57,096 nt of DNA from positions 1 through 57,096 of the forward strand of contig JARKPK010000035.1 of the NCBI GenBank assembly GCA_029975295.1. The letters run 5' to 3'. Position numbers and translations under genes: made by a program. Origin of the DNA: Thermoguttaceae bacterium. GTDB lineage: Bacteria > Planctomycetota > Planctomycetia > Pirellulales > Thermoguttaceae. This document shows positions 1 through 57,096 of this stretch, one piece after another (within the stretch, counting starts at the first letter, position 1; every line of letters begins with the position of its first letter). Below the pieces are notes generated by a model. That model did not search any database. It was not told the DNA's origin and saw nothing but the letters and a program-made list of their open reading frames with translations.

Positions 1-2019
1 CGCCACATTGGCCAGCCCGTCGTGATCGGCATTGTTGACGGCGGTTTGCAACCGCAAGGCGCCGAGTTGTCCGAACTCGGCCTTCATCACCTCGCGGAGC
101 TCGGCGCTTCGCTCAATCAACCCGCGCACCACCACCGCATAATCGCAGAACAGTCGGGGATCGTGCGGATCGGGAGTCAAACCGACTTCCGCCGGATCGG
201 TCGGCCCGGTGATGATTTGGCAGGCCTCGCGATAGGCTTTGCCCTCGATCGTCGACAGCAACTCGGTCATGGCGTTGAAGCCTTCTTTGCCCGTCTGTGC
301 CGTGAAAAGCGGACGGTAGTAGCCGCCTTCGCCGCGTTCGCGCCGCGGCATCGCCCACGGGCGAGGCAGGGTGCTTTCAATCCAGTCGGCGGTGCGGGCC
401 AACGACCGTTCTTCATCGGGCAGATCGTCAAAAAACCGCCGCGGCCCCTGCCAACTGCGCAGCATCTCGGCCAAACGACGCAGCTTGGCCCAATCGAAGC
501 GGTAGATCAGCGCCATCGCCTCCGATTCCAACGCCGCGTTCCAGCGAACCCGATGCACAAACCGTTGCGGACAACCCATGCCGGCCGCCGCAAGCCACGT
601 TTGCGTAAAGGCCGACGGCTCGCCCGCCGTCACCGCCTCGTCGACCAGCCGCTGCACGGCGCCGACCAAGAGATCGCGATTTCCCCCTTCGAACCCGTTG
701 ATCATCGTCGCCGTTGCAACGATCAGCGATCGTCGTTCGGCCAAGCTTCCCGGCCCGTCGAGCACCGATCGCAAGTAGTCGGCCAGCGGGACCTCGGCGA
801 AGCCGGGCGCGGTTTTCGGCCGTCGCACCTGGACGGCCCGAAGGGCGATCGACCGCGGGAAGCTTTGATGCGGCACGCAATACACGCCGATGCGCGACGG
901 CGGCTTGCCGCTGCAATTGATCACCTGGGTGTAGTAAGTCCATTGCGACCCATCGGGGCTGAGCGCCAATTTCGCCACTCGGTCGCCCACCAAAATGCCC
1001 ACCCAGGTCTTCCCCTTGCCGATCAACGGGACCGGATAGCTCTTCATTTCGATCCACGTATTCACGTTGTTGTCGCCCGGCCCGGTCAGGCTGACGGCCA
1101 GGTCGGGTCGATTCTGATCGCCGCAAACGGCCAACCGGCAGATTTCGTTGCCCTCGGCATCGGCCACCAGCACGCCGGCGCCGCGATCGGCCTGATCGAT
1201 TTGAAAGCAGATCAACCGCCCGTTCGCGTCGGGCGGCAACGACGCAACGGCCCGAGCGCCCGGCTTGTTCGCCGCTGCGGAAAGCACGACACCGTCGGCA
1301 TTGCGGTCGAAAGCCGCCTCTTCGCCGGTTTCGGCTTTCCATTCAAGTTGCCCCGGAGCGATTTCCGCAACCAACTCCGGCATCGGCGGCGGCGCGGGCC
1401 TGCCCCGACAGGGTACGAACTCGAAGCCGAACACCTGAGCGTCCCAATCGACGAAGACCTCGTCAGGCCTTCCCTCAAACGGGACGGCCAACACCCACAT
1501 CCCGCCGCGCGCCAGCGTCACGCGATTGCCGTCGCACAGCAGCAGGTGCGTGCCCATCCCCATCTGCTGCACCCGGCCTTCGTCGTAGGCCACCGCCTCC
1601 CATTGTGTCGGAAGCGGCTTCGTCACGTCGTCGCGGACAACCCGATAGGCCGCCCATCCGGCCGTGTTGTTGAATTGCGGATGGTGATAAAGCGCCACCC
1701 CCTCGCGGCCGCGCCAAAGGAAGAAACGCCGATACCGATACGTGCGATGAGAAAAACGGATGGCCGTTTCGGGCTGCCACGGCTCCTTCAGTCGAAACAG
1801 CCCTTTCATCTGGCACAACGGGTAGTCGTGATGCGAAGAGTTTTCGAACTTGCCCTCGAAACCGTCCACCGGCGAAAAGAGCTCACGCATTCGTTGCACC
1901 GAGGGCATCGACCGCGGTGGCGCGCTCTCCGACCAGCAGATTTCATCGAAAGCAGGCCGAGGCTCAACTGCTTCGGCGGCCAACACCGCAATCGCGGCAC
2001 AGAACAAAGCGTGAATCAT
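1..2019 (-). CDS. Large secreted protein of unknown function, C-terminus beyond window
   Basis: The minus-strand frame is open from an ATG at 2019 down to base 1, giving at least 673 residues; the 3' end lies outside the window. The start at 2019 is preferred over an in-frame ATG at 2088 because it begins a short hydrophobic signal peptide (MIHALFCAAIAVLAAEA) with a plausible Ala-X-Ala cleavage site. The middle third is beta-rich, with Trp and Gly spaced as in a jelly-roll or LamG-like fold (for example KTWVGILVGD and SQWTYYTQVINCSGKPP). The later part is helical and charged. I do not recognise a catalytic motif or a named family. It is divergent from the aldolase-like gene across about 600 bases. 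A long plus-strand frame opposite it is an Arg/His/Pro-rich shadow. Confidence is high that this is coding and low on function. Confidence 0.8.
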   Translation of the reverse strand, partial: MIHALFCAAIAVLAAEAVEPRPAFDEICWSESAPPRSMPSVQRMRELFSPVDGFEGKFENSSHHDYPLCQMKGLFRLKEPWQPETAIRFSHRTYRYRRFFLWRGREGVALYHHPQFNNTAGWAAYRVVRDDVTKPLPTQWEAVAYDEGRVQQMGMGTHLLLCDGNRVTLARGGMWVLAVPFEGRPDEVFVDWDAQVFGFEFVPCRGRPAPPPMPELVAEIAPGQLEWKAETGEEAAFDRNADGVVLSAAANKPGARAVASLPPDANGRLICFQIDQADRGAGVLVADAEGNEICRLAVCGDQNRPDLAVSLTGPGDNNVNTWIEMKSYPVPLIGKGKTWVGILVGDRVAKLALSPDGSQWTYYTQVINCSGKPPSRIGVYCVPHQSFPRSIALRAVQVRRPKTAPGFAEVPLADYLRSVLDGPGSLAERRSLIVATATMINGFEGGNRDLLVGAVQRLVDEAVTAGEPSAFTQTWLAAAGMGCPQRFVHRVRWNAALESEAMALIYRFDWAKLRRLAEMLRSWQGPRRFFDDLPDEERSLARTADWIESTLPRPWAMPRRERGEGGYYRPLFTAQTGKEGFNAMTELLSTIEGKAYREACQIITGPTDPAEVGLTPDPHDPRLFCDYAVVVRGLIERSAELREVMKAEFGQLGALRLQTAVNNADHDGLANVA

Positions 2020-2624
2020 CGGATCAATCGGCTCGGTAATTCGGGGATTCAGCAAGAGCGCGCACGTGGAACGCGACGACAAAGGCATGACAAACGCAGC
2101 AGCGGCCTTGCCGCGCGGGTCGTCGCACCCATTCCGCACACGCGTTGCCGCTTCACCCCGGCAACCCAAGCGACGATGGCACTCAACGCCCTCGCCGCCG
2201 TGCGACGACTGCCGGCGACTCCTCAGAATACAAATGCTGCTTTGCCGCGCAATTCCGCTCTTCGCGGAAGCCGGCTTCGCGGCCGTCGGCCTCGTTGCAT
2301 TCGAGTTCTCAGCCTCATTAGGCACTATAACCGTTGCGACGGCCGGCTCGCAACCAACCAAACGGCGACCCAGCACGGCCGAACGCGCGGGCAGCGGCGC
2401 ACGATCAGCCAGCATCGAGCCTGCACGCTCGGGAATGGCCCCGCGGGAGCGCCGCAGCACCCCCCGTTTCGCAAAAAGTTTCCGGGAACCGGTTTTCGGC
2501 GATCATTCGGCAGCGGTCGGCCCTTTCTCCGCGGGATCGCAACGATTCCGCATGAAGTATAATAGAAAGTCGGTTGCGCCGGCGCAGCAGCGCCCGATCA
2601 TCGGATCAACGCCGGATGGGAATC
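2020..2624. other. Divergent intergenic region (605 bp)
   Basis: This lies between two divergently oriented genes, so it should hold promoters for both. A 7-bp inverted repeat, GTTGCGA at 2333-2339 and TCGCAAC at 2348-2354, sits directly after a TATAAC. A perfect TATAAT is present at 2558-2563 on the plus strand. Nothing convincing is encoded here. Confidence 0.5.
2558..2563 (+). promoter_or_regulatory. Candidate -10 element (TATAAT)
   Basis: A perfect TATAAT lies 61 bases before the chosen start of the aldolase-like gene. No good -35 hexamer is visible 16-18 bases upstream, so this is a suggestion only. Confidence 0.35.
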
Positions 2625-3827
2625 ATGGCCGTCAAGTCGCTCGATCAAAAACTCGCTCGCATCCAAGCCGATTCGTCGTGCCGCGATTTCATCTTGGCCG
2701 ACGCGAAAGACGCCGACATGGCATTCGGCCTTTCGGCGCCGGGGCTCAGCCCGGAGCATCACGCCGGCGAGGCTCGCTTTCGCACCCTCGACGAATACCG
2801 TCAACAAATCCGCGACATCGTCGCGCAAGGGCTGGTCGATATCATGTTGATGAGCGCCAGCACAAGCGAATGCCTGACGATCCGCGAGCGCCTTTTCGAC
2901 CGTAGCGCCATCACTCCGGCCGTCAGAGCGAACGACACTTCGGACATTTGGCTGGCGGCCGGCAGCGGGCGCTATTCGCAACAACCTTCGCTGCCCTTCC
3001 GCACCGCCACAATCGATCACGCCCAATGCGGCAAAGCGCAGTGCGCGGCCGGCGAGCGGCAACTCGGCGTGGATTTGGGGCTCTATTCCTGCACATTCAA
3101 CAACGACGCCGCCGCCGACCTGCGCACACTGGAGGCCTATAAGGCGTTTCGGCTGGAGGCCGAGGCCAAGGGGTTTCGCCACTTTCTCGAAGTGTTCAGC
3201 CCGAACGCCCCGGCCGTCGCGCCGGCTTCGGTGGCTGACTTTGTCAACGACCATATCGCGAGAACATTGGCCGGCGTCACTTCCGCCGGCAGGCCGATCT
3301 TCCTGAAAATCCCCTACTTCGGCCCGGCCGCCATGGAGGCCCTTGCACGGTACGACCGTTCGTTGGTGGTCGGAATTCTGGGCGGATCGGCAGGCACCAC
3401 GTTCGACGCCATGCACATGCTCTGGGAAGCGAAGCGGTACGGAGCTCGTGTCGCCCTTTATGGGCGAAAAATCAACAACGCCGAAGATCAACTGACGTTC
3501 GTTCACTTTTTGCGGCTGGTGGCCGACGATCAGATTGCTCCCGACGAAGCGGTGCGGGCCTACCACGGCGCCTTGCAGAGGCAGGGCATTCGGCCGAAGC
3601 GCGAACTGGCCGACGACCTGCAAAAAACCGCCGTCAGCCACGCCTATTCCGGCAGCGGTCGGCGGGAAGGCGACTCGGCCGTCGCCCGGCCTGGCGACGG
3701 CACACCGGCTCACGTCCCATGCGCCGCAACCGCCACACGCACCGAGCAGGAACCCGACTTCTCGCGGATGACCCCGGCCGAAAAGGCCCGCTGGAATCTC
3801 GAACGCTGGAAGCGTATCATCGGCTGA
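2625..3827 (+). CDS. Class I aldolase-like TIM-barrel protein
   Basis: 400 residues from the ATG at 2625; an ATG at 2616 is equally possible. The C-terminal half reads like DeoC/DhnA/LsrF-type class I aldolases. A strand ending FLKIPYFG carries a Lys in the position expected for the Schiff base. It is followed by GILGGSAGTTFDAMHM, a typical phosphate-binding Gly-rich loop, and by GARVALYGRKINNAEDQ. The last 60 residues are a low-complexity linker plus a short charged helix ending RWNLERWKRIIG. The substrate cannot be told from sequence. It could act on a sugar phosphate or an aminosugar derivative. The next gene, a secreted glycoside hydrolase, follows after 153 bases on the same strand, which is compatible with carbohydrate metabolism but does not prove it. 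Confidence 0.7.
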   Translation: MAVKSLDQKLARIQADSSCRDFILADAKDADMAFGLSAPGLSPEHHAGEARFRTLDEYRQQIRDIVAQGLVDIMLMSASTSECLTIRERLFDRSAITPAVRANDTSDIWLAAGSGRYSQQPSLPFRTATIDHAQCGKAQCAAGERQLGVDLGLYSCTFNNDAAADLRTLEAYKAFRLEAEAKGFRHFLEVFSPNAPAVAPASVADFVNDHIARTLAGVTSAGRPIFLKIPYFGPAAMEALARYDRSLVVGILGGSAGTTFDAMHMLWEAKRYGARVALYGRKINNAEDQLTFVHFLRLVADDQIAPDEAVRAYHGALQRQGIRPKRELADDLQKTAVSHAYSGSGRREGDSAVARPGDGTPAHVPCAATATRTEQEPDFSRMTPAEKARWNLERWKRIIG

Positions 3828-3980
3828 ACGAGCGGCGCTCCGGCTCGCCGCAAGCGAGAAGGCCCGCGGAAAGAACGAAGCGGCCCCTCTATCGCAACGC
3901 CGATTCGCGGCCGCGCTGTTGCGACGTCGCCCGTTTTCTCGGTTTTCCAACCCCATCTCGATCGATGGAGGAGCGAGAAA

Positions 3981-6347
3981 ATGACCGCCCAGAACGCGCA
4001 CAACGCCGCACAACCATCGCCGGACCTTGCAACAACCGGTTCCGCGATTTGTTGCATCGGCCCAGATACGGCCAAGGCCGCGCAATCATCGGCGGACGCA
4101 GCCCGCCGGCCGATCGCATCGCCTCCGACAATCTTCGAACCGCGCTGTTGGGCCGCCCGCTCACCGGTTCATGCCGATCGCACCGCGCCGAGTCGTCTTG
4201 CGTTGTGCGCCAATCTCGCAATACCGGCGGTCGCCGTTTGCGCCCTGGCCGCGGCGACGGCCCTTGCGGCCGACCCACCATCGCTGACGCTGGAGGCGAC
4301 CCAAGTCGGCCGGTTCGAGAAGATCGAGATGCGTATGGACTTGGGCAAGGAGTACGGCAACCCGTTCGATCCTGCCGAGGTGCGTTGCGACATCGAACTG
4401 ACCGGTCCCCAGGGCCAATCGCTTCTGGTTCCGGCGTTCTACACGCAGCCCTACCGCTACGAAGCGGTTCCGCGTTCCGGCAAGAAGGCCGCCTGGTTTT
4501 ACCCGGAGGGCAAACCGCAATGGCGCGCCCGGTTCGCTGCGCCCGTCGAGGGGCGATGGACAGCGCGGGCCGTAGTCGCCGATGGCAGTGGCACCGCGCG
4601 GTCGGAATCGTCGGTGTTCGATGTGGGCGCCTCCGTGCGGCGCGGTTTCCTTCAAAGGGCAAAGGCCGATCCGCACTACCTCCAGTTCAGCACGGGCGAG
4701 CCGTTCTTCGCCATCGGTCAGAATCTGGCGTTCATTGGGCCGGGCCAATATGTCGATCTGCCGCGCGCCGAGCAGATCTTCGGCCGATTTCGAGCCAACG
4801 GAGCCAACTTCGCCCGCGTTTGGATCTGCTGCCACGATTGGGCCCTGGCGATCGAAGCGGAAAAGAGCGCCTGGGGCCGATCGTGGAGCGGCGCGGCAAA
4901 CCTCGTTGCCCACCCCGATCGAGCCGGCCCCGCCGACACGAAGCGTTGCGCGCGTTTGGCGGGCAAGGCCGGCCATGCGATTGCCGTCGATCCCTCGCAT
5001 CCCGTTGCCCTTCAACCCGAGACCGCCTACGTCCTTTCGGCTCGGGCCAAATCGGACAACGGCGCGAAGGTGCGTCTCGAGTTGGGCGGCAGGTCGGCGG
5101 CCTTCGAGGCCGACCGCTCGTGGAAATCGGTCGCTCTGAAGTTCGTCACCGGGCCGAACGATCGATGGATCGAGCGAATCCGCCTTGTTCTCGAGTCCGA
5201 AGGCGAAGCGTTGATCGAGTCGGTCTCGCTCCGCGAAGATCGGCCCGATTCCGTCGAACTGCTCTGGGAGGCCGATCCGAACCGCCCAATGCCCGGAACC
5301 TACAACTTGCTCGACGCGGCCATGCTCGATCAACTGCTTTCGGCCGCCGAGCGCGACGGCGTTTATCTCCAGCTTTGCGTGGTGACCCGCGACCTGTATA
5401 TGAAACACCTAAAAGACCCGCAGAGCGCAGCCTACAAACGTTCCATCGAGCAAGTGAAGAACTTGATGCGCTACTGCGTGGCCCGTTGGGGCTACTCGAC
5501 CCACGTCGCCGCCTGGGAGTATTTCAACGAGATCGACCCGGGTCTGCCGACCGACGTTTTTTACCAACAGGTGGGCGAATTCGTCGCAGGCATCGATCCC
5601 TTTGCGCGCCCCCGCACCACGAGCACTTGGCACCCCTCGGCACGCGATTGCCGCCATCCTCAGATTGATCTTCCCCAAGTGCATCATTACCTGCGGCCCA
5701 CACTGGGCGAGTCGGGCCACGACGAGTCGGCCGCAGTGATCCACTGGGCGCGATTCTTGCGCGAACATGGACCGCGCAAGCCCGGGCTGATCGCGGAATT
5801 CGGCCTGGCCGACGACAAATGGGGTCTTAGCCCGTTGATGAAGGAAGACGAACGGCTCGACCATTTCCATAATTCGCTCTGGGCGTCGGCCCTTTCGGGC
5901 ACGGCGGGAACGGCAATGTTCTGGTGGTGGGAACGGCTCGATCAGCAGGACGGCTACCAGCACTACAAACCCTTGGCGGCGTTTCTCGCAGGCGAACCAT
6001 TGGGAATCGAACCGGTGAGCCCCATTCAACCGGACGCCGGCGCGACTCGGTTCCGGGTGCTCGGACTACGTGGCACGCTCCGCGTGCTGCTCTGGTTGTT
6101 CGACACCGACACCAATTGGCATCGGACTTTGGTCGAGAAGAAGCTACCGGAGCGAGCCTCGAATGTGCAAATCCGCTTGACAGGGCTGACCGCAGGCCAA
6201 TGGAAACTGCAATGGTGGGACACCCGAGCCGGCAAGCCGTTCGCCGAACGAACGATCTCGGTCTCGGAACGGGAAACCGTCTTGACTGCGCCCGTCTTCG
6301 AACGCGACTTGGGAGCGAAACTTATCTATTCCCCCGAAACTAAGTGA
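3981..6347 (+). CDS. Secreted clan-A glycoside hydrolase with DUF5060-like N-domain and inserted carbohydrate-binding-like module
   Basis: 788 residues. A strong Shine-Dalgarno (GGAGGAG, 3967-3973) supports the ATG at 3981, although this leaves about 70 residues before the hydrophobic signal segment (LAIPAVAVCALAAATALAAD). After the signal comes a beta-sandwich resembling DUF5060 (about residues 100-220), then a GH5-like (beta/alpha)8 barrel starting at LQFSTGEPFFAIGQN. Glu517 in WEYFNEID fits the acid/base residue after strand 4. Glu606 in GLIAEFGLA fits the nucleophile on strand 7. Residues about 303-420 interrupt the barrel with a beta-sandwich like the CBM4/9-type modules found in such enzymes. 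A short beta domain closes the protein. The likely role is extracytoplasmic hydrolysis of a beta-linked polysaccharide; the substrate is unknown. Confidence 0.85.
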   Translation: MTAQNAHNAAQPSPDLATTGSAICCIGPDTAKAAQSSADAARRPIASPPTIFEPRCWAARSPVHADRTAPSRLALCANLAIPAVAVCALAAATALAADPPSLTLEATQVGRFEKIEMRMDLGKEYGNPFDPAEVRCDIELTGPQGQSLLVPAFYTQPYRYEAVPRSGKKAAWFYPEGKPQWRARFAAPVEGRWTARAVVADGSGTARSESSVFDVGASVRRGFLQRAKADPHYLQFSTGEPFFAIGQNLAFIGPGQYVDLPRAEQIFGRFRANGANFARVWICCHDWALAIEAEKSAWGRSWSGAANLVAHPDRAGPADTKRCARLAGKAGHAIAVDPSHPVALQPETAYVLSARAKSDNGAKVRLELGGRSAAFEADRSWKSVALKFVTGPNDRWIERIRLVLESEGEALIESVSLREDRPDSVELLWEADPNRPMPGTYNLLDAAMLDQLLSAAERDGVYLQLCVVTRDLYMKHLKDPQSAAYKRSIEQVKNLMRYCVARWGYSTHVAAWEYFNEIDPGLPTDVFYQQVGEFVAGIDPFARPRTTSTWHPSARDCRHPQIDLPQVHHYLRPTLGESGHDESAAVIHWARFLREHGPRKPGLIAEFGLADDKWGLSPLMKEDERLDHFHNSLWASALSGTAGTAMFWWWERLDQQDGYQHYKPLAAFLAGEPLGIEPVSPIQPDAGATRFRVLGLRGTLRVLLWLFDTDTNWHRTLVEKKLPERASNVQIRLTGLTAGQWKLQWWDTRAGKPFAERTISVSERETVLTAPVFERDLGAKLIYSPETK

Positions 6348-6611
6348 ACTGCCAGCAACGACCTGTTCTGTAGCTGGTCGCTCCTTCTAGCATAGATTTC
6401 TTGAGATCAAGCCGGTTGGCACGCGGAAGACTGTGTGATTCGGGCTCCGGCACGCCTCGCGGAACATCGTGGAAAATACCTATTCCGCTCACAGAGCCGC
6501 GGAATATGTACGGTTTCTGCTGTCTTTTCCGATTATAAGTGATGGGTGGTTGGCGCAAACTCCGATAACTATGCCGACGAGAATCTGCGGTCGGAGTCTG
6601 AACGCCCCCCC
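6348..6611. other. Intergenic region with inverted repeat
   Basis: 264 bases between the glycoside hydrolase and the PAP2 lipoprotein, both on the plus strand. It contains the perfect inverted repeat described at 6481-6506 and an A+T-rich stretch (GATTATAAGT) that may be promoter sequence for the downstream gene. Confidence 0.4.
6481..6506. repeat. Perfect 8-bp inverted repeat, possible operator
   Basis: TATTCCGC at 6481-6488 pairs exactly with GCGGAATA at 6499-6506 around a 10-base spacer. There is no T-run after it, so an operator is more likely than a terminator. It lies 106 bases upstream of the PAP2 lipoprotein start. Confidence 0.45.
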
Positions 6612-8159
6612 ATGCATTCATTTCCCGTACTCATCGGCTTGGCGCTCACCGGCTGCGTGGCGGTATGTCTTTTGGGCTGCGCGCCGGGCGAGCAACGACT
6701 GCCGACGAACGATACCCTGTTTGCAGTCTCAGCCGCCGACGCTTCGAGCGAAATGCCCTACCCCACTGTCGGTGAGCAACGCACGCGGGGGCCGGCCGAC
6801 TATCAGACGCTGGCGCGGCGCACAGGCGTGCCGCCCATCACGACCGTAGCGTGGCCCGCCGTTAGCAGCCCTTCTTCCGGCGCGGCCGCGGTCGCACCAA
6901 TCGCTTGGTCCAACGGTGTCTCGCCCTTGGCCCGCCAAGCGGCGCCGTCAAGCGACACGCTGGGCGAGCCCTCGCCCGCTGCAACGTCGCCGAGCGGACT
7001 GCCGGCCTACCAACCCACAGCGTCGTCGCAGCCCACCGGCCCGATCGGCGCCGGCGTTTCGATCCCCTGGCCTTCTCAAGCGATTCCCGATCGATCCGCC
7101 TTTGCCCCGCCCGGCACAGTCTATGCCGCGGGCCCAAACAGCGTTCCACCCGGGAGCGTTCGCTTGGCAGCCGGGGCCGACCCGCTCGAATCAGCCTACG
7201 CCCTCGGCGAAGCGATGCCGCTTGACCTGCCGGCCGAGCCTCCGCTCTACACGCCGCTAAACCCGTCGATCGAGCGGCTACCGCCCGTTTACGAATCCGA
7301 ATGGCCGTCGCAAAACATGCCGGCGTTGGAAGAACTCGATGGCGGCGCCAACGGCAGTCTTGCCCCACAGCCCTCCGAAACGGGCCGTTGGTGGCTCCCC
7401 TATGGTCTGCCGCAGCGGGCCGAAACGGCCGGCCAACGACTGGTCGATTACCTAAGGCAAACTCAAGCCAACGTCGTGAGCGACTACCGTCATTACTACC
7501 GATGGTCCACCGCCTGCGACCTCGGATGGGCGATTGCTCTGTCCGCCCCGCTGGCCAACACGTCGCTCGACGAAGACTTCCGCCACTGGTATCAGCGCGA
7601 CGTGCGCAGCTCCGGCAGCGACGACCTTTCTTCGTTCTGGCGGCCCTGGGGCGAAGGCAAGATATTCATTCCCGCTTGGGCCGGCTTGGCCGTGGTCGGA
7701 CATCTCTGGGAAGAACGCCCGCTGGCAACGGCCGTCGGACGGTTCGGCGATCGGACAACGCGGGCCTACCTTGTCGGCGCTCCGCCGATGCTGCTTATGC
7801 AGTTCGCCTTGGGCGCCTCGCGCCCCGGTGAAACATCGCATGGGTCGTATTGGAAGCCGTTCGACGACACCAACGCAGTCAGCGGGCATGCCTTCATTGG
7901 CGCAGTGCCGTTCCTCACGGCCGCCCGCATGACCGATCGGCCGGCCATCAAGGGAGCCTTGATCCTGCTGTCCACTTTCCCCGCGTGGTCGCGAGTGAAC
8001 GACGACCGCCACTATCTCTCTCAGGTGTGCCTCGGCTGGTACATGGCCCATTTGGCTGTCCGGGCCGTGGCCCAAACCGAAGACGATCGAAAGCCGATTC
8101 GCGTGGTGCCCATCGCCACCACACAGATGACCGGCCTGGGCTTGGTCATCGAGCGTTAG
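6612..8159 (+). CDS. PAP2-superfamily phosphatase lipoprotein
   Basis: 515 residues from the ATG at 6612. This start gives a lipoprotein signal (hydrophobic run then LLGCAPG), with Cys as the probable lipidated residue. Residues about 25-230 are a Pro/Ala/Ser-rich linker without fold. The C-terminal third carries PAP2 signatures: SGHAFIGAVPF (motif 2, around residue 425) and SRVNDDRHYLSQVCLGW (motif 3, with the catalytic His in the usual SR-X5-H spacing). Motif 1 (KX6RP) is not clear. Family members remove phosphate from lipid phosphates or pyrophosphates. Here the domain would sit outside the cytoplasmic membrane, tethered by the N-terminal lipid. The long disordered linker is unusual for the family. 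The start is preceded by GGTCGGAG, about 14 bases upstream. Confidence 0.85.
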   Translation: MHSFPVLIGLALTGCVAVCLLGCAPGEQRLPTNDTLFAVSAADASSEMPYPTVGEQRTRGPADYQTLARRTGVPPITTVAWPAVSSPSSGAAAVAPIAWSNGVSPLARQAAPSSDTLGEPSPAATSPSGLPAYQPTASSQPTGPIGAGVSIPWPSQAIPDRSAFAPPGTVYAAGPNSVPPGSVRLAAGADPLESAYALGEAMPLDLPAEPPLYTPLNPSIERLPPVYESEWPSQNMPALEELDGGANGSLAPQPSETGRWWLPYGLPQRAETAGQRLVDYLRQTQANVVSDYRHYYRWSTACDLGWAIALSAPLANTSLDEDFRHWYQRDVRSSGSDDLSSFWRPWGEGKIFIPAWAGLAVVGHLWEERPLATAVGRFGDRTTRAYLVGAPPMLLMQFALGASRPGETSHGSYWKPFDDTNAVSGHAFIGAVPFLTAARMTDRPAIKGALILLSTFPAWSRVNDDRHYLSQVCLGWYMAHLAVRAVAQTEDDRKPIRVVPIATTQMTGLGLVIER

Positions 8160-8554
8160 GCGCAGCAGGGCAACACCCTTCCTGCGATCGCATCGCACTG
8201 CCGCAACACCGGCGATCGTCGCCTTGATCGACGCTCGGCCTTCCGCGGTCGCGCCGCCTGGCTTTCTCGGCAGCGCAACTTCAATTGCTGAAAAAACGCA
8301 GGCGCGGCCCCGCAGCCGGCCGGCAAGTGCGAAAAACCGCGAAATCGGCCCGCCCGCATTCTGACGATCGGCATCGCCCGGTTGCATTGCCTGTCGGAGG
8401 GGCAATAGACTGAGGGTTTGCGCAGCCTTCGCCAAGGGCTGTCGAGCGTCGCGGAGTTCCCACAGCGGCGGGCAGCGGACTCCGGTTCGAACAGTTGAAC
8501 CGTCAGTTCGCCGGCCCGGTTGCTTGGTCGTTTCAACCCTCAACAGGTGGCATG
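8160..8554. other. Intergenic region (395 bp)
   Basis: Lies between the PAP2 lipoprotein and the uvrA-family gene on the same strand. Frames here are Arg-rich and resemble no protein. I see no RNA gene or strong hairpin. Confidence 0.4.
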
Positions 8555-11473
8555 ATGAGTGCCGGCGTGATCTCGTTGCGCGGGGTCGAAGTGCATAATC
8601 TCAAGGCCATCGACCTCGATCTCCCGCGACGGCGATTGATTGTGCTTTGCGGCCTGAGCGGCAGCGGCAAGAGCAGTCTGGCCCTCGATACGCTTTACGC
8701 CGAAGGCCAACGGCGATACATCGAGAGCTTCTCCGCTTATACGCGACAGTTCCTCGAACGACTGGAGAAGCCGCAAGCCGATCGTATCGACGGCATCCCG
8801 CCGGCTGTCGCTGTCACCAGCCGCAATCTCAGCCGGTCGAGTCGGGCCACAGTGGGAACAGCCACCGAAACCACCTCGTACTTGCGGCTCTTGTTCGCCA
8901 AGATCGGCCGCGTGTTTTGCTTGCACTGCCGTCGGCCGGTCCGCTGCGACACCGCGCAGAGCACCTTTGAAGCGATTTCGGCCCTCGCGCCCTCGACACG
9001 CGTGATGGTCGGTTTCGTGCCGGCGGAGGCCGAGCCGTCGGGGGCCGCCGAGCTAACCCAACGACTGCGGGAAAGCGGCTTTGTTCGCGTCATCGCGGGC
9101 GACCGAACCGTGTCGTTGGCTGACGAGCCTTTGCCCAACGGCGCGGCCCAATGGCCGCCGTGCGTCGTTGTCGATCGACTCACCGCCGGGGCCGGTCCGC
9201 GATTGCGCGAATCGCTCGAGTCGGCCTTCGAACATGGACGGGGCCGCTGCGTCGTATTCGTCGCCTGCGAATCGGCCGATCCTGCCGCAGCGGCTGCGAC
9301 GACGAACTCTGCCCCGTCGGGCACGAACGACGGTCCGCCCCAGGCGGCGCGCGGCGAGCCGCATGGCGACCGTTCGGGCTTTGATGGGCGCGGACAGTTT
9401 TGCTTGGTGGACGGCCGAGCTTGGCGACGAGTCAACTTCAGCGACTCCCTGGCGTGCGACGAGTGCGGGTGCGTCTATCCCCTGCCCGAACCGCGGTTGT
9501 TCAGTTTCAACAGCCCGTGGGGGGCCTGCCCCACGTGCGAAGGCTTTGGAAACGTGATCGACCTCGACCTCGACCTAGTTGTGCCCGATCCGAACAAATC
9601 GCTCAGCGAAGGCGCCATTGCCCCGCTGAACACGCCGGCCTGCGCGCGCGAGTTCGAGGAAATGCTGCGCGTCGCCGGGCGATGCGGCGTTCCCGTCGAC
9701 GCGCCGTTCCGCACATTGACCGACGAGCAGAAATCGATCGTCCTGCAAGGATCGCCGCAGCACAACTATGGCGGTCTGCAAGGCTTCTTCGCTTACCTCG
9801 AGCGCAAGAAATACAAGATGCACGTCCGCGTATTCCTCAGCCGATGGCGGAGCTACCGCACTTGCCCGCAATGCCTCGGAACGCGGCTGCGGCCCGAAGC
9901 CTTGGCCGTGCAAATCGACGGAAAGACGATCGCCCAAGTGCATCAAATGCCCGTTCGCGACGCCCGAGCGTTTTTCAACACCGTCCGTCTCGACGAGAAC
10001 CAGCGCAAGATCGGCCGAGCGATTCTCGAACAGGTGCAATCGCGGTTGGACTATCTTGAAGCGGTCGGGCTGGGCTATCTCAGTTTGGAGCGAACCCTGC
10101 GCACCCTGAGCGGCGGAGAGTCGCGCCGGGTTGCCTTGACCTCCGCCTTGGGGTCGAGCCTGGTCAATATGCTCTATGTGCTCGATGAGCCCTCGATCGG
10201 CTTGCACCCGCGCGACGTCGATCGGCTCACGGCCGCCGTCGCGCGGCTCCGCGATCGCGACAACACGGTTGTCGTCGTCGAGCACGAAGAGGCAATGATC
10301 CGCGCGGCCGATCATGTGGTGGAAATCGGCCCCGGCGCCGGCGAGCAGGGCGGGCGCGTCGTCTTTCAAGGCTCCCCGTCCGAACTGCTCCGGGCCGAAG
10401 GCAGCCTGACCGGCGACTACTTGGCCGGCCGCCGCGGCGCCGGACCGCCGCCCAAACGACGCGCAACCGAACATGGATGGATTCGTTTGACCGGCGCCCG
10501 CGGAAACAACCTCAAGAATGTCTCAGCCGAGTTCCCGCTGGGCGTGCTGTGCGTGGTCACCGGCGTGAGCGGATCGGGCAAGAGCACCCTGGTGCAAGAC
10601 ACCCTTTATCCCGCGCTGTGCCGCCGCTTGCGCAAAGACGCGCCGAAACCCTACCCGCACGACGACGTGTACGGCGACGGTCAACTCGACGACGTGATAC
10701 TCGTGGATCAAAGCCCCATCGGCCGATCGCCGCGAAGCAACCCGGTGACGTATCTCAAGGCTTTCGACGAAATTCGCGCCGTCTTTGCCGAAACGGTCGA
10801 GGCCAAAACGCGGGGCTACGCGGCCGGGCATTTCAGCTTCAACGTCGATGGCGGCCGCTGCGCAATGTGCGAGGGCGACGGGTTTCTGCAAATCGACATG
10901 CAGTTCCTCGCCGACGTTTACATGAAATGCCCCCAGTGCGGCGGCCGCCGCTATCGCCCCGATATCCTCGATGTGTGCTACCGCGGCCGCAATATCGCCG
11001 AAGTGCTCGACATGACCGTCCGCGAAGCCTTCACCTTCTTTCGCGGCAGGCCGAAGGTGCAGGCCCGGCTTAAGCGGCTGATCGACGTCGGGCTCGATTA
11101 CCTGCGGCTGGGGCAACCGGCCAACACGCTCTCGGGCGGCGAGTCGCAGCGGCTGAAACTGGCCGGCTACCTTTCCTCGGCCAAACGCGGACGATGCCTG
11201 TTCCTGCTCGACGAACCGACCACCGGCCTGCACTTCGCCGACGTGGTGCAACTGCTCGACTGTTTCGAGGCGCTGCTCGCCGTCGGCCATTCGCTGATCG
11301 TGGTCGAACACAATCTGCAACTGATCAAAGCGGCCGACTACATCGTTGATCTCGGCCCGGGCGCGGGCGACGAGGGCGGCACGATCGTCGCCCATGGCAC
11401 TCCGGAAGCCGTCGCCCGGCTCCCGCATTCGATCACAGGCCAATTCCTTGCCGCGGCATTGAAAGCACGATGA
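8555..11473 (+). CDS. uvrA: UvrA-family excinuclease ATPase (possibly a divergent paralogue)
   Basis: 972 residues from the ATG at 8555, chosen because AGGTGG ends 4 bases before it. Two ABC modules are complete: Walker A GLSGSGKSS near residue 33 and GVSGSGKST near 670, with signatures LSGGESRR (about 518) and LSGGESQR (about 859). Each half has a Cys4 zinc site (CDECGC...CPTC near 300, CAMC...CPQC near 770). The family binds damaged DNA with UvrB in nucleotide excision repair. Several canonical stretches differ. The first signature is GGESRRVALTSALGSSLVN rather than GGEAQRI, and SNPVTYLKAFDEIRAVF replaces the usual SNPATYTG-type segment. This resembles the divergent UvrA copies found in some planctomycetes. 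The stop overlaps the start of the next gene (ATGA). Whether it is the main repair UvrA cannot be decided here. Confidence 0.9.
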   Translation: MSAGVISLRGVEVHNLKAIDLDLPRRRLIVLCGLSGSGKSSLALDTLYAEGQRRYIESFSAYTRQFLERLEKPQADRIDGIPPAVAVTSRNLSRSSRATVGTATETTSYLRLLFAKIGRVFCLHCRRPVRCDTAQSTFEAISALAPSTRVMVGFVPAEAEPSGAAELTQRLRESGFVRVIAGDRTVSLADEPLPNGAAQWPPCVVVDRLTAGAGPRLRESLESAFEHGRGRCVVFVACESADPAAAAATTNSAPSGTNDGPPQAARGEPHGDRSGFDGRGQFCLVDGRAWRRVNFSDSLACDECGCVYPLPEPRLFSFNSPWGACPTCEGFGNVIDLDLDLVVPDPNKSLSEGAIAPLNTPACAREFEEMLRVAGRCGVPVDAPFRTLTDEQKSIVLQGSPQHNYGGLQGFFAYLERKKYKMHVRVFLSRWRSYRTCPQCLGTRLRPEALAVQIDGKTIAQVHQMPVRDARAFFNTVRLDENQRKIGRAILEQVQSRLDYLEAVGLGYLSLERTLRTLSGGESRRVALTSALGSSLVNMLYVLDEPSIGLHPRDVDRLTAAVARLRDRDNTVVVVEHEEAMIRAADHVVEIGPGAGEQGGRVVFQGSPSELLRAEGSLTGDYLAGRRGAGPPPKRRATEHGWIRLTGARGNNLKNVSAEFPLGVLCVVTGVSGSGKSTLVQDTLYPALCRRLRKDAPKPYPHDDVYGDGQLDDVILVDQSPIGRSPRSNPVTYLKAFDEIRAVFAETVEAKTRGYAAGHFSFNVDGGRCAMCEGDGFLQIDMQFLADVYMKCPQCGGRRYRPDILDVCYRGRNIAEVLDMTVREAFTFFRGRPKVQARLKRLIDVGLDYLRLGQPANTLSGGESQRLKLAGYLSSAKRGRCLFLLDEPTTGLHFADVVQLLDCFEALLAVGHSLIVVEHNLQLIKAADYIVDLGPGAGDEGGTIVAHGTPEAVARLPHSITGQFLAAALKAR

Positions 11474-12504
11474 ACGCACCCTCCCCGCGATACGATCGTC
11501 AAACCCGCTTCGCCGAGTTGGGCCCCGAAGGGCAGCGGCGTTTGGCCCGCAGCCGCGTTCTCGTATGCGGTTGCGGCGCGCTGGGCAGCGTTGCGGCGCA
11601 ATGGCTGGTACGGGCCGGAGTCGGCTTCATCCGACTGATCGACCGCGATCTTGTGGAACTGAGCAACCTGCATCGCCAAACGTTGTACGACGAAGCGGAT
11701 GCCGTCTCGGGCATGCCCAAAGCCGTGTTGGCTCAAACCCGGTTGCGGCAAATCAACTCGGAGGTGGAAGTCGAAGGGATCGTCGCCGATCTGCACGCCG
11801 GCAATGTTGCCCAACTGGCCGGCGGCGCAGACCTCATTGTGGACGGTACCGACAACTTCGAAACGCGCTATCTGATCAACGACTGGGCCGTTGCGGCAGG
11901 CATTCCCTGGATTTACGGCGGCGTGGTCGGCGATGAAGGCTGCGCCTGGACGATCATCCCCGAAAAGACGCCCTGCCTCCGCTGCCTCATGCCGCAGCCT
12001 CCGGCTCCGGGAACAACGCCCACGTGCGAAACGATGGGCGTGCTGGGGCCGGCCGCCGGGTTGATCGCTGCTTGGCAGGCCAACGAAGCCATCAAACTGC
12101 TCGCCGGCCGAATTGAATCGGCTGTGCCCGGCATCCTCGCCGTCGATCTTTGGCGCGGCACGTTTCGACTGAGCACGATGGGCCGCTACGCTCCCGGCAC
12201 TTCCTGTCCGGCCTGCGGAACACGCGAGTTTCCGGCGTTGGCCGGGCGCGAACAGGCGCGAACCACCGTGCTCTGCGGTCGCGGCGCCGTGCAAATCACT
12301 TTGGCGCAACTGCCCGCGCCGCTCGATCAGCTTGCCGAACAGCTTCGCGGAGTCGCGGGCGAACTGACCGTCAACGACTATCTGCTGCGAGCTCGATGGG
12401 ATGATCGGTCGATCACGCTGTTCACCGACGGACGAGTCGTCGTCTCGGGAACTGATGACCCCGTTGCCGCCCGATCGCTCTTGGCCAAGTACATCGGCCT
12501 GTGA
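11470..12504 (+). CDS. ThiF/MoeB/HesA-family adenylyltransferase (E1-like)
   Basis: 344 residues. The ATG overlaps the uvrA stop by four bases (ATGA), so translation is probably coupled. The N-terminal 245 residues form the E1-like Rossmann domain: VCGCGALGS nucleotide loop near residue 33, DLVELSNLHRQ, DGTDNFETRYLIND, and two CXXC pairs (CLRC about 170, CPAC about 247) that hold zinc. The candidate catalytic Cys is in TCETMGVLGP near 186. The C-terminal 100 residues are not a rhodanese but an alpha/beta extension (CGRGAVQI...LFTDGRVVVSGTDD...), seen in many MoeB-like proteins. Such enzymes adenylate the C-terminal Gly of a ThiS/MoaD-type carrier for sulfur transfer in thiamine, molybdopterin or tRNA thiolation. 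No carrier gene is nearby, so the pathway is open. Confidence 0.85.
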   Translation: MNAPSPRYDRQTRFAELGPEGQRRLARSRVLVCGCGALGSVAAQWLVRAGVGFIRLIDRDLVELSNLHRQTLYDEADAVSGMPKAVLAQTRLRQINSEVEVEGIVADLHAGNVAQLAGGADLIVDGTDNFETRYLINDWAVAAGIPWIYGGVVGDEGCAWTIIPEKTPCLRCLMPQPPAPGTTPTCETMGVLGPAAGLIAAWQANEAIKLLAGRIESAVPGILAVDLWRGTFRLSTMGRYAPGTSCPACGTREFPALAGREQARTTVLCGRGAVQITLAQLPAPLDQLAEQLRGVAGELTVNDYLLRARWDDRSITLFTDGRVVVSGTDDPVAARSLLAKYIGL

Positions 12505-13272
12505 CGCTTCTGCCCAAGGTCGGTCTCGCTTCGCTCGTTCAGACCGTCCCAAACCGCAATTGTTTCGCAATCGGAGGCATCACTCGTTACAAATCGAATG
12601 CGGCCACCGTTATGAAACGCCGCATTGCGACCCTCTCCCGCACAATAGGGGCAATCCACAGGCGCAAGCATTTTCTGAGACGAAAAAAACCGGCCCGATA
12701 AGTTCCGACCGAGCAATCACTTGCCACCGCGACTTCACTTCATTGCTCGCAAGCCTCTTGCAATCGCCGAATTGCTCGGTAAGCTTTGCACAACCGATAA
12801 AGTTGATGCAGGATGCACAGTCCAGCACAGGATGTCTTGACTATATTCTGCGGATTGCTTTTCGCCGGCCTGAGTGCCTGATCGGCCTCGGGGCAAGGCG
12901 AAAGCCAGTACGTATCTGTTTGGGCGCCCGTTGACCAGCCTGCCGGTTCGCGTTTCGAACCATTTGGCCAAGCGAGGGCGGCCCGCCTGAGTGCGATTTG
13001 GATCGAGCAACGCTGTCGTTTTTCGCGGCGATGCTTCGACGGCGTGCCCGTTGCGCGCCTGCCTGTTGAGGTTCCCCTTCGGCCGAGGCCATTCGCGGTT
13101 TTTCGTCCGTTGTGCGGAAAGAGCGTCGCTTTGCCCCGGCCTGGGCAGACCGTGCCGGTAACCGGGCTCACGGCGTCTCCTGCCATGGAGCCGGCCAGCA
13201 GCGGCGCCGGCGCCAACCGGCTCCCGTCGCTCCAGGCACGGAACCACCGTTTGAGGAGGAGGATTCGAGAAC
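12505..13272. other. Intergenic region (768 bp), nothing recognised
   Basis: Somewhat lower in G+C than the neighbouring genes. Short frames on both strands do not resemble proteins. One minus-strand frame contains a lone CPYCAGEGRN stretch, but it runs antisense into the ThiF-like gene and is not supported. No tRNA-like fold or strong terminator was found. Confidence 0.4.
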
Positions 13273-13833
13273 ATGTTTTCTTCGACGCTGATGTGTGTGC
13301 TGATGACGTTGGGCGCCGAGGCCCAAACCCCGGAAAAGGCGACTGCCGAGGCCCCCGCGGCGCAAGCCGCTGCCGCGGGCCAGCCCGCCGCGCCTGCCCA
13401 ACCCGCCGATAAATCGACCGACCCGACTCCGCCACAGCTTCCCGTTCCGCCGACCTCCAACGGCGATTCCGCCCAGACCAAGGCCGCTGAGGACATCGAG
13501 CTGCTCGACATCGAGCGCAACATCATCGAGTACACCAACGCGGAGCGGGTGAAGTACGGTCTGGCCGCATTCCAGGTGGATAAAGAGCTGATGGAAACCG
13601 CCCGCGAGCACGCCCGCTGGATGGCGCGCAATCGATCGATGGTTCACACTCACCGTCCCGTGGCCGAGAACATCGCCATGGGCTATCCGCACAGCAGCGT
13701 TGCCGTGCGCGGCTGGATGAACTCGTCGGGCCATCGGGCCAATATCCTCAACCGCGGCCACACGCGCATCGGTGTTGCCGCCTATCGCTCGGAAAACGGC
13801 ACGATCTACTGGTGCCAACAGTTCCGTCGTTAG
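13273..13833 (+). CDS. Secreted CAP/SCP-domain (YkwD-like) protein
   Basis: 186 residues. A strong Shine-Dalgarno (AGGAGGAGG, 13254-13262) fixes the ATG at 13273. The first about 17 residues form a short signal-like hydrophobic run (MFSSTLMCVLMTLGAEA). Residues about 18-70 are a Pro/Ala/Thr-rich linker. The CAP domain fills the rest: IIEYTNAERVKYGL, a first His in REHARWMARNRSMVHTH, AENIAMGY, WMNSSGHRANIL with the second conserved His, and IGVAAYRSENGTIYWCQQF at the end. Bacterial CAP proteins are extracytoplasmic, with poorly defined roles in envelope biology or proteolysis. Neighbouring genes give no further clue. Confidence 0.9.
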   Translation: MFSSTLMCVLMTLGAEAQTPEKATAEAPAAQAAAAGQPAAPAQPADKSTDPTPPQLPVPPTSNGDSAQTKAAEDIELLDIERNIIEYTNAERVKYGLAAFQVDKELMETAREHARWMARNRSMVHTHRPVAENIAMGYPHSSVAVRGWMNSSGHRANILNRGHTRIGVAAYRSENGTIYWCQQFRR

Positions 13834-14204
13834 AACGCGCGGTCAGAAAAAGCAACACCAGCGGCGGCGCACCGGTCCGGCCGGCCATGGCAATCGGGCG
13901 TCGATCGGCGCGCCGCAATCGCGCTGCCTGTTGTTTGCCTGCCCGCTCTTCCAACGATCGCCGCTTTGGCGAACATGCTCCCGTTTGCGCTGTCGGCGCC
14001 GATCTGTTATCTTAGAGCTTCGCCCGCGGAACGCATGCGATGCGCGCCGTGCAGGACTGCAAAGCGGACGCCGTCGACGCCGGTTGATGTTCAGAAGACC
14101 AATGCAACCCGGCCGACCAAAGGGCGACCGGCGCCTTCGATTGGAAGCCTTTGTCGCCGTTTCATCGCGTTTCTGACGATCTTGAGGGCGGGGAGCATGT
14201 TGAG
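13834..14204. other. Intergenic region (371 bp)
   Basis: Between the CAP-domain gene and the OleC-like gene, both on the plus strand. No RNA gene or clear terminator was seen. The last 15 bases contain the ribosome-binding site of the next gene. Confidence 0.4.
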
Positions 14205-15884
14205 ATGTTCGTCAATGTTGGGCGGCGGCTGAGCGATCAGGCGGCACGAACGCCCGAGGCGATCGCTGTTGTCGAAACGCTTGGCCGGGGCTCCGACGGT
14301 CGCTACCGCTATCGCCAGGCGACGTTTCGCCAGCTCGACGACGACAGCACGCGCATTGCCGCCGGCCTGATCGCCGCGGGGATTATCCCCGGCGCGCGAA
14401 CCGTGCTGATGGTTCATCCGGGCATCGATTTCATTAGCCTGGTGTTCGCGTTGTTCAAGGCGGGCGCGGTTGCCGTGTTGATCGACCCCGGGATGGGCCG
14501 CGGTCCGCTCATCCGTTGTTTGCGCGACGTTCAGCCGCAGGCTTGGATCGGCGTGTCGAAGGCGCAGGCGATTCGCGCGTTGCTGCGATGGCTTTTTCCT
14601 CGGCCGCGCTGTTTGGTAACCGTGGGTCCGCGCCTATTCTGGGGCGGAACAACGCTCGATCGCCTGCGACGAACCACAGCCGGCGATCGAGCTTCGATCG
14701 GCGAAGTCCCCGTCCGCGTCGGGCCGAACGATCCCGCCGCAATCATCTTCACCAGCGGCGGAACCGGTCCGCCCAAGGGCGTGCTTTACACGCACGGCAA
14801 TTTCGACGCCCAAGTCGATCAAATCCAGAAGCATTACGGAATTGAGCCGGGCGAAATCGATTTGCCCTGCTTTCCGCTGTTCGGGCTGTTCAACTGCGCG
14901 ATGGGGGTCACGGCGGTGATCCCCGCAATGGACGCTTCGCGCCCGGCGAAGGCCGACCCCCGTGCCATCATTCAAGCGGCCAACGACTGGCAGACGACGC
15001 AGGCCTTCGCTTCGCCGGCGGTTTGGAAGAATGTCGGCACGTATGCGGCAGCGCATGGGGAGAAAATGCCCAGTCTGCGGCGCGTTATGTCGGCCGGAGC
15101 GTCGGTGCCGACCGAGGTTCTCCAACGCATGCTAGACTGCATCTCGCCCGAGGGCGACGTGTTCACTCCCTACGGCGCCACCGAGGCGCTGCCGGTCGCT
15201 TCGATCTCGGCCCGCGAGGTGCTCAGCGAGACCGCCGCGGCAACCCGTGACGGAAGCGGTGTGTGTGTTGGGCGGCGATTCGAGGGAATCCGCTGGAAGA
15301 TCATCCGCATCGTCGATGGCCCGATCGCCACCCTCGATCAGGCCGAAGAATTGCCGCAAGGCGAAATCGGCGAACTGATCGTCTCGGGGCCAGTGGTTAC
15401 GACCCGCTACGTGACTCGCGTGGAAGCGAACGCCTGGGCGAAGATCGCCGATGGCGATGGTTTCTGGCACCGGATGGGCGACGTTGGTTACCTCGATCAG
15501 CACGACCGTTTCTGGATTTTCGGCCGGTTGGTCCATCGTGTGGTGACTGCCAACGGAACACTCTATCCCGAACCGTGCGAGGCCGTCTTCAACGCGCATC
15601 CGCTGGTGGCTCGCAGCGCCTTGGTCGGCATAGGCCCGCGGATGAATCAAACGCCGGTGATCGTGATCGAACTGCATCCAAAACACTCATCCCTATCCCG
15701 CGACGAGCGCCGCCGATTGTTCGACGAATTGGCCGCCGCGGCGGGCAAATACCCGCATACGGCCGTCATCCGCCATTTTCTGATCCACCCCGGCTTCCCC
15801 GTCGACGTGCGTCACAACGCCAAGATCGCCCGAGAGAAGCTCGCCCGTTGGGCTGCTGGAAAAATCGCCGGAAACCTGCGATAA
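14205..15884 (+). CDS. OleC-like AMP-forming synthetase (fatty-acid ligase / beta-lactone synthetase family)
   Basis: 559 residues from the ATG at 14205, which has GGGGAG (14190-14195) nine bases upstream; an in-frame TTG at 14151 is less likely. ANL-superfamily motifs are in order: IIFTSGGTGPPKGVLYTH (P-loop), FTPYGATEALPV, FWHRMGDVGYLDQHDRFWIFGR, and a C-terminal lysine region (DVRHNAKIAREKLARW). Between them lies CFPLFGLFNCAMGVTAVIPAMD then ASRPAKADP, a stretch I recognise as typical of OleC rather than of ordinary acyl-CoA ligases. OleC converts beta-hydroxy acids to beta-lactones in long-chain olefin biosynthesis with OleA, OleB and OleD. None of those partners is adjacent here. An acyl-CoA ligase role remains possible. 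Confidence 0.8.
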   Translation: MFVNVGRRLSDQAARTPEAIAVVETLGRGSDGRYRYRQATFRQLDDDSTRIAAGLIAAGIIPGARTVLMVHPGIDFISLVFALFKAGAVAVLIDPGMGRGPLIRCLRDVQPQAWIGVSKAQAIRALLRWLFPRPRCLVTVGPRLFWGGTTLDRLRRTTAGDRASIGEVPVRVGPNDPAAIIFTSGGTGPPKGVLYTHGNFDAQVDQIQKHYGIEPGEIDLPCFPLFGLFNCAMGVTAVIPAMDASRPAKADPRAIIQAANDWQTTQAFASPAVWKNVGTYAAAHGEKMPSLRRVMSAGASVPTEVLQRMLDCISPEGDVFTPYGATEALPVASISAREVLSETAAATRDGSGVCVGRRFEGIRWKIIRIVDGPIATLDQAEELPQGEIGELIVSGPVVTTRYVTRVEANAWAKIADGDGFWHRMGDVGYLDQHDRFWIFGRLVHRVVTANGTLYPEPCEAVFNAHPLVARSALVGIGPRMNQTPVIVIELHPKHSSLSRDERRRLFDELAAAAGKYPHTAVIRHFLIHPGFPVDVRHNAKIAREKLARWAAGKIAGNLR

Positions 15885-16081
15885 TTCGATTGGCGCGACA
15901 GCCCGCGGCCAACTAGACTGAATCGCGGCAACGACGATGCGGACTGACCGAACGGTCGGCCGATTGTGCGTTCGGCAAGGCGGCCTCGGCATGGTTCTTC
16001 GAGGCGCCGCGGGCCGGAGATTCGGCACAAACGGGTTTTGTGGGAAGGCCGGCTCCCCTTTTGCCCGAAAAGGGTCTAATC

Positions 16082-17689
16082 ATGGCGGCGGATTGGTATT
16101 GCTATATCGCGGGCCGCGAGTTTGGTCCTCTTTCAGCGCAAGACCTCCGCAATATGGTGGCCGAGGGAAGCCTGACGCCGCGGCATCACGTGCGCCGGGG
16201 CACATCGGGCCCGTGGGTTGAAGCCGGACAAGTGAAAGGTCTGTTCACCGCGTCGGGCAGCCCACAGAACATTCCGGCCCCGCCCGCGCCGTCGGCTTCG
16301 GGCGCGATGCCCGTCGCCTCAGCCCTGGTCGAGCCGCCGCCTCCTCCGGCCGCAGCGGTCCCGGACCCTGCCGGGCCATTGCGGGCAAGCTCGTCAAATA
16401 GTTCGGGATTCGTTGTTGCGCCTGTAGCCGCCTCGGCCGCCGTTCCGGTTGCCCAGCCCGCAGCCGTTGTGCCGCAGGCTGCTGTCGTGCCGCAGGCAAC
16501 CGTGCCTCGCGCAGCGCCGGCGGCATCTACCCTGTCGCCTGCCCACGCCTCTGCGCGCGCAGCGACGGCCAGCGGTTCCCACCGCGCAGTTGCAGGCGGG
16601 GCAACAGCCGCAGTCGATCAGACGCCGCAGGCCGAACTTTCACCCGAGAAGTTGCTGGCCGCCCGGCGGAAAAAGACCAATCGCGTGTTGTTCCTTGCCG
16701 GAGTCGGCACCATCGGGGCGGCGCTGGTCGTGGCGTTGGTCATCTTTCTCTGGCCGCGCGGGGGGCCGCGGCCGGACCAGACCGCCGACGCGAAAGCGTC
16801 GGCCGCGGAAGAACCCGATCCGTTGAAGGCGAGCAAGCCGAGCGTCCCTCCTTCGTCGCCGGCCGAGAGCCCGGCGTCGAACGCCGCTCCGCCCGAAAAA
16901 GCTCCAACCGACGCTCCGCCCGCCGGCGCAGGGGCCGCCGGAGCCACCGCAGTGAAATGGACGCCGGTCGCCGCAGCAGTCGAGCGCGGCGGGCTTGAAG
17001 TGCGCATCGAACAGGTCGGCCCGGGGAAGCCCGCCCTCTACCCGGAAAAGGGCGGCGGCGGTCGCCGCACGTTCCGCAATCCCATGCTGGTCGTCAAGCT
17101 GGTGTTGAAGAACGTCAGCGGCAATCCTTCTGTGCTCTATAAACCGTGGGGATTCAACTACGAAGGCGTATCGCTCAAAGACGATCGCGGACGAACCGTC
17201 GTGCCGGCGCCGATTCGTTCGCGGGGGCTGCTGGCGGAGGGCCAGCAAGACCAACCCCAGGTTGCCGTCGAACAAGTCGTCGAAGACCTTCTTGTCTTCG
17301 AGATTCCGCGAGAAGCCGTTCGGCATCTGCGATTGTTCTTGCCCGGGACGGCCGTGGGAGCGGCCGAGCCGATTGGATTCGAGATTCCGGCAACGGCGAT
17401 GCGCGAATTCGAATCGGTCAAGCGGCCGGGCGGCGAGGCGGGCAACGGCGATAAGCCGATCGTCCCCGGTCGGTCGGGCGTCGGGGACATCGATCGGGCC
17501 ATCGACGAAATCGAGCGAGAGAAACCCGCCGGCAACCGGCCAATGGAACGTCCCGGGGCCGCAACCAAACCGGCCGACGAAGACCCGGCGGGCGACATCT
17601 CGAAGATCAATCGCGATATCGATGAACTGGAAAAGGAACGCGGCGGCATGATGGGCGACCGAAAGAAGGAGGCTCCCGCAGCCCCCTAA
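16082..17689 (+). CDS. GYF_2 (DUF4339) domain membrane protein
   Basis: 535 residues from the ATG at 16082. Residues 1-57 are a GYF_2 domain (WYCYIAGREFGPLSAQDLRNM...HHVRRGTSGPWVEAGQVKGLF), a fold that binds proline-rich peptides. An Ala/Pro/Val-rich linker follows, then one transmembrane helix around residues 201-224 flanked by a Lys/Arg-rich segment. The outer part begins with another Pro/Ala/Ser stretch. It continues with a beta-sandwich (about 300-440; VVKLVLKNVSGNPSVLYKPWGF...GVSLKDDRGRTV) resembling the Ig-like DUF4352 class. Near the C-terminus two charged segments look like copies of each other (IDRAIDEIEREK and INRDIDELEKER). The topology implies a cytoplasmic GYF domain and an extracytoplasmic C-terminus. 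Function unknown; possibly an adaptor for Pro-rich partners. Confidence 0.8.
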   Translation: MAADWYCYIAGREFGPLSAQDLRNMVAEGSLTPRHHVRRGTSGPWVEAGQVKGLFTASGSPQNIPAPPAPSASGAMPVASALVEPPPPPAAAVPDPAGPLRASSSNSSGFVVAPVAASAAVPVAQPAAVVPQAAVVPQATVPRAAPAASTLSPAHASARAATASGSHRAVAGGATAAVDQTPQAELSPEKLLAARRKKTNRVLFLAGVGTIGAALVVALVIFLWPRGGPRPDQTADAKASAAEEPDPLKASKPSVPPSSPAESPASNAAPPEKAPTDAPPAGAGAAGATAVKWTPVAAAVERGGLEVRIEQVGPGKPALYPEKGGGGRRTFRNPMLVVKLVLKNVSGNPSVLYKPWGFNYEGVSLKDDRGRTVVPAPIRSRGLLAEGQQDQPQVAVEQVVEDLLVFEIPREAVRHLRLFLPGTAVGAAEPIGFEIPATAMREFESVKRPGGEAGNGDKPIVPGRSGVGDIDRAIDEIEREKPAGNRPMERPGAATKPADEDPAGDISKINRDIDELEKERGGMMGDRKKEAPAAP

Positions 17690-18102
17690 GACCGGCCCGC
17701 CGCCAAACCAGTCTCGCCCGATTCGGTCTCGACCGCATGTAAGCGTTCGGCTCCCGAAGAACGATCATCCTCAGGCTTCGCAGACGCGCCGCGCCTTCCA
17801 GCAACAACGCGAGCGGCAAAACCCAAGGCAATCAAAAACAATCCCCTCGGCCCTCACAACAATGCGAGAACCGAGGGGGCTATTCTTCCACGAACGCCGC
17901 GTTCGACCCGGGCCCGGCTGCTTATTCCGCAATTGCCGAATGACACCAAGCCTCTGCAATCGATCGGCCTCGGCCATCGATCGCACAATCTCAACGCCGA
18001 CGGCACACTAAACGCAACGCCGGGCGCCCGATATACCGCGCGGCCGCTGCTTGCGACCGAACAATGCCTGCGCCAGTGCGGTGGAGCTGTGTCGGGTTCG
18101 GT
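17690..18102. other. Convergent intergenic region (413 bp)
   Basis: Lies between the ends of two convergent genes. It holds the hairpin terminator at 17832-17878 and nothing else that I recognise. Confidence 0.5.
17832..17878 (-). terminator. Rho-independent terminator for the VWA/STN gene
   Basis: CCCCTCGG (17843-17850) pairs perfectly with CCGAGGGG (17871-17878). Read on the minus strand the stem is followed by ATTGTTTTTGAT, a good U-tract. It lies about 225 bases beyond the stop of the minus-strand giant gene. It could also act weakly on the plus strand. Confidence 0.65.
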
Positions 18103-21100
18103 TTAGAAGAACCCACCGCCGCCACCACCAAACCCACCGCCGCCACCGCCGCCGCCGAAGTCGGTGAACCCCGAGCCGCCCGTGCCGCCGCGGCCTTGCG
18201 TGTTGTCGCCCGTAGCCATGTTGAAGATGTTCACTTCACGAATGGCCGAGAAGAACGGCACGCAAGTGATCCGCACGTAGCGGCGATCGGCCGAGATCAC
18301 GGCCGAGGCGCCCAAGTTCGTGCCTTCCGGAATCCAGATGATCACTGGCTGGTAGCCCACCGCCCCTTGATTGAAAAACGGGAAGGGCACCATCGTGTTG
18401 CCCTCGCCGTTGTTCGAGCCGGTCATCGTGCCGCGCGATTGGGCCAGGGCGGCCATCGCCCGCGGATCGACCGAGGCGGCCAACTGCTGCCCGAGAACCT
18501 GATGATTCACCGCGGCTTGCGTGGCCACGGCCTGAGCCATCGCCACTTGCTCCAAGGCCTCTTTGCGGCGGCCGTCTTTCAAATCGAAGACGACAACCGC
18601 CTCGTCATTCTCCAGCGCGACGGGCTTCTGCACGCGCCGCGCCTCGGGGCTGCGGAAATGCGTGATCACTTCCACGTTCACCTTGCCGGCGGTGGGCTTG
18701 CCCCACACGCGCCGCACCAACACTCGGTACGTACCGGAAAAGCCTTGCGGGCAGACGTAGATTTCGCTTCGGCCCTCCGGGGCGTTGTCGCCCAGTTGAA
18801 CGGCGCTGTCGCCCAAGAGCAACCCGCCGCCCAAACTGCGCGGGTTGCGCGGGGTGGCCACCGAACCGGTCGGATCCTCGACAATCACGTCCAGGTCCGC
18901 CTCGCCGCTCCACGTGACGCGCACAACCGCGTCGCGGCGAATCGCCTCGTTCAGCGCCTGTTCGTAGGCAGCCGCCTCGGCCGGATTCTTCGCCTTTAAT
19001 GTATCCAATGCCGCCTTCGCCGAAAGCACCCCCTCCTTGAAGATGGCCGCCTGATCAGCAGGCCATGCCTGATTGAGAATGCCCACCGTGGCCCATTGCA
19101 CAGCCTTGAGATCTCCCAGCCGCTTGGCGGTGCGAAGCCCGTACACGTACGGCTCGGGAAGCGTCGGCAACACTTTGGCGACATCCTGATAGATCTTCAA
19201 TGCCCGGGCGTCCATTCCCAGTTGATTCAAATGCAGAGCAATCATCATCAAATCGAACGGCGACTCGGCCAAATCCACCGCCGAAAGCACAGCCCGCTCG
19301 ATCTCTTCCTGCGGGCGTTCGGCCGCTTGCATGGCCAAGACGAGCGCCTCGTACATCCACGTTTGCATCTGATTGTGCCGCAGAGCGGCCTCGATGGCGG
19401 CAATCACTTGCTCGTACTTCCGCGATTGCATCAGGCTCCGCACCGCGGCCCGCACCGCCGCTTCGCTCGGCTCGTGCGCTGCGAAATACTTGTCCCACGC
19501 CTCGGCGGGCGATGTCCCGGCGGGAACCTCCAACTCAATCTTCTCCGCCTTTGCGCGCTGGGTGCTCGCTGCCGCCGAATTCACGGTCGCGGGCACGGCC
19601 GCCCCGGCCGGAGTGGCCGGAGCGACGATCGAAAGGTCGTCCTCTACGGCAAAGGCCTGAAATCCTCCCGGCGGCACGCGGGGCAGGATGCCCGGCGGAA
19701 CATTGAAGAAGCCGCCGCCGCCCATGCCGCGGCCCATGCCGCCCATGCCGCCCATGCCCATGCCGCCCATGCCGCCGCCCATGCCCATGCCCAGGCCGCC
19801 GCCGCCCATGCCGCCCATGCCCATCGAGCCCAGGCCGCCGCCGCCCATGCCGCCGAACATGCCGCTCATGTCCAACTGGCGAATCGGCAACACCAGGTCG
19901 GCCACGGGATAGACTTTAGTCACCAAACGGGCATCGGCTTCTTCCGGGGTGGTGATCAGCAGCACTTCATCTTGAATGATGTACGTCAACTGCAATTCAC
20001 GAAGCATCAGCCGCAAGGCGGACTTCAACGAAATGCCGCGCAGCGTCTTCGACACCGGCGTATCGGTGCCGATATTCACGTCGCCCAGCGCCTTCTTGTC
20101 CAACTGGATTTCGATCTTGTGATAGTCGCGCAGGTAATCCACCACGTCGGACAACGGCGTTTCGACGAACTCGATCTGCGTCGGCGAGCGAAGCGCTTCC
20201 TCGATCCGCTTTTCCGCCGGGTTCCGCTTCTGCAAATCCATCGAGCTGTACTTCTCCTTGCGGCGGGCGGTCAGGTCGCGCCACACCTCCGCGGCCGGGT
20301 AAACCATCGGCGGTTCGTCCGGCACGGGCACGTGCGACCGTTCCACTTCCATCAAACTGGCCAGAACGCCGCGTTGCCGCGCTTCGCGCAGCCGCATCGC
20401 TTCCGCATAAGCGCCCAAGGCGCGCGAAGTGAGCGTGGCCGCCAGCAGCGACGGTTCCTCCGGCGCCATCGACTGAGCCACCATGGCCGTGTATTCTTCC
20501 GCTTCCAGGTAGCGGCCCTCGTCCATCAACGAATTGAACCGCTCCATCAACTGTTGAATCTTGCGTTCTTTCTGCGTCAATTGCTGGTTGAGCAATTGCA
20601 TTTCCTTCGCCTTGGCCAGGCGCTCGTCGCGTTGCTGCCGGAGAATCTCGTTCGTGTCCGCCCGGCGATTCGCTTCGCGCAGCGTCGTTTCCACCAAATC
20701 GACCAACTGGCTGCGAACCTCGGGGTTCAGATCGGCTGACTGGCGGATTCGCTCCAACAGCAGCTTCAGCTCTTGAATGACGCCCTGCGGATCGGAGGCC
20801 ATATTGCCCCGCGCCCGATTGACCGTCGTCTGAACGTCGGTCTTCATCACTTGCGTCAACACGCGGTTCTCTTCCAAGACGGACTGAGCGAACTGGCCGT
20901 CTTGCGGGGCGATGATCGTCAGATCGGCAGCCCCCTGGGCCGCAGGCTGGACGGGCACCACCTGCCCAGCCGCCGGCACGCCGCCCGCCCGTCGGGCCGC
21001 GATTTGCTGCTTCAACTCGGCGGCACGTTGCGCGGTGGGATCCGAAGCCAACACGCCCGTCAAAATCCGCTCCGCTCCGTCCAAATCGCCGCGGCTGATG

Positions 21101-22176
21101 GCCTGCTGGGCCAGTTCCAACGCTCCGGCGGCTGCGCTCAACCGGCCGGCGCGCACTTGCGCCAAGCTGGCGTAGTCGGTCAGCGGCAGTGTGCGTCCCT
21201 GGTCTTTAGCCGCTTCGTTGACCAACATCGCCAGGAACGAATTCTTCGGGTCCGACGGGCCCACGTTGACCGTCCAATGCAAATCCTCTTCGCCTCGCGG
21301 GCCGGCGGCCTTCATCGAAAACTCCAGCCGCTCGGCCGAGCCCTTCAGCTTGCCGATCAACACCGTATCGCGATCGGAACGCAACGGCGGCGTGCGGGCC
21401 GGAAGCAGTTCTACCTCGGCCGGCGCGTTGAACTGGCTTGGCCAATAGACCGTGGCGCGAATGGCCGCTGCCAACGCTTGAGTTTCGGCCGCGGCCTCAA
21501 CGCCCGCCGTTTCCATCAACACCGTTCCGCCGGTCTTCGCCGCCAGAACGCCCAACAACATCCGATCAGGATTGAGCCCCACCACATAGCTGTTCACCGA
21601 AACCCGCTTCGCGGCCAACTGGTTGGTCAGCTCGTCCACGCGGTCGGGAGTCAACAGGTTGGCGCGGCTGGTTCCCTTGCCCATGTAAACCACGGCCGCC
21701 GGCGTTTCTCCTTCGCCCAGCGCGGCAATGACCGACGAAAGGGCCGCGTCGAGATCCGTCGCGCCCAGCGGAACTCGAGCCTTCAACTTGGCCACGGCTT
21801 GAGCTGCCTCGGGGCTGTTGCCCGAGACGAAACCGTTGGTCAGCGAAACGGTGCGTGTGTCGACAGCCATCACCTGCACGCGATCGGCTTCATTCAACGA
21901 AGCCAGCACGCCCTGCAACACCTGAATCGCCTTCTCGCGATATGCGCCGGCCTGGCCGGCCGATGTGTCGAACAACACCACAACCTGGCGCGGTCCGGCG
22001 TCGGCCACCACGCCCGTCGGGCGAAGCGACAACGCGATGTAGTCCGCATCGGGATGGGTGAACCGTTCAAGCCGCGCCGCCTCTGAGGCAGCCGCTTGGG
22101 CAACCATCGCGGCCACGGCAAGAGTCGCGATTGCAGAAAGCAATCGGGCACGCCCATACAATTTGTTGCTCGACAT
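18103..22176 (-). CDS. Giant secreted VWA / STN / Gly-Met-rich / DUF2135-like protein
   Basis: 1357 residues with a cleavable signal (ends near AQAAASEA). Order of parts: a VWA-like domain (about 60-250) whose metal site reads DTSAG instead of DXSXS but keeps GATDLD; a second beta domain; a coiled-coil, Gln-rich helical stretch (about 440-560, LNQQLTQKERKIQQLMERF); an STN domain like those at the N-terminus of secretins and TonB receptors (about 665-745, TPLSDVVDYLRDYHKIEIQLD and LRLMLRELQLTYIIQDEVLLITT); a Gly-Met-rich tract (about 769-825); TPR-like helices (about 880-1060); a DUF2135-like beta domain (about 1090-1200, GEADLDVIVEDPTGSV); and a poly-Gly tail ending GGFF. GGAGAG lies just upstream of the ATG. 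Periplasmic or surface scaffold is my inference; catalytic activity is not suggested. Confidence 0.9.
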   Translation of the reverse strand: MSSNKLYGRARLLSAIATLAVAAMVAQAAASEAARLERFTHPDADYIALSLRPTGVVADAGPRQVVVLFDTSAGQAGAYREKAIQVLQGVLASLNEADRVQVMAVDTRTVSLTNGFVSGNSPEAAQAVAKLKARVPLGATDLDAALSSVIAALGEGETPAAVVYMGKGTSRANLLTPDRVDELTNQLAAKRVSVNSYVVGLNPDRMLLGVLAAKTGGTVLMETAGVEAAAETQALAAAIRATVYWPSQFNAPAEVELLPARTPPLRSDRDTVLIGKLKGSAERLEFSMKAAGPRGEEDLHWTVNVGPSDPKNSFLAMLVNEAAKDQGRTLPLTDYASLAQVRAGRLSAAAGALELAQQAISRGDLDGAERILTGVLASDPTAQRAAELKQQIAARRAGGVPAAGQVVPVQPAAQGAADLTIIAPQDGQFAQSVLEENRVLTQVMKTDVQTTVNRARGNMASDPQGVIQELKLLLERIRQSADLNPEVRSQLVDLVETTLREANRRADTNEILRQQRDERLAKAKEMQLLNQQLTQKERKIQQLMERFNSLMDEGRYLEAEEYTAMVAQSMAPEEPSLLAATLTSRALGAYAEAMRLREARQRGVLASLMEVERSHVPVPDEPPMVYPAAEVWRDLTARRKEKYSSMDLQKRNPAEKRIEEALRSPTQIEFVETPLSDVVDYLRDYHKIEIQLDKKALGDVNIGTDTPVSKTLRGISLKSALRLMLRELQLTYIIQDEVLLITTPEEADARLVTKVYPVADLVLPIRQLDMSGMFGGMGGGGLGSMGMGGMGGGGLGMGMGGGMGGMGMGGMGGMGRGMGGGGFFNVPPGILPRVPPGGFQAFAVEDDLSIVAPATPAGAAVPATVNSAAASTQRAKAEKIELEVPAGTSPAEAWDKYFAAHEPSEAAVRAAVRSLMQSRKYEQVIAAIEAALRHNQMQTWMYEALVLAMQAAERPQEEIERAVLSAVDLAESPFDLMMIALHLNQLGMDARALKIYQDVAKVLPTLPEPYVYGLRTAKRLGDLKAVQWATVGILNQAWPADQAAIFKEGVLSAKAALDTLKAKNPAEAAAYEQALNEAIRRDAVVRVTWSGEADLDVIVEDPTGSVATPRNPRSLGGGLLLGDSAVQLGDNAPEGRSEIYVCPQGFSGTYRVLVRRVWGKPTAGKVNVEVITHFRSPEARRVQKPVALENDEAVVVFDLKDGRRKEALEQVAMAQAVATQAAVNHQVLGQQLAASVDPRAMAALAQSRGTMTGSNNGEGNTMVPFPFFNQGAVGYQPVIIWIPEGTNLGASAVISADRRYVRITCVPFFSAIREVNIFNMATGDNTQGRGGTGGSGFTDFGGGGGGGGFGGGGGGFF

Positions 22177-22376
22177 GGAATTGGCTCTCCGACAACCTGC
22201 TAAACGAATGCGAAGTCCGGGCTTCCGTGTTCCGCGGCGGAAACCCCAGATAAGCTCGATCAGACCACTTCCCGATCAATCCTAGCTCGCACCAAGCCGG
22301 CGAAGGCCGCCCAACGAGGCGCCGCCGTTCTTCGCGCCGCCTTACAACGCGACGAGGATCAATCGATCCGACTCTT

Positions 22377-22406
22377 ATTCTAATCTCACCCCAAGCCGCT
22401 TGCCAA
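22377..22406 (-). promoter_or_regulatory. Candidate sigma-70-type promoter of the VWA/STN gene
   Basis: Read on the minus strand: TTGGCA (22406-22401), an 18-base spacer, then TAGAAT (22382-22377). Each hexamer matches the consensus at five of six positions. It lies about 200 bases upstream of the start at 22176. Confidence 0.4.
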
Positions 22407-22878
22407 CAAAAATCATACCTCGCAATACGATGCGAAGCCCCGAAGACGGCACGCTTCCGGCACCTTTCGGCCTCGAATCGGCCCGCTCAACCGCGTGGAC
22501 CAACCGATCACCTCCCCAGGGGGCAATCTCCCCAAACGGGGGTCATCCGTGCCGACAATGCAGCCCGCCATGCCCCCCACACGCAACCGCAGCCCCAAAC
22601 GCCCCGCGGCAAAACACGACTGGTCCAAAACAGGGCCCTTGCACCCAGCGATTGCTTGCCGTGCATCCCGCAATTCCCGGCATCCACCAATCAAATGCGA
22701 CAGAATCGCCCAGACAGCCGGACAGACTGCGATCGCGTGTTCTCACCAGAGCAATCGAGGTGCCGAAGGTCGGCCCATTTGTCGGACCAAGCCCGCCGCA
22801 CCAATCCGACACACTCGTTTCGCACTTCATTCGCTCGGTGGTTGAATTGTCGTGCTTTCACCGTCCCCATAACGAAGA

Positions 22879-22910
22879 ACGGCTTGGACCAACTTTTTGG
22901 CCCAAGCCGT
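22879..22910 (-). terminator. Strong hairpin, probable terminator of the acidic-protein gene
   Basis: ACGGCTTGG (22879-22887) pairs perfectly with CCAAGCCGT (22902-22910), and an inner CCAA/TTGG can extend the stem. It lies about 160 bases past the stop at 23072. The T-run is weak, so attenuation or another RNA role is possible. Confidence 0.5.
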
Positions 22911-23071
22911 ATCTCTATCAGCAATAGTCATTTACACACGCCGCCTGCCGACTCCCTCCAGACCACGCTCTTGGCGTTGAGCCTCTGGTTCGCCCGTGGA
23001 GTCGGCAACCGACAACGAATCGCAATCCTCGATACCACGCGACGTTAGCGCCGTGCATTTGTTTCCGGGCC

Positions 23072-24853
23072 TTAGTCGTCGTAGTCGCTGTAGTCCGACT
23101 CGTACTCTGAACCGATCACCGATTCGTAATCCGCGACGGGAGCGGCCAACCATCCCAGGTCGATGTTGCGGAATTGCTGCATGGTGTTCCGAAACGCAAC
23201 ATTCCAGTTGTTGCGTTCTTGCTCAAGCCACACAAGCAGCGCGCTGCCCCGCGAGCCGTCGGCGCCAAACGAGTTGCCCGAATCGCTTTCGAAGCTGTCC
23301 GACTCGTCCGACTGGTCGATCATCCCTCCCTGGGTTTCCGGCTCCCACGAATCGGCCGAGTGGTTGCCACTCACCCAACTGCTGCTCGTTCCTTCGGTGC
23401 AAAGCCGAGCAACGGTGTCGAGCCAGTTCTGGTCGAGTTGGCCGAACCCGTGGCAAAGCAGATCGACGCCGTGGTCGAGCGACATGGCGCCCTGCTGCGT
23501 GGCGCGGAACACCGACAGAACAGCCGCCAAGCCCGACAGGTCTTCGGTCAATCCGAGGAACTCGATTCCGGTGCTGTCCTCGAACCGCTCGGCCAGCTTC
23601 AGCGCCTCCCAACCGAGCATCTCGACGTAGTCGTTGAGCATCGCGTAGCGGGTTTCCAGCGGCTCCTCATACGCCAGCGAGAGGTCGCGAATCAATTCGC
23701 TATCCGAGTCGGTGAGCAGATTGTCGGGCGTCCACCGGTTTCGGTCTTCCTGCGCGCTCCGGTCGGAATGATCACCCGAATAGGCCCGACGCCAGCCGCT
23801 GTCGCGTAGGACATAGGGGAACTCAGTGGCCACGTCGATCGAGCCGGCGCCGCCCATCGCCGCTTCTTCATCCGCCCAAGTCTGCCGCGACGACCCCTCG
23901 TCGTTATACTCCCCTTCGCTCGGCTGCCAGGAATCATCGGTCATTTCCTCGCGGTAGGGGTCGGCCGCGTCGAAATCGTCATCCGCGTTCATCTCGCCAC
24001 GCACAGGGCAGAAGTCGCCGTCTTGGGCATCGTGCTCGTATTGCGAGGTCTCGTCGCCCATCGAATCGGCGTATTCATCGGTGCTCGTTTCGGGGTCGGT
24101 CTCGTACGGCGATTCGGTTTGCGACGCGGCATCGCGGCCGTAGTCGTACTCGCCCGACTCCATATCGGCACTCGACGCGCCGTGATCATCGGTCGCAGGC
24201 CCCATCCAGCGACCATACTTCTCGTACCGAGGGGTGTAACCGTACGAGTAGTCGTAATCTTCGGACTGCTCGACCGCGGGCGCCTCGCCGTTCTCGGTGG
24301 GATAGCGGTGCTCGAAGGCGGCCTCTTCGTTCATCGGGGCGTCCGTCGCATCGGCCGACTCCGAATCCGGATCGTGATTGAAGGCCGACTCCTCGGGCAT
24401 GTCGTAACGATATTCCGAGTAATGATCCGCCGATTCTTGGGCATCGTAGTGCTCGTAGGGCCGAGCTTCATCGGCGTAGTAGCCGTCGCGATACCCGTGC
24501 TGATATTGGAAACCCTCGTCTTCGGCCATGTCCCCTTGGTCGGCGTCCTGCTCGCCGTACAACGGGGTTTCGATCTGGGAAAGGTCTTCTGCCCGAGATT
24601 CGAAATCGATGTAATGCTCGCCGTACGGCTCGAAACCTTCGGCCGGCGAGAACCAAGGCAACGGCTCCTTCTCGATTGCCTCGTTCAGGGGATAATCGCT
24701 GATTTTCATGGAAACGGGCGACGCCATCCATGAAGGCAGGTCGGGGCCCACAACGGCCGCCTGCGACGGAGCGGCTGAAAACATGCCTAGCGCGGTCAGG
24801 GCACCGCCGAACACCGCCTTGCGTAGGCTGCGCAAGAACCAGTAACACCTCAT
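23072..24853 (-). CDS. Secreted, highly acidic Tyr/Ser-rich protein of unknown function
   Basis: 593 residues from the ATG at 24853, which is supported by GGGAGG a few bases upstream and by a clear signal peptide (basic start, then AVFGGALTALGMFSAAPSQA). Residues about 70-340 are low-complexity and dominated by Asp, Glu, Tyr, Ser and His, with recurring pieces such as YDYSYGY, EYDYGRD and DADQGD. Residues about 380-500 look like a small helical domain (ELIRDLSLAYEEPLETRYAMLNDYVEML...). The extreme C-terminus returns to acidic Tyr-rich sequence. I recognise no family. Such composition fits cation binding, a surface layer or an extracellular matrix component, but that is inference. It is divergent from the HtrA protease gene across about 490 bases. 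Confidence 0.75.
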   Translation of the reverse strand: MRCYWFLRSLRKAVFGGALTALGMFSAAPSQAAVVGPDLPSWMASPVSMKISDYPLNEAIEKEPLPWFSPAEGFEPYGEHYIDFESRAEDLSQIETPLYGEQDADQGDMAEDEGFQYQHGYRDGYYADEARPYEHYDAQESADHYSEYRYDMPEESAFNHDPDSESADATDAPMNEEAAFEHRYPTENGEAPAVEQSEDYDYSYGYTPRYEKYGRWMGPATDDHGASSADMESGEYDYGRDAASQTESPYETDPETSTDEYADSMGDETSQYEHDAQDGDFCPVRGEMNADDDFDAADPYREEMTDDSWQPSEGEYNDEGSSRQTWADEEAAMGGAGSIDVATEFPYVLRDSGWRRAYSGDHSDRSAQEDRNRWTPDNLLTDSDSELIRDLSLAYEEPLETRYAMLNDYVEMLGWEALKLAERFEDSTGIEFLGLTEDLSGLAAVLSVFRATQQGAMSLDHGVDLLCHGFGQLDQNWLDTVARLCTEGTSSSWVSGNHSADSWEPETQGGMIDQSDESDSFESDSGNSFGADGSRGSALLVWLEQERNNWNVAFRNTMQQFRNIDLGWLAAPVADYESVIGSEYESDYSDYDD

Positions 24854-25340
24854 GTGTCTTTTCCTCCCGACAGGAATCCAACGTCCGTGGTCTAATCGCC
24901 AACTTGGGCCGAGCCGCGCCCGGTGCGGCCCGAGAACTCTGTGCGATAAACGGTATCGGTGAGCGGCATTTCGAACCATTAGGCAATTGCGGCGCTGTAG
25001 CGAAGATCGCTAAGCCGGCCCGTGTGGCCATTTTGGGCGATTGAAATGGTTCGCGCAATCGTATCGGACGTGCAACGACTCTGACGGGTCGGCTCGAATC
25101 GATCGGCGAAACTTTTCAGCCTCCGAGTGTGAACATGTGCGGGCGGCGAAAGCTCTGGCGTTCGCATGGCTATCGTCCGAACAATCGCCACACACGGCCG
25201 CTCTGGCGCAAACTCGCGTTCGCGCGCAGGGCCGTTATTCGGTAAGATCAACACCCGCGCGAAGGCTCGCGACAGTCGGAAATGATCGTCGCGATCTTCG
25301 CCATTGCCAACTCGTTGACTTTGTGCGGAGAATGCCGGAC
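24854..25340. other. Divergent intergenic region (487 bp)
   Basis: Promoter region shared by the acidic-protein gene (minus) and the HtrA gene (plus). I could not pick out a convincing -35/-10 pair or an operator. Confidence 0.4.
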
Positions 25341-26600
25341 ATGAAACGATCCACCATCCTCCTCTGTCTTGCCTCGGCGACGGCTGGAGCGTGCTTCACC
25401 CTGGCGCTGGCCGAGCGATCGATCGTTTTGTCTTCAATGGCGCAAGAGCCTCCAGCGTCGGGGCGAATTCCCCCGATGGCTTCGCCCGACCCGTCGTGGC
25501 GGCCACCGCCGATGCCCTCGGCCGCATTGGGGTCTTACGGCCCGCCGCCGACATCGCTTGCGACAACGCCTCAACAGGCGCCGCCGGCGGCACTGCCCGG
25601 CTGGGACGAACTAACGGCGGAGGAACGAGTTAATGTGTTCGTTTACCAACAGGCCAATCGCAGCGTGGTAAATATCAACACCCGAACAATGCAATCCGTC
25701 GGGCTGTTGATGCTGGAAGTGCCTGCCGAAGGCGAAGGGAGCGGGATTGTGCTTGATCGCTTCGGCCACATTCTCACCAATTCGCACGTGGTTGACGGCG
25801 CCCGCGAAATTCAGGTGACACTGGCCAACAGTAAGAGCTACGAGGCCCGCCTGGTCGGCGTCGATGCCGCAACCGACGTGGCCGTGCTGAAGATCGACGC
25901 CCCGGCCGATGCGCTCGCCCCGATTGCCTTCGGCAATTCCAATTCGCTCTTGGTTGGCCAGCGGGTGTTTGCCATCGGCAACCCGTTTGGGCTGGAGCGA
26001 ACTCTGACCACCGGCATCATTTCCAGTCTGAATCGCTCCCTTCCCGCAAGGAAGACGGGACGATCGATTCGCTCGATCATCCAGATCGACGCGGCCATCA
26101 ATCCCGGCAATTCGGGCGGACCGCTTCTCGACTGTCGGGGCCGAATGATCGGCATGAACACGGCAATCGCCAGCCGCACCGGCGAAAGCGCCGGAGTCGG
26201 ATTCGCCATTCCCGTCAACACGCTGGCTCGCGTTGTTCCGCAACTGATCGAGCGCGGCAAGGTGATTCGCCCCGACAGCGGAATCGCCCGTGTGTACCAA
26301 ACGGAGAAGGGGCTGCTGATCGCCTCGCTGGCGCCCGGAGGAGCGGCCGAGCGCGCCGGGCTGCAAGGGCCGCGCATCGTAAAACAGAAGAAACGGCAGG
26401 GCCCTTTCGTGTATGAGGTGCAAACGGTCGATCGCTCAGCGGCCGATCTGATCACAGCCGTGGACGGCCAACCGGTTCGCACCGGCGACGACTTTCTGAC
26501 GGCCATCGAAGCCAAATCGCCGGGCGACACCGTTGTGTTGACGGTGATTCGCGACGGCCAGCCGCGGCAGGTGCCGCTCCGGCTCGACGCCGGTGAGTAG
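25341..26600 (+). CDS. HtrA/DegP-type serine protease with one PDZ domain
   Basis: 419 residues from the ATG at 25341, which has GGAG ten bases upstream and starts a signal or anchor segment (ILLCLASATAGACFTLALA). Residues 35-90 are a Pro-rich linker. The trypsin-like domain has the full triad: His149 (TNSHVVDG), Asp179 (ATDVAVLKID) and Ser258 (NPGNSGGPL). The PDZ domain (about 320-415) contains a basic insertion (GPRIVKQKKRQGPFVYEVQ) between its first strands, before DLITAVDGQPV. HtrA proteins degrade or hold misfolded periplasmic proteins, and the PDZ domain senses exposed C-termini. Divergent from an acidic secreted protein and convergent with a haem-motif protein. No chaperone or sigma-factor gene is linked. 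Confidence 0.92.
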   Translation: MKRSTILLCLASATAGACFTLALAERSIVLSSMAQEPPASGRIPPMASPDPSWRPPPMPSAALGSYGPPPTSLATTPQQAPPAALPGWDELTAEERVNVFVYQQANRSVVNINTRTMQSVGLLMLEVPAEGEGSGIVLDRFGHILTNSHVVDGAREIQVTLANSKSYEARLVGVDAATDVAVLKIDAPADALAPIAFGNSNSLLVGQRVFAIGNPFGLERTLTTGIISSLNRSLPARKTGRSIRSIIQIDAAINPGNSGGPLLDCRGRMIGMNTAIASRTGESAGVGFAIPVNTLARVVPQLIERGKVIRPDSGIARVYQTEKGLLIASLAPGGAAERAGLQGPRIVKQKKRQGPFVYEVQTVDRSAADLITAVDGQPVRTGDDFLTAIEAKSPGDTVVLTVIRDGQPRQVPLRLDAGE

Positions 26601-27271
26601 CGCGGTCTCGGGCTGATGGCAGCGGATTTTACGGCGAAAACCGGAACGCATTCCCGCGGCCCCATCGCAGCAGAACGCGGCGGCAACGCAACGCTTTCGG
26701 AGGCCGAAAAACCAAGGCCGCCATCAACGGCCCACACAAGCCGCAAGTCCGCGGACAAGTTGCCCAACGCAGTTCGACCACAACTGGCCCGGGCGGCTAA
26801 TCTGTCCGTTCTGCGCCACCCGGTCTGAGCACCCCGGCCCGATCCGGGCTGCGTCCGCCAAGATTGCGACTTCTACCATACCGGGCCCAAGACTCGGCAG
26901 GCTTGCGCGCTGTTGCGGTCTGCATCTGCGGAGTTGGTCCGATCGAACCGACGAGCATCCGTCGGCGTGTCCTCTCGCGCCCAGTGTTCGCTTGCGGCGC
27001 GGATCGGCGGGGCGATCGAGTTCCAGCGATGGAACAAGAAGAAGAAAGAAAAGGTCGGAAAGGGAAGAGGCAAGTCTTCAGGCAGAGCAATCGAGGAGAG
27101 AGAGCAACACTTGTCGATGAGGCTTTGCGCGGGGGGAGTACGCAAACCACTTCACACAGACGAGCTTCCTTGCCCTCCCCTTTCCGACCTGGAAAAGGTT
27201 CCTTCAAAAATCGACGATCACAACACGCGCGGCGTCCGCAACGCTACTGCTTGGCCGGCGAGATCTTCGCT
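26601..27271. other. Convergent intergenic region (671 bp), nothing recognised
   Basis: Includes a purine-rich stretch around 27027-27110 (repeated AAGAAGAAAG and GAGAGAG). Frames on both strands are short and unconvincing. No RNA gene or good terminator was identified. Confidence 0.4.
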
Positions 27272-27349
27272 TTACGGTTCGGCTGATTCGTTCGGCACGT
27301 CCTCAACGTACTTGTCGAGAAAAGCGCCGTTGCAGCCGGGGTGTTTCAT
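27272..27349 (-). CDS. Possible 25-residue ORF coupled to the upstream gene by ATGA
   Basis: The ATG at 27349 overlaps the TGA stop of the haem-motif gene (ATGA), and GGGAGG directly precedes it. The frame encodes MKHPGCNGAFLDKYVEDVPN plus five residues and ends in TAA at 27272. It is too short for family recognition. It could be a real coupled micropeptide, or chance. Confidence 0.3.
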   Translation of the reverse strand: MKHPGCNGAFLDKYVEDVPNESAEP

Positions 27350-29127
27350 CCTCCCGCTTCCGTCGCGACCGACGGGGCGGCGTTCGTGCCGCTTGCGGCG
27401 GATCGCTTACTGGGAAAGTACTTCTGGTTGAATGCTTCGGGATCAAAGGGATCGTTCGACTGGGCTTTGCCGGCCTCGGGACCAAGATTCGGACCGCGAG
27501 CGACCGGCGCGGCCGATCGACCAAGCGGCTGGCCCGGTCGGGCCGAGGCGTTCGCCGGGCCCTCGTAGGCAACCGGACGCACGTTGGAATCGAAGATCGG
27601 GAGACGCCGCGGTTCGTCGGCCGATGGCGCGCCTGCTGCGGTCCCGATGCCCGCGGGTGCGGACGAAGCACGTCGCGCATCACTGAACGCCGTCGCCGGT
27701 TCAATGCGATCTTGGCTTTCGGCCCATCGCGACACGGTTGCCCCGCCCGGCGCGAGGCTTGCGGACGAATCCGTGCCGCCGAGAGCATTCGCGGGCGGTG
27801 CTGCACCGAGCATCGGTGAGATCGGAAACCCCGGTTGTTGCCGCTCGTTCAGCGGCAGCGGTTCTCGTTCTGGAAGCTGCGACGGCGGCTGCATGGGCGG
27901 GTTTTGGGCCAAGCTGGAACGAGCCGGCCTGTCACCGGCCTGCGGCGCGGCGGCCGCAACCTGCAAACCCGACTCCGTGGGCGACGACTGATTGCCCCGG
28001 GCAGCGGCCTCAACGAAGAATTGGAGCAACTGCCACTGTTGCGTGCGCCCGGGCCCCAGGGGAGCTACCTTCTGCCCTCCATGCGGATTTGAGGCCGCCT
28101 GCATCAACGGGCTTTGCTCGGGCTGCTTCGCATCGATCCACTTGAGCGTTTCGTACAGGTTTCTTTGGGTCAGTCGGCGGCCGGGCCGCTGATCGTGCGG
28201 GGGCCGAAGCAGATAGTATTCCGACCGCTCCGGCCGCGCGTGGCAGCCCGAGGTCATGCAGTTGTTCACCAAAATCGGCTGAATCGTCTGTGTGAAGAGC
28301 TCGGCCACCCCCGGTGCAAGCTGTTGCGTCATGCGGTCGAGCGTTTCCGGACCGACTTCGTAGTCGCCGGCGCCTGCCTGCTTTAGCGGAGCAGGCGGCG
28401 GCTCTCGCAATAAACGCTGACGCTGTTCGAGCAGTTCCAACATCGGGTGCCGCGCGTCGATTCTGCGGGCGGTGGCCAATTCCGTTTCGGCCTGATCGAG
28501 CAAGCCGACCTTTTGGCACCATTGAGCAAGCCGCAAATGCTCCGCGGCGTTGTCGGGCGGAAGCTGGGCGCGTTTGCGCTGGTAACCATCGACCAAGTCG
28601 TGGCAAATCACCTCGACCTCGGCAACCCGAAGTCGGACCTCGCCGTCGTTCATCCCAACATAATAGTAGTCGCCAACGCGGCAGACTCGGCCTTCAATCG
28701 TCTGACCATTGCGGAGGATCAACACCCCCGACTGCGCCGCCATGGCCGCCCCGCCTGCGGGCGCAACCGCCGGGCTGCTCATCGGCCTCGACGAGTTAGC
28801 CGATGAACTCGCGGCATCCTCTGTCGGATGTGCTGGCGTGATCGACGATCCCTGCTGAAGAGAGCGAAGTCGGGCCGCCAACGGTGTCATCGAGTCGGCT
28901 GCCGACTCGCCACCCGAAGAATCGACGCCGGAGGCGCCCATTGTTCCTGATGATGGAGCTGCTTGCTCGGCCGCGGCGGCAGTCCCGCCGGCAGGATCGA
29001 GCGGCCTCGCCGTCGCCACAGGCCTTGGCTCGCCCAAGGAAGGCGGAACCGTGCTTGCCGACGGCTGCGCAATCGCGCCGATGGGCCAGCAGGTTACGAT
29101 CAACAACATCCAGGTGGTTCGGATCAT
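27346..29127 (-). CDS. Secreted protein with CX4CH haem-like motif, unknown function
   Basis: 593 residues from the ATG at 29127, giving a signal peptide (MLLIVTCWPIGAIAQ). Residues 20-135 are disordered (Ala/Ser/Pro). A small beta domain follows (VLILRNGQTIEGRVCRVGDYYYVGMNDGEVRLRVAEVEVI), then TPR-like helices (about 195-260). Residues about 275-375 are the core of interest: ELFTQTIQPILVNNC then MTSGCHARPERSEYYLLR. Cys290, Cys295 and His296 form CX4CH rather than the classical CXXCH, and ETLKWIDAKQPEQSPLMQAA and FFVEAAARG follow. The PIL-NNC-x4-CH context resembles domains that precede or replace cytochrome c modules in planctomycete exported proteins. The last 200 residues are Pro/Ala/Ser-rich. 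Haem attachment is a hypothesis; a structural Cys pair is the alternative. Confidence 0.8.
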   Translation of the reverse strand: MIRTTWMLLIVTCWPIGAIAQPSASTVPPSLGEPRPVATARPLDPAGGTAAAAEQAAPSSGTMGASGVDSSGGESAADSMTPLAARLRSLQQGSSITPAHPTEDAASSSANSSRPMSSPAVAPAGGAAMAAQSGVLILRNGQTIEGRVCRVGDYYYVGMNDGEVRLRVAEVEVICHDLVDGYQRKRAQLPPDNAAEHLRLAQWCQKVGLLDQAETELATARRIDARHPMLELLEQRQRLLREPPPAPLKQAGAGDYEVGPETLDRMTQQLAPGVAELFTQTIQPILVNNCMTSGCHARPERSEYYLLRPPHDQRPGRRLTQRNLYETLKWIDAKQPEQSPLMQAASNPHGGQKVAPLGPGRTQQWQLLQFFVEAAARGNQSSPTESGLQVAAAAPQAGDRPARSSLAQNPPMQPPSQLPEREPLPLNERQQPGFPISPMLGAAPPANALGGTDSSASLAPGGATVSRWAESQDRIEPATAFSDARRASSAPAGIGTAAGAPSADEPRRLPIFDSNVRPVAYEGPANASARPGQPLGRSAAPVARGPNLGPEAGKAQSNDPFDPEAFNQKYFPSKRSAASGTNAAPSVATEAGG

Positions 29128-29292
29128 CGAGGGCGGAGGATAAGTTCCTCGGCCCGGGGGGTCAATACCGAATCCATGGCGCCCTGGCACGCGGGTTCTG
29201 ACGGGGCAAATCTGCGGCCGATCGCCGGCAAAGCGACTGCCGCGCCCACGATAATTTCCGCCGGACCCCCCTCTGCCGTTCCAAGATATCGA

Positions 29293-30081
29293 CTATGCGA
29301 CCACCAACCGTAGGGGATCCTTCTCGGCAACGCTCGGCCAAACGTTCAGCGCGGGAAATTGCTCGCTCAAAACCGTTGCCAGCCGTTCCACGGCAAACCG
29401 CTCCGTCGCAAAATGCCCGGCCAACACCAACCCCACACCTTGCGACTCGGCTTCGAGACAGGTGTGAAACCTGGCTTCGCCCAAAACCATCGCTTCGCAT
29501 TGGTGTTGCACTGCTGAAGCGAGCAATTCGCCTGCCGCGCCACAGCCAATGGCCACGCGGCAAATCGGCTGATCGGGCGGTCCAACCACCTGAACGGCCG
29601 ACGTCTTCAGAAAACGCATGGCCGCTCGGGCCACGGCGTCAAGTGCGATCGCGCGCGGAAAGCGGCCGAACCGGCCGGTTCCCTCGCCTTCCGGATGCGG
29701 AACCAACGGCGCAATCTCCACCAACCCCAAGCCCTCGGCCAAGGTTTGGTTGATCCCGCGCGAGGCCGAATCGAACGCCGTGTGCGGGCTGACGATCGCC
29801 ACGCCGGCGCGAACGAGTTGAAGCAGCAAACGGCCTGCCGTCGTCTCGCTGGTTATCCGTTTCACCGGATGGAACGGCAACGGGTGATGGCTGACGATCA
29901 ACCGAGCGCCCTGCTCGACGGCCTCGGCCGCTGAACTTGGCGTAATCGTCAGACAGGTCATCACGCGATCAATCGCCGCGCCCGAATCACCGACCAGCAG
30001 CCCGACGTTGTCCCAATCCTCGGCCAAACGCGAAGGCGCAAACTGATCGAGGAACGCAACGATTTCGCCCAAGAGAACCAT
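29293..30081 (-). CDS. NIF3-family dinuclear-metal protein
   Basis: 262 residues from the ATG at 30081. Family hallmarks are clear: AEDWDNVGLLVGD near the N-terminus, LIVSHHPLPFHPVKRI with the paired metal-binding His, VSPHTAFDSASRGINQTLAEGLGL, and the C-terminal GHFATERFAVERLATVLSEQF with metal-ligand His and Glu. NIF3 proteins form hexameric toroids with two metals per subunit. They have been linked to GTP cyclohydrolase-type or nucleotide chemistry, but the true role is unsettled. The length is that of the short form without the inserted PII-like domain. The gene stands alone: 165 bases separate it from the start of the haem-motif gene at 29127, and a long non-coding stretch lies upstream. 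Confidence 0.9.
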   Translation of the reverse strand: MVLLGEIVAFLDQFAPSRLAEDWDNVGLLVGDSGAAIDRVMTCLTITPSSAAEAVEQGARLIVSHHPLPFHPVKRITSETTAGRLLLQLVRAGVAIVSPHTAFDSASRGINQTLAEGLGLVEIAPLVPHPEGEGTGRFGRFPRAIALDAVARAAMRFLKTSAVQVVGPPDQPICRVAIGCGAAGELLASAVQHQCEAMVLGEARFHTCLEAESQGVGLVLAGHFATERFAVERLATVLSEQFPALNVWPSVAEKDPLRLVVA

Positions 30082-30954
30082 CCAACCGACCTCCGCCCCG
30101 AGGAACACGCTCGCTCAGACTTTGGGCCAAAAGGCGAAGCCAAGAAACGGACAACGGGCGGCAGCGTGATTCTGTCGCCCGCGTCCTTCTCGTCGTCTCG
30201 GGCGGACATCCCTTGGGGGGAGTGGATGAATCCGCGAGAGATTGGCTTGTTGTCTGCACTCCGCGCCGCGGCGCAAGGGCGAACCTTCCGAAGCAACGCC
30301 CTGCTTTTCCGCGAAGAGCCGTTTGCGTTGTAGCCCTTGAACCCCAGCGACCGAAGCTTAGTCTGTGACAAGGCAACCAACCCGAAAGGCAACGAACCGG
30401 CCTTTCCCGAGAAACGCCGTGGCCCGATTGGAATTGCCTCTCCGAGAATCACCACCCTTGTCGGCAACTGAGCACGGGGGTTGTTGGGGTCGCCGTCGAT
30501 GGCTGACAACGCAAGCGGCCCGCGCGAAACCCGCAACGTTCTTTCCGGTCGGTGCAGCGCCCGCCGTGTTGGCGAGGGGAAAGGCTGGGAACCGGCGCTG
30601 CGTGCCGACCGCCACACTCTTCGAATCGGCACGGCGACGGCCGAGAATCATCATTCCGCGCAGCGGCCGCAGATCACGAGTTTCGCTCAGATCATGCACA
30701 TCGGGCATAGTGGAAAAAACCGTAAGAATCGGACCATCCCGAGAAGCTGCGCCGCCGTCCTCCGGGTCGTGCTCGGCGCACGCGACGCGTGAAGGGAACT
30801 GCCACATCCTCAACGGCAAGGGAGCTTTCTCGGCAAGGTGTGCCGATCGCAACGAGCGCAACGCCGGAGCCAAGAGAATGTACTCGGCGCGCGACGCAAT
30901 TTCACACATCAACCACGTGGTGACCGCCGGACGAGCCGGCCGGCACGCCGCCGC
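30082..30954. other. Long stretch (873 bp) between znuB and nif3
   Basis: Mostly unexplained. The only frame with nearly gene-like codon use is the minus-strand one listed at 30358-30912. No RNase P, tmRNA or tRNA signature was found by eye. Confidence 0.4.
30358..30912 (-). CDS. Doubtful hypothetical ORF downstream of znuB
   Basis: A 184-codon frame begins 42 bases after the znuB stop, on the same strand. The first about 120 residues have moderately gene-like third-position G+C and a reasonable mix of amino acids (for example GPILTVFSTMPDVHDLSETR). The end becomes Arg/Pro-rich and noise-like. It matches nothing I know, and there is no clear ribosome-binding site. It may be a decayed gene or chance. 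Confidence 0.25.
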   Translation of the reverse strand: MMCEIASRAEYILLAPALRSLRSAHLAEKAPLPLRMWQFPSRVACAEHDPEDGGAASRDGPILTVFSTMPDVHDLSETRDLRPLRGMMILGRRRADSKSVAVGTQRRFPAFPLANTAGAAPTGKNVAGFARAACVVSHRRRPQQPPCSVADKGGDSRRGNSNRATAFLGKGRFVAFRVGCLVTD

Positions 30955-31845
30955 TCAGCGGGCGACCGGTCCGCCGCGACGTAGGCGCAACCGCCGATAG
31001 GCGGCTCCCACCGCGGCTGCCGCGCCGTAGGCGGCCACGGCCAAGAGCACAACAGTCGGACCGGCGCGGGTTTCGAAGTGGTAGCTGGCCAACACGCCGC
31101 CAGTGACCAAAGCGGCGCAGAGCACCGCGGCCAACAACATCATCTGCCAAAGATGCCGGGCGACGCGCCCCGCCAGCGCCGCCGGCAGAGTCGTCAGCGC
31201 TACGACCAGAAGAATGCCCACCACGCGAACCAACAAGACAATCGTCAGGGCGGTCAGGCACAGCAGGAGCAAGAAGTAAACCTTCGACGGAATCCCTCGC
31301 AAGGCCGCGAACTCTTCGTCGAAACAAACGGCAGCCAACTTGTTGTAGAAGACAGCGGCCGCGACCAGCACGACCAAATCGAGAATCGCCACCAGCCGCA
31401 AATCGTCGCGGGTGATCAACAAGATGTCGCCGAACAAGTAGCTCAGCGGTTCGATGGCCGGTTCACCCGGCGGCGGATGGGCACGTTCGAGGAACAACAA
31501 ACCCAGGGCCACTCCACCCACCCAAACCAGGCTGATCACCGTATCTTCCCGCTCTTGTGCGAAAAAACTGATCAACCCGATGCAAAGGGCCGCCGTCAGC
31601 GCGGCAACCCACGCTCCCCACAAGGGATGCAGCCACGAACAACCGTAGTTGTAGCGGAGCAACACGGCCGCCCCGATGCCGCCGAGCACGCAATGCGCCA
31701 TCGCATCGGCCATGTAGGTGATGCGGCGAGCAACGACGAATGTGCCCAACACGCCGAACGCTGCGCTGGCCAGCAACCCGATGAACAGCGCATTGCGCAA
31801 AAAGGGAAACGCCGGATCGGTCAGCGCTTCGATCAATTCACTCAT
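30955..31845 (-). CDS. znuB: Zinc/manganese-type ABC transporter permease (ZnuB family)
   Basis: 296 residues with about eight or nine hydrophobic helices (for example NALFIGLLASAAFGVLGTF and TIVLLVRVVGILLVVALTTL). The ABC-3 family signatures are present: RRITYMADAMAHCVLGGIG near residue 45, and a cytoplasmic loop (FAALRGIPSKVYF) expected to contact the ATPase. The start at 31845 overlaps the end of the ATPase gene by eight bases, so the two are co-translated. It forms the membrane channel for zinc (or Mn/Fe) import, with ZnuC powering it and ZnuA delivering the ion. The metal is inferred from the His-rich ZnuA. It is the last confident gene of the operon. Confidence 0.9.
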   Translation of the reverse strand: MSELIEALTDPAFPFLRNALFIGLLASAAFGVLGTFVVARRITYMADAMAHCVLGGIGAAVLLRYNYGCSWLHPLWGAWVAALTAALCIGLISFFAQEREDTVISLVWVGGVALGLLFLERAHPPPGEPAIEPLSYLFGDILLITRDDLRLVAILDLVVLVAAAVFYNKLAAVCFDEEFAALRGIPSKVYFLLLLCLTALTIVLLVRVVGILLVVALTTLPAALAGRVARHLWQMMLLAAVLCAALVTGGVLASYHFETRAGPTVVLLAVAAYGAAAAVGAAYRRLRLRRGGPVAR

Positions 31846-32671
31846 GCCGGCATCCCTCGTGCGAAACTGCTCGGCAATGATCGACCACGCGCATCGACGA
31901 ACCGTACATCGCCTGAACCGCCTCGTCGTCGAGCGGACCCGAATGATGCTCGACCACGCGGCGATTCACGCAAATGACCCGCTCGGCCAGATTCGACACA
32001 AACCCCAAATCGTGCGAAACCACAACAACGGCCATCCGGTCGTTCAACGCCCGAAGCGTCGCGAACAATTGCGATTCCATCATGGAATCCACGTTGGCCG
32101 TCGGCTCGTCGAGCACGAGCAACTCCGGCTCACAGCAGAGCGCACGGGCAATCAACACCCGCTGCCGCTGCCCGCCCGAAAGCGAAGCAAACGGCTCGTC
32201 GCTTTGGTCGATCATTCCAACGGCCGCCAGCGCGTCGCGGGCCTTCTTGCGATCGTCTCGACTGTACCACCCCAAACGGCTCCGCCAGCCGCGACGCCCC
32301 AAACGGCCCATCAACGCCACCTCCATAGCCGAAATCGGGAACAGAGGATCGAAGCGAACGTGCTGCGGCATGTAGCCAATCGCCCGCGACGCCGCCCGGG
32401 CCGGACCGCCCATGACCCGAACCTGCCCACGTTGCGGTTGCAACAGTCCAAGCAGCAGGCGGATCAGCGTCGTCTTGCCGCCGCCGTTCGGGCCGATCAC
32501 GCAAACCAGTTGCCGCGGCATGATCCGCAAGCAAACGTCTTCGAGCACCGGCCGCTCACCGTAGCCGAACCACACCCGATCAAACTCGACCAACGGCCGC
32601 CCTTCGCTCGCGCCCGAGGCGTTCGGCACGGAAAAAGAATCTGGCGTGTGGGATGGGCTCGACTCGGACAT
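31838..32671 (-). CDS. znuC: Zinc ABC transporter ATP-binding protein (ZnuC family)
   Basis: 277 residues from the ATG at 32671. Walker A GPNGGGKTT, Q-loop YMPQHVRFD, signature LSGGQRQR, Walker B LLVLDEP and switch His in VVVSHDLGF are all present and in order. MPQ(H)-type Q-loops with RFD are typical of the Mn/Zn/Fe importer ATPases. The C-terminal 50 residues hold His and Cys (RRVVEHHSG, VDHCRAVSHEGCRHE), a common feature of metal-importer ATPases that may bind the cargo ion. It starts 16 bases after the ZnuA stop and overlaps the permease gene, so it is the central gene of a tight operon. It acts at the inner face of the membrane. Confidence 0.92.
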   Translation of the reverse strand: MSESSPSHTPDSFSVPNASGASEGRPLVEFDRVWFGYGERPVLEDVCLRIMPRQLVCVIGPNGGGKTTLIRLLLGLLQPQRGQVRVMGGPARAASRAIGYMPQHVRFDPLFPISAMEVALMGRLGRRGWRSRLGWYSRDDRKKARDALAAVGMIDQSDEPFASLSGGQRQRVLIARALCCEPELLVLDEPTANVDSMMESQLFATLRALNDRMAVVVVSHDLGFVSNLAERVICVNRRVVEHHSGPLDDEAVQAMYGSSMRVVDHCRAVSHEGCRHE

Positions 32672-32687
32672 CAACGGCCTCCGGCAG

Positions 32688-33875
32688 CTAACGATCGGTT
32701 TGATGCCGGCAAATCTGCTCGGCAGCCTCGGCCAGGTTTTTCACCACGTCGGGTGCCATGGGATCGAACACAACCAACTTCGCTCCGATAGCCTGGGCCA
32801 CAGCCGCGGCCGCCCTCTGGTCGCCACTGGGCTCGACAAACACCGCCCGAACCCGCTCGGCCTGCGCCTGCTGAATCAGCTTTCGCAAGTGTTTGGCCGA
32901 AGGAGCCTTTCCATCGCTTTCCACGGCGATCTGACGAAGCCCATACGCTTTGCACAAATAGCCCAACGATGGGTGATAAACATAGATGCTTTGCCCGGCC
33001 AATGGGCGAAGCTGCTCGTCAAGCCGTTGGGTCAATTCGGCAATCCGCCCCTGAAGCGCCTGCTGATTGCGGCGGAATTGACTGGCGCCCGCCGGGTCGG
33101 CCGCCGCTAACGCCGCGGCGATGTTTTCCACCAACCGGGGCAACACGGATGGATCGAGCCAAACGTGGGGATCGGCCGCCTGCCCGCCGTGATGATCTTC
33201 GCGGCAGTTCGGATCTCCGCAGGAATGCCCATGCTCGGCGTCTGCCGAACGCCCCGCGGCCGCGTTGTGGCCAGGGTGGTTAGCGGCAGGCAACTTCGAA
33301 GAATCGGAGGACTGGGCATGAGCAGCCGGCTTCGGCTTGCCCGCGTTCGATGACGGATTGCTCGATGCTGCTTCATGATCGTGGGAGCAGCCGTGCGGGC
33401 ACGACTCGCCCGATGCCTGCAACGCGCCAGCGCTGGGCGACCCTCGGTCCCCCGAAGCTGCGGCAGCCTCCTTGTCGGCGGGCGTCGCGACGCCGCTCGC
33501 CACAGATGACACGGATGAAATATCGACACAACGCACCTTCGAGCCGGTTTGGCGCAACCGCTCGGCTAGTTGCTGCTCGAAGGGCATGTTAATCGTCAAC
33601 AGCAAGTCGGCTTTCGCCAACGCCTGTGCCTGCTTGGGTGAAAGCGAAAGCTGATGGGCACACACCCCGGACGCCGCCAGCACCTCAGCCTGCACCCGAT
33701 CGCCCCCCACCTGCTCGACCAAGCCGGCCACGGGAGCAATTCCCACGATTACGCGGAGCGGCCCGCGATCGGCGCGGTCGGCCGCCGACGCTGCCGTCGC
33801 CAACACACCCCACGAGATCGCGAAAATCGATCCCGCCGCGACCAGCGCAAACGCCCGCCGAGTATTTCCGTTCAT
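32688..33875 (-). CDS. znuA: Zinc ABC transporter solute-binding protein (ZnuA family)
   Basis: 395 residues from the ATG at 33875, chosen because it begins a clear signal peptide (RRAFALVAAGSIFAISWGVL...AASA). Cluster A-I metal-binding family features follow: GGDRVQAEVLAASGVCAHQLSLSPKQ, LLLTINMPFEQQLAERL, DPHVWLDPSVLPRLVENIA, YVYHPSLGYLCKAYGL and FVEPSGDQRAAAAVAQAIGAKL. Between about residues 160 and 240 is a long His/Cys-rich insertion (CPHGCSHDHEAA, HPGHN, AEHGHSCGDPNCREDHH), the charged loop typical of zinc-binding ZnuA proteins. Here it also carries several Cys, which is less usual. It captures zinc outside the membrane and hands it to ZnuB. It lies 66 bases after the stop of the ribbon-helix-helix regulator gene on the same strand. 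Confidence 0.92.
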   Translation of the reverse strand: MNGNTRRAFALVAAGSIFAISWGVLATAASAADRADRGPLRVIVGIAPVAGLVEQVGGDRVQAEVLAASGVCAHQLSLSPKQAQALAKADLLLTINMPFEQQLAERLRQTGSKVRCVDISSVSSVASGVATPADKEAAAASGDRGSPSAGALQASGESCPHGCSHDHEAASSNPSSNAGKPKPAAHAQSSDSSKLPAANHPGHNAAAGRSADAEHGHSCGDPNCREDHHGGQAADPHVWLDPSVLPRLVENIAAALAAADPAGASQFRRNQQALQGRIAELTQRLDEQLRPLAGQSIYVYHPSLGYLCKAYGLRQIAVESDGKAPSAKHLRKLIQQAQAERVRAVFVEPSGDQRAAAAVAQAIGAKLVVFDPMAPDVVKNLAEAAEQICRHQTDR

Positions 33876-33941
33876 TACACTGTTCCTGATTGCCAAAGCT
33901 CGATTTCCGATTTCTCCAAACGCCGGCCAACGCATCAGCAA

Positions 33942-34322
33942 TTACCCCTGGTCCCGTGATTCCACCTGCGTCTTGTGTTCGGGTTGTCTGGCAGCGGGTC
34001 GAAGAGTTTCCGACGAATCTGCCCCCGCACCAGCCGAAAGACCGGACTCGCCGCCGGCAGCCCCTCTGCGACGGCAAACAAGGTGAACGGCATGACAATC
34101 GCCGCACTCCTCGATTTGGTGATCTTGGGCAAACCGATCCCAATGCTTTCGCTGATCGGTGGAAAGAATGCCGGAGCCCTTGCAGAGGGGACAAACGTTG
34201 TCCATGGCCGCGAGGATAGCCGAGCGAATGAACTCGGACCGATTCTCCACACCCCGCAACGCTTGGCGCAGGGCCGCATCGGCCTTGAAGGTCATCACGA
34301 TCTGTTTGCGAGGTCGGGCCAT
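33942..34322 (-). CDS. Ribbon-helix-helix protein with two CXXC knuckles, candidate metalloregulator of znu
   Basis: 126 residues from the ATG at 34322. The N-terminus MARPRKQIVMTFKADAALRQ and the following GVENRSEFIRSAILAAMDN form a ribbon-helix-helix (CopG/MetJ/NikR-type) DNA-binding unit: a beta strand, then two helices with the family RSEFIR pattern. Directly after come CPLCKGSG and, about 25 residues later, ECGDCHAVHLVC, a pair of CXXC knuckles with His that should bind one zinc ion. It is the first gene of a unit with znuA, znuC and znuB, so a metal-responsive repressor of that operon is a sound inference. The NikR nickel domain is absent. The last about 40 residues (after HLVC) are Gly/Ala/Ser-rich and look like run-on sequence, possibly from a lost stop or a frameshift. 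Confidence 0.7.
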   Translation of the reverse strand: MARPRKQIVMTFKADAALRQALRGVENRSEFIRSAILAAMDNVCPLCKGSGILSTDQRKHWDRFAQDHQIEECGDCHAVHLVCRRRGAAGGESGLSAGAGADSSETLRPAARQPEHKTQVESRDQG

Positions 34323-34405
34323 TGAGGACAAAAGGCATTGGCGAGCACAAACATCGCCCCGTTCGATACGGACAACCCGAGTTGCCACCGCACGGGCCTT
34401 ATGGG

Positions 34406-34418
34406 AATACATTGTATT
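34406..34418. promoter_or_regulatory. Palindromic operator candidate AATACATTGTATT
   Basis: A perfect 6-1-6 palindrome (AATACA-T-TGTATT), extended by GG/CC at the outer edges with one mismatch per side (34403-34421). It overlaps the likely -10 hexamer of the leftward regulator-znuACB operon, the position expected for a repressor site. It is not a classical Fur or Zur box. The ribbon-helix-helix protein is the obvious candidate ligand (inference). Confidence 0.55.
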
Positions 34419-34438
34419 ACCGACGGCCGAGACGGCAA
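34411..34438 (-). promoter_or_regulatory. Candidate promoter of the regulator-znuACB operon
   Basis: On the minus strand, TTGCCG (34438-34433), a 16-base spacer and TACAAT (34416-34411). The -10 matches the consensus at five of six positions and sits inside the palindrome. It is about 90 bases upstream of the regulator start. Confidence 0.4.
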
Positions 34439-34852
34439 GGGGCGGTGCGACCAATCGCTGCTTATCGCCGAACTTCCGCCCTGGCGTTCCGCTCTTTCCT
34501 GGCCCTTGCCCTTGTTCTCATGCCTTGCGGTGGCCAGCGCCGCAGCAACCGAGGCCAGGGCAACGCAATGGCAAACGTCTGGGGGAGAGGCTTACTCAAC
34601 GTGTAAGAGCATCCGCCGCTAGTCCTTCTGAGCGGAACTCCGCCGGCCGCTGAAAAGGCAACAAAACCGCTACGGACGGTATCTGCGTCACGTCCGGACT
34701 TGGGCGAATGCGTACTTTGGAAGAAATACGTCGAGCAGTAAAGAACGTCGGGCGACCGGGACGATAGCAAACGCTAGATCGTTCGCAAAGTCCCTATGTT
34801 CGCCAGGGTGCGCGAGTCCCGTAAACGCTTTTTTCAAACAGGAGTTCCTCCC

Positions 34853-35512
34853 ATGAAACGTAGTGTTTTGATCTCGGCGTTGGCCGTGGCGGCGGTCGTC
34901 GTGCTGGCCAATGCGTCCAGCGCGTGGGCGCTGCATCGTTCCCGGACCTGTTGTCCGGCCACTTGTGCTCCGGCCGCCTGCGAAGCCCCCAAGGCGTGCG
35001 AAGCGCCCAAGGCTTGCGAACCGGCGTGCGCTCCGGCCTGCGAACCGGCCACCTGCTGCAAAGTGAAGTGCCGCAAGGTCCGCACCTGCCGTCCGAAGTC
35101 CTGCGCTCCGGCCACCTGCGCCCCGGCCGCTTGCGAAGCCCCCAAGGCTTGCGAAGCGCCCAAGGCCTGCGCCCCGGCGTGCGAACCGGCCACCTGCTGC
35201 CCGAAGCCCTGCAAGGTGAAGTGCCGCAAGGTCCGCACCTGCCGTCCGAAGACCTGCTGCGCTCCGGCCGCCTGCGAAGCCCCCAAGGCCTGCGAACCGG
35301 CCACTTGCTGCCCGAAGCCCTGCAAAGTGAAGTGCTGCAAGGTGAAGTGCTGCAAGCCGAAGTGCTGCAAAGAGAAGTGCTGCAAGCCGAAGTGCTGCAA
35401 GGTGAAGTGCTGCAAAGAGAAGTGCCGCAAGGTTCGCACCTGCCGTCCGGCCACCTGCGCCCCGGCCGCCTGCGAAGCGCCCAAGGCCTGCGCCCCGGCG
35501 TGCTGCAACTAG
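34853..35512 (+). CDS. Secreted cysteine-saturated repeat protein
   Basis: 219 residues from the ATG at 34853, with AGGAG eight bases upstream. A standard signal peptide (MKRSVLISALAVAAVVVLAN then ASSAWA) precedes a mature chain of about 193 residues containing 49 Cys, roughly one in four. The rest is almost only Pro, Ala, Lys, Glu, Thr, Arg and Val. Two kinds of module alternate: neutral CAPAACEAPKAC / CEPATC blocks and basic CKVKCRKVRTCRPK blocks. Six near-identical CCKxK pentapeptides occur in a row. The pattern looks metallothionein-like or like a disulfide-linked coat. With export, extracellular metal binding or a cross-linked surface material are both possible. It is divergent from the zinc regulator-transporter operon and followed by a strong terminator. 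I know no named family for it. Confidence 0.85.
   Translation: MKRSVLISALAVAAVVVLANASSAWALHRSRTCCPATCAPAACEAPKACEAPKACEPACAPACEPATCCKVKCRKVRTCRPKSCAPATCAPAACEAPKACEAPKACAPACEPATCCPKPCKVKCRKVRTCRPKTCCAPAACEAPKACEPATCCPKPCKVKCCKVKCCKPKCCKEKCCKPKCCKVKCCKEKCRKVRTCRPATCAPAACEAPKACAPACCN
35333..35422 (+). repeat. Six tandem 15-bp repeats inside the Cys-rich gene
   Basis: The unit is TGCTGCAAnnnGAAG, where nnn cycles GGT, GCC, AGA, GCC, GGT, AGA (one GCC/GGT/AGA position per 15 bases). Each unit encodes Cys-Cys-Lys-x-Lys. Such in-frame repeats can expand or contract by slippage without breaking the frame. Confidence 0.8.
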
Positions 35513-36003
35513 TTTGACGAGCAATCTTGGTCCCTGCCCGATCCGGGATCAAGACAACTCCTCTGCTGCCAACCAAGCGGCCTGATTGGATGCACCCAGT
35601 CAGGCCGCTTGTTGTTTTCTTGTTCGTCACAAACAACACGGCCCTTTGGGCTCGATGCGTTGAACGCGGCCCGCGGCGATGCGCGCATGCCAAGCCCCGA
35701 TTCTTTCTGCCGAAGCGCAATCTCTTACGGAGAGTCACCGTTTTTTTGCCGACACGGACAATGGTCGCTCCGCCTGTCGCGCGGTATCATTGGGCCACTG
35801 GACCGGCATCGGCTGCCATCGGCGGCATGCCGCAACGCCCCACGACGACCGGCCGTCTCGAGGCACCCAAGCATCAAACCCGAACAGTCGCCAGCCCAAC
35901 ATCCGTACATCCGTTGATTCCTCCGAAGGCGGCGGCGCAAGGGCCGCCCTTGGGCGGATGGACTCGCCCGGCCAATCGGAACCATTTTCACGAAAGTCGA
36001 ATC
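35513..36003. other. Intergenic region (491 bp) holding a terminator
   Basis: After the terminator at 35575-35620 about 380 bases remain before apt. Frames here are not protein-like, and no RNA gene was recognised. It should carry the apt promoter. Confidence 0.4.
35575..35620 (+). terminator. Strong Rho-independent terminator of the Cys-rich gene
   Basis: AAGCGGCCTGA (35575-35585) pairs perfectly with TCAGGCCGCTT (35600-35610), followed by GTTGTTTTCT. It lies 62 bases past the stop codon, so the Cys-rich gene is monocistronic. Confidence 0.85.
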
Positions 36004-36546
36004 ATGGCCATTTCCGCAACGGACCTGAACCTGAACGACTATATTCGCAGCATCCCCGACTATCCCAAGCCGGGCATCCTGTTCCGCGACATCACGCCGC
36101 TGCTGGCCTCGCCAGCGGCCTTGCGGCAAGCGATCGACACGATGGCCGACCACTTTGCCAACCGGCGGATCGATCTGGTGGCCGCAGCCGAAGCCCGCGG
36201 CTTCATCTTTGCCGCACCGCTGGCCCTGAAGCTGGGCGCCGGAGTGATTCCCATTCGCAAGCCCGGCAAACTGCCGTGCCACACGGTCTCGCAGTGCTAC
36301 TCGCTCGAATACGGCACCGACACGTTGCACGTTCACCGCGACGATGTGCCGCAAGGCTCGCGGGTGCTTGTGGTTGACGACTTGCTGGCCACTGGCGGCA
36401 CGGTCGAAGCCTGTTGCAAACTCGTTGAGAAAGTGGGCGGAACAGTCGCCGGCTGCGCCTTCCTGATTGAACTGGCCGGGCTGAACGGTCGGGCACGCAT
36501 CGGCCAATACGACGTGTTCAGCGTGCTCAGCTACGAGGGCGCCTGA
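36004..36546 (+). CDS. apt: Adenine phosphoribosyltransferase
   Basis: 180 residues from the ATG at 36004, the usual length for Apt. The N-terminal segment LNDYIRSIPDYPKPGILFRDITPLLASPAAL is characteristic, as are AAAEARGFIFAAPLALKLGAG, IPIRKPGKLPCHT and the PRPP loop VLVVDDLLATGGTVEA. It joins adenine to PRPP to give AMP in purine salvage, in the cytoplasm. Upstream in-frame sequence is open but not protein-like, so the start at the conserved MAISATDLNLNDYI segment is preferred. The gene stands alone and is convergent with the Gly/Met-rich secretin-associated gene. Confidence 0.97.
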   Translation: MAISATDLNLNDYIRSIPDYPKPGILFRDITPLLASPAALRQAIDTMADHFANRRIDLVAAAEARGFIFAAPLALKLGAGVIPIRKPGKLPCHTVSQCYSLEYGTDTLHVHRDDVPQGSRVLVVDDLLATGGTVEACCKLVEKVGGTVAGCAFLIELAGLNGRARIGQYDVFSVLSYEGA

Positions 36547-36664
36547 ACGCAACCGTCAAAGAGAAAGAGGATCGCTCCGAGCGGTCGAAACGAGCCATCG
36601 GACCGTTTCACTTTTCCAGCCGTTTCGCTCATGATTCGGTCTTGAGCAACTGCTGACCGTCCTG

Positions 36665-37366
36665 TCAGGGACCGGCTCGGCGCAGTTGATCGAGCAAATT
36701 GCCCAGTTGGTCGTGAACGTCCTGGCTGGCGCTAATGACGAGCGATCGACCCGGGCTCCAATAATAGATTGCGCCCGGCCCCCCGTTGACGTTCCACGTT
36801 GATGGGGCAATCGTCTTCTGGATCAAATCGGCCAAGTCGTTGCCTGCGTCGGCTTGAGCCAGCCCACCTTGGCCGGCGCCAGCCCCCCACGGTTGCCCAC
36901 CGCCCATACCCCAACCCATTCCACCCCGACCGCCGGGCATGCCCATCTGACCGAGAACGGTTGGGCGGGTCAGTTGCACCGTCAGCGGTGACGGTTCGGC
37001 CCTCTCGGCCCCCCGCGCGGCCAACTGCTTGCTCACTTCGGGCAGCAGGGCCCTCAGGCGCCCGCGAATCTTGTGCAGCAGCACCTCGCGGTCGGATCGG
37101 GCCAACGACTGATCCGCAGAGAGCAAATCGTGAACTCGCAAGTAGTCTGCCGCGGCCTGCCTTGCTTGCGCCGGACTTGCGCCTGCCCATCGACGCAAAC
37201 ACGCCGACGCCTCGTCGCTGAGCGCCCGCCCCCGCAAAACGGCTGCCTCCGGACGCGCATCGGAGGCGGCCATCGTCCAGGGAAAGTCGGCAGGTAGGTC
37301 GGGCTTCGGCTCGTCGGCCGAAGGCCAAATCGCCAACACCAAAGGCACAACCATCCATCCGGTCAT
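36665..37366 (-). CDS. Secreted Gly/Met-rich protein with secretin-associated C-terminal domain
   Basis: 233 residues from the ATG at 37366, with GGAGG just upstream and a short signal segment (MTGWMVVPLVLAIWPSADE). A helical part (about 45-130) precedes a Gly/Met/Trp-rich tract (GMPGGRGGMGWGMGGGQPW, about 145-170). The C-terminal 60 residues (DLADLIQKTIAPSTWNVNG then GPGAIYYWSPGRSLVISASQ and VHDQLGNLLDQLRRAG) match a short domain common in planctomycete proteins related to the N-terminal domains of secretins. Its Gly-Met tract recalls the one in the giant VWA/STN protein. The likely site is the periplasm, perhaps as part of a secretion or scaffold assembly; the exact role is unknown. Confidence 0.8.
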   Translation of the reverse strand: MTGWMVVPLVLAIWPSADEPKPDLPADFPWTMAASDARPEAAVLRGRALSDEASACLRRWAGASPAQARQAAADYLRVHDLLSADQSLARSDREVLLHKIRGRLRALLPEVSKQLAARGAERAEPSPLTVQLTRPTVLGQMGMPGGRGGMGWGMGGGQPWGAGAGQGGLAQADAGNDLADLIQKTIAPSTWNVNGGPGAIYYWSPGRSLVISASQDVHDQLGNLLDQLRRAGP

Positions 37367-37849
37367 CGAATTGCCTCCGCAGTCCGCCGCGCCGGCCGTG
37401 GCCGAGCCTCGATCGCCCATCGACGTATCGAATCGCGATCGGCCCGATCCGAACCGGCAGAACTCTGCCGGAGCCAGCCGCCGTAAACGGTCCAACCGCC
37501 GCGCGTTGAAACGCCTCTGCCCGCCCTCACTGTTGATCGTATCGGGCGGCACCGGGTTGTCAATCGAACTTCCTCGGTTTGCCCGACGATTCGGCCAACC
37601 AGAACAGCCAGCCGCCCGGCCAAGCAAGCATCCGCAAGCGGGTTCCTGCCGACCGCAAGGCGTTTCGCCCAACCGAAACCAAATTGCCGCTTTTCAGGCG
37701 ATGCCGCGGCTCTCCACCGATGCCGCCCGTGGGCCGAACAAGGCCACAAGGCTGTTTGCTCAACCAAGGCCCAAGCTCATCGCACGTTCGGCCGGAACAA
37801 CAACAATCAAGCGACGGCGCAAGAAACCGGCTGATCGGCACGCGCGTGG
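37367..37849. other. Intergenic region (483 bp) with one small hairpin
   Basis: Between acpS and the Gly/Met-rich gene, both minus strand. It contains the perfect hairpin CCGGCAG-AACT-CTGCCGG (37454-37471) without a T-run. No gene is supported. Confidence 0.4.
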
Positions 37850-38251
37850 TCAATCGTCGTTGGTCCGGGCGCCCACCGCCGTGGCGTAGCCGACGGCATA
37901 GGTGCGGCAGTGAGCCATCGCCACCAAGATTCGCGTCGCCCCGATTTGCTCGACGTGGTCGCGCACGGCGCCGCGCAAGGCCACGGTCCAGCCGCCCGAA
38001 CCGTTCGACCGGATTTCCATGTCGCGCCAATTCACGCCCGGACCCCACGATAGCCCCAGCGCACGAAGCACCGCCTGTTTGGCGGCCCAATGGGCGGCGA
38101 AGTGCCGAGTTGGGAACTTTCGATCGCGGCAGAACCGAACTTCCTCGTTGGTGAATACGCGATCGACGAACTGCTCACCGTAGCGGTCGATCATCCGCGC
38201 CACCCGCAGGCACTCGGTGATCTCGGCGCCCACTCCGATGATGTCCGACAT
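37850..38251 (-). CDS. acpS: Holo-ACP synthase family protein (AcpS) with altered metal ligands
   Basis: 133 residues; the ATG at 38251 is clear. The overall pattern is AcpS: GVGAEITECLRVARMIDRYG, then FVDRVFTNEEVRFCRDRKFP, HFAAHWAAKQAVLRALGLSWGPGVNWRDMEI, and a C-terminal ILVAMAHCRTYAVGYATA. AcpS moves 4'-phosphopantetheine from CoA to acyl carrier protein using Mg bound by an Asp in the first strand and a Glu in the AxKEAxxKA helix. Here those positions are Glu10 and Gln59. The nucleotide sequence reads GAG and CAG, so this is not a reading error of mine. The enzyme may be weak, use a different metal geometry, or be a specialised paralogue. It lies 117 bases after the stop of the membrane-protein gene at 38369, on the same strand. 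Confidence 0.82.
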   Translation of the reverse strand: MSDIIGVGAEITECLRVARMIDRYGEQFVDRVFTNEEVRFCRDRKFPTRHFAAHWAAKQAVLRALGLSWGPGVNWRDMEIRSNGSGGWTVALRGAVRDHVEQIGATRILVAMAHCRTYAVGYATAVGARTNDD

Positions 38252-38368
38252 GACGTTGCGACCCCTTGCCCCTACGAACCATCAGCACAGCCGTGCAACC
38301 GCGTCCGGGCCTTCTGCGGGCGGAAACCGGCAACTCCCTTCTCTGCTTCTCGACAACCAAAGCACCGA

Positions 38369-39322
38369 CTAATCGCCCGCATCCGGTTCACCTGGGCGGA
38401 CGGATTCAGTCGGCTCGGTCCGTTCGGTCGAGTGAGCCAAGGGGTCCGGGGCCGAGGCTCGATCGTCGGCCTGCTCGCGGCGGACGACCTCGTCGGCCAG
38501 TTGCATCACGCGGTCGCGTCCCGCGGTGTTGAGCCAAAGATCGCATGCGAAATCGCGCCCGGCCGAGTCGCGCCAAAGCAGCTTCAACCCGAACGGCCCG
38601 CACCCGCTGCGGCAACTGGTCAACCGGTAGCGCACGGTGGCTACGGCTTCGGGCGGATACTCGGCGCCAACGGCTGCAACCAAACGGCCTGCTTCCGGCG
38701 CCGTCCATCGGCCGCCGCGAATCGTTCGCCACCACGAGCCGCATCGGGCGCAATAGGGCAATCGCCAAGCCGTTGCCACCATCGCCAGAACCGCAAAAAC
38801 CAGCAATAGTGCATCGGCCGCCCAACTCGCCCACGCCCATTCGCCCCGGGCCACCCAGCCGCCCGGCAACGGGCGGCCGCGCTGCGCGGCGGTTTGCATA
38901 AAGCCCAGCCAATCCTCGGCCGGCGCAGTCAGGCGATCGGCCACATCGGGGAAGGCGGCCATCGCTTTCGCCCTTTCTCGCCCCACAGCCGGATCGATTC
39001 GGTGATTCCAGTAAGCGAAGAAGTGCTGACCTGCCACGGCCAAAGCAGCGGCCGCCAGCGACGCAGCGAGCAACGTGGGACGATGGCCCGTTTGCGTCAA
39101 TCGCGCAATGCCCACCAACGCGGCGCCCAAGATCAAACCGATCACCACCGGAAACAAGACCAACGGCGCCCAATGAAGATCGTTTTGCGCAATATCGGCC
39201 AGCACGGCAACGATCGCCGCCGCCGCCACCGCCGCACTCGCAAACATCGCGGCCCGTGCCGCCGAGAACCGCACCGGTCGCCGGGGCGGACGGGCGACGA
39301 TCCATTCGGAGCACTCGGGCAT
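38369..39322 (-). CDS. Membrane protein of unknown function with CXXC
   Basis: 317 residues from the ATG at 39322. Four hydrophobic helices are visible: three in the N-terminal 110 residues (AMFASAAVAAAAIVAVLA, APLVLFPVVIGLILGAALV, LLAASLAAAALAVAGQHFF) and one near 180 (ALLLVFAVLAMVATAWRL). After the last helix comes CARCGSWWRTIRGG, a zinc-knuckle half, and later TSCRSGCGPFGLKLLWRD, followed by a cytoplasmic-looking beta part. The end is acidic and Pro/Glu-rich. I recognise no family. It is upstream of acpS on the same strand, and co-transcription is possible. Confidence 0.75.
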   Translation of the reverse strand: MPECSEWIVARPPRRPVRFSAARAAMFASAAVAAAAIVAVLADIAQNDLHWAPLVLFPVVIGLILGAALVGIARLTQTGHRPTLLAASLAAAALAVAGQHFFAYWNHRIDPAVGRERAKAMAAFPDVADRLTAPAEDWLGFMQTAAQRGRPLPGGWVARGEWAWASWAADALLLVFAVLAMVATAWRLPYCARCGSWWRTIRGGRWTAPEAGRLVAAVGAEYPPEAVATVRYRLTSCRSGCGPFGLKLLWRDSAGRDFACDLWLNTAGRDRVMQLADEVVRREQADDRASAPDPLAHSTERTEPTESVRPGEPDAGD

Positions 39323-39860
39323 GGCCGCACCTGAAGAACCCTGGAACAACAACCCCACGAGAGCCTCGATTCAACAACCCGCTGCAATTCCCGCGTTCTT
39401 CCAACAAAACGCCGGCAATTGGCAGTTCGGGTTCCCCGCATCGTTCGCGCGACGGCCGAGAGCCTCTATTGTAATCCGCCGGTTCCCAGTTGAACCAGCG
39501 CCCCGCCGCGAGCGAATTTCACGATAGAACGCGCCGCCGTCCGGGGAATGCAAGGCGAGCGGCAAGAAGCGGTGCAACATCGGCGGCACGAACGAGCAGC
39601 GACATCGCTGCCGCACCGCCCGGCGCAACGCACGGCGGGCGGACACGAATCTTCGACGGCGATCTATTGCAGCGTTGGATGCCGCTCGACTGGCGCGCAA
39701 CGCCCGACGACTAAAGACCATTCTCCCGGCCCGCCGATCAGACCGCCGCCTGCCGGCCGCTCCCCGCTGCCTCAGCGAGACAATGAGAAAAGACCGGCCA
39801 ACGGAGGGTCGAGCTATGGGGCCAAGTCAGCGGCGGCACCAAAGACCGCTCTTCCGGGGC
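39323..39860. other. Intergenic region (538 bp), nothing recognised
   Basis: Between two minus-strand membrane-protein genes. Frames are Arg-rich and unlike proteins. No hairpin terminator or RNA gene was seen. Confidence 0.4.
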
Positions 39861-40208
39861 CTACATACCCTTCGGATTCGGGCCGTATTGGTTCGGCCCG
39901 GGCTGACTGTCTTGAACCATGAAGTACAGCAAGATAAAGAAACCGACAATCGGAACGAACGCCACGAGCAACCAGAGACCGCTGCGGTCGGTATCGTGCA
40001 GCCGCCGCACGCCCACCGCAATTCCGGGAACAAGAACGGCCAAGCTGTACAACGCTCCCAGCACCCCGGGGCTGCCAACCACGCGCTCAACGATGCTGAT
40101 AGCGAAGGCGATGATGATATTGAACAAAACGAACATCCAGTACTCTGTTCGGTGCGCTCGCCCACCGAACTCGGCATATTTCTTCAACACTTCGACGTAC
40201 CAATTCAT
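39861..40208 (-). CDS. DUF805 family membrane protein
   Basis: 115 residues from the ATG at 40208. This is the usual size and pattern of DUF805 (YhaH/YhaI-like) proteins: an N-terminal MNWYVEVLKKYAEFGGRAHR followed by TEYWMFVLFNIII, a helix over LGALYSLAVLVPGIAVGVRR, then LHDTDRSGLWLLVAFVPIVG and FFILLYFMVQDSQPGPNQYG. Three or four transmembrane helices are expected. The function of the family is not established. The neighbouring gene encodes another small membrane protein. Confidence 0.92.
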   Translation of the reverse strand: MNWYVEVLKKYAEFGGRAHRTEYWMFVLFNIIIAFAISIVERVVGSPGVLGALYSLAVLVPGIAVGVRRLHDTDRSGLWLLVAFVPIVGFFILLYFMVQDSQPGPNQYGPNPKGM

Positions 40209-40381
40209 ACCAGGTTCCTTTCGCGCACCCGAGAAATGCTCACGCCGGACGACTGGGTGAACCGCCGCTCGACGGTGCGGCAATCGGCGACTGCCGCCAA
40301 CAACGCACAATGATGCCGAACAACCGACGCCTCACTGATCGATCCGGCCTTTGTCGCCCACCATCGTCTCGCCCCGGGCGA

Positions 40382-40843
40382 TCAGAACCGGTCGCGGCAA
40401 CCATACAATAACCGCTCCAAACCGGGCGAAAGCTCGCACTCGCTTCGCTGATGAATCTCGCGCAGCAGATCGGCCACACGCGGAAAGAAGTCGGTGGACG
40501 TGAACAAAACAACCGACGATGGGCCGCAAACAACAACCACATGCAGCGCCGCCAGCCAATCCATGCGGCGGATGCCGGCCCACGGCACCAGCGTTTGCCG
40601 CCACCATCGGCAGACCACCAGCCCGTCTTCATCGATCAGGTACGACTGGATGCCGCTTCGCAGATAAAACCAGGCGACCACCAGCGCCAACGCCGCGCAA
40701 CCGACCACCAGCCCGACGCGCAACAACACGCCGCCGCGAACAAACGGCTCGAGCGTCGAGTGAAAGGCCAGCCAGCCCAGAATAGGCGGCGCACCCAGCC
40801 CGACAATGTGAACCAAAATGCTGTGCCCGAACCGTTCATTCAT
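40382..40843 (-). CDS. Small membrane protein, possibly bacterial PH-domain type
   Basis: 153 residues from the ATG at 40843. Two transmembrane helices lie near the N-terminus (SILVHIVGLGAPPILGWLAF and GLVVGCAALALVVAWFYL). A beta-rich soluble part follows (IQSYLIDEDGLVVCRWWRQ, TLVPWAGIRRMDWLAALHVV, VVCGPSSVVLFTSTDFF). The order of helices then YLIDEDGLVV...VPWAGIRR resembles the bacterial PH (DUF304-like) membrane proteins, but the match is weak. It lies upstream of the DUF805 gene on the same strand. Confidence 0.65.
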   Translation of the reverse strand: MNERFGHSILVHIVGLGAPPILGWLAFHSTLEPFVRGGVLLRVGLVVGCAALALVVAWFYLRSGIQSYLIDEDGLVVCRWWRQTLVPWAGIRRMDWLAALHVVVVCGPSSVVLFTSTDFFPRVADLLREIHQRSECELSPGLERLLYGCRDRF

Positions 40844-41140
40844 GCCCGCCCCCCCCCAACAGCAGAGCACTAACACCTCCTATTGTATGCCGAAAGGTCA
40901 ATCGCCGCCTAGCCGTCAAACCGGCCCGCAAGCGCAGCCGCGCCGCAGCCATATTCCGCTTCGGCGCGCTGGGCGCGTGTTGCGAGCCCGACGTGTATTG
41001 CGCGCCGAAGTGTTGGGCTCGCTGAAACGCCCATCAAGACGCTCCCCAAACAACAGGAATTCGAATGACTTCAACGAACAAGGGCCGCCGAACAGAGTTC
41101 GACGGCCCCAAAATGCGACGGCTTTCGAAAGAGCCGGTTC
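40844..41140. other. Intergenic region (297 bp) with terminator
   Basis: Holds the hairpin at 41082-41108 that ends the upstream oxidoreductase gene. The remaining about 230 bases show nothing further. Confidence 0.4.
41070..41108 (-). terminator. Rho-independent terminator of the first Gfo/Idh/MocA gene
   Basis: GGGCCGCCGAAC (41082-41093) and GTTCGACGGCCC (41097-41108) form a 12-bp stem with one mismatch and a 3-base loop. On the minus strand the stem is followed by TTGTTCGTTG. It is 33 bases past the stop codon at 41141. Confidence 0.75.
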
Positions 41141-42511
41141 TTACATCGAGATTTCGAATCCCTTGCGGCTTTCGCGCGACAGGAACGCGTTGGCCTTCGG
41201 GTTGTCTACGATTTCGCGCTTTACCGGATCCCAATTAAGTTGGCACCCCCATCGCATGGCGATGTTCGACAAGTGGCAAATCTCGAGCATGCGGTTGTGC
41301 GACCAGACGTCGGAAATCGGTTGCTTGCGCGCCTTCATTCCGTCGATGAAGTTCACCGTATGATTTTCGGGCACCTTGCCGCCGTACACTTGTTCGATGG
41401 CCCCCTCGGGCAACGGGTTCTCTTTGAGTTCGTCCACCGGCTTGCCGGTGATCTTGCCGCGGTTGACGAAGAGTCGGCCCTTCTCGCCCTCAAAGAGCAC
41501 CCCGTTGTCGCCCTCGCTGGTGATGATCATCTTCACATCGTTCGGCATGTCAACCCGAATGCTGAACTTCGTGGCGGTGTTGTAGCGATCATGCACCGTC
41601 GGATGCCCCTCTCGATACTCGACCGGCAGGGTGAACGACATCGGGTTGATCTTGCTGGGGCCCGTGTTCACCGCGTCCAGCGCCCAGCAAGCGATATCGA
41701 CGTGATGGGCGCCCCAATCGGTCAGTTTGCCGCCGGAATACTCGTGCCAATTGCGGAAGGAGTAGTGGCAGTTGCTGAACAACGGAACCCCGCCGCCGTA
41801 GCCTTGGCGGAGTTCGGGCAGGGCGCGATAAGGCACTTTGGGCGCCGGCCCGAGCCAGAAGTCCCAGTCGAGCCCCTCGGGCACCGGGGCCACGGGAATC
41901 ACCGGCGACGCTTCCATCCCGCCGATGCCGCACGTCACTGTTTTCACCTTGCCGATGCGGCCGGCCCGAACAATCGCAATGGCCTGGAGGAACAGCTTGT
42001 TGCACTCGGTCCGCTGCATCGTGCCAACCTGGAAAACGCGGCCCGTCTGCTTGACGATCTTTTCGATCAGCTTCCCTTCGGCGATGGTCAACGTCAGCGG
42101 CTTCTCGCAGTAAACATCTTTGCCGGCCAACATCGCCTCAACCGCCATCTTCGTATGCCAATGATCGGGCGTGGCGATCATCACTGCGTCGATGTCTTTG
42201 CGATCGAGAATCTTGCGGTAGTCTTTGTACGCGTCGGGCTTCTTGCGTTGCGCTTTTTCCACCTTGCCGACGTACTCGTCGAGGATTTTCGCGTCCACGT
42301 CGGCCAGCGCCGCGAAATCGGCCCAGCGGAACGACTTGTTCGTAATCGCCCAGCCCTGATTGCGCAGGCCGATGGTGGCGAAGACCGGTCGTTCGCTCGG
42401 CGCGCTATAGCCGGCCGCCCGACGTGCGGAAGAAACCAACAAGCTTGCGGCCCCGGCAGTGCCAAGGCCCAAAAGGAAATGGCGGCGAGACGGCATGAAA
42501 GAGGTCGGCAT
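41141..42511 (-). CDS. Tat-exported Gfo/Idh/MocA-family oxidoreductase
   Basis: 456 residues from the ATG at 42511; an in-frame ATG at 42496 just before PSRRHF is also possible. The N-terminus carries a twin-arginine signal (SRRHFLLGLGTAGAASLLV), so the enzyme is exported folded, probably with cofactor. The NAD(P) fold follows: ATIGLRNQGWAI in place of the usual GxGxxG loop, ALADVDAKILDEY, AVMIATPDHWHTKMAVEAML, and GKDVYCEKPLTLTIAEG with the catalytic Lys of the EKP motif. The C-terminal alpha/beta domain includes WHEYSGGKLTDWGAHHVDIA. Such proteins oxidise or reduce sugars, or act as 3-keto-sugar or glycosidase-linked enzymes. It is downstream of an MFS sugar porter on the same strand, at a distance of 454 bases. 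Confidence 0.92.
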   Translation of the reverse strand: MPTSFMPSRRHFLLGLGTAGAASLLVSSARRAAGYSAPSERPVFATIGLRNQGWAITNKSFRWADFAALADVDAKILDEYVGKVEKAQRKKPDAYKDYRKILDRKDIDAVMIATPDHWHTKMAVEAMLAGKDVYCEKPLTLTIAEGKLIEKIVKQTGRVFQVGTMQRTECNKLFLQAIAIVRAGRIGKVKTVTCGIGGMEASPVIPVAPVPEGLDWDFWLGPAPKVPYRALPELRQGYGGGVPLFSNCHYSFRNWHEYSGGKLTDWGAHHVDIACWALDAVNTGPSKINPMSFTLPVEYREGHPTVHDRYNTATKFSIRVDMPNDVKMIITSEGDNGVLFEGEKGRLFVNRGKITGKPVDELKENPLPEGAIEQVYGGKVPENHTVNFIDGMKARKQPISDVWSHNRMLEICHLSNIAMRWGCQLNWDPVKREIVDNPKANAFLSRESRKGFEISM

Positions 42512-42965
42512 CGAAGAAAGTCCTTGCAAAATAACGCGGAAACTCAAAAGCGGAAACTCAAAACAGTTGCAAACAACAAACTGGGCCCATGCCGGCAGCG
42601 GGCAAGAGCCGCCCAGAGCAGCCGCCAGGCGGCGTTGGGCAAACCCCTATCATACCTGAAGCCGGGCCTTGCTTGAACGATCTTCGATCGATTTCCCGTC
42701 GAGAACAACGATCGGCCGAGCGATCAGCCGCCAGGCGCCGAAGCCGAATTTGGCAATACCCTGCGCCGCTTCCGATTGTGAACCGGTTTGGCTCGCCTTC
42801 ATGCGGCAGCCCGAAGCGGCGGCGTTGCGATCCTCGCAACCTGTAGCCTCGGCCGTTCTCCAAACCGCATGTGGCGAACGACTTGCGCCCGGCAGTTGCC
42901 GCCGCGCACGAAGCCAACGGGGCGTCGCGTTCAACAGACAGCCGCCCCGCGGCCGCAGAACGGGG
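42512..42965. other. Intergenic region (454 bp)
   Basis: Between the MFS porter gene and the Gfo/Idh/MocA gene, both minus strand. It includes a small GTTGCG/CGCAAC inverted repeat near 42826-42842. No gene is supported, and the gap is long for an operon. Confidence 0.4.
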
Positions 42966-44315
42966 TCATGCCCGGTCGCCCGAATCCATCTCTTCCAGTG
43001 GAATCCCCTTGGTTTCCGGCATGAGCATCAGAACCCATAGCAACTGGAAGACCATGCAAACGGCATAGAAAGCGAAGGCGTGCCCCCCCGACTGCGCCGC
43101 AATCGACGGAAAGGTCCAGGAAATCGCGGCCGCCATGACCCAATGAACTGTGCAGCCAAGCGCCGTGCCTTTGGCCCGAACCCGGTTCGGAAACACTTCG
43201 CTGATAAACACCCAAATGACCGCGCCTTGGCCGAAGGCGTGCGAAGCGATGAACACGATCAAACCGCCCAGCAACAACCAACCGCCCTGCCCCGAATAGA
43301 AGGAGTAGGCCACGGTGGCCAGGCTCAAGATGTAGCCGACCGAACCGCCGATCATCAGTTGACGCCGCCCAGCGCGATCGATCAACGCCAGCCCGGCCAT
43401 GGTGAACACCAGATTGGTCAACCCGATCACCACGGCCTGTGCGAGCGAACCGGCCCGATCGAATCCGGCCATGCGAAACACGTCGGGCGTGTAGTAGATG
43501 ATCGCGTTGATGCCCGAAAGTTGATTGAACGCGGCAATCGCCACCGCCAGCAAGATCGGGCGACGGTTTCGCCGCGAGAACAACGGCTCGCCGGCGCCTT
43601 TCTCTGCCGCAAGCGATTCACGAATCGCTTCGATTTCGCTTTCCACACTGCCGGCGTCTGCGCCGATCTGGCTGAGAACTTCACGGGCCTCGTCGTCGCG
43701 GGCGCGGCCCACCAACCACCGCGGGCTTTCCGGAGTGGTTGCCAGCAAGAGCAAGAAGCACGCAGCCGGCGCCGCTTCAACGCCGAACATCCAGCGCCAG
43801 GCCGACTCCCCTGCGACCCACTGGCCGATCGCCCAATTCGACAGATACGCCGCAAGAATGCCCAACACAATGTTGAACTGGTTGATCGCCACGAGCATTC
43901 CGCGCTTCTTCGCTGGGGAAATCTCGGCAATGTAAAGCGGACAGACAACCGAAGCGCAGCCCACGCCCAGCCCGCCCAAAAAGCGAAACCCGACGAACGA
44001 ATACCAATCCCACGGAAACGCGCTGCCCAAGGCCGAAATCAAGTAGGCTGCCGCTGTCAACATCAGCGTTAGCCGCCGCCCGAACAGATCAGCGGGCCAT
44101 CCGGCACTGAGCGATCCGATGATCGTGCCGATCAATGCCCCGGCCACCGTAAAACCCAAGCTGCCGTCCGTAAGCTGGAACACACGGCGCAAGTCGTCCG
44201 TCGTTCCGGAAATGACGGCCGTATCGAATCCAAAGAGAAACCCTCCCAAAGCAGCCACGATGGCCGACAGCCACACCACCGGACGGATGACCGGCTCACC
44301 TTGTTGAAGACTCAT
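42966..44315 (-). CDS. MFS sugar porter family transporter
   Basis: 449 residues with twelve predicted helices. Sugar porter signatures are clear: GGFLFGFDTAVISGTTDDL in helix 1, PADLFGRR in the 2-3 loop, R(F)LGGLGVGCASVVCPLYIAE, PESPRWLVGRARDDEA after helix 6, QLSGINAIIYYTPDVF in helix 7, DRAGRR in the 8-9 loop, and PETKGIPLEEM at the C-terminus. The QLSGIN and PETKG signatures place it with the XylE/GLUT-like proton symporters. It probably imports a hexose, pentose or cyclitol. It is divergent from the exported oxidoreductase/isomerase pair across 629 bases, and together they form a sugar-use module. Confidence 0.93.
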   Translation of the reverse strand: MSLQQGEPVIRPVVWLSAIVAALGGFLFGFDTAVISGTTDDLRRVFQLTDGSLGFTVAGALIGTIIGSLSAGWPADLFGRRLTLMLTAAAYLISALGSAFPWDWYSFVGFRFLGGLGVGCASVVCPLYIAEISPAKKRGMLVAINQFNIVLGILAAYLSNWAIGQWVAGESAWRWMFGVEAAPAACFLLLLATTPESPRWLVGRARDDEAREVLSQIGADAGSVESEIEAIRESLAAEKGAGEPLFSRRNRRPILLAVAIAAFNQLSGINAIIYYTPDVFRMAGFDRAGSLAQAVVIGLTNLVFTMAGLALIDRAGRRQLMIGGSVGYILSLATVAYSFYSGQGGWLLLGGLIVFIASHAFGQGAVIWVFISEVFPNRVRAKGTALGCTVHWVMAAAISWTFPSIAAQSGGHAFAFYAVCMVFQLLWVLMLMPETKGIPLEEMDSGDRA

Positions 44316-44944
44316 TGTCGGCTATCCTTCTGCTTGTTCCTCGATCCGCGATCCCGCTGGTTTCCAGATTCGCTTGTTTCCAGTTGTTTTTTCCAGAATT
44401 CGCTTGTCCTCGAATCTGCAATTCGGCGAGGCCGATGGGTGAAAGCGCGATTCGACGGAAGGGAAGCGAGCCCACCGTTGTGATCTTTTGCGGAATGAAT
44501 CCCGTTGCGGGGAAACGTCGCCTCCGTCTCACTTCGCCGCAATTTCCAATAGGATAGCAGAACTCGTCCAAACAACTACCGGACGGCGCCGCGAAATGAT
44601 CCATATTGGCCATCCGGCCGGCGCGGCGATATTTGAGCCACGAAAAAACATCCTTAAGAGGCCGACCGACGGGACGCCGCATTGTCTGCGCAAACCCGAG
44701 CCGCACGCAGCGGCGCCGATCCGAGGATCAAACAGGTCCGAAGGGCGTCGGGGTGTTGCCAAGCCGGGCCCGAACCTGCCGCCGCGCTGTATTTCCGGAA
44801 ATGATTAATAGCCCCACGGCGAAAAACCGCGCATAATAGCCCTTGGCATACGTGCGCCGTCACCGGGGGCTGCCGCTCCCCAAGCCGTTCGCACGCTTTG
44901 CGACGACGCGATCAACGCTCCCACCTGTTTCGAGGATCACGCCG
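44316..44944. other. Divergent control region of the sugar module (629 bp)
   Basis: Between the MFS porter (leftward) and the second exported oxidoreductase (rightward). It includes an imperfect direct repeat (CCAGATTCGCTTGT and CCAGAATTCGCTTGT, near 44365-44410) and a perfect 12-bp palindrome at 44791-44802. No gene is supported. Confidence 0.45.
44791..44802. promoter_or_regulatory. Perfect palindrome ATTTCCGGAAAT, possible operator
   Basis: A 12-bp perfect palindrome lies 143 bases upstream of the second Gfo/Idh/MocA gene, with a CATAAT (44832-44837) after it that could be a -10 element. It is a candidate site for a sugar-responsive regulator, although no regulator gene is nearby. Confidence 0.4.
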
Positions 44945-46258
44945 ATGAACTCCAACCGTCGCGATTTTCTAGGCCGAGCGGCCGCACTGGCCGTCGGCAG
45001 CACTGCCGTTCCCTACGTGTTCACTGCGCGCAGCGAGGCAGCCGACCAGCCTCGGGCAAAGAACGATCAATTCGGCATCGGGGCCATCGGCATGCGCTAC
45101 CAAGGCTCTGTCATCACCGAAAAGGCTCGGCCCTACGGACCGATCGTGGCCATCGCCGATGTCGATCGCCACGTGCGAGAACAGGCTCGGGCCAGTTTCG
45201 GCAGCACGCCGGCCATTTTCGAGGACTACCGTAAACTGCTCGATCGCAAAGACGTCGATGTCGTGCTCATCGCCACGCCCGACCACTGGCACGCCAAGAT
45301 GTTGATCGACGCCTGCCGGGCCGGTAAAGACGTGTACATCGAAAAGCCGCTCACCCTGACGATCGACGAGGGCAAACAGCTCGTTAAGGTGGTGGAAGAA
45401 ACTAAGCGGGTTGTTCAGGTCGGCTCCTGGCATCGCAGCGACAGCCGCTTTCGCTTGGCCGTGGAAATGGTCCGCCAGGGACGGCTCGGCAAACTCAAGC
45501 GGATCGAGGTCGTTCTGGGCAAGAATGCCAAGGGCGGCCCCTTTGCCAGCCGGCCGGCGCCGGGGCATCTCAATTGGGACCTCTGGCAAGGCCAAACGCC
45601 GGAAACGCCCTACGTGGAAGAACGCTGCCACTACACCTTCCGCTGGTGGCAGGAATACTCGGGCGGGCAACTGACCGACTGGGGCGCCCATCACATGGAT
45701 ATCGCCCAGTGGGCTGCCGGCATGGACAAGTCGGGACCGGTGGAAATCGAAGGTCGGGCCAACTACCCCGAAACGCCCGGCGGCTACAACGTGCCGATCG
45801 ACTTCGAGGCGCGCTACGTTTTTCCCGGCGGAGTCGAGATGGTTGTGCTGGATCACGGGCGGAACGGCATTCTTTTCGAGGGGACGGAAGGCCGCTTGTT
45901 CGTCAACCGCGGCACGCTCGACGGCAAACCTGTCGAGGCCCTGGCCGACTCCCCTCTGCCCCGCGAGAAGTTCCAGCTCTACCCGCACGACAATCTGACG
46001 CGACCGCCGCGCGAAGGAAAGCTCGATGCGATCATCAATCATATGGGCAACTTCTTCGATTGCGTGGCCAGCCGGCAGCAGCCCATCTCCGACGTGGCCA
46101 GCCAACATCGCTCGGTTTCGACCTGCCACTTGGGCAACATCGCCATGCGGTTGCGTCGCCCGCTGAAGTGGAATCCGGAAATCGAGAGATTCGTTGGCGA
46201 CGACGAGGCCGATGGCTGCCTTCGCCGTCCGCAGCGTAAAGGGTTCGAGACGGCATGA
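44945..46258 (+). CDS. Tat-exported Gfo/Idh/MocA-family oxidoreductase
   Basis: 437 residues from the ATG at 44945. A twin-arginine signal (NSNRRDFLGRAAALAVGSTA) begins the chain. The nucleotide loop reads IGAIGMRYQGSVI, again lacking the standard GxGxxG. ADVDRHVREQA, VVLIATPDHWHAKMLIDACR and GKDVYIEKPLTLTIDEG follow, with the catalytic EKP Lys. The C-terminal domain has WWQEYSGGQLTDWGAHHMDIA, nearly the same as in the gene at 41141-42511, so the two are related paralogues. The downstream isomerase gene follows after 61 bases. It probably works outside the cytoplasmic membrane on a sugar or sugar derivative; the exact substrate is not evident. Confidence 0.92.
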   Translation: MNSNRRDFLGRAAALAVGSTAVPYVFTARSEAADQPRAKNDQFGIGAIGMRYQGSVITEKARPYGPIVAIADVDRHVREQARASFGSTPAIFEDYRKLLDRKDVDVVLIATPDHWHAKMLIDACRAGKDVYIEKPLTLTIDEGKQLVKVVEETKRVVQVGSWHRSDSRFRLAVEMVRQGRLGKLKRIEVVLGKNAKGGPFASRPAPGHLNWDLWQGQTPETPYVEERCHYTFRWWQEYSGGQLTDWGAHHMDIAQWAAGMDKSGPVEIEGRANYPETPGGYNVPIDFEARYVFPGGVEMVVLDHGRNGILFEGTEGRLFVNRGTLDGKPVEALADSPLPREKFQLYPHDNLTRPPREGKLDAIINHMGNFFDCVASRQQPISDVASQHRSVSTCHLGNIAMRLRRPLKWNPEIERFVGDDEADGCLRRPQRKGFETA

Positions 46259-46319
46259 CGCTTCAGCAAGCCGCCGTCGCACGGCTTCGGCCGTTGCTAT
46301 TCGATCAAGGGAGACTACG

Positions 46320-47366
46320 ATGAGACTCACGCGACGCGAATTCACCGTTGCCCTGGGCGGAGCGGCTTTGGCTGCGGCAACCGCTCGGCGCGCCGCCTGC
46401 GCGTCAGCCGCGGCCGAGGCCGAGCCGTTTCAACTCCGCTACATTCTTTCGTCGTGTCTGTACGGCTACACCGATGTCAAAGAGATACTGCCGGAGGTCC
46501 GAAAGACGGGCGCCGCCGCGATCGACATCTGGCCGCGGGTTCACGGCGATCAGCGCGAGCAGCTCGACGCGATGGGCGAAACGCGTTTCCGCGAGCTGCT
46601 GCGCCGGCATCGCGTTGAACTGGGATGCATCACACAGTACAAGCTGGGCCCGTTCAACCTGGCCGACGAAATGCGGCTTTGCTCGCGATTGGGCTGCCCG
46701 CTGATCGTCACCGGGGCAGTCGGGCCCAAAGGGCTCAGCGGCGACGAATTGCGCAAAGCCGTTGCTGCATTCGTCGAGAAGATGAAGCCGCACTTGGAAC
46801 TGGCTGCCGAAACCGGCGTAACCATCGCCATCGAGAACCATGCCGACAGCCTGATCGAGTCGCCCGACTCGCTCAAGTGGCTGGCCGATCTGCGGCCCTC
46901 GAAGAACCTCGGCATCGCCTTTGCCCCATATCACCTGCCGCAAGACGCGAAGCTGCTCGCCGACCTGATCGTCGCCCTGGGCAACCGGATGGCGATGTTC
47001 TACGCGTGGCAACACGGCATGGGGTCGAAACAGAAACTGCCGAAGGATCAGGAGCTGCTGCAAATGCCGGGTCGCGGCCCGCTCGACTTCGCCCCACTGA
47101 TCGACGCTTTGCGGACGATCCGCTACGAAGGCCGAACCGCAGTCTTCATGCACCCATTCCCTCGCGGGGCGCCGATCATGGAGACAACCGCCGAGGTCAC
47201 TGAAGAGGTCAACCGCGCCCGCCGGTATTTGGAACAATGCTTGCGGCCGGGCGGGAGAACGCCCGAAACCGGACGCAGCCGGGGAGTCTCGGCCGATCTT
47301 CGAGCCGTTTCGAGAGTTGCAGCGTCGCGCCGTCCCCCTTGTCAGCGGTTCTGCTGCCGTCTATAA
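46320..47366 (+). CDS. Exported sugar phosphate isomerase/epimerase-family TIM barrel
   Basis: 348 residues from the ATG at 46320, preceded by AAGGGAG. The N-terminus has a twin-arginine-like signal (RLTRREFTVALGGAALAAAT). The AP-endonuclease-2-type barrel includes YGYTDVKEILPEVRKTGAAA then IDIWPRVHGD, AAETGVTIAIENHADSLIES with the metal-binding Glu after strand 5, and LGIAFAPYHL. Family members isomerise or epimerise sugars, often beside Gfo/Idh/MocA enzymes as here (61-base gap). The last about 38 residues, after RRYLEQCL, are Arg/Gly/Pro/Cys-rich and look like sequence read past an ancestral stop. Without that tail the length would match the family. The substrate is unknown. Confidence 0.85.
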   Translation: MRLTRREFTVALGGAALAAATARRAACASAAAEAEPFQLRYILSSCLYGYTDVKEILPEVRKTGAAAIDIWPRVHGDQREQLDAMGETRFRELLRRHRVELGCITQYKLGPFNLADEMRLCSRLGCPLIVTGAVGPKGLSGDELRKAVAAFVEKMKPHLELAAETGVTIAIENHADSLIESPDSLKWLADLRPSKNLGIAFAPYHLPQDAKLLADLIVALGNRMAMFYAWQHGMGSKQKLPKDQELLQMPGRGPLDFAPLIDALRTIRYEGRTAVFMHPFPRGAPIMETTAEVTEEVNRARRYLEQCLRPGGRTPETGRSRGVSADLRAVSRVAASRRPPCQRFCCRL

Positions 47367-47744
47367 CCGCCCGGCAGAGTCGGGGTGCTGCGATCGTGCT
47401 TTTCTCCGGCAACTTGGAGTGCGGCCCGCGGCTATCCTCCTCCTATGTTGTTCGCTTTGCCGACGTTTGACGGGGTAGGCGACGCAGAGGACGGTTTTGC
47501 TTCGGAAGAAATTGCGCAGATCCTGTTGGTCGTGAGCAACATAGATTCATCCGTTGTCGGCAAGAACCGGCCGTTCAATGCTCGGCCCTGTTGCGTTGCG
47601 GTTCCGAACAGCAATAGAATCAATTCCCGCAAATCAGGAAATCCGCCCTAAGCGGAGCGAGCTGGCCGTTCGCACAACAGCGTCAGCCGCACTGCTTTCC
47701 GTTTTCCGCGGTTTTTTGCAAAACCATAGGCAAGGAGTTCGGGT
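47367..47744. other. Intergenic region (378 bp)
   Basis: Between the isomerase and the cytoplasmic oxidoreductase, both on the plus strand. An 88-codon frame (47385-47651) is not protein-like enough to call. The end holds a hairpin (47710-47725) next to the ribosome-binding site of the next gene. Confidence 0.4.
47710..47725 (+). promoter_or_regulatory. Small hairpin just upstream of a ribosome-binding site
   Basis: GGTTTT-TTGC-AAAACC forms a 6-bp stem ending six bases before AAGGAG (47732-47737). It could tune translation of the gene starting at 47745, or be incidental. Confidence 0.3.
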
Positions 47745-48926
47745 ATGTCCACGATTAATGTCGCGTTGATCGGGCAAGGCTTCATGGGACGTTCGCATTC
47801 GAACGCGTGGGGACAGGTTGCCAAGTTCTTCAAACCGCCATTGCGGCCGATCATGCACACCGTGTTCGGCCAGCCCGAAGAAAACCCCAAAACCTTTGCC
47901 GAGAATTGGGGCTGGAAGAACGCGGCGACCGATTGGCAGGCGGTGGTCAAGTCGCCTGAGATCGGGTTGGTCGACGTGGTCACTCCCAACTACATGCATG
48001 CTCCGGTTGCTCGGGCGGCCATCGAAGCCGGCAAGCCCGTGGCCTGCGAAAAGCCGATCGCCGGCACGCTCGACGACGCCCGCGAAATGGCCGAAATCGC
48101 CAAGAAAAAAGGCGTGAAAACATTTGTTTGGTTCAACTACCGCCGGGTGCCCGCCGTGGCCTTGGCCCACCGCATGGTGCGCGAAGGCAAATTGGGCGAT
48201 ATTCGCCACGTCCGCGCCGTTTATCTGCAAGACTGGGCGTCGGAGGCGGTCCCGCTGCTTTGGCGATTTGACAAGAAGTTGGCCGGCTCCGGCGCGCACG
48301 GCGATCTGAACGCGCACATCGTCGATATGACCCGGTTCGTCACCGGCGCCGAGATCATCGAAATTGCCGGCGCCATCGCCGAAACATTCATCAAGCAGCG
48401 GCAGATTCCCGCCAGCGGTTCTGCCGGAGGAATTGCCGCCGGAAGCAAGGGCGCCGCGGCGATGGGCGATGTGACCGTGGACGATGCCGTGCTCTTCCTC
48501 GCGCGGTTCTCCAACGGAGCGGTGGCCAGCTTCGAGGCCGCCCGCCAAGCCACGGGCAACCAAAACCGCAATGGTTTCGAGATCAACGGCACCAAGGGTT
48601 CGCTCAAGTTCGATTTCGAACGGATGAACGAACTGCAATGGTACGATGCCACGCTGCCCCGCGCCCAACAAGGGTGGAGCACCATCATGGTTACTCACGG
48701 CGGCGATCACCCCTATGTGGCCAACTGGTGGCCCGATGCGCACATCATCGGCTACGAACATGGGTTTACCAATCAGGCGTACGACATCCTGAAGGTGCTT
48801 GCGGGCGAAGAGCCCACCGTGCCCCTGCCCGATTTCGAAGACGCCTACCAAACGCAACGCGTGCTCGAGGCGGCCCTCGTCTCGGCCACGGAACGACGGC
48901 CTGTAAACCTCAACGAGGTGAAGTAG
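47745..48926 (+). CDS. Cytoplasmic Gfo/Idh/MocA-family oxidoreductase
   Basis: 393 residues. AAGGAG seven bases before the ATG at 47745 fixes the start. There is no signal peptide. The nucleotide loop is canonical (VALIGQGFMGRSH), followed by VDVVTPNYMHAPVARAAIEA, GKPVACEKPIAGTLDDAREM with the catalytic EKP Lys, and FVWFNYRRVPAVALAHRMV. Later, GSGAHGDLNAHIVDM supplies the conserved His in the substrate pocket. It differs from the two exported paralogues and resembles inositol 2-dehydrogenase or 1,5-anhydrosugar-type enzymes more than the Tat group. It probably processes the sugar brought in by the nearby MFS porter, which is inference from position only. Confidence 0.92.
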   Translation: MSTINVALIGQGFMGRSHSNAWGQVAKFFKPPLRPIMHTVFGQPEENPKTFAENWGWKNAATDWQAVVKSPEIGLVDVVTPNYMHAPVARAAIEAGKPVACEKPIAGTLDDAREMAEIAKKKGVKTFVWFNYRRVPAVALAHRMVREGKLGDIRHVRAVYLQDWASEAVPLLWRFDKKLAGSGAHGDLNAHIVDMTRFVTGAEIIEIAGAIAETFIKQRQIPASGSAGGIAAGSKGAAAMGDVTVDDAVLFLARFSNGAVASFEAARQATGNQNRNGFEINGTKGSLKFDFERMNELQWYDATLPRAQQGWSTIMVTHGGDHPYVANWWPDAHIIGYEHGFTNQAYDILKVLAGEEPTVPLPDFEDAYQTQRVLEAALVSATERRPVNLNEVK

Positions 48927-49211
48927 GCTCCTTCCGCAGGCCGACCGCGCCGCGAAGGACCGAACTCGCCGCAGGCGGAAACGCGCGTTGGCGAGCAATT
49001 GGTGTTGGCTGAGACGTGCGACGCAATCGCCCCTGAAACCGAGGCCGATGCGCGTCGCTGCCGTTTGAGAGAACGGGCGAGCAAACCGAACTCGCAGGGG
49101 TGGGCCGAACAGGTTCCACCCCGTTTTTATTTCTCTCTCGCTTTGCGCCTGCGGCCGCAGCTTTGCGGCGGCGACTGCCGTGCAGCAAGGGAGCCGACAA
49201 GCGATTGAGCG

Positions 49212-51956
49212 TCAATACGACAGCGGCGGAAGCCGCAATTCGCTTTGCAGCGGCACCCATTCTGCGGCGACGATTGTGCCGACGTTCTTGTTGCCCGAGG
49301 CGTCGAACAACTTGGCGCCCTTGCCTTCGCCGAATTGGAAAAGAACAAGCGTCGAGGAATCGGAGGCGAATTCCGCTGGCGGTTTGAACGCGGTGCGATA
49401 GCGCTGCCCGGAGGAGATGCGAACGGCCCGAATCATCCCGGCGAAGAAATTGGTGGGCACCGTTGCCGCCGAGGAGCTTACCGGTTGATGATGCCCCGCG
49501 CCGATCAAAACGGGCACGATGCTCGGTTTATGGCCGCCGGCGGCGCGGTCGGAACCGACCAATTGGCCATCGATGAACAAATGGGCGTTCGTCCCGGTGT
49601 ACACGCCGGCCAAATGGCGCCATACGCCCTCCGTCGCCGGCGCCGGGGCCAACCCGGCGCCGGGCTGACCGGCAGGGCCAGTCCCCAGCGGCGGTGTTTC
49701 GCGCGGACGGCGACGCGGCGGAACCGGCGGTTCGGAGCCGAGCGACCCATAGGCCGATGGGCTGCCTGTCATGCACGCCAGCTCGAAGTAGCCGTAGCGG
49801 CCGTGGACGAGCAAACCGAAACCCGTTTGCCGATCGCAGACGTTGCCCAAGACGATCTGCCGAGCTCGCTCGGCGCCCGACTCGCCCTCGGGCGGAAGCT
49901 GAATGATCGCCTCGACCGTGAACGGATAATTGCCGTCGTACCGGAACGGCTCGATGACGACGCAACTGTTCTTACCGTTGAACTTCAGGGCGTACGGCTT
50001 GTGGATCAAGCCTTTTTCGTCGAGCTGCGACTTGAATCGCGCCAGATCCAACCCCGACATCTTCTCAAGCGCCTTGCCGTACCAATGCACAGCGCGCCCC
50101 TTCAGGCGGTGCTGCTCCAATCCCTTTGCGTGCCTCGACCACTCCCACCACCCGTCGCCCAAGGCGATCAGTTGCGGCGCGTCGTCGGCGCCGGCCAAAT
50201 CCCTGGCCGCCAAGGAGGCCAAGGCTTGGTCGTCGCTCTTGAGCAGTTGCTTCAATCCCTCGTCCCATCGGCCGCGCATCAGGCAGTTCCACATGCCGGC
50301 GACGGTGTTGGCCTTCGGGTTGTCCGGATCGGTCTTCAATCGCTCGACGGCCTTGACGGCCAGATCTTGCTGCTTCTTGAGTTGCTCTAATTCCGGCATG
50401 AGCTTGTCGAGAGCCGCGCGCAGCCTGCCGTCCTTCGCCCGCAGGGCGGCCTTGATGGCCACGTCGGCTGCGACCAGCGCCGCAGCGCCCTCGCCCGACT
50501 GCCGCGCTTCGTCGAGAACCGCCTGCGACATGCTCAACAGTTTCGCGTTGAGCACGGGGGTCATTTTTACCGACGGCCCATTCAACCGGGCCAAAACGGC
50601 AGCCTTCCGGTCGAGCGCGTTGAAATCGAACGCCGACTCCATCCGCCCCAAAATGCTCATCGCCACGTCGAGCATTTCCGACTCCGCCGCCAAATTGACC
50701 GCCGTGTGCAAGATGGCGAACTGCTGGTCGAGGTCTTTCTTCGATTCGTCGGCCAACGTCTCCAATCGGCGGATCAGTTGAAGACGCTCCTCAGCCTTCG
50801 TCTTCACGATCTCGTCTTTGAACAGCCGACGAACTTCCTCTTCCGTCTTCGCCACATACTCGGCCGAAGGCGCCGCCGGCAACGAAGCCCGCAACTCCGC
50901 CGGCTTCGGCTCGGCCGGATGCTCGGGCGTTTCGCCGGGAGCCGACGGTCGCGCCGTGCCCTCCGACGGTTTCGGCGTTTCTCCCGGAGTTCCCGCCCCG
51001 GGCGTCTTGCCGGTTCCGCTGGAATCCGCGGGCTTCTCCGGCGGCTGCGAGGGCGTTTCGCCGGGCGATTCCGACGGTTGGTCGGGCATGGCCGCCGGCG
51101 CGCTCGGCGCGGTTGCGTTCGACGAACCCGAATCGCTCGCTCCGCCTTCCGCACCTTTGGGCTCATCCGAACCCTTGCTTGCGCTGCTTCCCGACGAGTC
51201 CGGGCCCGATGCGGTATTGTTCTGGCCATCAGCCGGCTTGGGTGTGGTCGGGGAATCCTCGCCGGCATCATCGGGCGGGGTGTGTTGCCCACCCGGTTCA
51301 TCGCCGCCATTCTCCCCGTTTCCCAAGGCCGCGATCGAGCCATCGGGACCGGCGGCTTGCCGATTGGACATCACGACGAACGCAACGGTCAGCGCGACAA
51401 CTGAGACCACCAACGCCAACGCCCCGGCAATCAACACCGGAAGATTGCCCCGCCAGTCGAATTGCGTTGCCGGAGCGGCCGGCGCCGGAGCAGCGACGCC
51501 GTTGCCCGCGAGACTGGCGGCCGCGTCGGCGTTGGTTGCTGAAGCGGGAGAACTGTCGAAGGCCGCCGCAATTTTCGGAGTGGCAGGCAACGCCTTGGGC
51601 TTGCCGATCCGAGAAGACGAAGCTCCTTCGGGTGGTGAAGCCGATTCGACAACAACATGTGTTGCCGCCTCCGCTTCCAAATGCGTTCGCAGTTGCGAAT
51701 CGTACTTGGCCTTCTCCGAAGGGTTGAGCAAACAAACCCGTGCGGCCGCCACCTCGTTGAGCAAACGTTGCGACAATGCCGCATACGGCCCGGAAGCGAA
51801 TGTCTTGAGATGGATCGCCCGTTGGTCGGCCGCGTTTGCAATTACGTCGGCATCGGCTTCAAACAGTTCGATCCCCAGCAGCCGATAATGATTCGGCGGC
51901 TGATACTGAGGCGGGATTCCCAGCCACTTGCGGTAGGGGTCGAAGTCAGTGGCCAT
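49212..51956 (-). CDS. Membrane-anchored protein with degenerate J-like domain and C-terminal LamG domain
   Basis: 914 residues from the ATG at 51956 (51962 also possible). Residues about 5-85 form a J-like helical unit opening FDPYRKWLGIPPQYQPPNHY and continuing RLLGIELFEADADVIANAAD, with LLNEVAAARVCLLNPSEKAKYDSQL at its end. The HPD tripeptide that defines working J-domains is missing. One transmembrane helix follows (about 170-194). Then comes a Pro/Ser/Gly-rich region of about 150 residues, a helical part (about 350-520; EEVRRLFKDEIVKTKAEERL), and a LamG-like lectin domain (about 655-900; YPFTVEAIIQLP, GVYTGTNAHLFIDGQLVGS). The topology is J-like part inside, lectin part outside. Function unknown; a surface-binding or envelope-organising role is inferred. 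Confidence 0.85.
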   Translation of the reverse strand: MATDFDPYRKWLGIPPQYQPPNHYRLLGIELFEADADVIANAADQRAIHLKTFASGPYAALSQRLLNEVAAARVCLLNPSEKAKYDSQLRTHLEAEAATHVVVESASPPEGASSSRIGKPKALPATPKIAAAFDSSPASATNADAAASLAGNGVAAPAPAAPATQFDWRGNLPVLIAGALALVVSVVALTVAFVVMSNRQAAGPDGSIAALGNGENGGDEPGGQHTPPDDAGEDSPTTPKPADGQNNTASGPDSSGSSASKGSDEPKGAEGGASDSGSSNATAPSAPAAMPDQPSESPGETPSQPPEKPADSSGTGKTPGAGTPGETPKPSEGTARPSAPGETPEHPAEPKPAELRASLPAAPSAEYVAKTEEEVRRLFKDEIVKTKAEERLQLIRRLETLADESKKDLDQQFAILHTAVNLAAESEMLDVAMSILGRMESAFDFNALDRKAAVLARLNGPSVKMTPVLNAKLLSMSQAVLDEARQSGEGAAALVAADVAIKAALRAKDGRLRAALDKLMPELEQLKKQQDLAVKAVERLKTDPDNPKANTVAGMWNCLMRGRWDEGLKQLLKSDDQALASLAARDLAGADDAPQLIALGDGWWEWSRHAKGLEQHRLKGRAVHWYGKALEKMSGLDLARFKSQLDEKGLIHKPYALKFNGKNSCVVIEPFRYDGNYPFTVEAIIQLPPEGESGAERARQIVLGNVCDRQTGFGLLVHGRYGYFELACMTGSPSAYGSLGSEPPVPPRRRPRETPPLGTGPAGQPGAGLAPAPATEGVWRHLAGVYTGTNAHLFIDGQLVGSDRAAGGHKPSIVPVLIGAGHHQPVSSSAATVPTNFFAGMIRAVRISSGQRYRTAFKPPAEFASDSSTLVLFQFGEGKGAKLFDASGNKNVGTIVAAEWVPLQSELRLPPLSY

Positions 51957-52186
51957 GCCCATAATATGAACGGGGGAGGGTCGTAAAGCAAGCCTGCCAA
52001 CCAACAGAATCGCAGTCTCACCCCTTGGCTCATCGCCCGCCAGCCTTTGGAGCCGCGATTCCAAGCCGCTCGTCTCGTGCGAATCCAAAGCGGAACATCG
52101 GAACGATCGCCAAATACTCGCGATGACGGCACGAACGGCCGACAGTCTCCGCGACACGAAGCGGCGACCTCAACGGGCACAGCCGA

Positions 52187-52873
52187 TTAATCCCTGCTGG
52201 CGTTGCCGAAACGCCAAATGTAGTAGATCAACGTGAACAACGCCTGGAGCGTGGCCGCCACGTAAGTCAGCGCCGCGGCGTCTAGCACCTTATTGACGTA
52301 GCGAAGCTCTTCCGAGTTCACAATTCCCAACTGAACTAGTTGGTCCTTCGCCCGGCGGCTGGCATTGAACTCGACCGGCAAGTTGACGACCTGAAAGAAA
52401 ACCACTGTGCCGAACAAGGCAATTCCCAGCCAGATCAACCACGAAACCATGCCGAGCATCGCACCAACAATAATCAAAATCACGCCGGCGCCGCTTCCAA
52501 AGCCGGCCATCGGCACCACGGCGTTGCGGATCACCAGCGGCGCGTAGGCCGAGGCGTCCTGAATGGCGTGGCCCGCCTCGTGGGCGGCAATGCCCACCGC
52601 AGCCAAGCTGCGGCTTTGATAGACCTCGGGACTAAGCCGCAAGACCTTCTCCGAGGGATCGTAGTGGTCGCTCAAATGGCCCGGCGTTTGCTCGATGCCC
52701 ACATCGTGTAGGCCGGCCGAATCGAGTATGCGCCGCGCGGCGGCAGCGCCCGACAACGGTGCGGCCATCTGTTGGGCTGCCCCATAAGCGATTTGAATGC
52801 GCAGCTGGGCCCAAAGCCCCAGAAGGAAGGCGGGCAGAACAAACAGAAAATACATCGGATCGAATATCATCAT
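52187..52873 (-). CDS. Zinc-dependent membrane metallopeptidase (YugP family)
   Basis: 228 residues from the first of two adjacent ATGs (52873). The zinc motif HEAGHAIQ (GIAAHEAGHAIQDASAY, near residue 97) is complete. The rest matches neutral zinc metallopeptidase family 2: an N-terminal helix (FLFVLPAFLLGLWAQLRI), DHYDPSEKVLRLSPEVYQ before the motif, two further helices (GVILIIVGAMLGMVSWLIWL and ALFGTVVFFQVVNLPVEF), and NASRRAKDQLVQLGI, where the third ligand region is expected. A final helix ends ...LIYYIWRFGNASRD. The substrate is not known for the family. It stands downstream of hemC on the same strand, with a 431-base gap. Confidence 0.93.
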   Translation of the reverse strand: MMIFDPMYFLFVLPAFLLGLWAQLRIQIAYGAAQQMAAPLSGAAAARRILDSAGLHDVGIEQTPGHLSDHYDPSEKVLRLSPEVYQSRSLAAVGIAAHEAGHAIQDASAYAPLVIRNAVVPMAGFGSGAGVILIIVGAMLGMVSWLIWLGIALFGTVVFFQVVNLPVEFNASRRAKDQLVQLGIVNSEELRYVNKVLDAAALTYVAATLQALFTLIYYIWRFGNASRD

Positions 52874-53304
52874 TCACCCTCTCGCGGCCTTCGTCGTCGA
52901 TCGTCGTTTTCGCAAACCGTTACGAATCCCAAATCGTTACACAGTAGTCGCTTTTCGTTCACAAAGTGTCGCCGGCATGGGCTCTTTACGCAGCGAGACC
53001 ACGAGCCGCCGCGTTGAATTGTAGGCTTTCGACGGCCGGATTCAACGCTCGGCACACCGTTCTTTGGTCACCGGAACGCCCTCCCAACCGCCACAACGCA
53101 ACCGGCTCCCCCATGCCGCTGTGACATCCTCGCCGCCGATGCGGAAAAAAGTTGCCGATGGAGTCCTCCATCTTGCTGAACGACAACGCAAAGCGCCAAT
53201 TTGCTCATCCTCTTCTCGCTTCTCGTGTTGAGTCCTCGATCGTGCTGAGTCCTCGATCGTGCTGGAACAAAAACCAACGGGCGGGCGCGACAGCCGAGTG
53301 AGCA
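52874..53304. other. Intergenic region (431 bp) with tandem repeat
   Basis: Between hemC and the metallopeptidase gene, both minus strand. It carries the 17-bp tandem repeat at 53229-53262 and a related palindromic stretch, GATGGAGTCCTCCATC, near 53158-53173. No gene is supported. Confidence 0.45.
53229..53262. repeat. Two exact tandem copies of a 17-bp unit
   Basis: TGAGTCCTCGATCGTGC is repeated head to tail at 53229-53245 and 53246-53262. A GGAGTCCTCCATCTTGC variant lies about 70 bases to the left, so it may be part of a small family of related motifs. Confidence 0.8.
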
Positions 53305-54222
53305 TCACCCCAACCAGCCGCGGGTTTGGGCGATCAATTCGGCGGCGCCGCGGGCCGCAAGTTCGTCGGCGGCACGTCGGCCAAGCTCTTCCGCTTCGGC
53401 GAGCCGGCCTTCGACCGTCGTTTGAAGCATCTGAGTGCCATCGAAGCTGAGCACCCGGGCGACCAGTCGCAGACGGTCGCCGCGGGCTTCGGCCAGCGCG
53501 GCCACCGGCGCAAGGCAGCCACCCCCAATCGCGGCAAGCATCGCCCGTTCGGCCGTTGTCGCTGCGCGCGTTTCGGGATCATTCAGCGCGGCCAAGACGG
53601 CCAACGTGGCCTGGTCGTCGGCGCGGGCTTCGATGCCCAGCGCGCCTTGGCCCGGGGCCGGCAACATGATTTCCGTAGGAAGCCGCTGGGTGATGCGGCC
53701 GCTCAGGCCTAATCGCTCAAGCCCGGCAGCCGCCAAAATGATCGCATCGTAATCGCGCTTCCCGAGTTTGCTCAGACGAGTATCGACATTGCCCCGCAGG
53801 TGTGCCACGCTGAGCTTCGGTTGGTAGGCAAGCAATTGAGCGCGTCGGCGCACGCTGCCTGTGCCCACGATTGCCCGTTGGGGAAGCGCGTCGATCGACG
53901 CGAACCGTTCCGAAACCATCACATCGGCCGCGGTTGCCCGCGGAGGAACGGCCGCCAAGACAAGGCCATCGGGCGTTTGCGTGGGCAGGTCTTTTAGGCT
54001 GTGGACAGCGACATCGGCTTCACCGGCCAGAACAGCGGCCTGAATTTCGCGAGTGAACAGCCCTTGCGGCGTCGCGGCGTCGATTTGGCCCTGGAGGCGA
54101 TCGCCGCTGGTGGTGACGACGACCAGTTCGCATTGATGGCCCAACTGGCCGAGCATTCGCGCGGTCCAATCCGCCTGCCAGCGCGCCAATGCACTTCCGC
54201 GAGTGGCTAAACGGAGCCGCAT
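53305..54222 (-). CDS. hemC: Hydroxymethylbilane synthase (porphobilinogen deaminase)
   Basis: 305 residues from the ATG at 54222, the normal length. Family landmarks run in order: LRLATRGSALARWQADWTAR, VVTTSGDRLQGQ, GLFTREIQAAVLAGEADVAV then HSLKDLPTQ, RRRAQLLAYQPKL, HLRGNVDTRLSKL, YDAIILAAAGLERLGL, and GGGCLAPVAALAEARGD with Cys236 as the dipyrromethane cofactor attachment site. The enzyme condenses four porphobilinogen units to hydroxymethylbilane in haem synthesis, in the cytoplasm. No other hem gene is in the window. It lies 194 bases after the stop of the DUF502 gene at 54417, on the same strand. Confidence 0.97.
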   Translation of the reverse strand: MRLRLATRGSALARWQADWTARMLGQLGHQCELVVVTTSGDRLQGQIDAATPQGLFTREIQAAVLAGEADVAVHSLKDLPTQTPDGLVLAAVPPRATAADVMVSERFASIDALPQRAIVGTGSVRRRAQLLAYQPKLSVAHLRGNVDTRLSKLGKRDYDAIILAAAGLERLGLSGRITQRLPTEIMLPAPGQGALGIEARADDQATLAVLAALNDPETRAATTAERAMLAAIGGGCLAPVAALAEARGDRLRLVARVLSFDGTQMLQTTVEGRLAEAEELGRRAADELAARGAAELIAQTRGWLG

Positions 54223-54416
54223 GCGTTCTCTCGTCTTGGTCTTGTTGTGTTCCGGTTCGAGTCCGTCTTCGATCGAGACTCCGTTGGCGCCAAAGCCGAG
54301 CAAGTGCACACGGCCAGCAAGTCGGCCGTCGGCACAACAAAACGGGCCATTGCGACGGTCACCCGTTCGGGCAGATTTCTCTTTTCCGCGGCTCTATTGA
54401 AGCCCTACGACGCCGC

Positions 54417-55403
54417 TCAATCAGGCCGCTGCTCCGTTGCTCCCTCGATGTGGCGGTCGGCCGAGTCCGCCGTTGCCTGCACGGCGGCGGGGGCGGGCAA
54501 CTCGGGCAGTTCCTGTGTTTCGATCTTCTGCCAATCGCGTTGCACTTCGTAGGGCGGCACCACCACCCCGCAACTGACCATGAACTGAATCGCTTGATCG
54601 ATCGTGATGTTCAAATCGATGATGTCGCGCTTCGGCAGCGTGATGGTGAATCCGGTCATGGGCATCGGCGACGACGGCACAAAAACCGCGACGATCGGTT
54701 CATTGGCTGCCGCTCGAACATCGAGAAAGCCTTCACTGACCACGAAAGCCAAACTCCAAATCCCGCGGCGTGGATACTCGATGGCCACGACTTTGCGGAA
54801 TTGCACCTCGTTTTCGTTGAAAAAGAAGTCGCTGAACTGCTTGACGGCCGCATACACGCTGCGGATCAGCGGCAGCCGGACGATCAGTTGCTCGAAGGCC
54901 CTCCAAAACGCTCGGCCGATGCCGGCAGCCAAGAACTTGCCCAACAAATAGAGCACCAGCACGAACAACAGCAAAAAGACCGGCACGACGATGTACGGCC
55001 GCAGGTAAACCGTCTCGACGTAGCTGCGGTAGTACTCCTCGGCGGAACGGGGTGCAGTCCGCGTTCCCACCGTCCGGCGGACGGTGTCGTAAACGACCAG
55101 CGGAACAAAGGCGTCGCCTTCGACTTGGCGATAAACCAGACCATCGACGGTCACGGTTCGTGCAACGGGATCGACCGGGCCCAGATCGTAGCGGATGTCG
55201 GCCAAGGAATAGACCAAACCCTCGCGGACCCAACCGGTCACCGGGTCGAGCACATATTGCCTGACCGTTTGACCGATGAGCAGAAAGATTACGATCGTCA
55301 GCAGGGGCGGGACTAATACGCCCAGCCCGCGCAGCATCGCGGTGCGAAAAGGCCGGGCGACCTTGCCCGCTTGCGTAACCGCGGAGTCCGTCTCTTGCTT
55401 CAT
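54417..55403 (-). CDS. DUF502 family membrane protein
   Basis: 328 residues from the ATG at 55403 (an ATG at 55412 is possible). Two transmembrane regions are clear: GLGVLVPPLLTIVIFLLIGQ near residue 35 and RPYIVVPVFLLLFVLVLYLL near 145. After them comes the DUF502 core (LIVRLPLIRSVYAAVKQFSD, VQFRKVVAIEYPRRGIWSLA, FVPSSPMPMTGFTITLPKRD). The PMPMTG segment is typical of the family. The segment between the helices (about 60-130) is longer than in the usual short members and beta-rich, with a Glu/Tyr stretch. The function of DUF502 proteins is unsettled. The C-terminal 40 residues are disordered. Confidence 0.93.
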   Translation of the reverse strand: MKQETDSAVTQAGKVARPFRTAMLRGLGVLVPPLLTIVIFLLIGQTVRQYVLDPVTGWVREGLVYSLADIRYDLGPVDPVARTVTVDGLVYRQVEGDAFVPLVVYDTVRRTVGTRTAPRSAEEYYRSYVETVYLRPYIVVPVFLLLFVLVLYLLGKFLAAGIGRAFWRAFEQLIVRLPLIRSVYAAVKQFSDFFFNENEVQFRKVVAIEYPRRGIWSLAFVVSEGFLDVRAAANEPIVAVFVPSSPMPMTGFTITLPKRDIIDLNITIDQAIQFMVSCGVVVPPYEVQRDWQKIETQELPELPAPAAVQATADSADRHIEGATEQRPD

Positions 55404-55933
55404 AGCGTTCATTATGCGACTCGGCCCATGCGACACAAGCCCAGCAAACCGGCCGGCGCGCTTCGCGGCCTTTGGGCGAAGACGCTAACAAGCGGCCGTG
55501 GCGAACGGGCCAACAGCAAACCACAACGCCTAGAAAAGATACGTCGCCAGAACAGCGGTTCAAGCCTCTCGGGAGGGCCGGTGTGGGTAAATGTCGATGG
55601 CCGATTCGGCCCTTGACGGCCGAAGGTCCCAAGAAAGGGCGCTGCCCCTAGAAAACCGGTCTCCTCATCAAGCGAACGCCAGGTGAGTTTTCGACTGGAC
55701 TTTCCCGCCCAATCCAAAGAGGCACAATGCCGCTTGGAGACGGGCGCCCGCAAACAGCAAACATCCTAACACATTGTTATTTCACACCTTACAACCCAGC
55801 CCACTTCCCCCATTGCGTATCTCCGACGGAGTTGCCAGCCGGGCCGTTTTCGGATCGAGGCGGTTTCGCAGTTCGTTCGGCCAAATTCGGCAAAGGCTAG
55901 GTCGAGCAACGCAGAAGTATAATTAACTCTATA
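55404..55933. other. Intergenic region (530 bp) with an A+T-rich end
   Basis: Between comF and the DUF502 gene, both minus strand. The stretch 55905-55940 is clearly A+T-rich (AGTATAATTAACTCTATATC) and sits at the comF 3' end. No coding frame or strong hairpin was recognised. Confidence 0.4.
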
Positions 55934-56740
55934 TCAAAAATGACCTTGCGCTCGAGCAATCACACCCACCGCGACGAAGTCCGCTCCACCGGCCTTGAGT
56001 ACGCGAGCCAGTTCACTGGCCGTTGCTCCCGTGGTCAGAACATCGTCGATTACCAAGATCCGACGATTACAAAAAGGAAGACCTTTGGGCTTACTGAATG
56101 CGTTGCGTATATTGCGGAATCTAGCAAAAGGATTCAAGTTCTCTTGCGGGGCCGTACGGCGAATTCGACGAAGCCCTTGCCCGACTTGTGGAATTCCCGA
56201 ACCTCGGGCAACTACATCGGCGATGGCCGAAGCGGAATTGACCGCCCGACAGAAAAAACGGGTCCAATGCATTGGCACTGCGACCACCGCGTCGATCTGG
56301 TGAGCCGCCGCCCAGGCGCCGAACTGCATCAGCCAGAGAATCGCTAAGTTCTTTGCCAGTAATTCGTTCTCTTGCCGCTTCATTTGCAAGATCAGATTCG
56401 ATAACACCGGATAGCGCCCAAGGGCTCGACAAGCGTCGAAATGCAGGCGAAAGTCGCGGCAGAAAGGGCATCGTCCGTCAGAGATGGCCGCAGCCGCCGT
56501 GAACGCCCCACAACGAGGACAGGCCGGGCATTCGGTCTCGACAACGCGTTCGAGACAATCGGCGCAGAACGCCGGCTCATCTTCAGTTCCACCGGTCTTA
56601 CGCCCGCAGAGCAGACACCGCGCCGGCATCAGAATCGCTTGGGCAACGGAGCGAAGCCGTTTGGTCGAAACAGGCCCTGTCGAACCGCCGAGGAACCGAA
56701 TCAGCGAAAGCGTGCGGCTTACCGATGCGCGAGCGATCAT
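55934..56740 (-). CDS. ComF-family phosphoribosyltransferase-like protein
   Basis: 268 residues from the ATG at 56740. A Cys-rich zinc-binding N-terminus (CLLCGRK...FCADCLERVV...CPACPRCGAF...CPFCRDF) leads to CRALGRYPVLSNLILQMKRQ. The phosphoribosyltransferase fold follows, with VVAVPMHWTRFFCRAVNSAS and the PRPP-type loop ILVIDDVLTTGATASELARV. ComF proteins are needed for DNA uptake in naturally competent bacteria, and homologues are widespread without proven competence. The loop is intact, but the usual WxRRFxRGFNQ region is altered (MHWTRFFCRAVNSAS). The next gene downstream is the DUF502 gene, 530 bases away. Confidence 0.92.
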   Translation of the reverse strand: MIARASVSRTLSLIRFLGGSTGPVSTKRLRSVAQAILMPARCLLCGRKTGGTEDEPAFCADCLERVVETECPACPRCGAFTAAAAISDGRCPFCRDFRLHFDACRALGRYPVLSNLILQMKRQENELLAKNLAILWLMQFGAWAAAHQIDAVVAVPMHWTRFFCRAVNSASAIADVVARGSGIPQVGQGLRRIRRTAPQENLNPFARFRNIRNAFSKPKGLPFCNRRILVIDDVLTTGATASELARVLKAGGADFVAVGVIARAQGHF

Positions 56741-57025
56741 AAGTTGACACCTTGACTTGGGGTTTTTCGGCCGCCTATGCTGAACAGTACGCCCAGGCCG
56801 TCGGCTCGGGCTGCCCGCACCGCCGCCAAGCTCTGCCCAGCGGTGAGTTCGGGCCGCAGCCCGGCCAAATGCGATCCGAGTTCCGACTCCGCCCAAGAGG
56901 TTGCAGCCGTTGGGCCAAGCGGCCTGCACTGTTGGCTTGTCGTGGGCGACCTATCAAGGCGTTTGCGTCAGAGCATTTGCGGCTTCGACCTGTTGGGTGG
57001 ACTTCTTAACGGAGCTTGCTAACTG

Positions 57026-57096
57026 ATGAGCGCTACGGACTTTCGTAGGGAAGATTCTGAAAAATCCGACTCGACGGCGAGAGGCGCGGCGTGCTG
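57026..57096 (+). CDS. Possible start of a plus-strand gene, cut by the window edge
   Basis: An ATG at 57026 with GGAG eleven bases upstream (57011-57014) opens a frame (MSATDFRREDSEKSDSTARG...) that is still open at the last base. The composition is soluble and gene-like, but only about 23 codons are visible, so this is tentative. The 285 bases between it and comF would be a divergent promoter region. Confidence 0.35.
   Translation, partial: MSATDFRREDSEKSDSTARGAAC

Follow-up and report, generated by a model that had tools for sequence, protein, structure and literature searches.

The chlamydial proteins OmcA and OmcB, which belong to the same superphylum as the organism considered here, are cysteine-rich outer-membrane proteins that are disulfide linked within the envelope. 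Planctomycetes have cysteine-rich YTV proteins, known from wall preparations (PMC8567305), one of which falls in the planctomycete-restricted part of the Planctopirus limnophila essential genome (PMC10632474). Among extracellular animal proteins, the mammalian high-sulfur keratin-associated proteins are about one-quarter cysteine and contain Pro-containing pentapeptides in variable repeat number; caprine KAP1-2, with CEPTC pentapeptides, contains 21.7 to 23.1% Cys (PMC8143586). The Cys-rich eggshell membrane protein CREMP is modular, has regularly spaced cysteines, and contributes to a disulfide-rich extracellular fibre, with one CREMP fragment described as well folded (PMC3068167).

The subject here is a gene in a 57,096-nucleotide stretch of DNA (the window), which is contig C90 of a Thermoguttaceae genome with an estimated completeness of 99.99%. 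The protein resembles keratin-associated proteins in its cysteine share and pentapeptides, but it is bacterial, has a signal peptide and basic modules, and has no known keratin partner, and we take the resemblance to reflect convergence and not descent. Like the YTV wall proteins (PF07639), it is Cys-rich, exported, and planctomycete, but it belongs to a separate family, with no PF07639 match among 30 scanned members, and both families coexist in the window's taxonomic family. It shares a very high cysteine content and few aromatic residues with metallothioneins, from which it differs in its signal peptide, its greater length, its depletion in CxC and CxxC, and the lack of a Pfam match to them. 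CREMP, as described, is set apart by its different Cys spacing and its animal origin. Literature searches, with most subscription papers out of reach, returned no paper on this protein family, and the listings obtained for bacterial keratin-associated-like proteins and for SdpB/HTTM with cysteine-rich proteins held nothing on it.

On re-reading the open reading frame and its translation, we found that 34853-35512 on the forward strand codes for 219 amino acids, with coordinates and composition matching the earlier note, which had described an exported protein, one-quarter cysteine, built from alternating neutral and basic modules with six CCKxK units in a row. The Sec-type start (MKRSVLISALAVAAVVVLANASSAWA) predicts export, and cleavage after SSAWA would leave a 193-residue mature part with 49 Cys (25%); the module alternation and the CCKxK run could both be located on the sequence (Table 1). 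The same note had named, among signs that the frame is not translated, a lack of selection to keep it, and on selection the data point the other way. The mature part yields 149 identical hexapeptide pairs (overlapping segments, hence not independent), and all 169 nucleotide differences within them fall at the third codon position and none at position 1 or 2. The non-synonymous/synonymous ratio is below 1 in all 16 ortholog pairs compared (range, 0.04 to 0.66; window versus closest ortholog, 0.56), the pairs being hand-picked and the ratios uncorrected proportions from pairwise alignments of repeats. The frame is therefore under selection and encodes a real protein. A leader that is shared across genera has its 3′ end exactly at the ATG at 34853, which makes an in-frame ATG at 34796 an unlikely start. 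In our judgement, the long open frames on the opposite strand are by-products of the repeats and of codon usage.

Table 1. Features of the cysteine-rich gene and its 5′ region (window coordinates)
Feature	Position	Strand	Basis
Conserved type II 5′ region, promoter-like elements plus leader, up to the ATG (putative function)	34728..34852	+	15-ortholog alignment; model R2
Window form GGACGATA of conserved CG[AT]CGATA; possible -10 element of an alternative sigma factor (putative role)	34759..34766	+	Ortholog alignments
Shine-Dalgarno GGAG	34841..34844	+	Sequence; invariant in 17 aligned leaders
Type II Cys-rich exported protein CDS	34853..35512	+	ORF, repeat codons, ortholog substitution ratios
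Sec-type signal peptide, residues 1-26, AxA site SSAWA (predicted)	34853..34930	+	Read from sequence
Neutral Cys-Pro-Ala module 1	34949..35053	+	Sequence
Basic module CKVKCRKVRTCRPK, copy 1	35057..35098	+	Sequence
Neutral Cys-Pro-Ala module 2	35102..35194	+	Sequence
Basic module CKVKCRKVRTCRPK, copy 2	35210..35251	+	Sequence
Neutral Cys-Pro-Ala module 3	35255..35305	+	Sequence
Six consecutive CCKxK units	35333..35422	+	Sequence
Basic module copy 3, close variant CKEKCRKVRTCRP, overlapping the last CCKxK unit	35411..35449	+	Sequence

The window protein thus carries its basic module twice exactly and once as a close variant. Charge is blockier than in shuffled sequences in 33 of 56 family proteins (p 0.05), including the window protein (p 0.03). 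AlphaFold2 was uninformative (mean pLDDT, 35.8, from four sequences), and the window protein had no match at E 1 in a sequence search of the PDB or among NCBIfam models. Elsewhere in the window, positions 19711-19870 hold another low-complexity stretch, an array of GCCGCCCAT-type tandem units.

The earlier note had proposed a profile search in other planctomycetes. By protein similarity at E 0.001, relatives were found in 27 of 60 genomes, that is, in 27 of 37 from the same family (the window's own included) and in none of 23 from other families. An order-wide protein search gave 23 of 196 genomes, of which 21 belong to the 36 family genomes and the other 2, with marginal matches, to the 160 from elsewhere in the order, and a phylum-wide search gave 2 of 294, both in the window's family. 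A scrambled control that kept the signal peptide found none of 61 family genomes, compared with the 27 of 60 for the real protein; the scramble was hand-typed, so that its composition is close but not identical (58 versus 49 Cys), and its genome set differs from that of the real query.

The DNA upstream splits most relatives into two groups, each with its own conserved 5′ region; the window gene is type II, and a few related ORFs (L010, L066, L069, L075, and L088) have neither leader. We searched models of both 5′ regions in 61 family genomes, using filters that can lose weak matches. The type II model, R2, gave 33 hits in 31 genomes, the window included, and the type I model gave 40 hits in 36 genomes, so each type is usually present in one copy per genome. 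Of the 61 genomes, 29 have both types, 2 have only type II, 7 have only type I, and 23 have neither (Fisher p 1.2e-8, without correction for relatedness); both genes thus appear dispensable in those 23 genomes where neither was found. Loci were recovered for 60 of these hits (L094-L153), and a Cys-rich exported ORF follows the leader in 59 of the 60 (the exception is L123), as established by script for 56 (one just 57 residues long because the contig ends) and by reading for 3. Pirellulales thus have two orthologous genes, and each is preceded by a conserved leader of its own.

The window's genome holds two further Cys-rich exported ORFs, on contigs C146 and C128. Contig C146 carries another such ORF besides (L009:5348-6154, reverse strand), which is convergent with the type I gene there, contains CxC motifs (CKCNPCRCGEKC), and has a weak match to Metallothio_PEC (E 0.001, below cut-off). 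The C128 ORF (L010:4138-4962, forward strand), the third in this genome, which lacks a type I or II leader, shares the CCRPTPVRDLFAGL motif with type II relatives outside the family, and the repeated CCRPTP[VI]RD motif of those outside members is also found in it.

The leaders reach well past the window's family. In the order-wide set, the type I model matched 57 of 196 genomes, 41 of them outside the family and distributed over 15 other families (weakest E values, 0.003 to 0.007). We read 20 type I loci from 20 of these 41 genomes, representing 11 families, and in all 20 the downstream gene is an exported Cys-rich ORF of 118 to 172 residues whose ATG stands at the leader end. Their signal peptides follow the pattern MNR...GIA/GVA...G.AL, and their mature parts are mostly rich in Gly, His, and Cys; CHGC and CHGRC motifs occur in many of them, and one genus outside the family has two genomes in which CCAPEP units fill the mature part. 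In a synteny set of 20 longer outside loci (17 genomes shared with the first set), all 20 have the same gene upstream in the same orientation, with two weak matches (E 6e-6 and 1e-4), and this gene is also upstream in 21 of 22 type I loci of the window's family. On the same strand downstream, 13 of 20 outside loci have a membrane-anchored protein and 15 of 20 have an HTTM/SdpB-like protein, counts that include the loci supplying the queries and some short contigs. At L184:4441-10669 (reverse strand) and corresponding loci, the same-strand row reads P-loop ATPase, small exported or lipoprotein-like protein, type I protein, membrane-anchored protein, HTTM/SdpB-like protein, and TIM-barrel protein.

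Type II shows a smaller extension. A sequence-only model built with three outside members had matches at E 0.05 in 26 of 196 genomes, including 10 that do not belong to the family; a Cys-rich exported ORF follows the hit in 8 of these 10 genomes (9 hits), five of them new, and is absent from the other 2 and from a second weak hit in one family genome. Among eight marginal R2 hits outside the family, three precede a Cys-rich exported ORF and five do not. Leader and synteny together trace both genes past the limits of the window's family, into genomes that protein similarity does not reach. The restriction to one family that the protein searches had suggested is overturned by this evidence and reflects a limit of protein similarity. 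The earlier note's picture of an exported, modular, extremely Cys-rich planctomycete protein is supported; the second gene, the conserved leaders, and the wider distribution lay beyond what the window's letters could show.

Two almost invariant elements of the type I leader, GCCGTC and GACGGC, are able to pair, and a second stem, variable in sequence, is interleaved with this pairing. Within-sequence stem scores sum to 495 over 22 leaders, and 20000 permutations among sequences never exceeded 442; the sum for 20 leaders from outside the family is 395 (permutation maximum, 380). These outside leaders were found with a model containing the first stem only, and just 9 of the 20 beat shuffles of their own arms (p 0.05). 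At the Rfam 15 gathering score, no leader match was found in the window, in 12 family loci (one tRNA only), or in 16 outside loci. The alignments indicate that the type I leader is a covarying H-type pseudoknot with no Rfam match, and we regard it as a candidate regulatory RNA, absent from Rfam 15 and usually located before one gene per genome.

The type II 5′ region is also conserved, with mean pairwise identity rising from 0.43 (-190 to -150) through 0.52 to 0.62 (-150 to -20) to 0.77 in the last 20 bases. Its TAA...CG[AT]CGATA layout looks like that of a promoter read by an alternative sigma factor and may act as one. A pseudoknot was also considered for the type II leader and is unsupported: in two tests, 374 of 5000 and 3154 of 5000 permutations did as well as the real leaders, and a scan of paired leader segments gave a best z of 2.7, uncorrected. 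RNAalifold predicted two weak hairpins in the type II leaders.

Neighbouring genes are partly shared among type II loci. Outside the family, 6 of 9 hits have an Hpt gene next to them and 4 of 9 have pgk pieces, and both genes occur in 2 of 3 loci for which longer stretches were read; among 15 family loci, some on short contigs, the neighbours include Hpt (12), pgk (7), and a cysteine-synthase-like gene (PALP; 5). The window's 57 kb contain no Hpt, pgk, or cysteine-synthase-like gene, suggesting that either its copy or its neighbours moved. What the window does have, at 31838-33941 on the reverse strand, are zinc-uptake genes for an ABC ATPase and a ZnuA family protein (E 4e-56), the latter with a His-rich stretch. 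Between these and the Cys-rich gene lies a reverse-strand ORF (33942-34454) with CPLCKGSG and CGDCHAVHLVC pairs and no Pfam match at E 0.01.

We analyzed Cys spacing in 60 family proteins, 30 per type, with duplicates removed and some proteins cut by contig ends. In type I proteins, 65% of Cys spacings equal 5, while in type II proteins spacings of 1, 4, and 5 account for 28%, 22%, and 28%. A cysteine every five residues (CxPxx) is thus the pattern of the window's family, and Cys autocorrelation across 56 proteins is 0.63, 0.51, and 0.42 at lags 5, 10, and 15. CxC (at most 1.7%) and CxxC (2.7 to 5.8%) are depleted relative to shuffled sequences (17% and 13%, respectively), and the window protein has neither among its 48 spacings. 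The Cys count is odd in 33 of the 60 proteins, some of these cut by contig ends, and the number of cysteines is free to vary. Type I orthologs outside the family (n = 20) are different, with 8.5% CxC, 15% CxxC, and mature parts of 17% Cys and 6% His; any argument against metal clusters from spacing is therefore limited to the window's family.

A Pfam scan of 30 members (26 from the family and 4 from outside) at E 0.01 matched Keratin_B2_2 (PF13885) in 17, PMG (PF05287) in 6, and Keratin_B2 (PF01500) in 3, with two unrelated single matches and with neither a YTV domain nor a metallothionein family among the matches. When 10 members were scanned singly, three (L085, L058, and P0003) exceeded the Keratin_B2_2 cut-off and one fell just short, while six, including the window's most similar relatives P0002, P0004, L073, and L093, had no match at E 0.01; the window protein itself scored 16.2 bits, below the cut-off of 27. 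Low-complexity Cys-Pro sequence can match keratin models by composition, and such matches do not show descent.

Four readings of the window protein were weighed, the earlier note having left two of them, a cross-linked coat and a secreted metal trap, side by side. The evidence now favours the coat, on the strength of how the cysteines are spaced, of a Cys count that varies and is often odd, and of the relatives' matches to hair keratin-associated families, and it disfavours the trap. We give about even chances to a disulfide-linked envelope matrix resembling keratin-associated proteins. A chain of Cys-rich short repeats would be exported by Sec; its thiols, oxidised outside the cytoplasm, would form many disulfides, some of them intermolecular; basic blocks may bind the chain to an anionic envelope partner, and neutral blocks may cross-link it to itself and to the type I product, if the two genes cooperate; the outcome would be a resistant layer or appendage, presumably at the envelope. 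Such a matrix fits the regular Cys-rich short repeats, the free Cys number, the basic modules, and export, and the five-residue period, the depletion of CxC and CxxC, the charge blockiness, and the co-occurrence of types I and II add to this. Planctomyces envelopes are described as Pro- and Cys-rich protein that resists SDS and contains disulfides (PMC3035269), which we count in its favour; Isosphaera walls are reported to be without cysteine and proline (PMC3072084), which we count against it. Also to be set against the matrix are the window protein's subthreshold keratin score and the absence of a match in its closest relatives, the Gly/His/Cys-rich composition of outside type I proteins, which are less like keratin-associated proteins, and the presence of YTV wall proteins in 98 of 101 family genomes already, in a family where both genes were not found in 23 of 61.

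Sec-exported thiols would tend to become oxidised, which counts against an exported metal or metalloid trap, in which thiols outside the cytoplasm would remain reduced or capture soft metals and the leaders would respond to the metal. We consider this unlikely, even with 49 Cys in 193 residues and with the His content and CHGC and CHGRC motifs of outside type I proteins in its favour, given the spacing pattern in the window's family and the lack of metallothionein matches. The zinc-uptake operon adjoining the window gene would fit a metal role, but a search for seven of the window's neighbouring genes around 45 other loci turned up just one weak ABC ATPase hit, and we rejected the zinc context as support. 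The genes downstream of outside type I raise a different idea, in which an SdpA/SdpB-like membrane pair would modify or mature the type I precursor, and by extension that of type II, to yield an active secreted peptide. This is suggested by the frequent membrane-anchored and HTTM/SdpB-like proteins and by the match of the L184 protein to TIGR04033 (E 2.3e-5), and we hold it to be improbable: the score of 24.2 bits is far under the cut-off of 178.4, the HTTM/SdpB-like protein has no Pfam match at E 0.05, and no such pair was found near type II with specific queries in short stretches. A search of 61 family genomes for the HTTM/SdpB-like protein at E 1e-5 was negative as well, which suggests that the window's lineage manages without it. 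Least probable, and in our view very unlikely, is a thiol or sulfur store or extracytoplasmic redox buffer, for which the tolerance of great variation in composition and the PALP neighbour at 5 of 15 family type II loci could be cited; that gene is convergent and hence not co-transcribed, and a store would need neither a five-residue Cys register with Pro nor alternating basic modules.

A wider picture, which we put forward tentatively and with more doubt than confidence, is that Pirellulales build a hair-like, two-protein disulfide matrix of the envelope from fast-evolving Cys-rich precursors, each under its own cis-acting leader, and that the type I leader represents a new class of pseudoknotted regulatory RNA found across much of the order. 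The identity of the disulfide-stabilised, Pro- and Cys-rich envelope protein of planctomycetes is an old question for which YTV proteins are known candidates, and the gene pair described here adds a second set. Specialists would not expect a leader RNA and a widely conserved gene pair whose mature part changes so fast. If the matrix reading holds, bacteria and mammals would have reached a similar Cys-Pro repeat solution independently.
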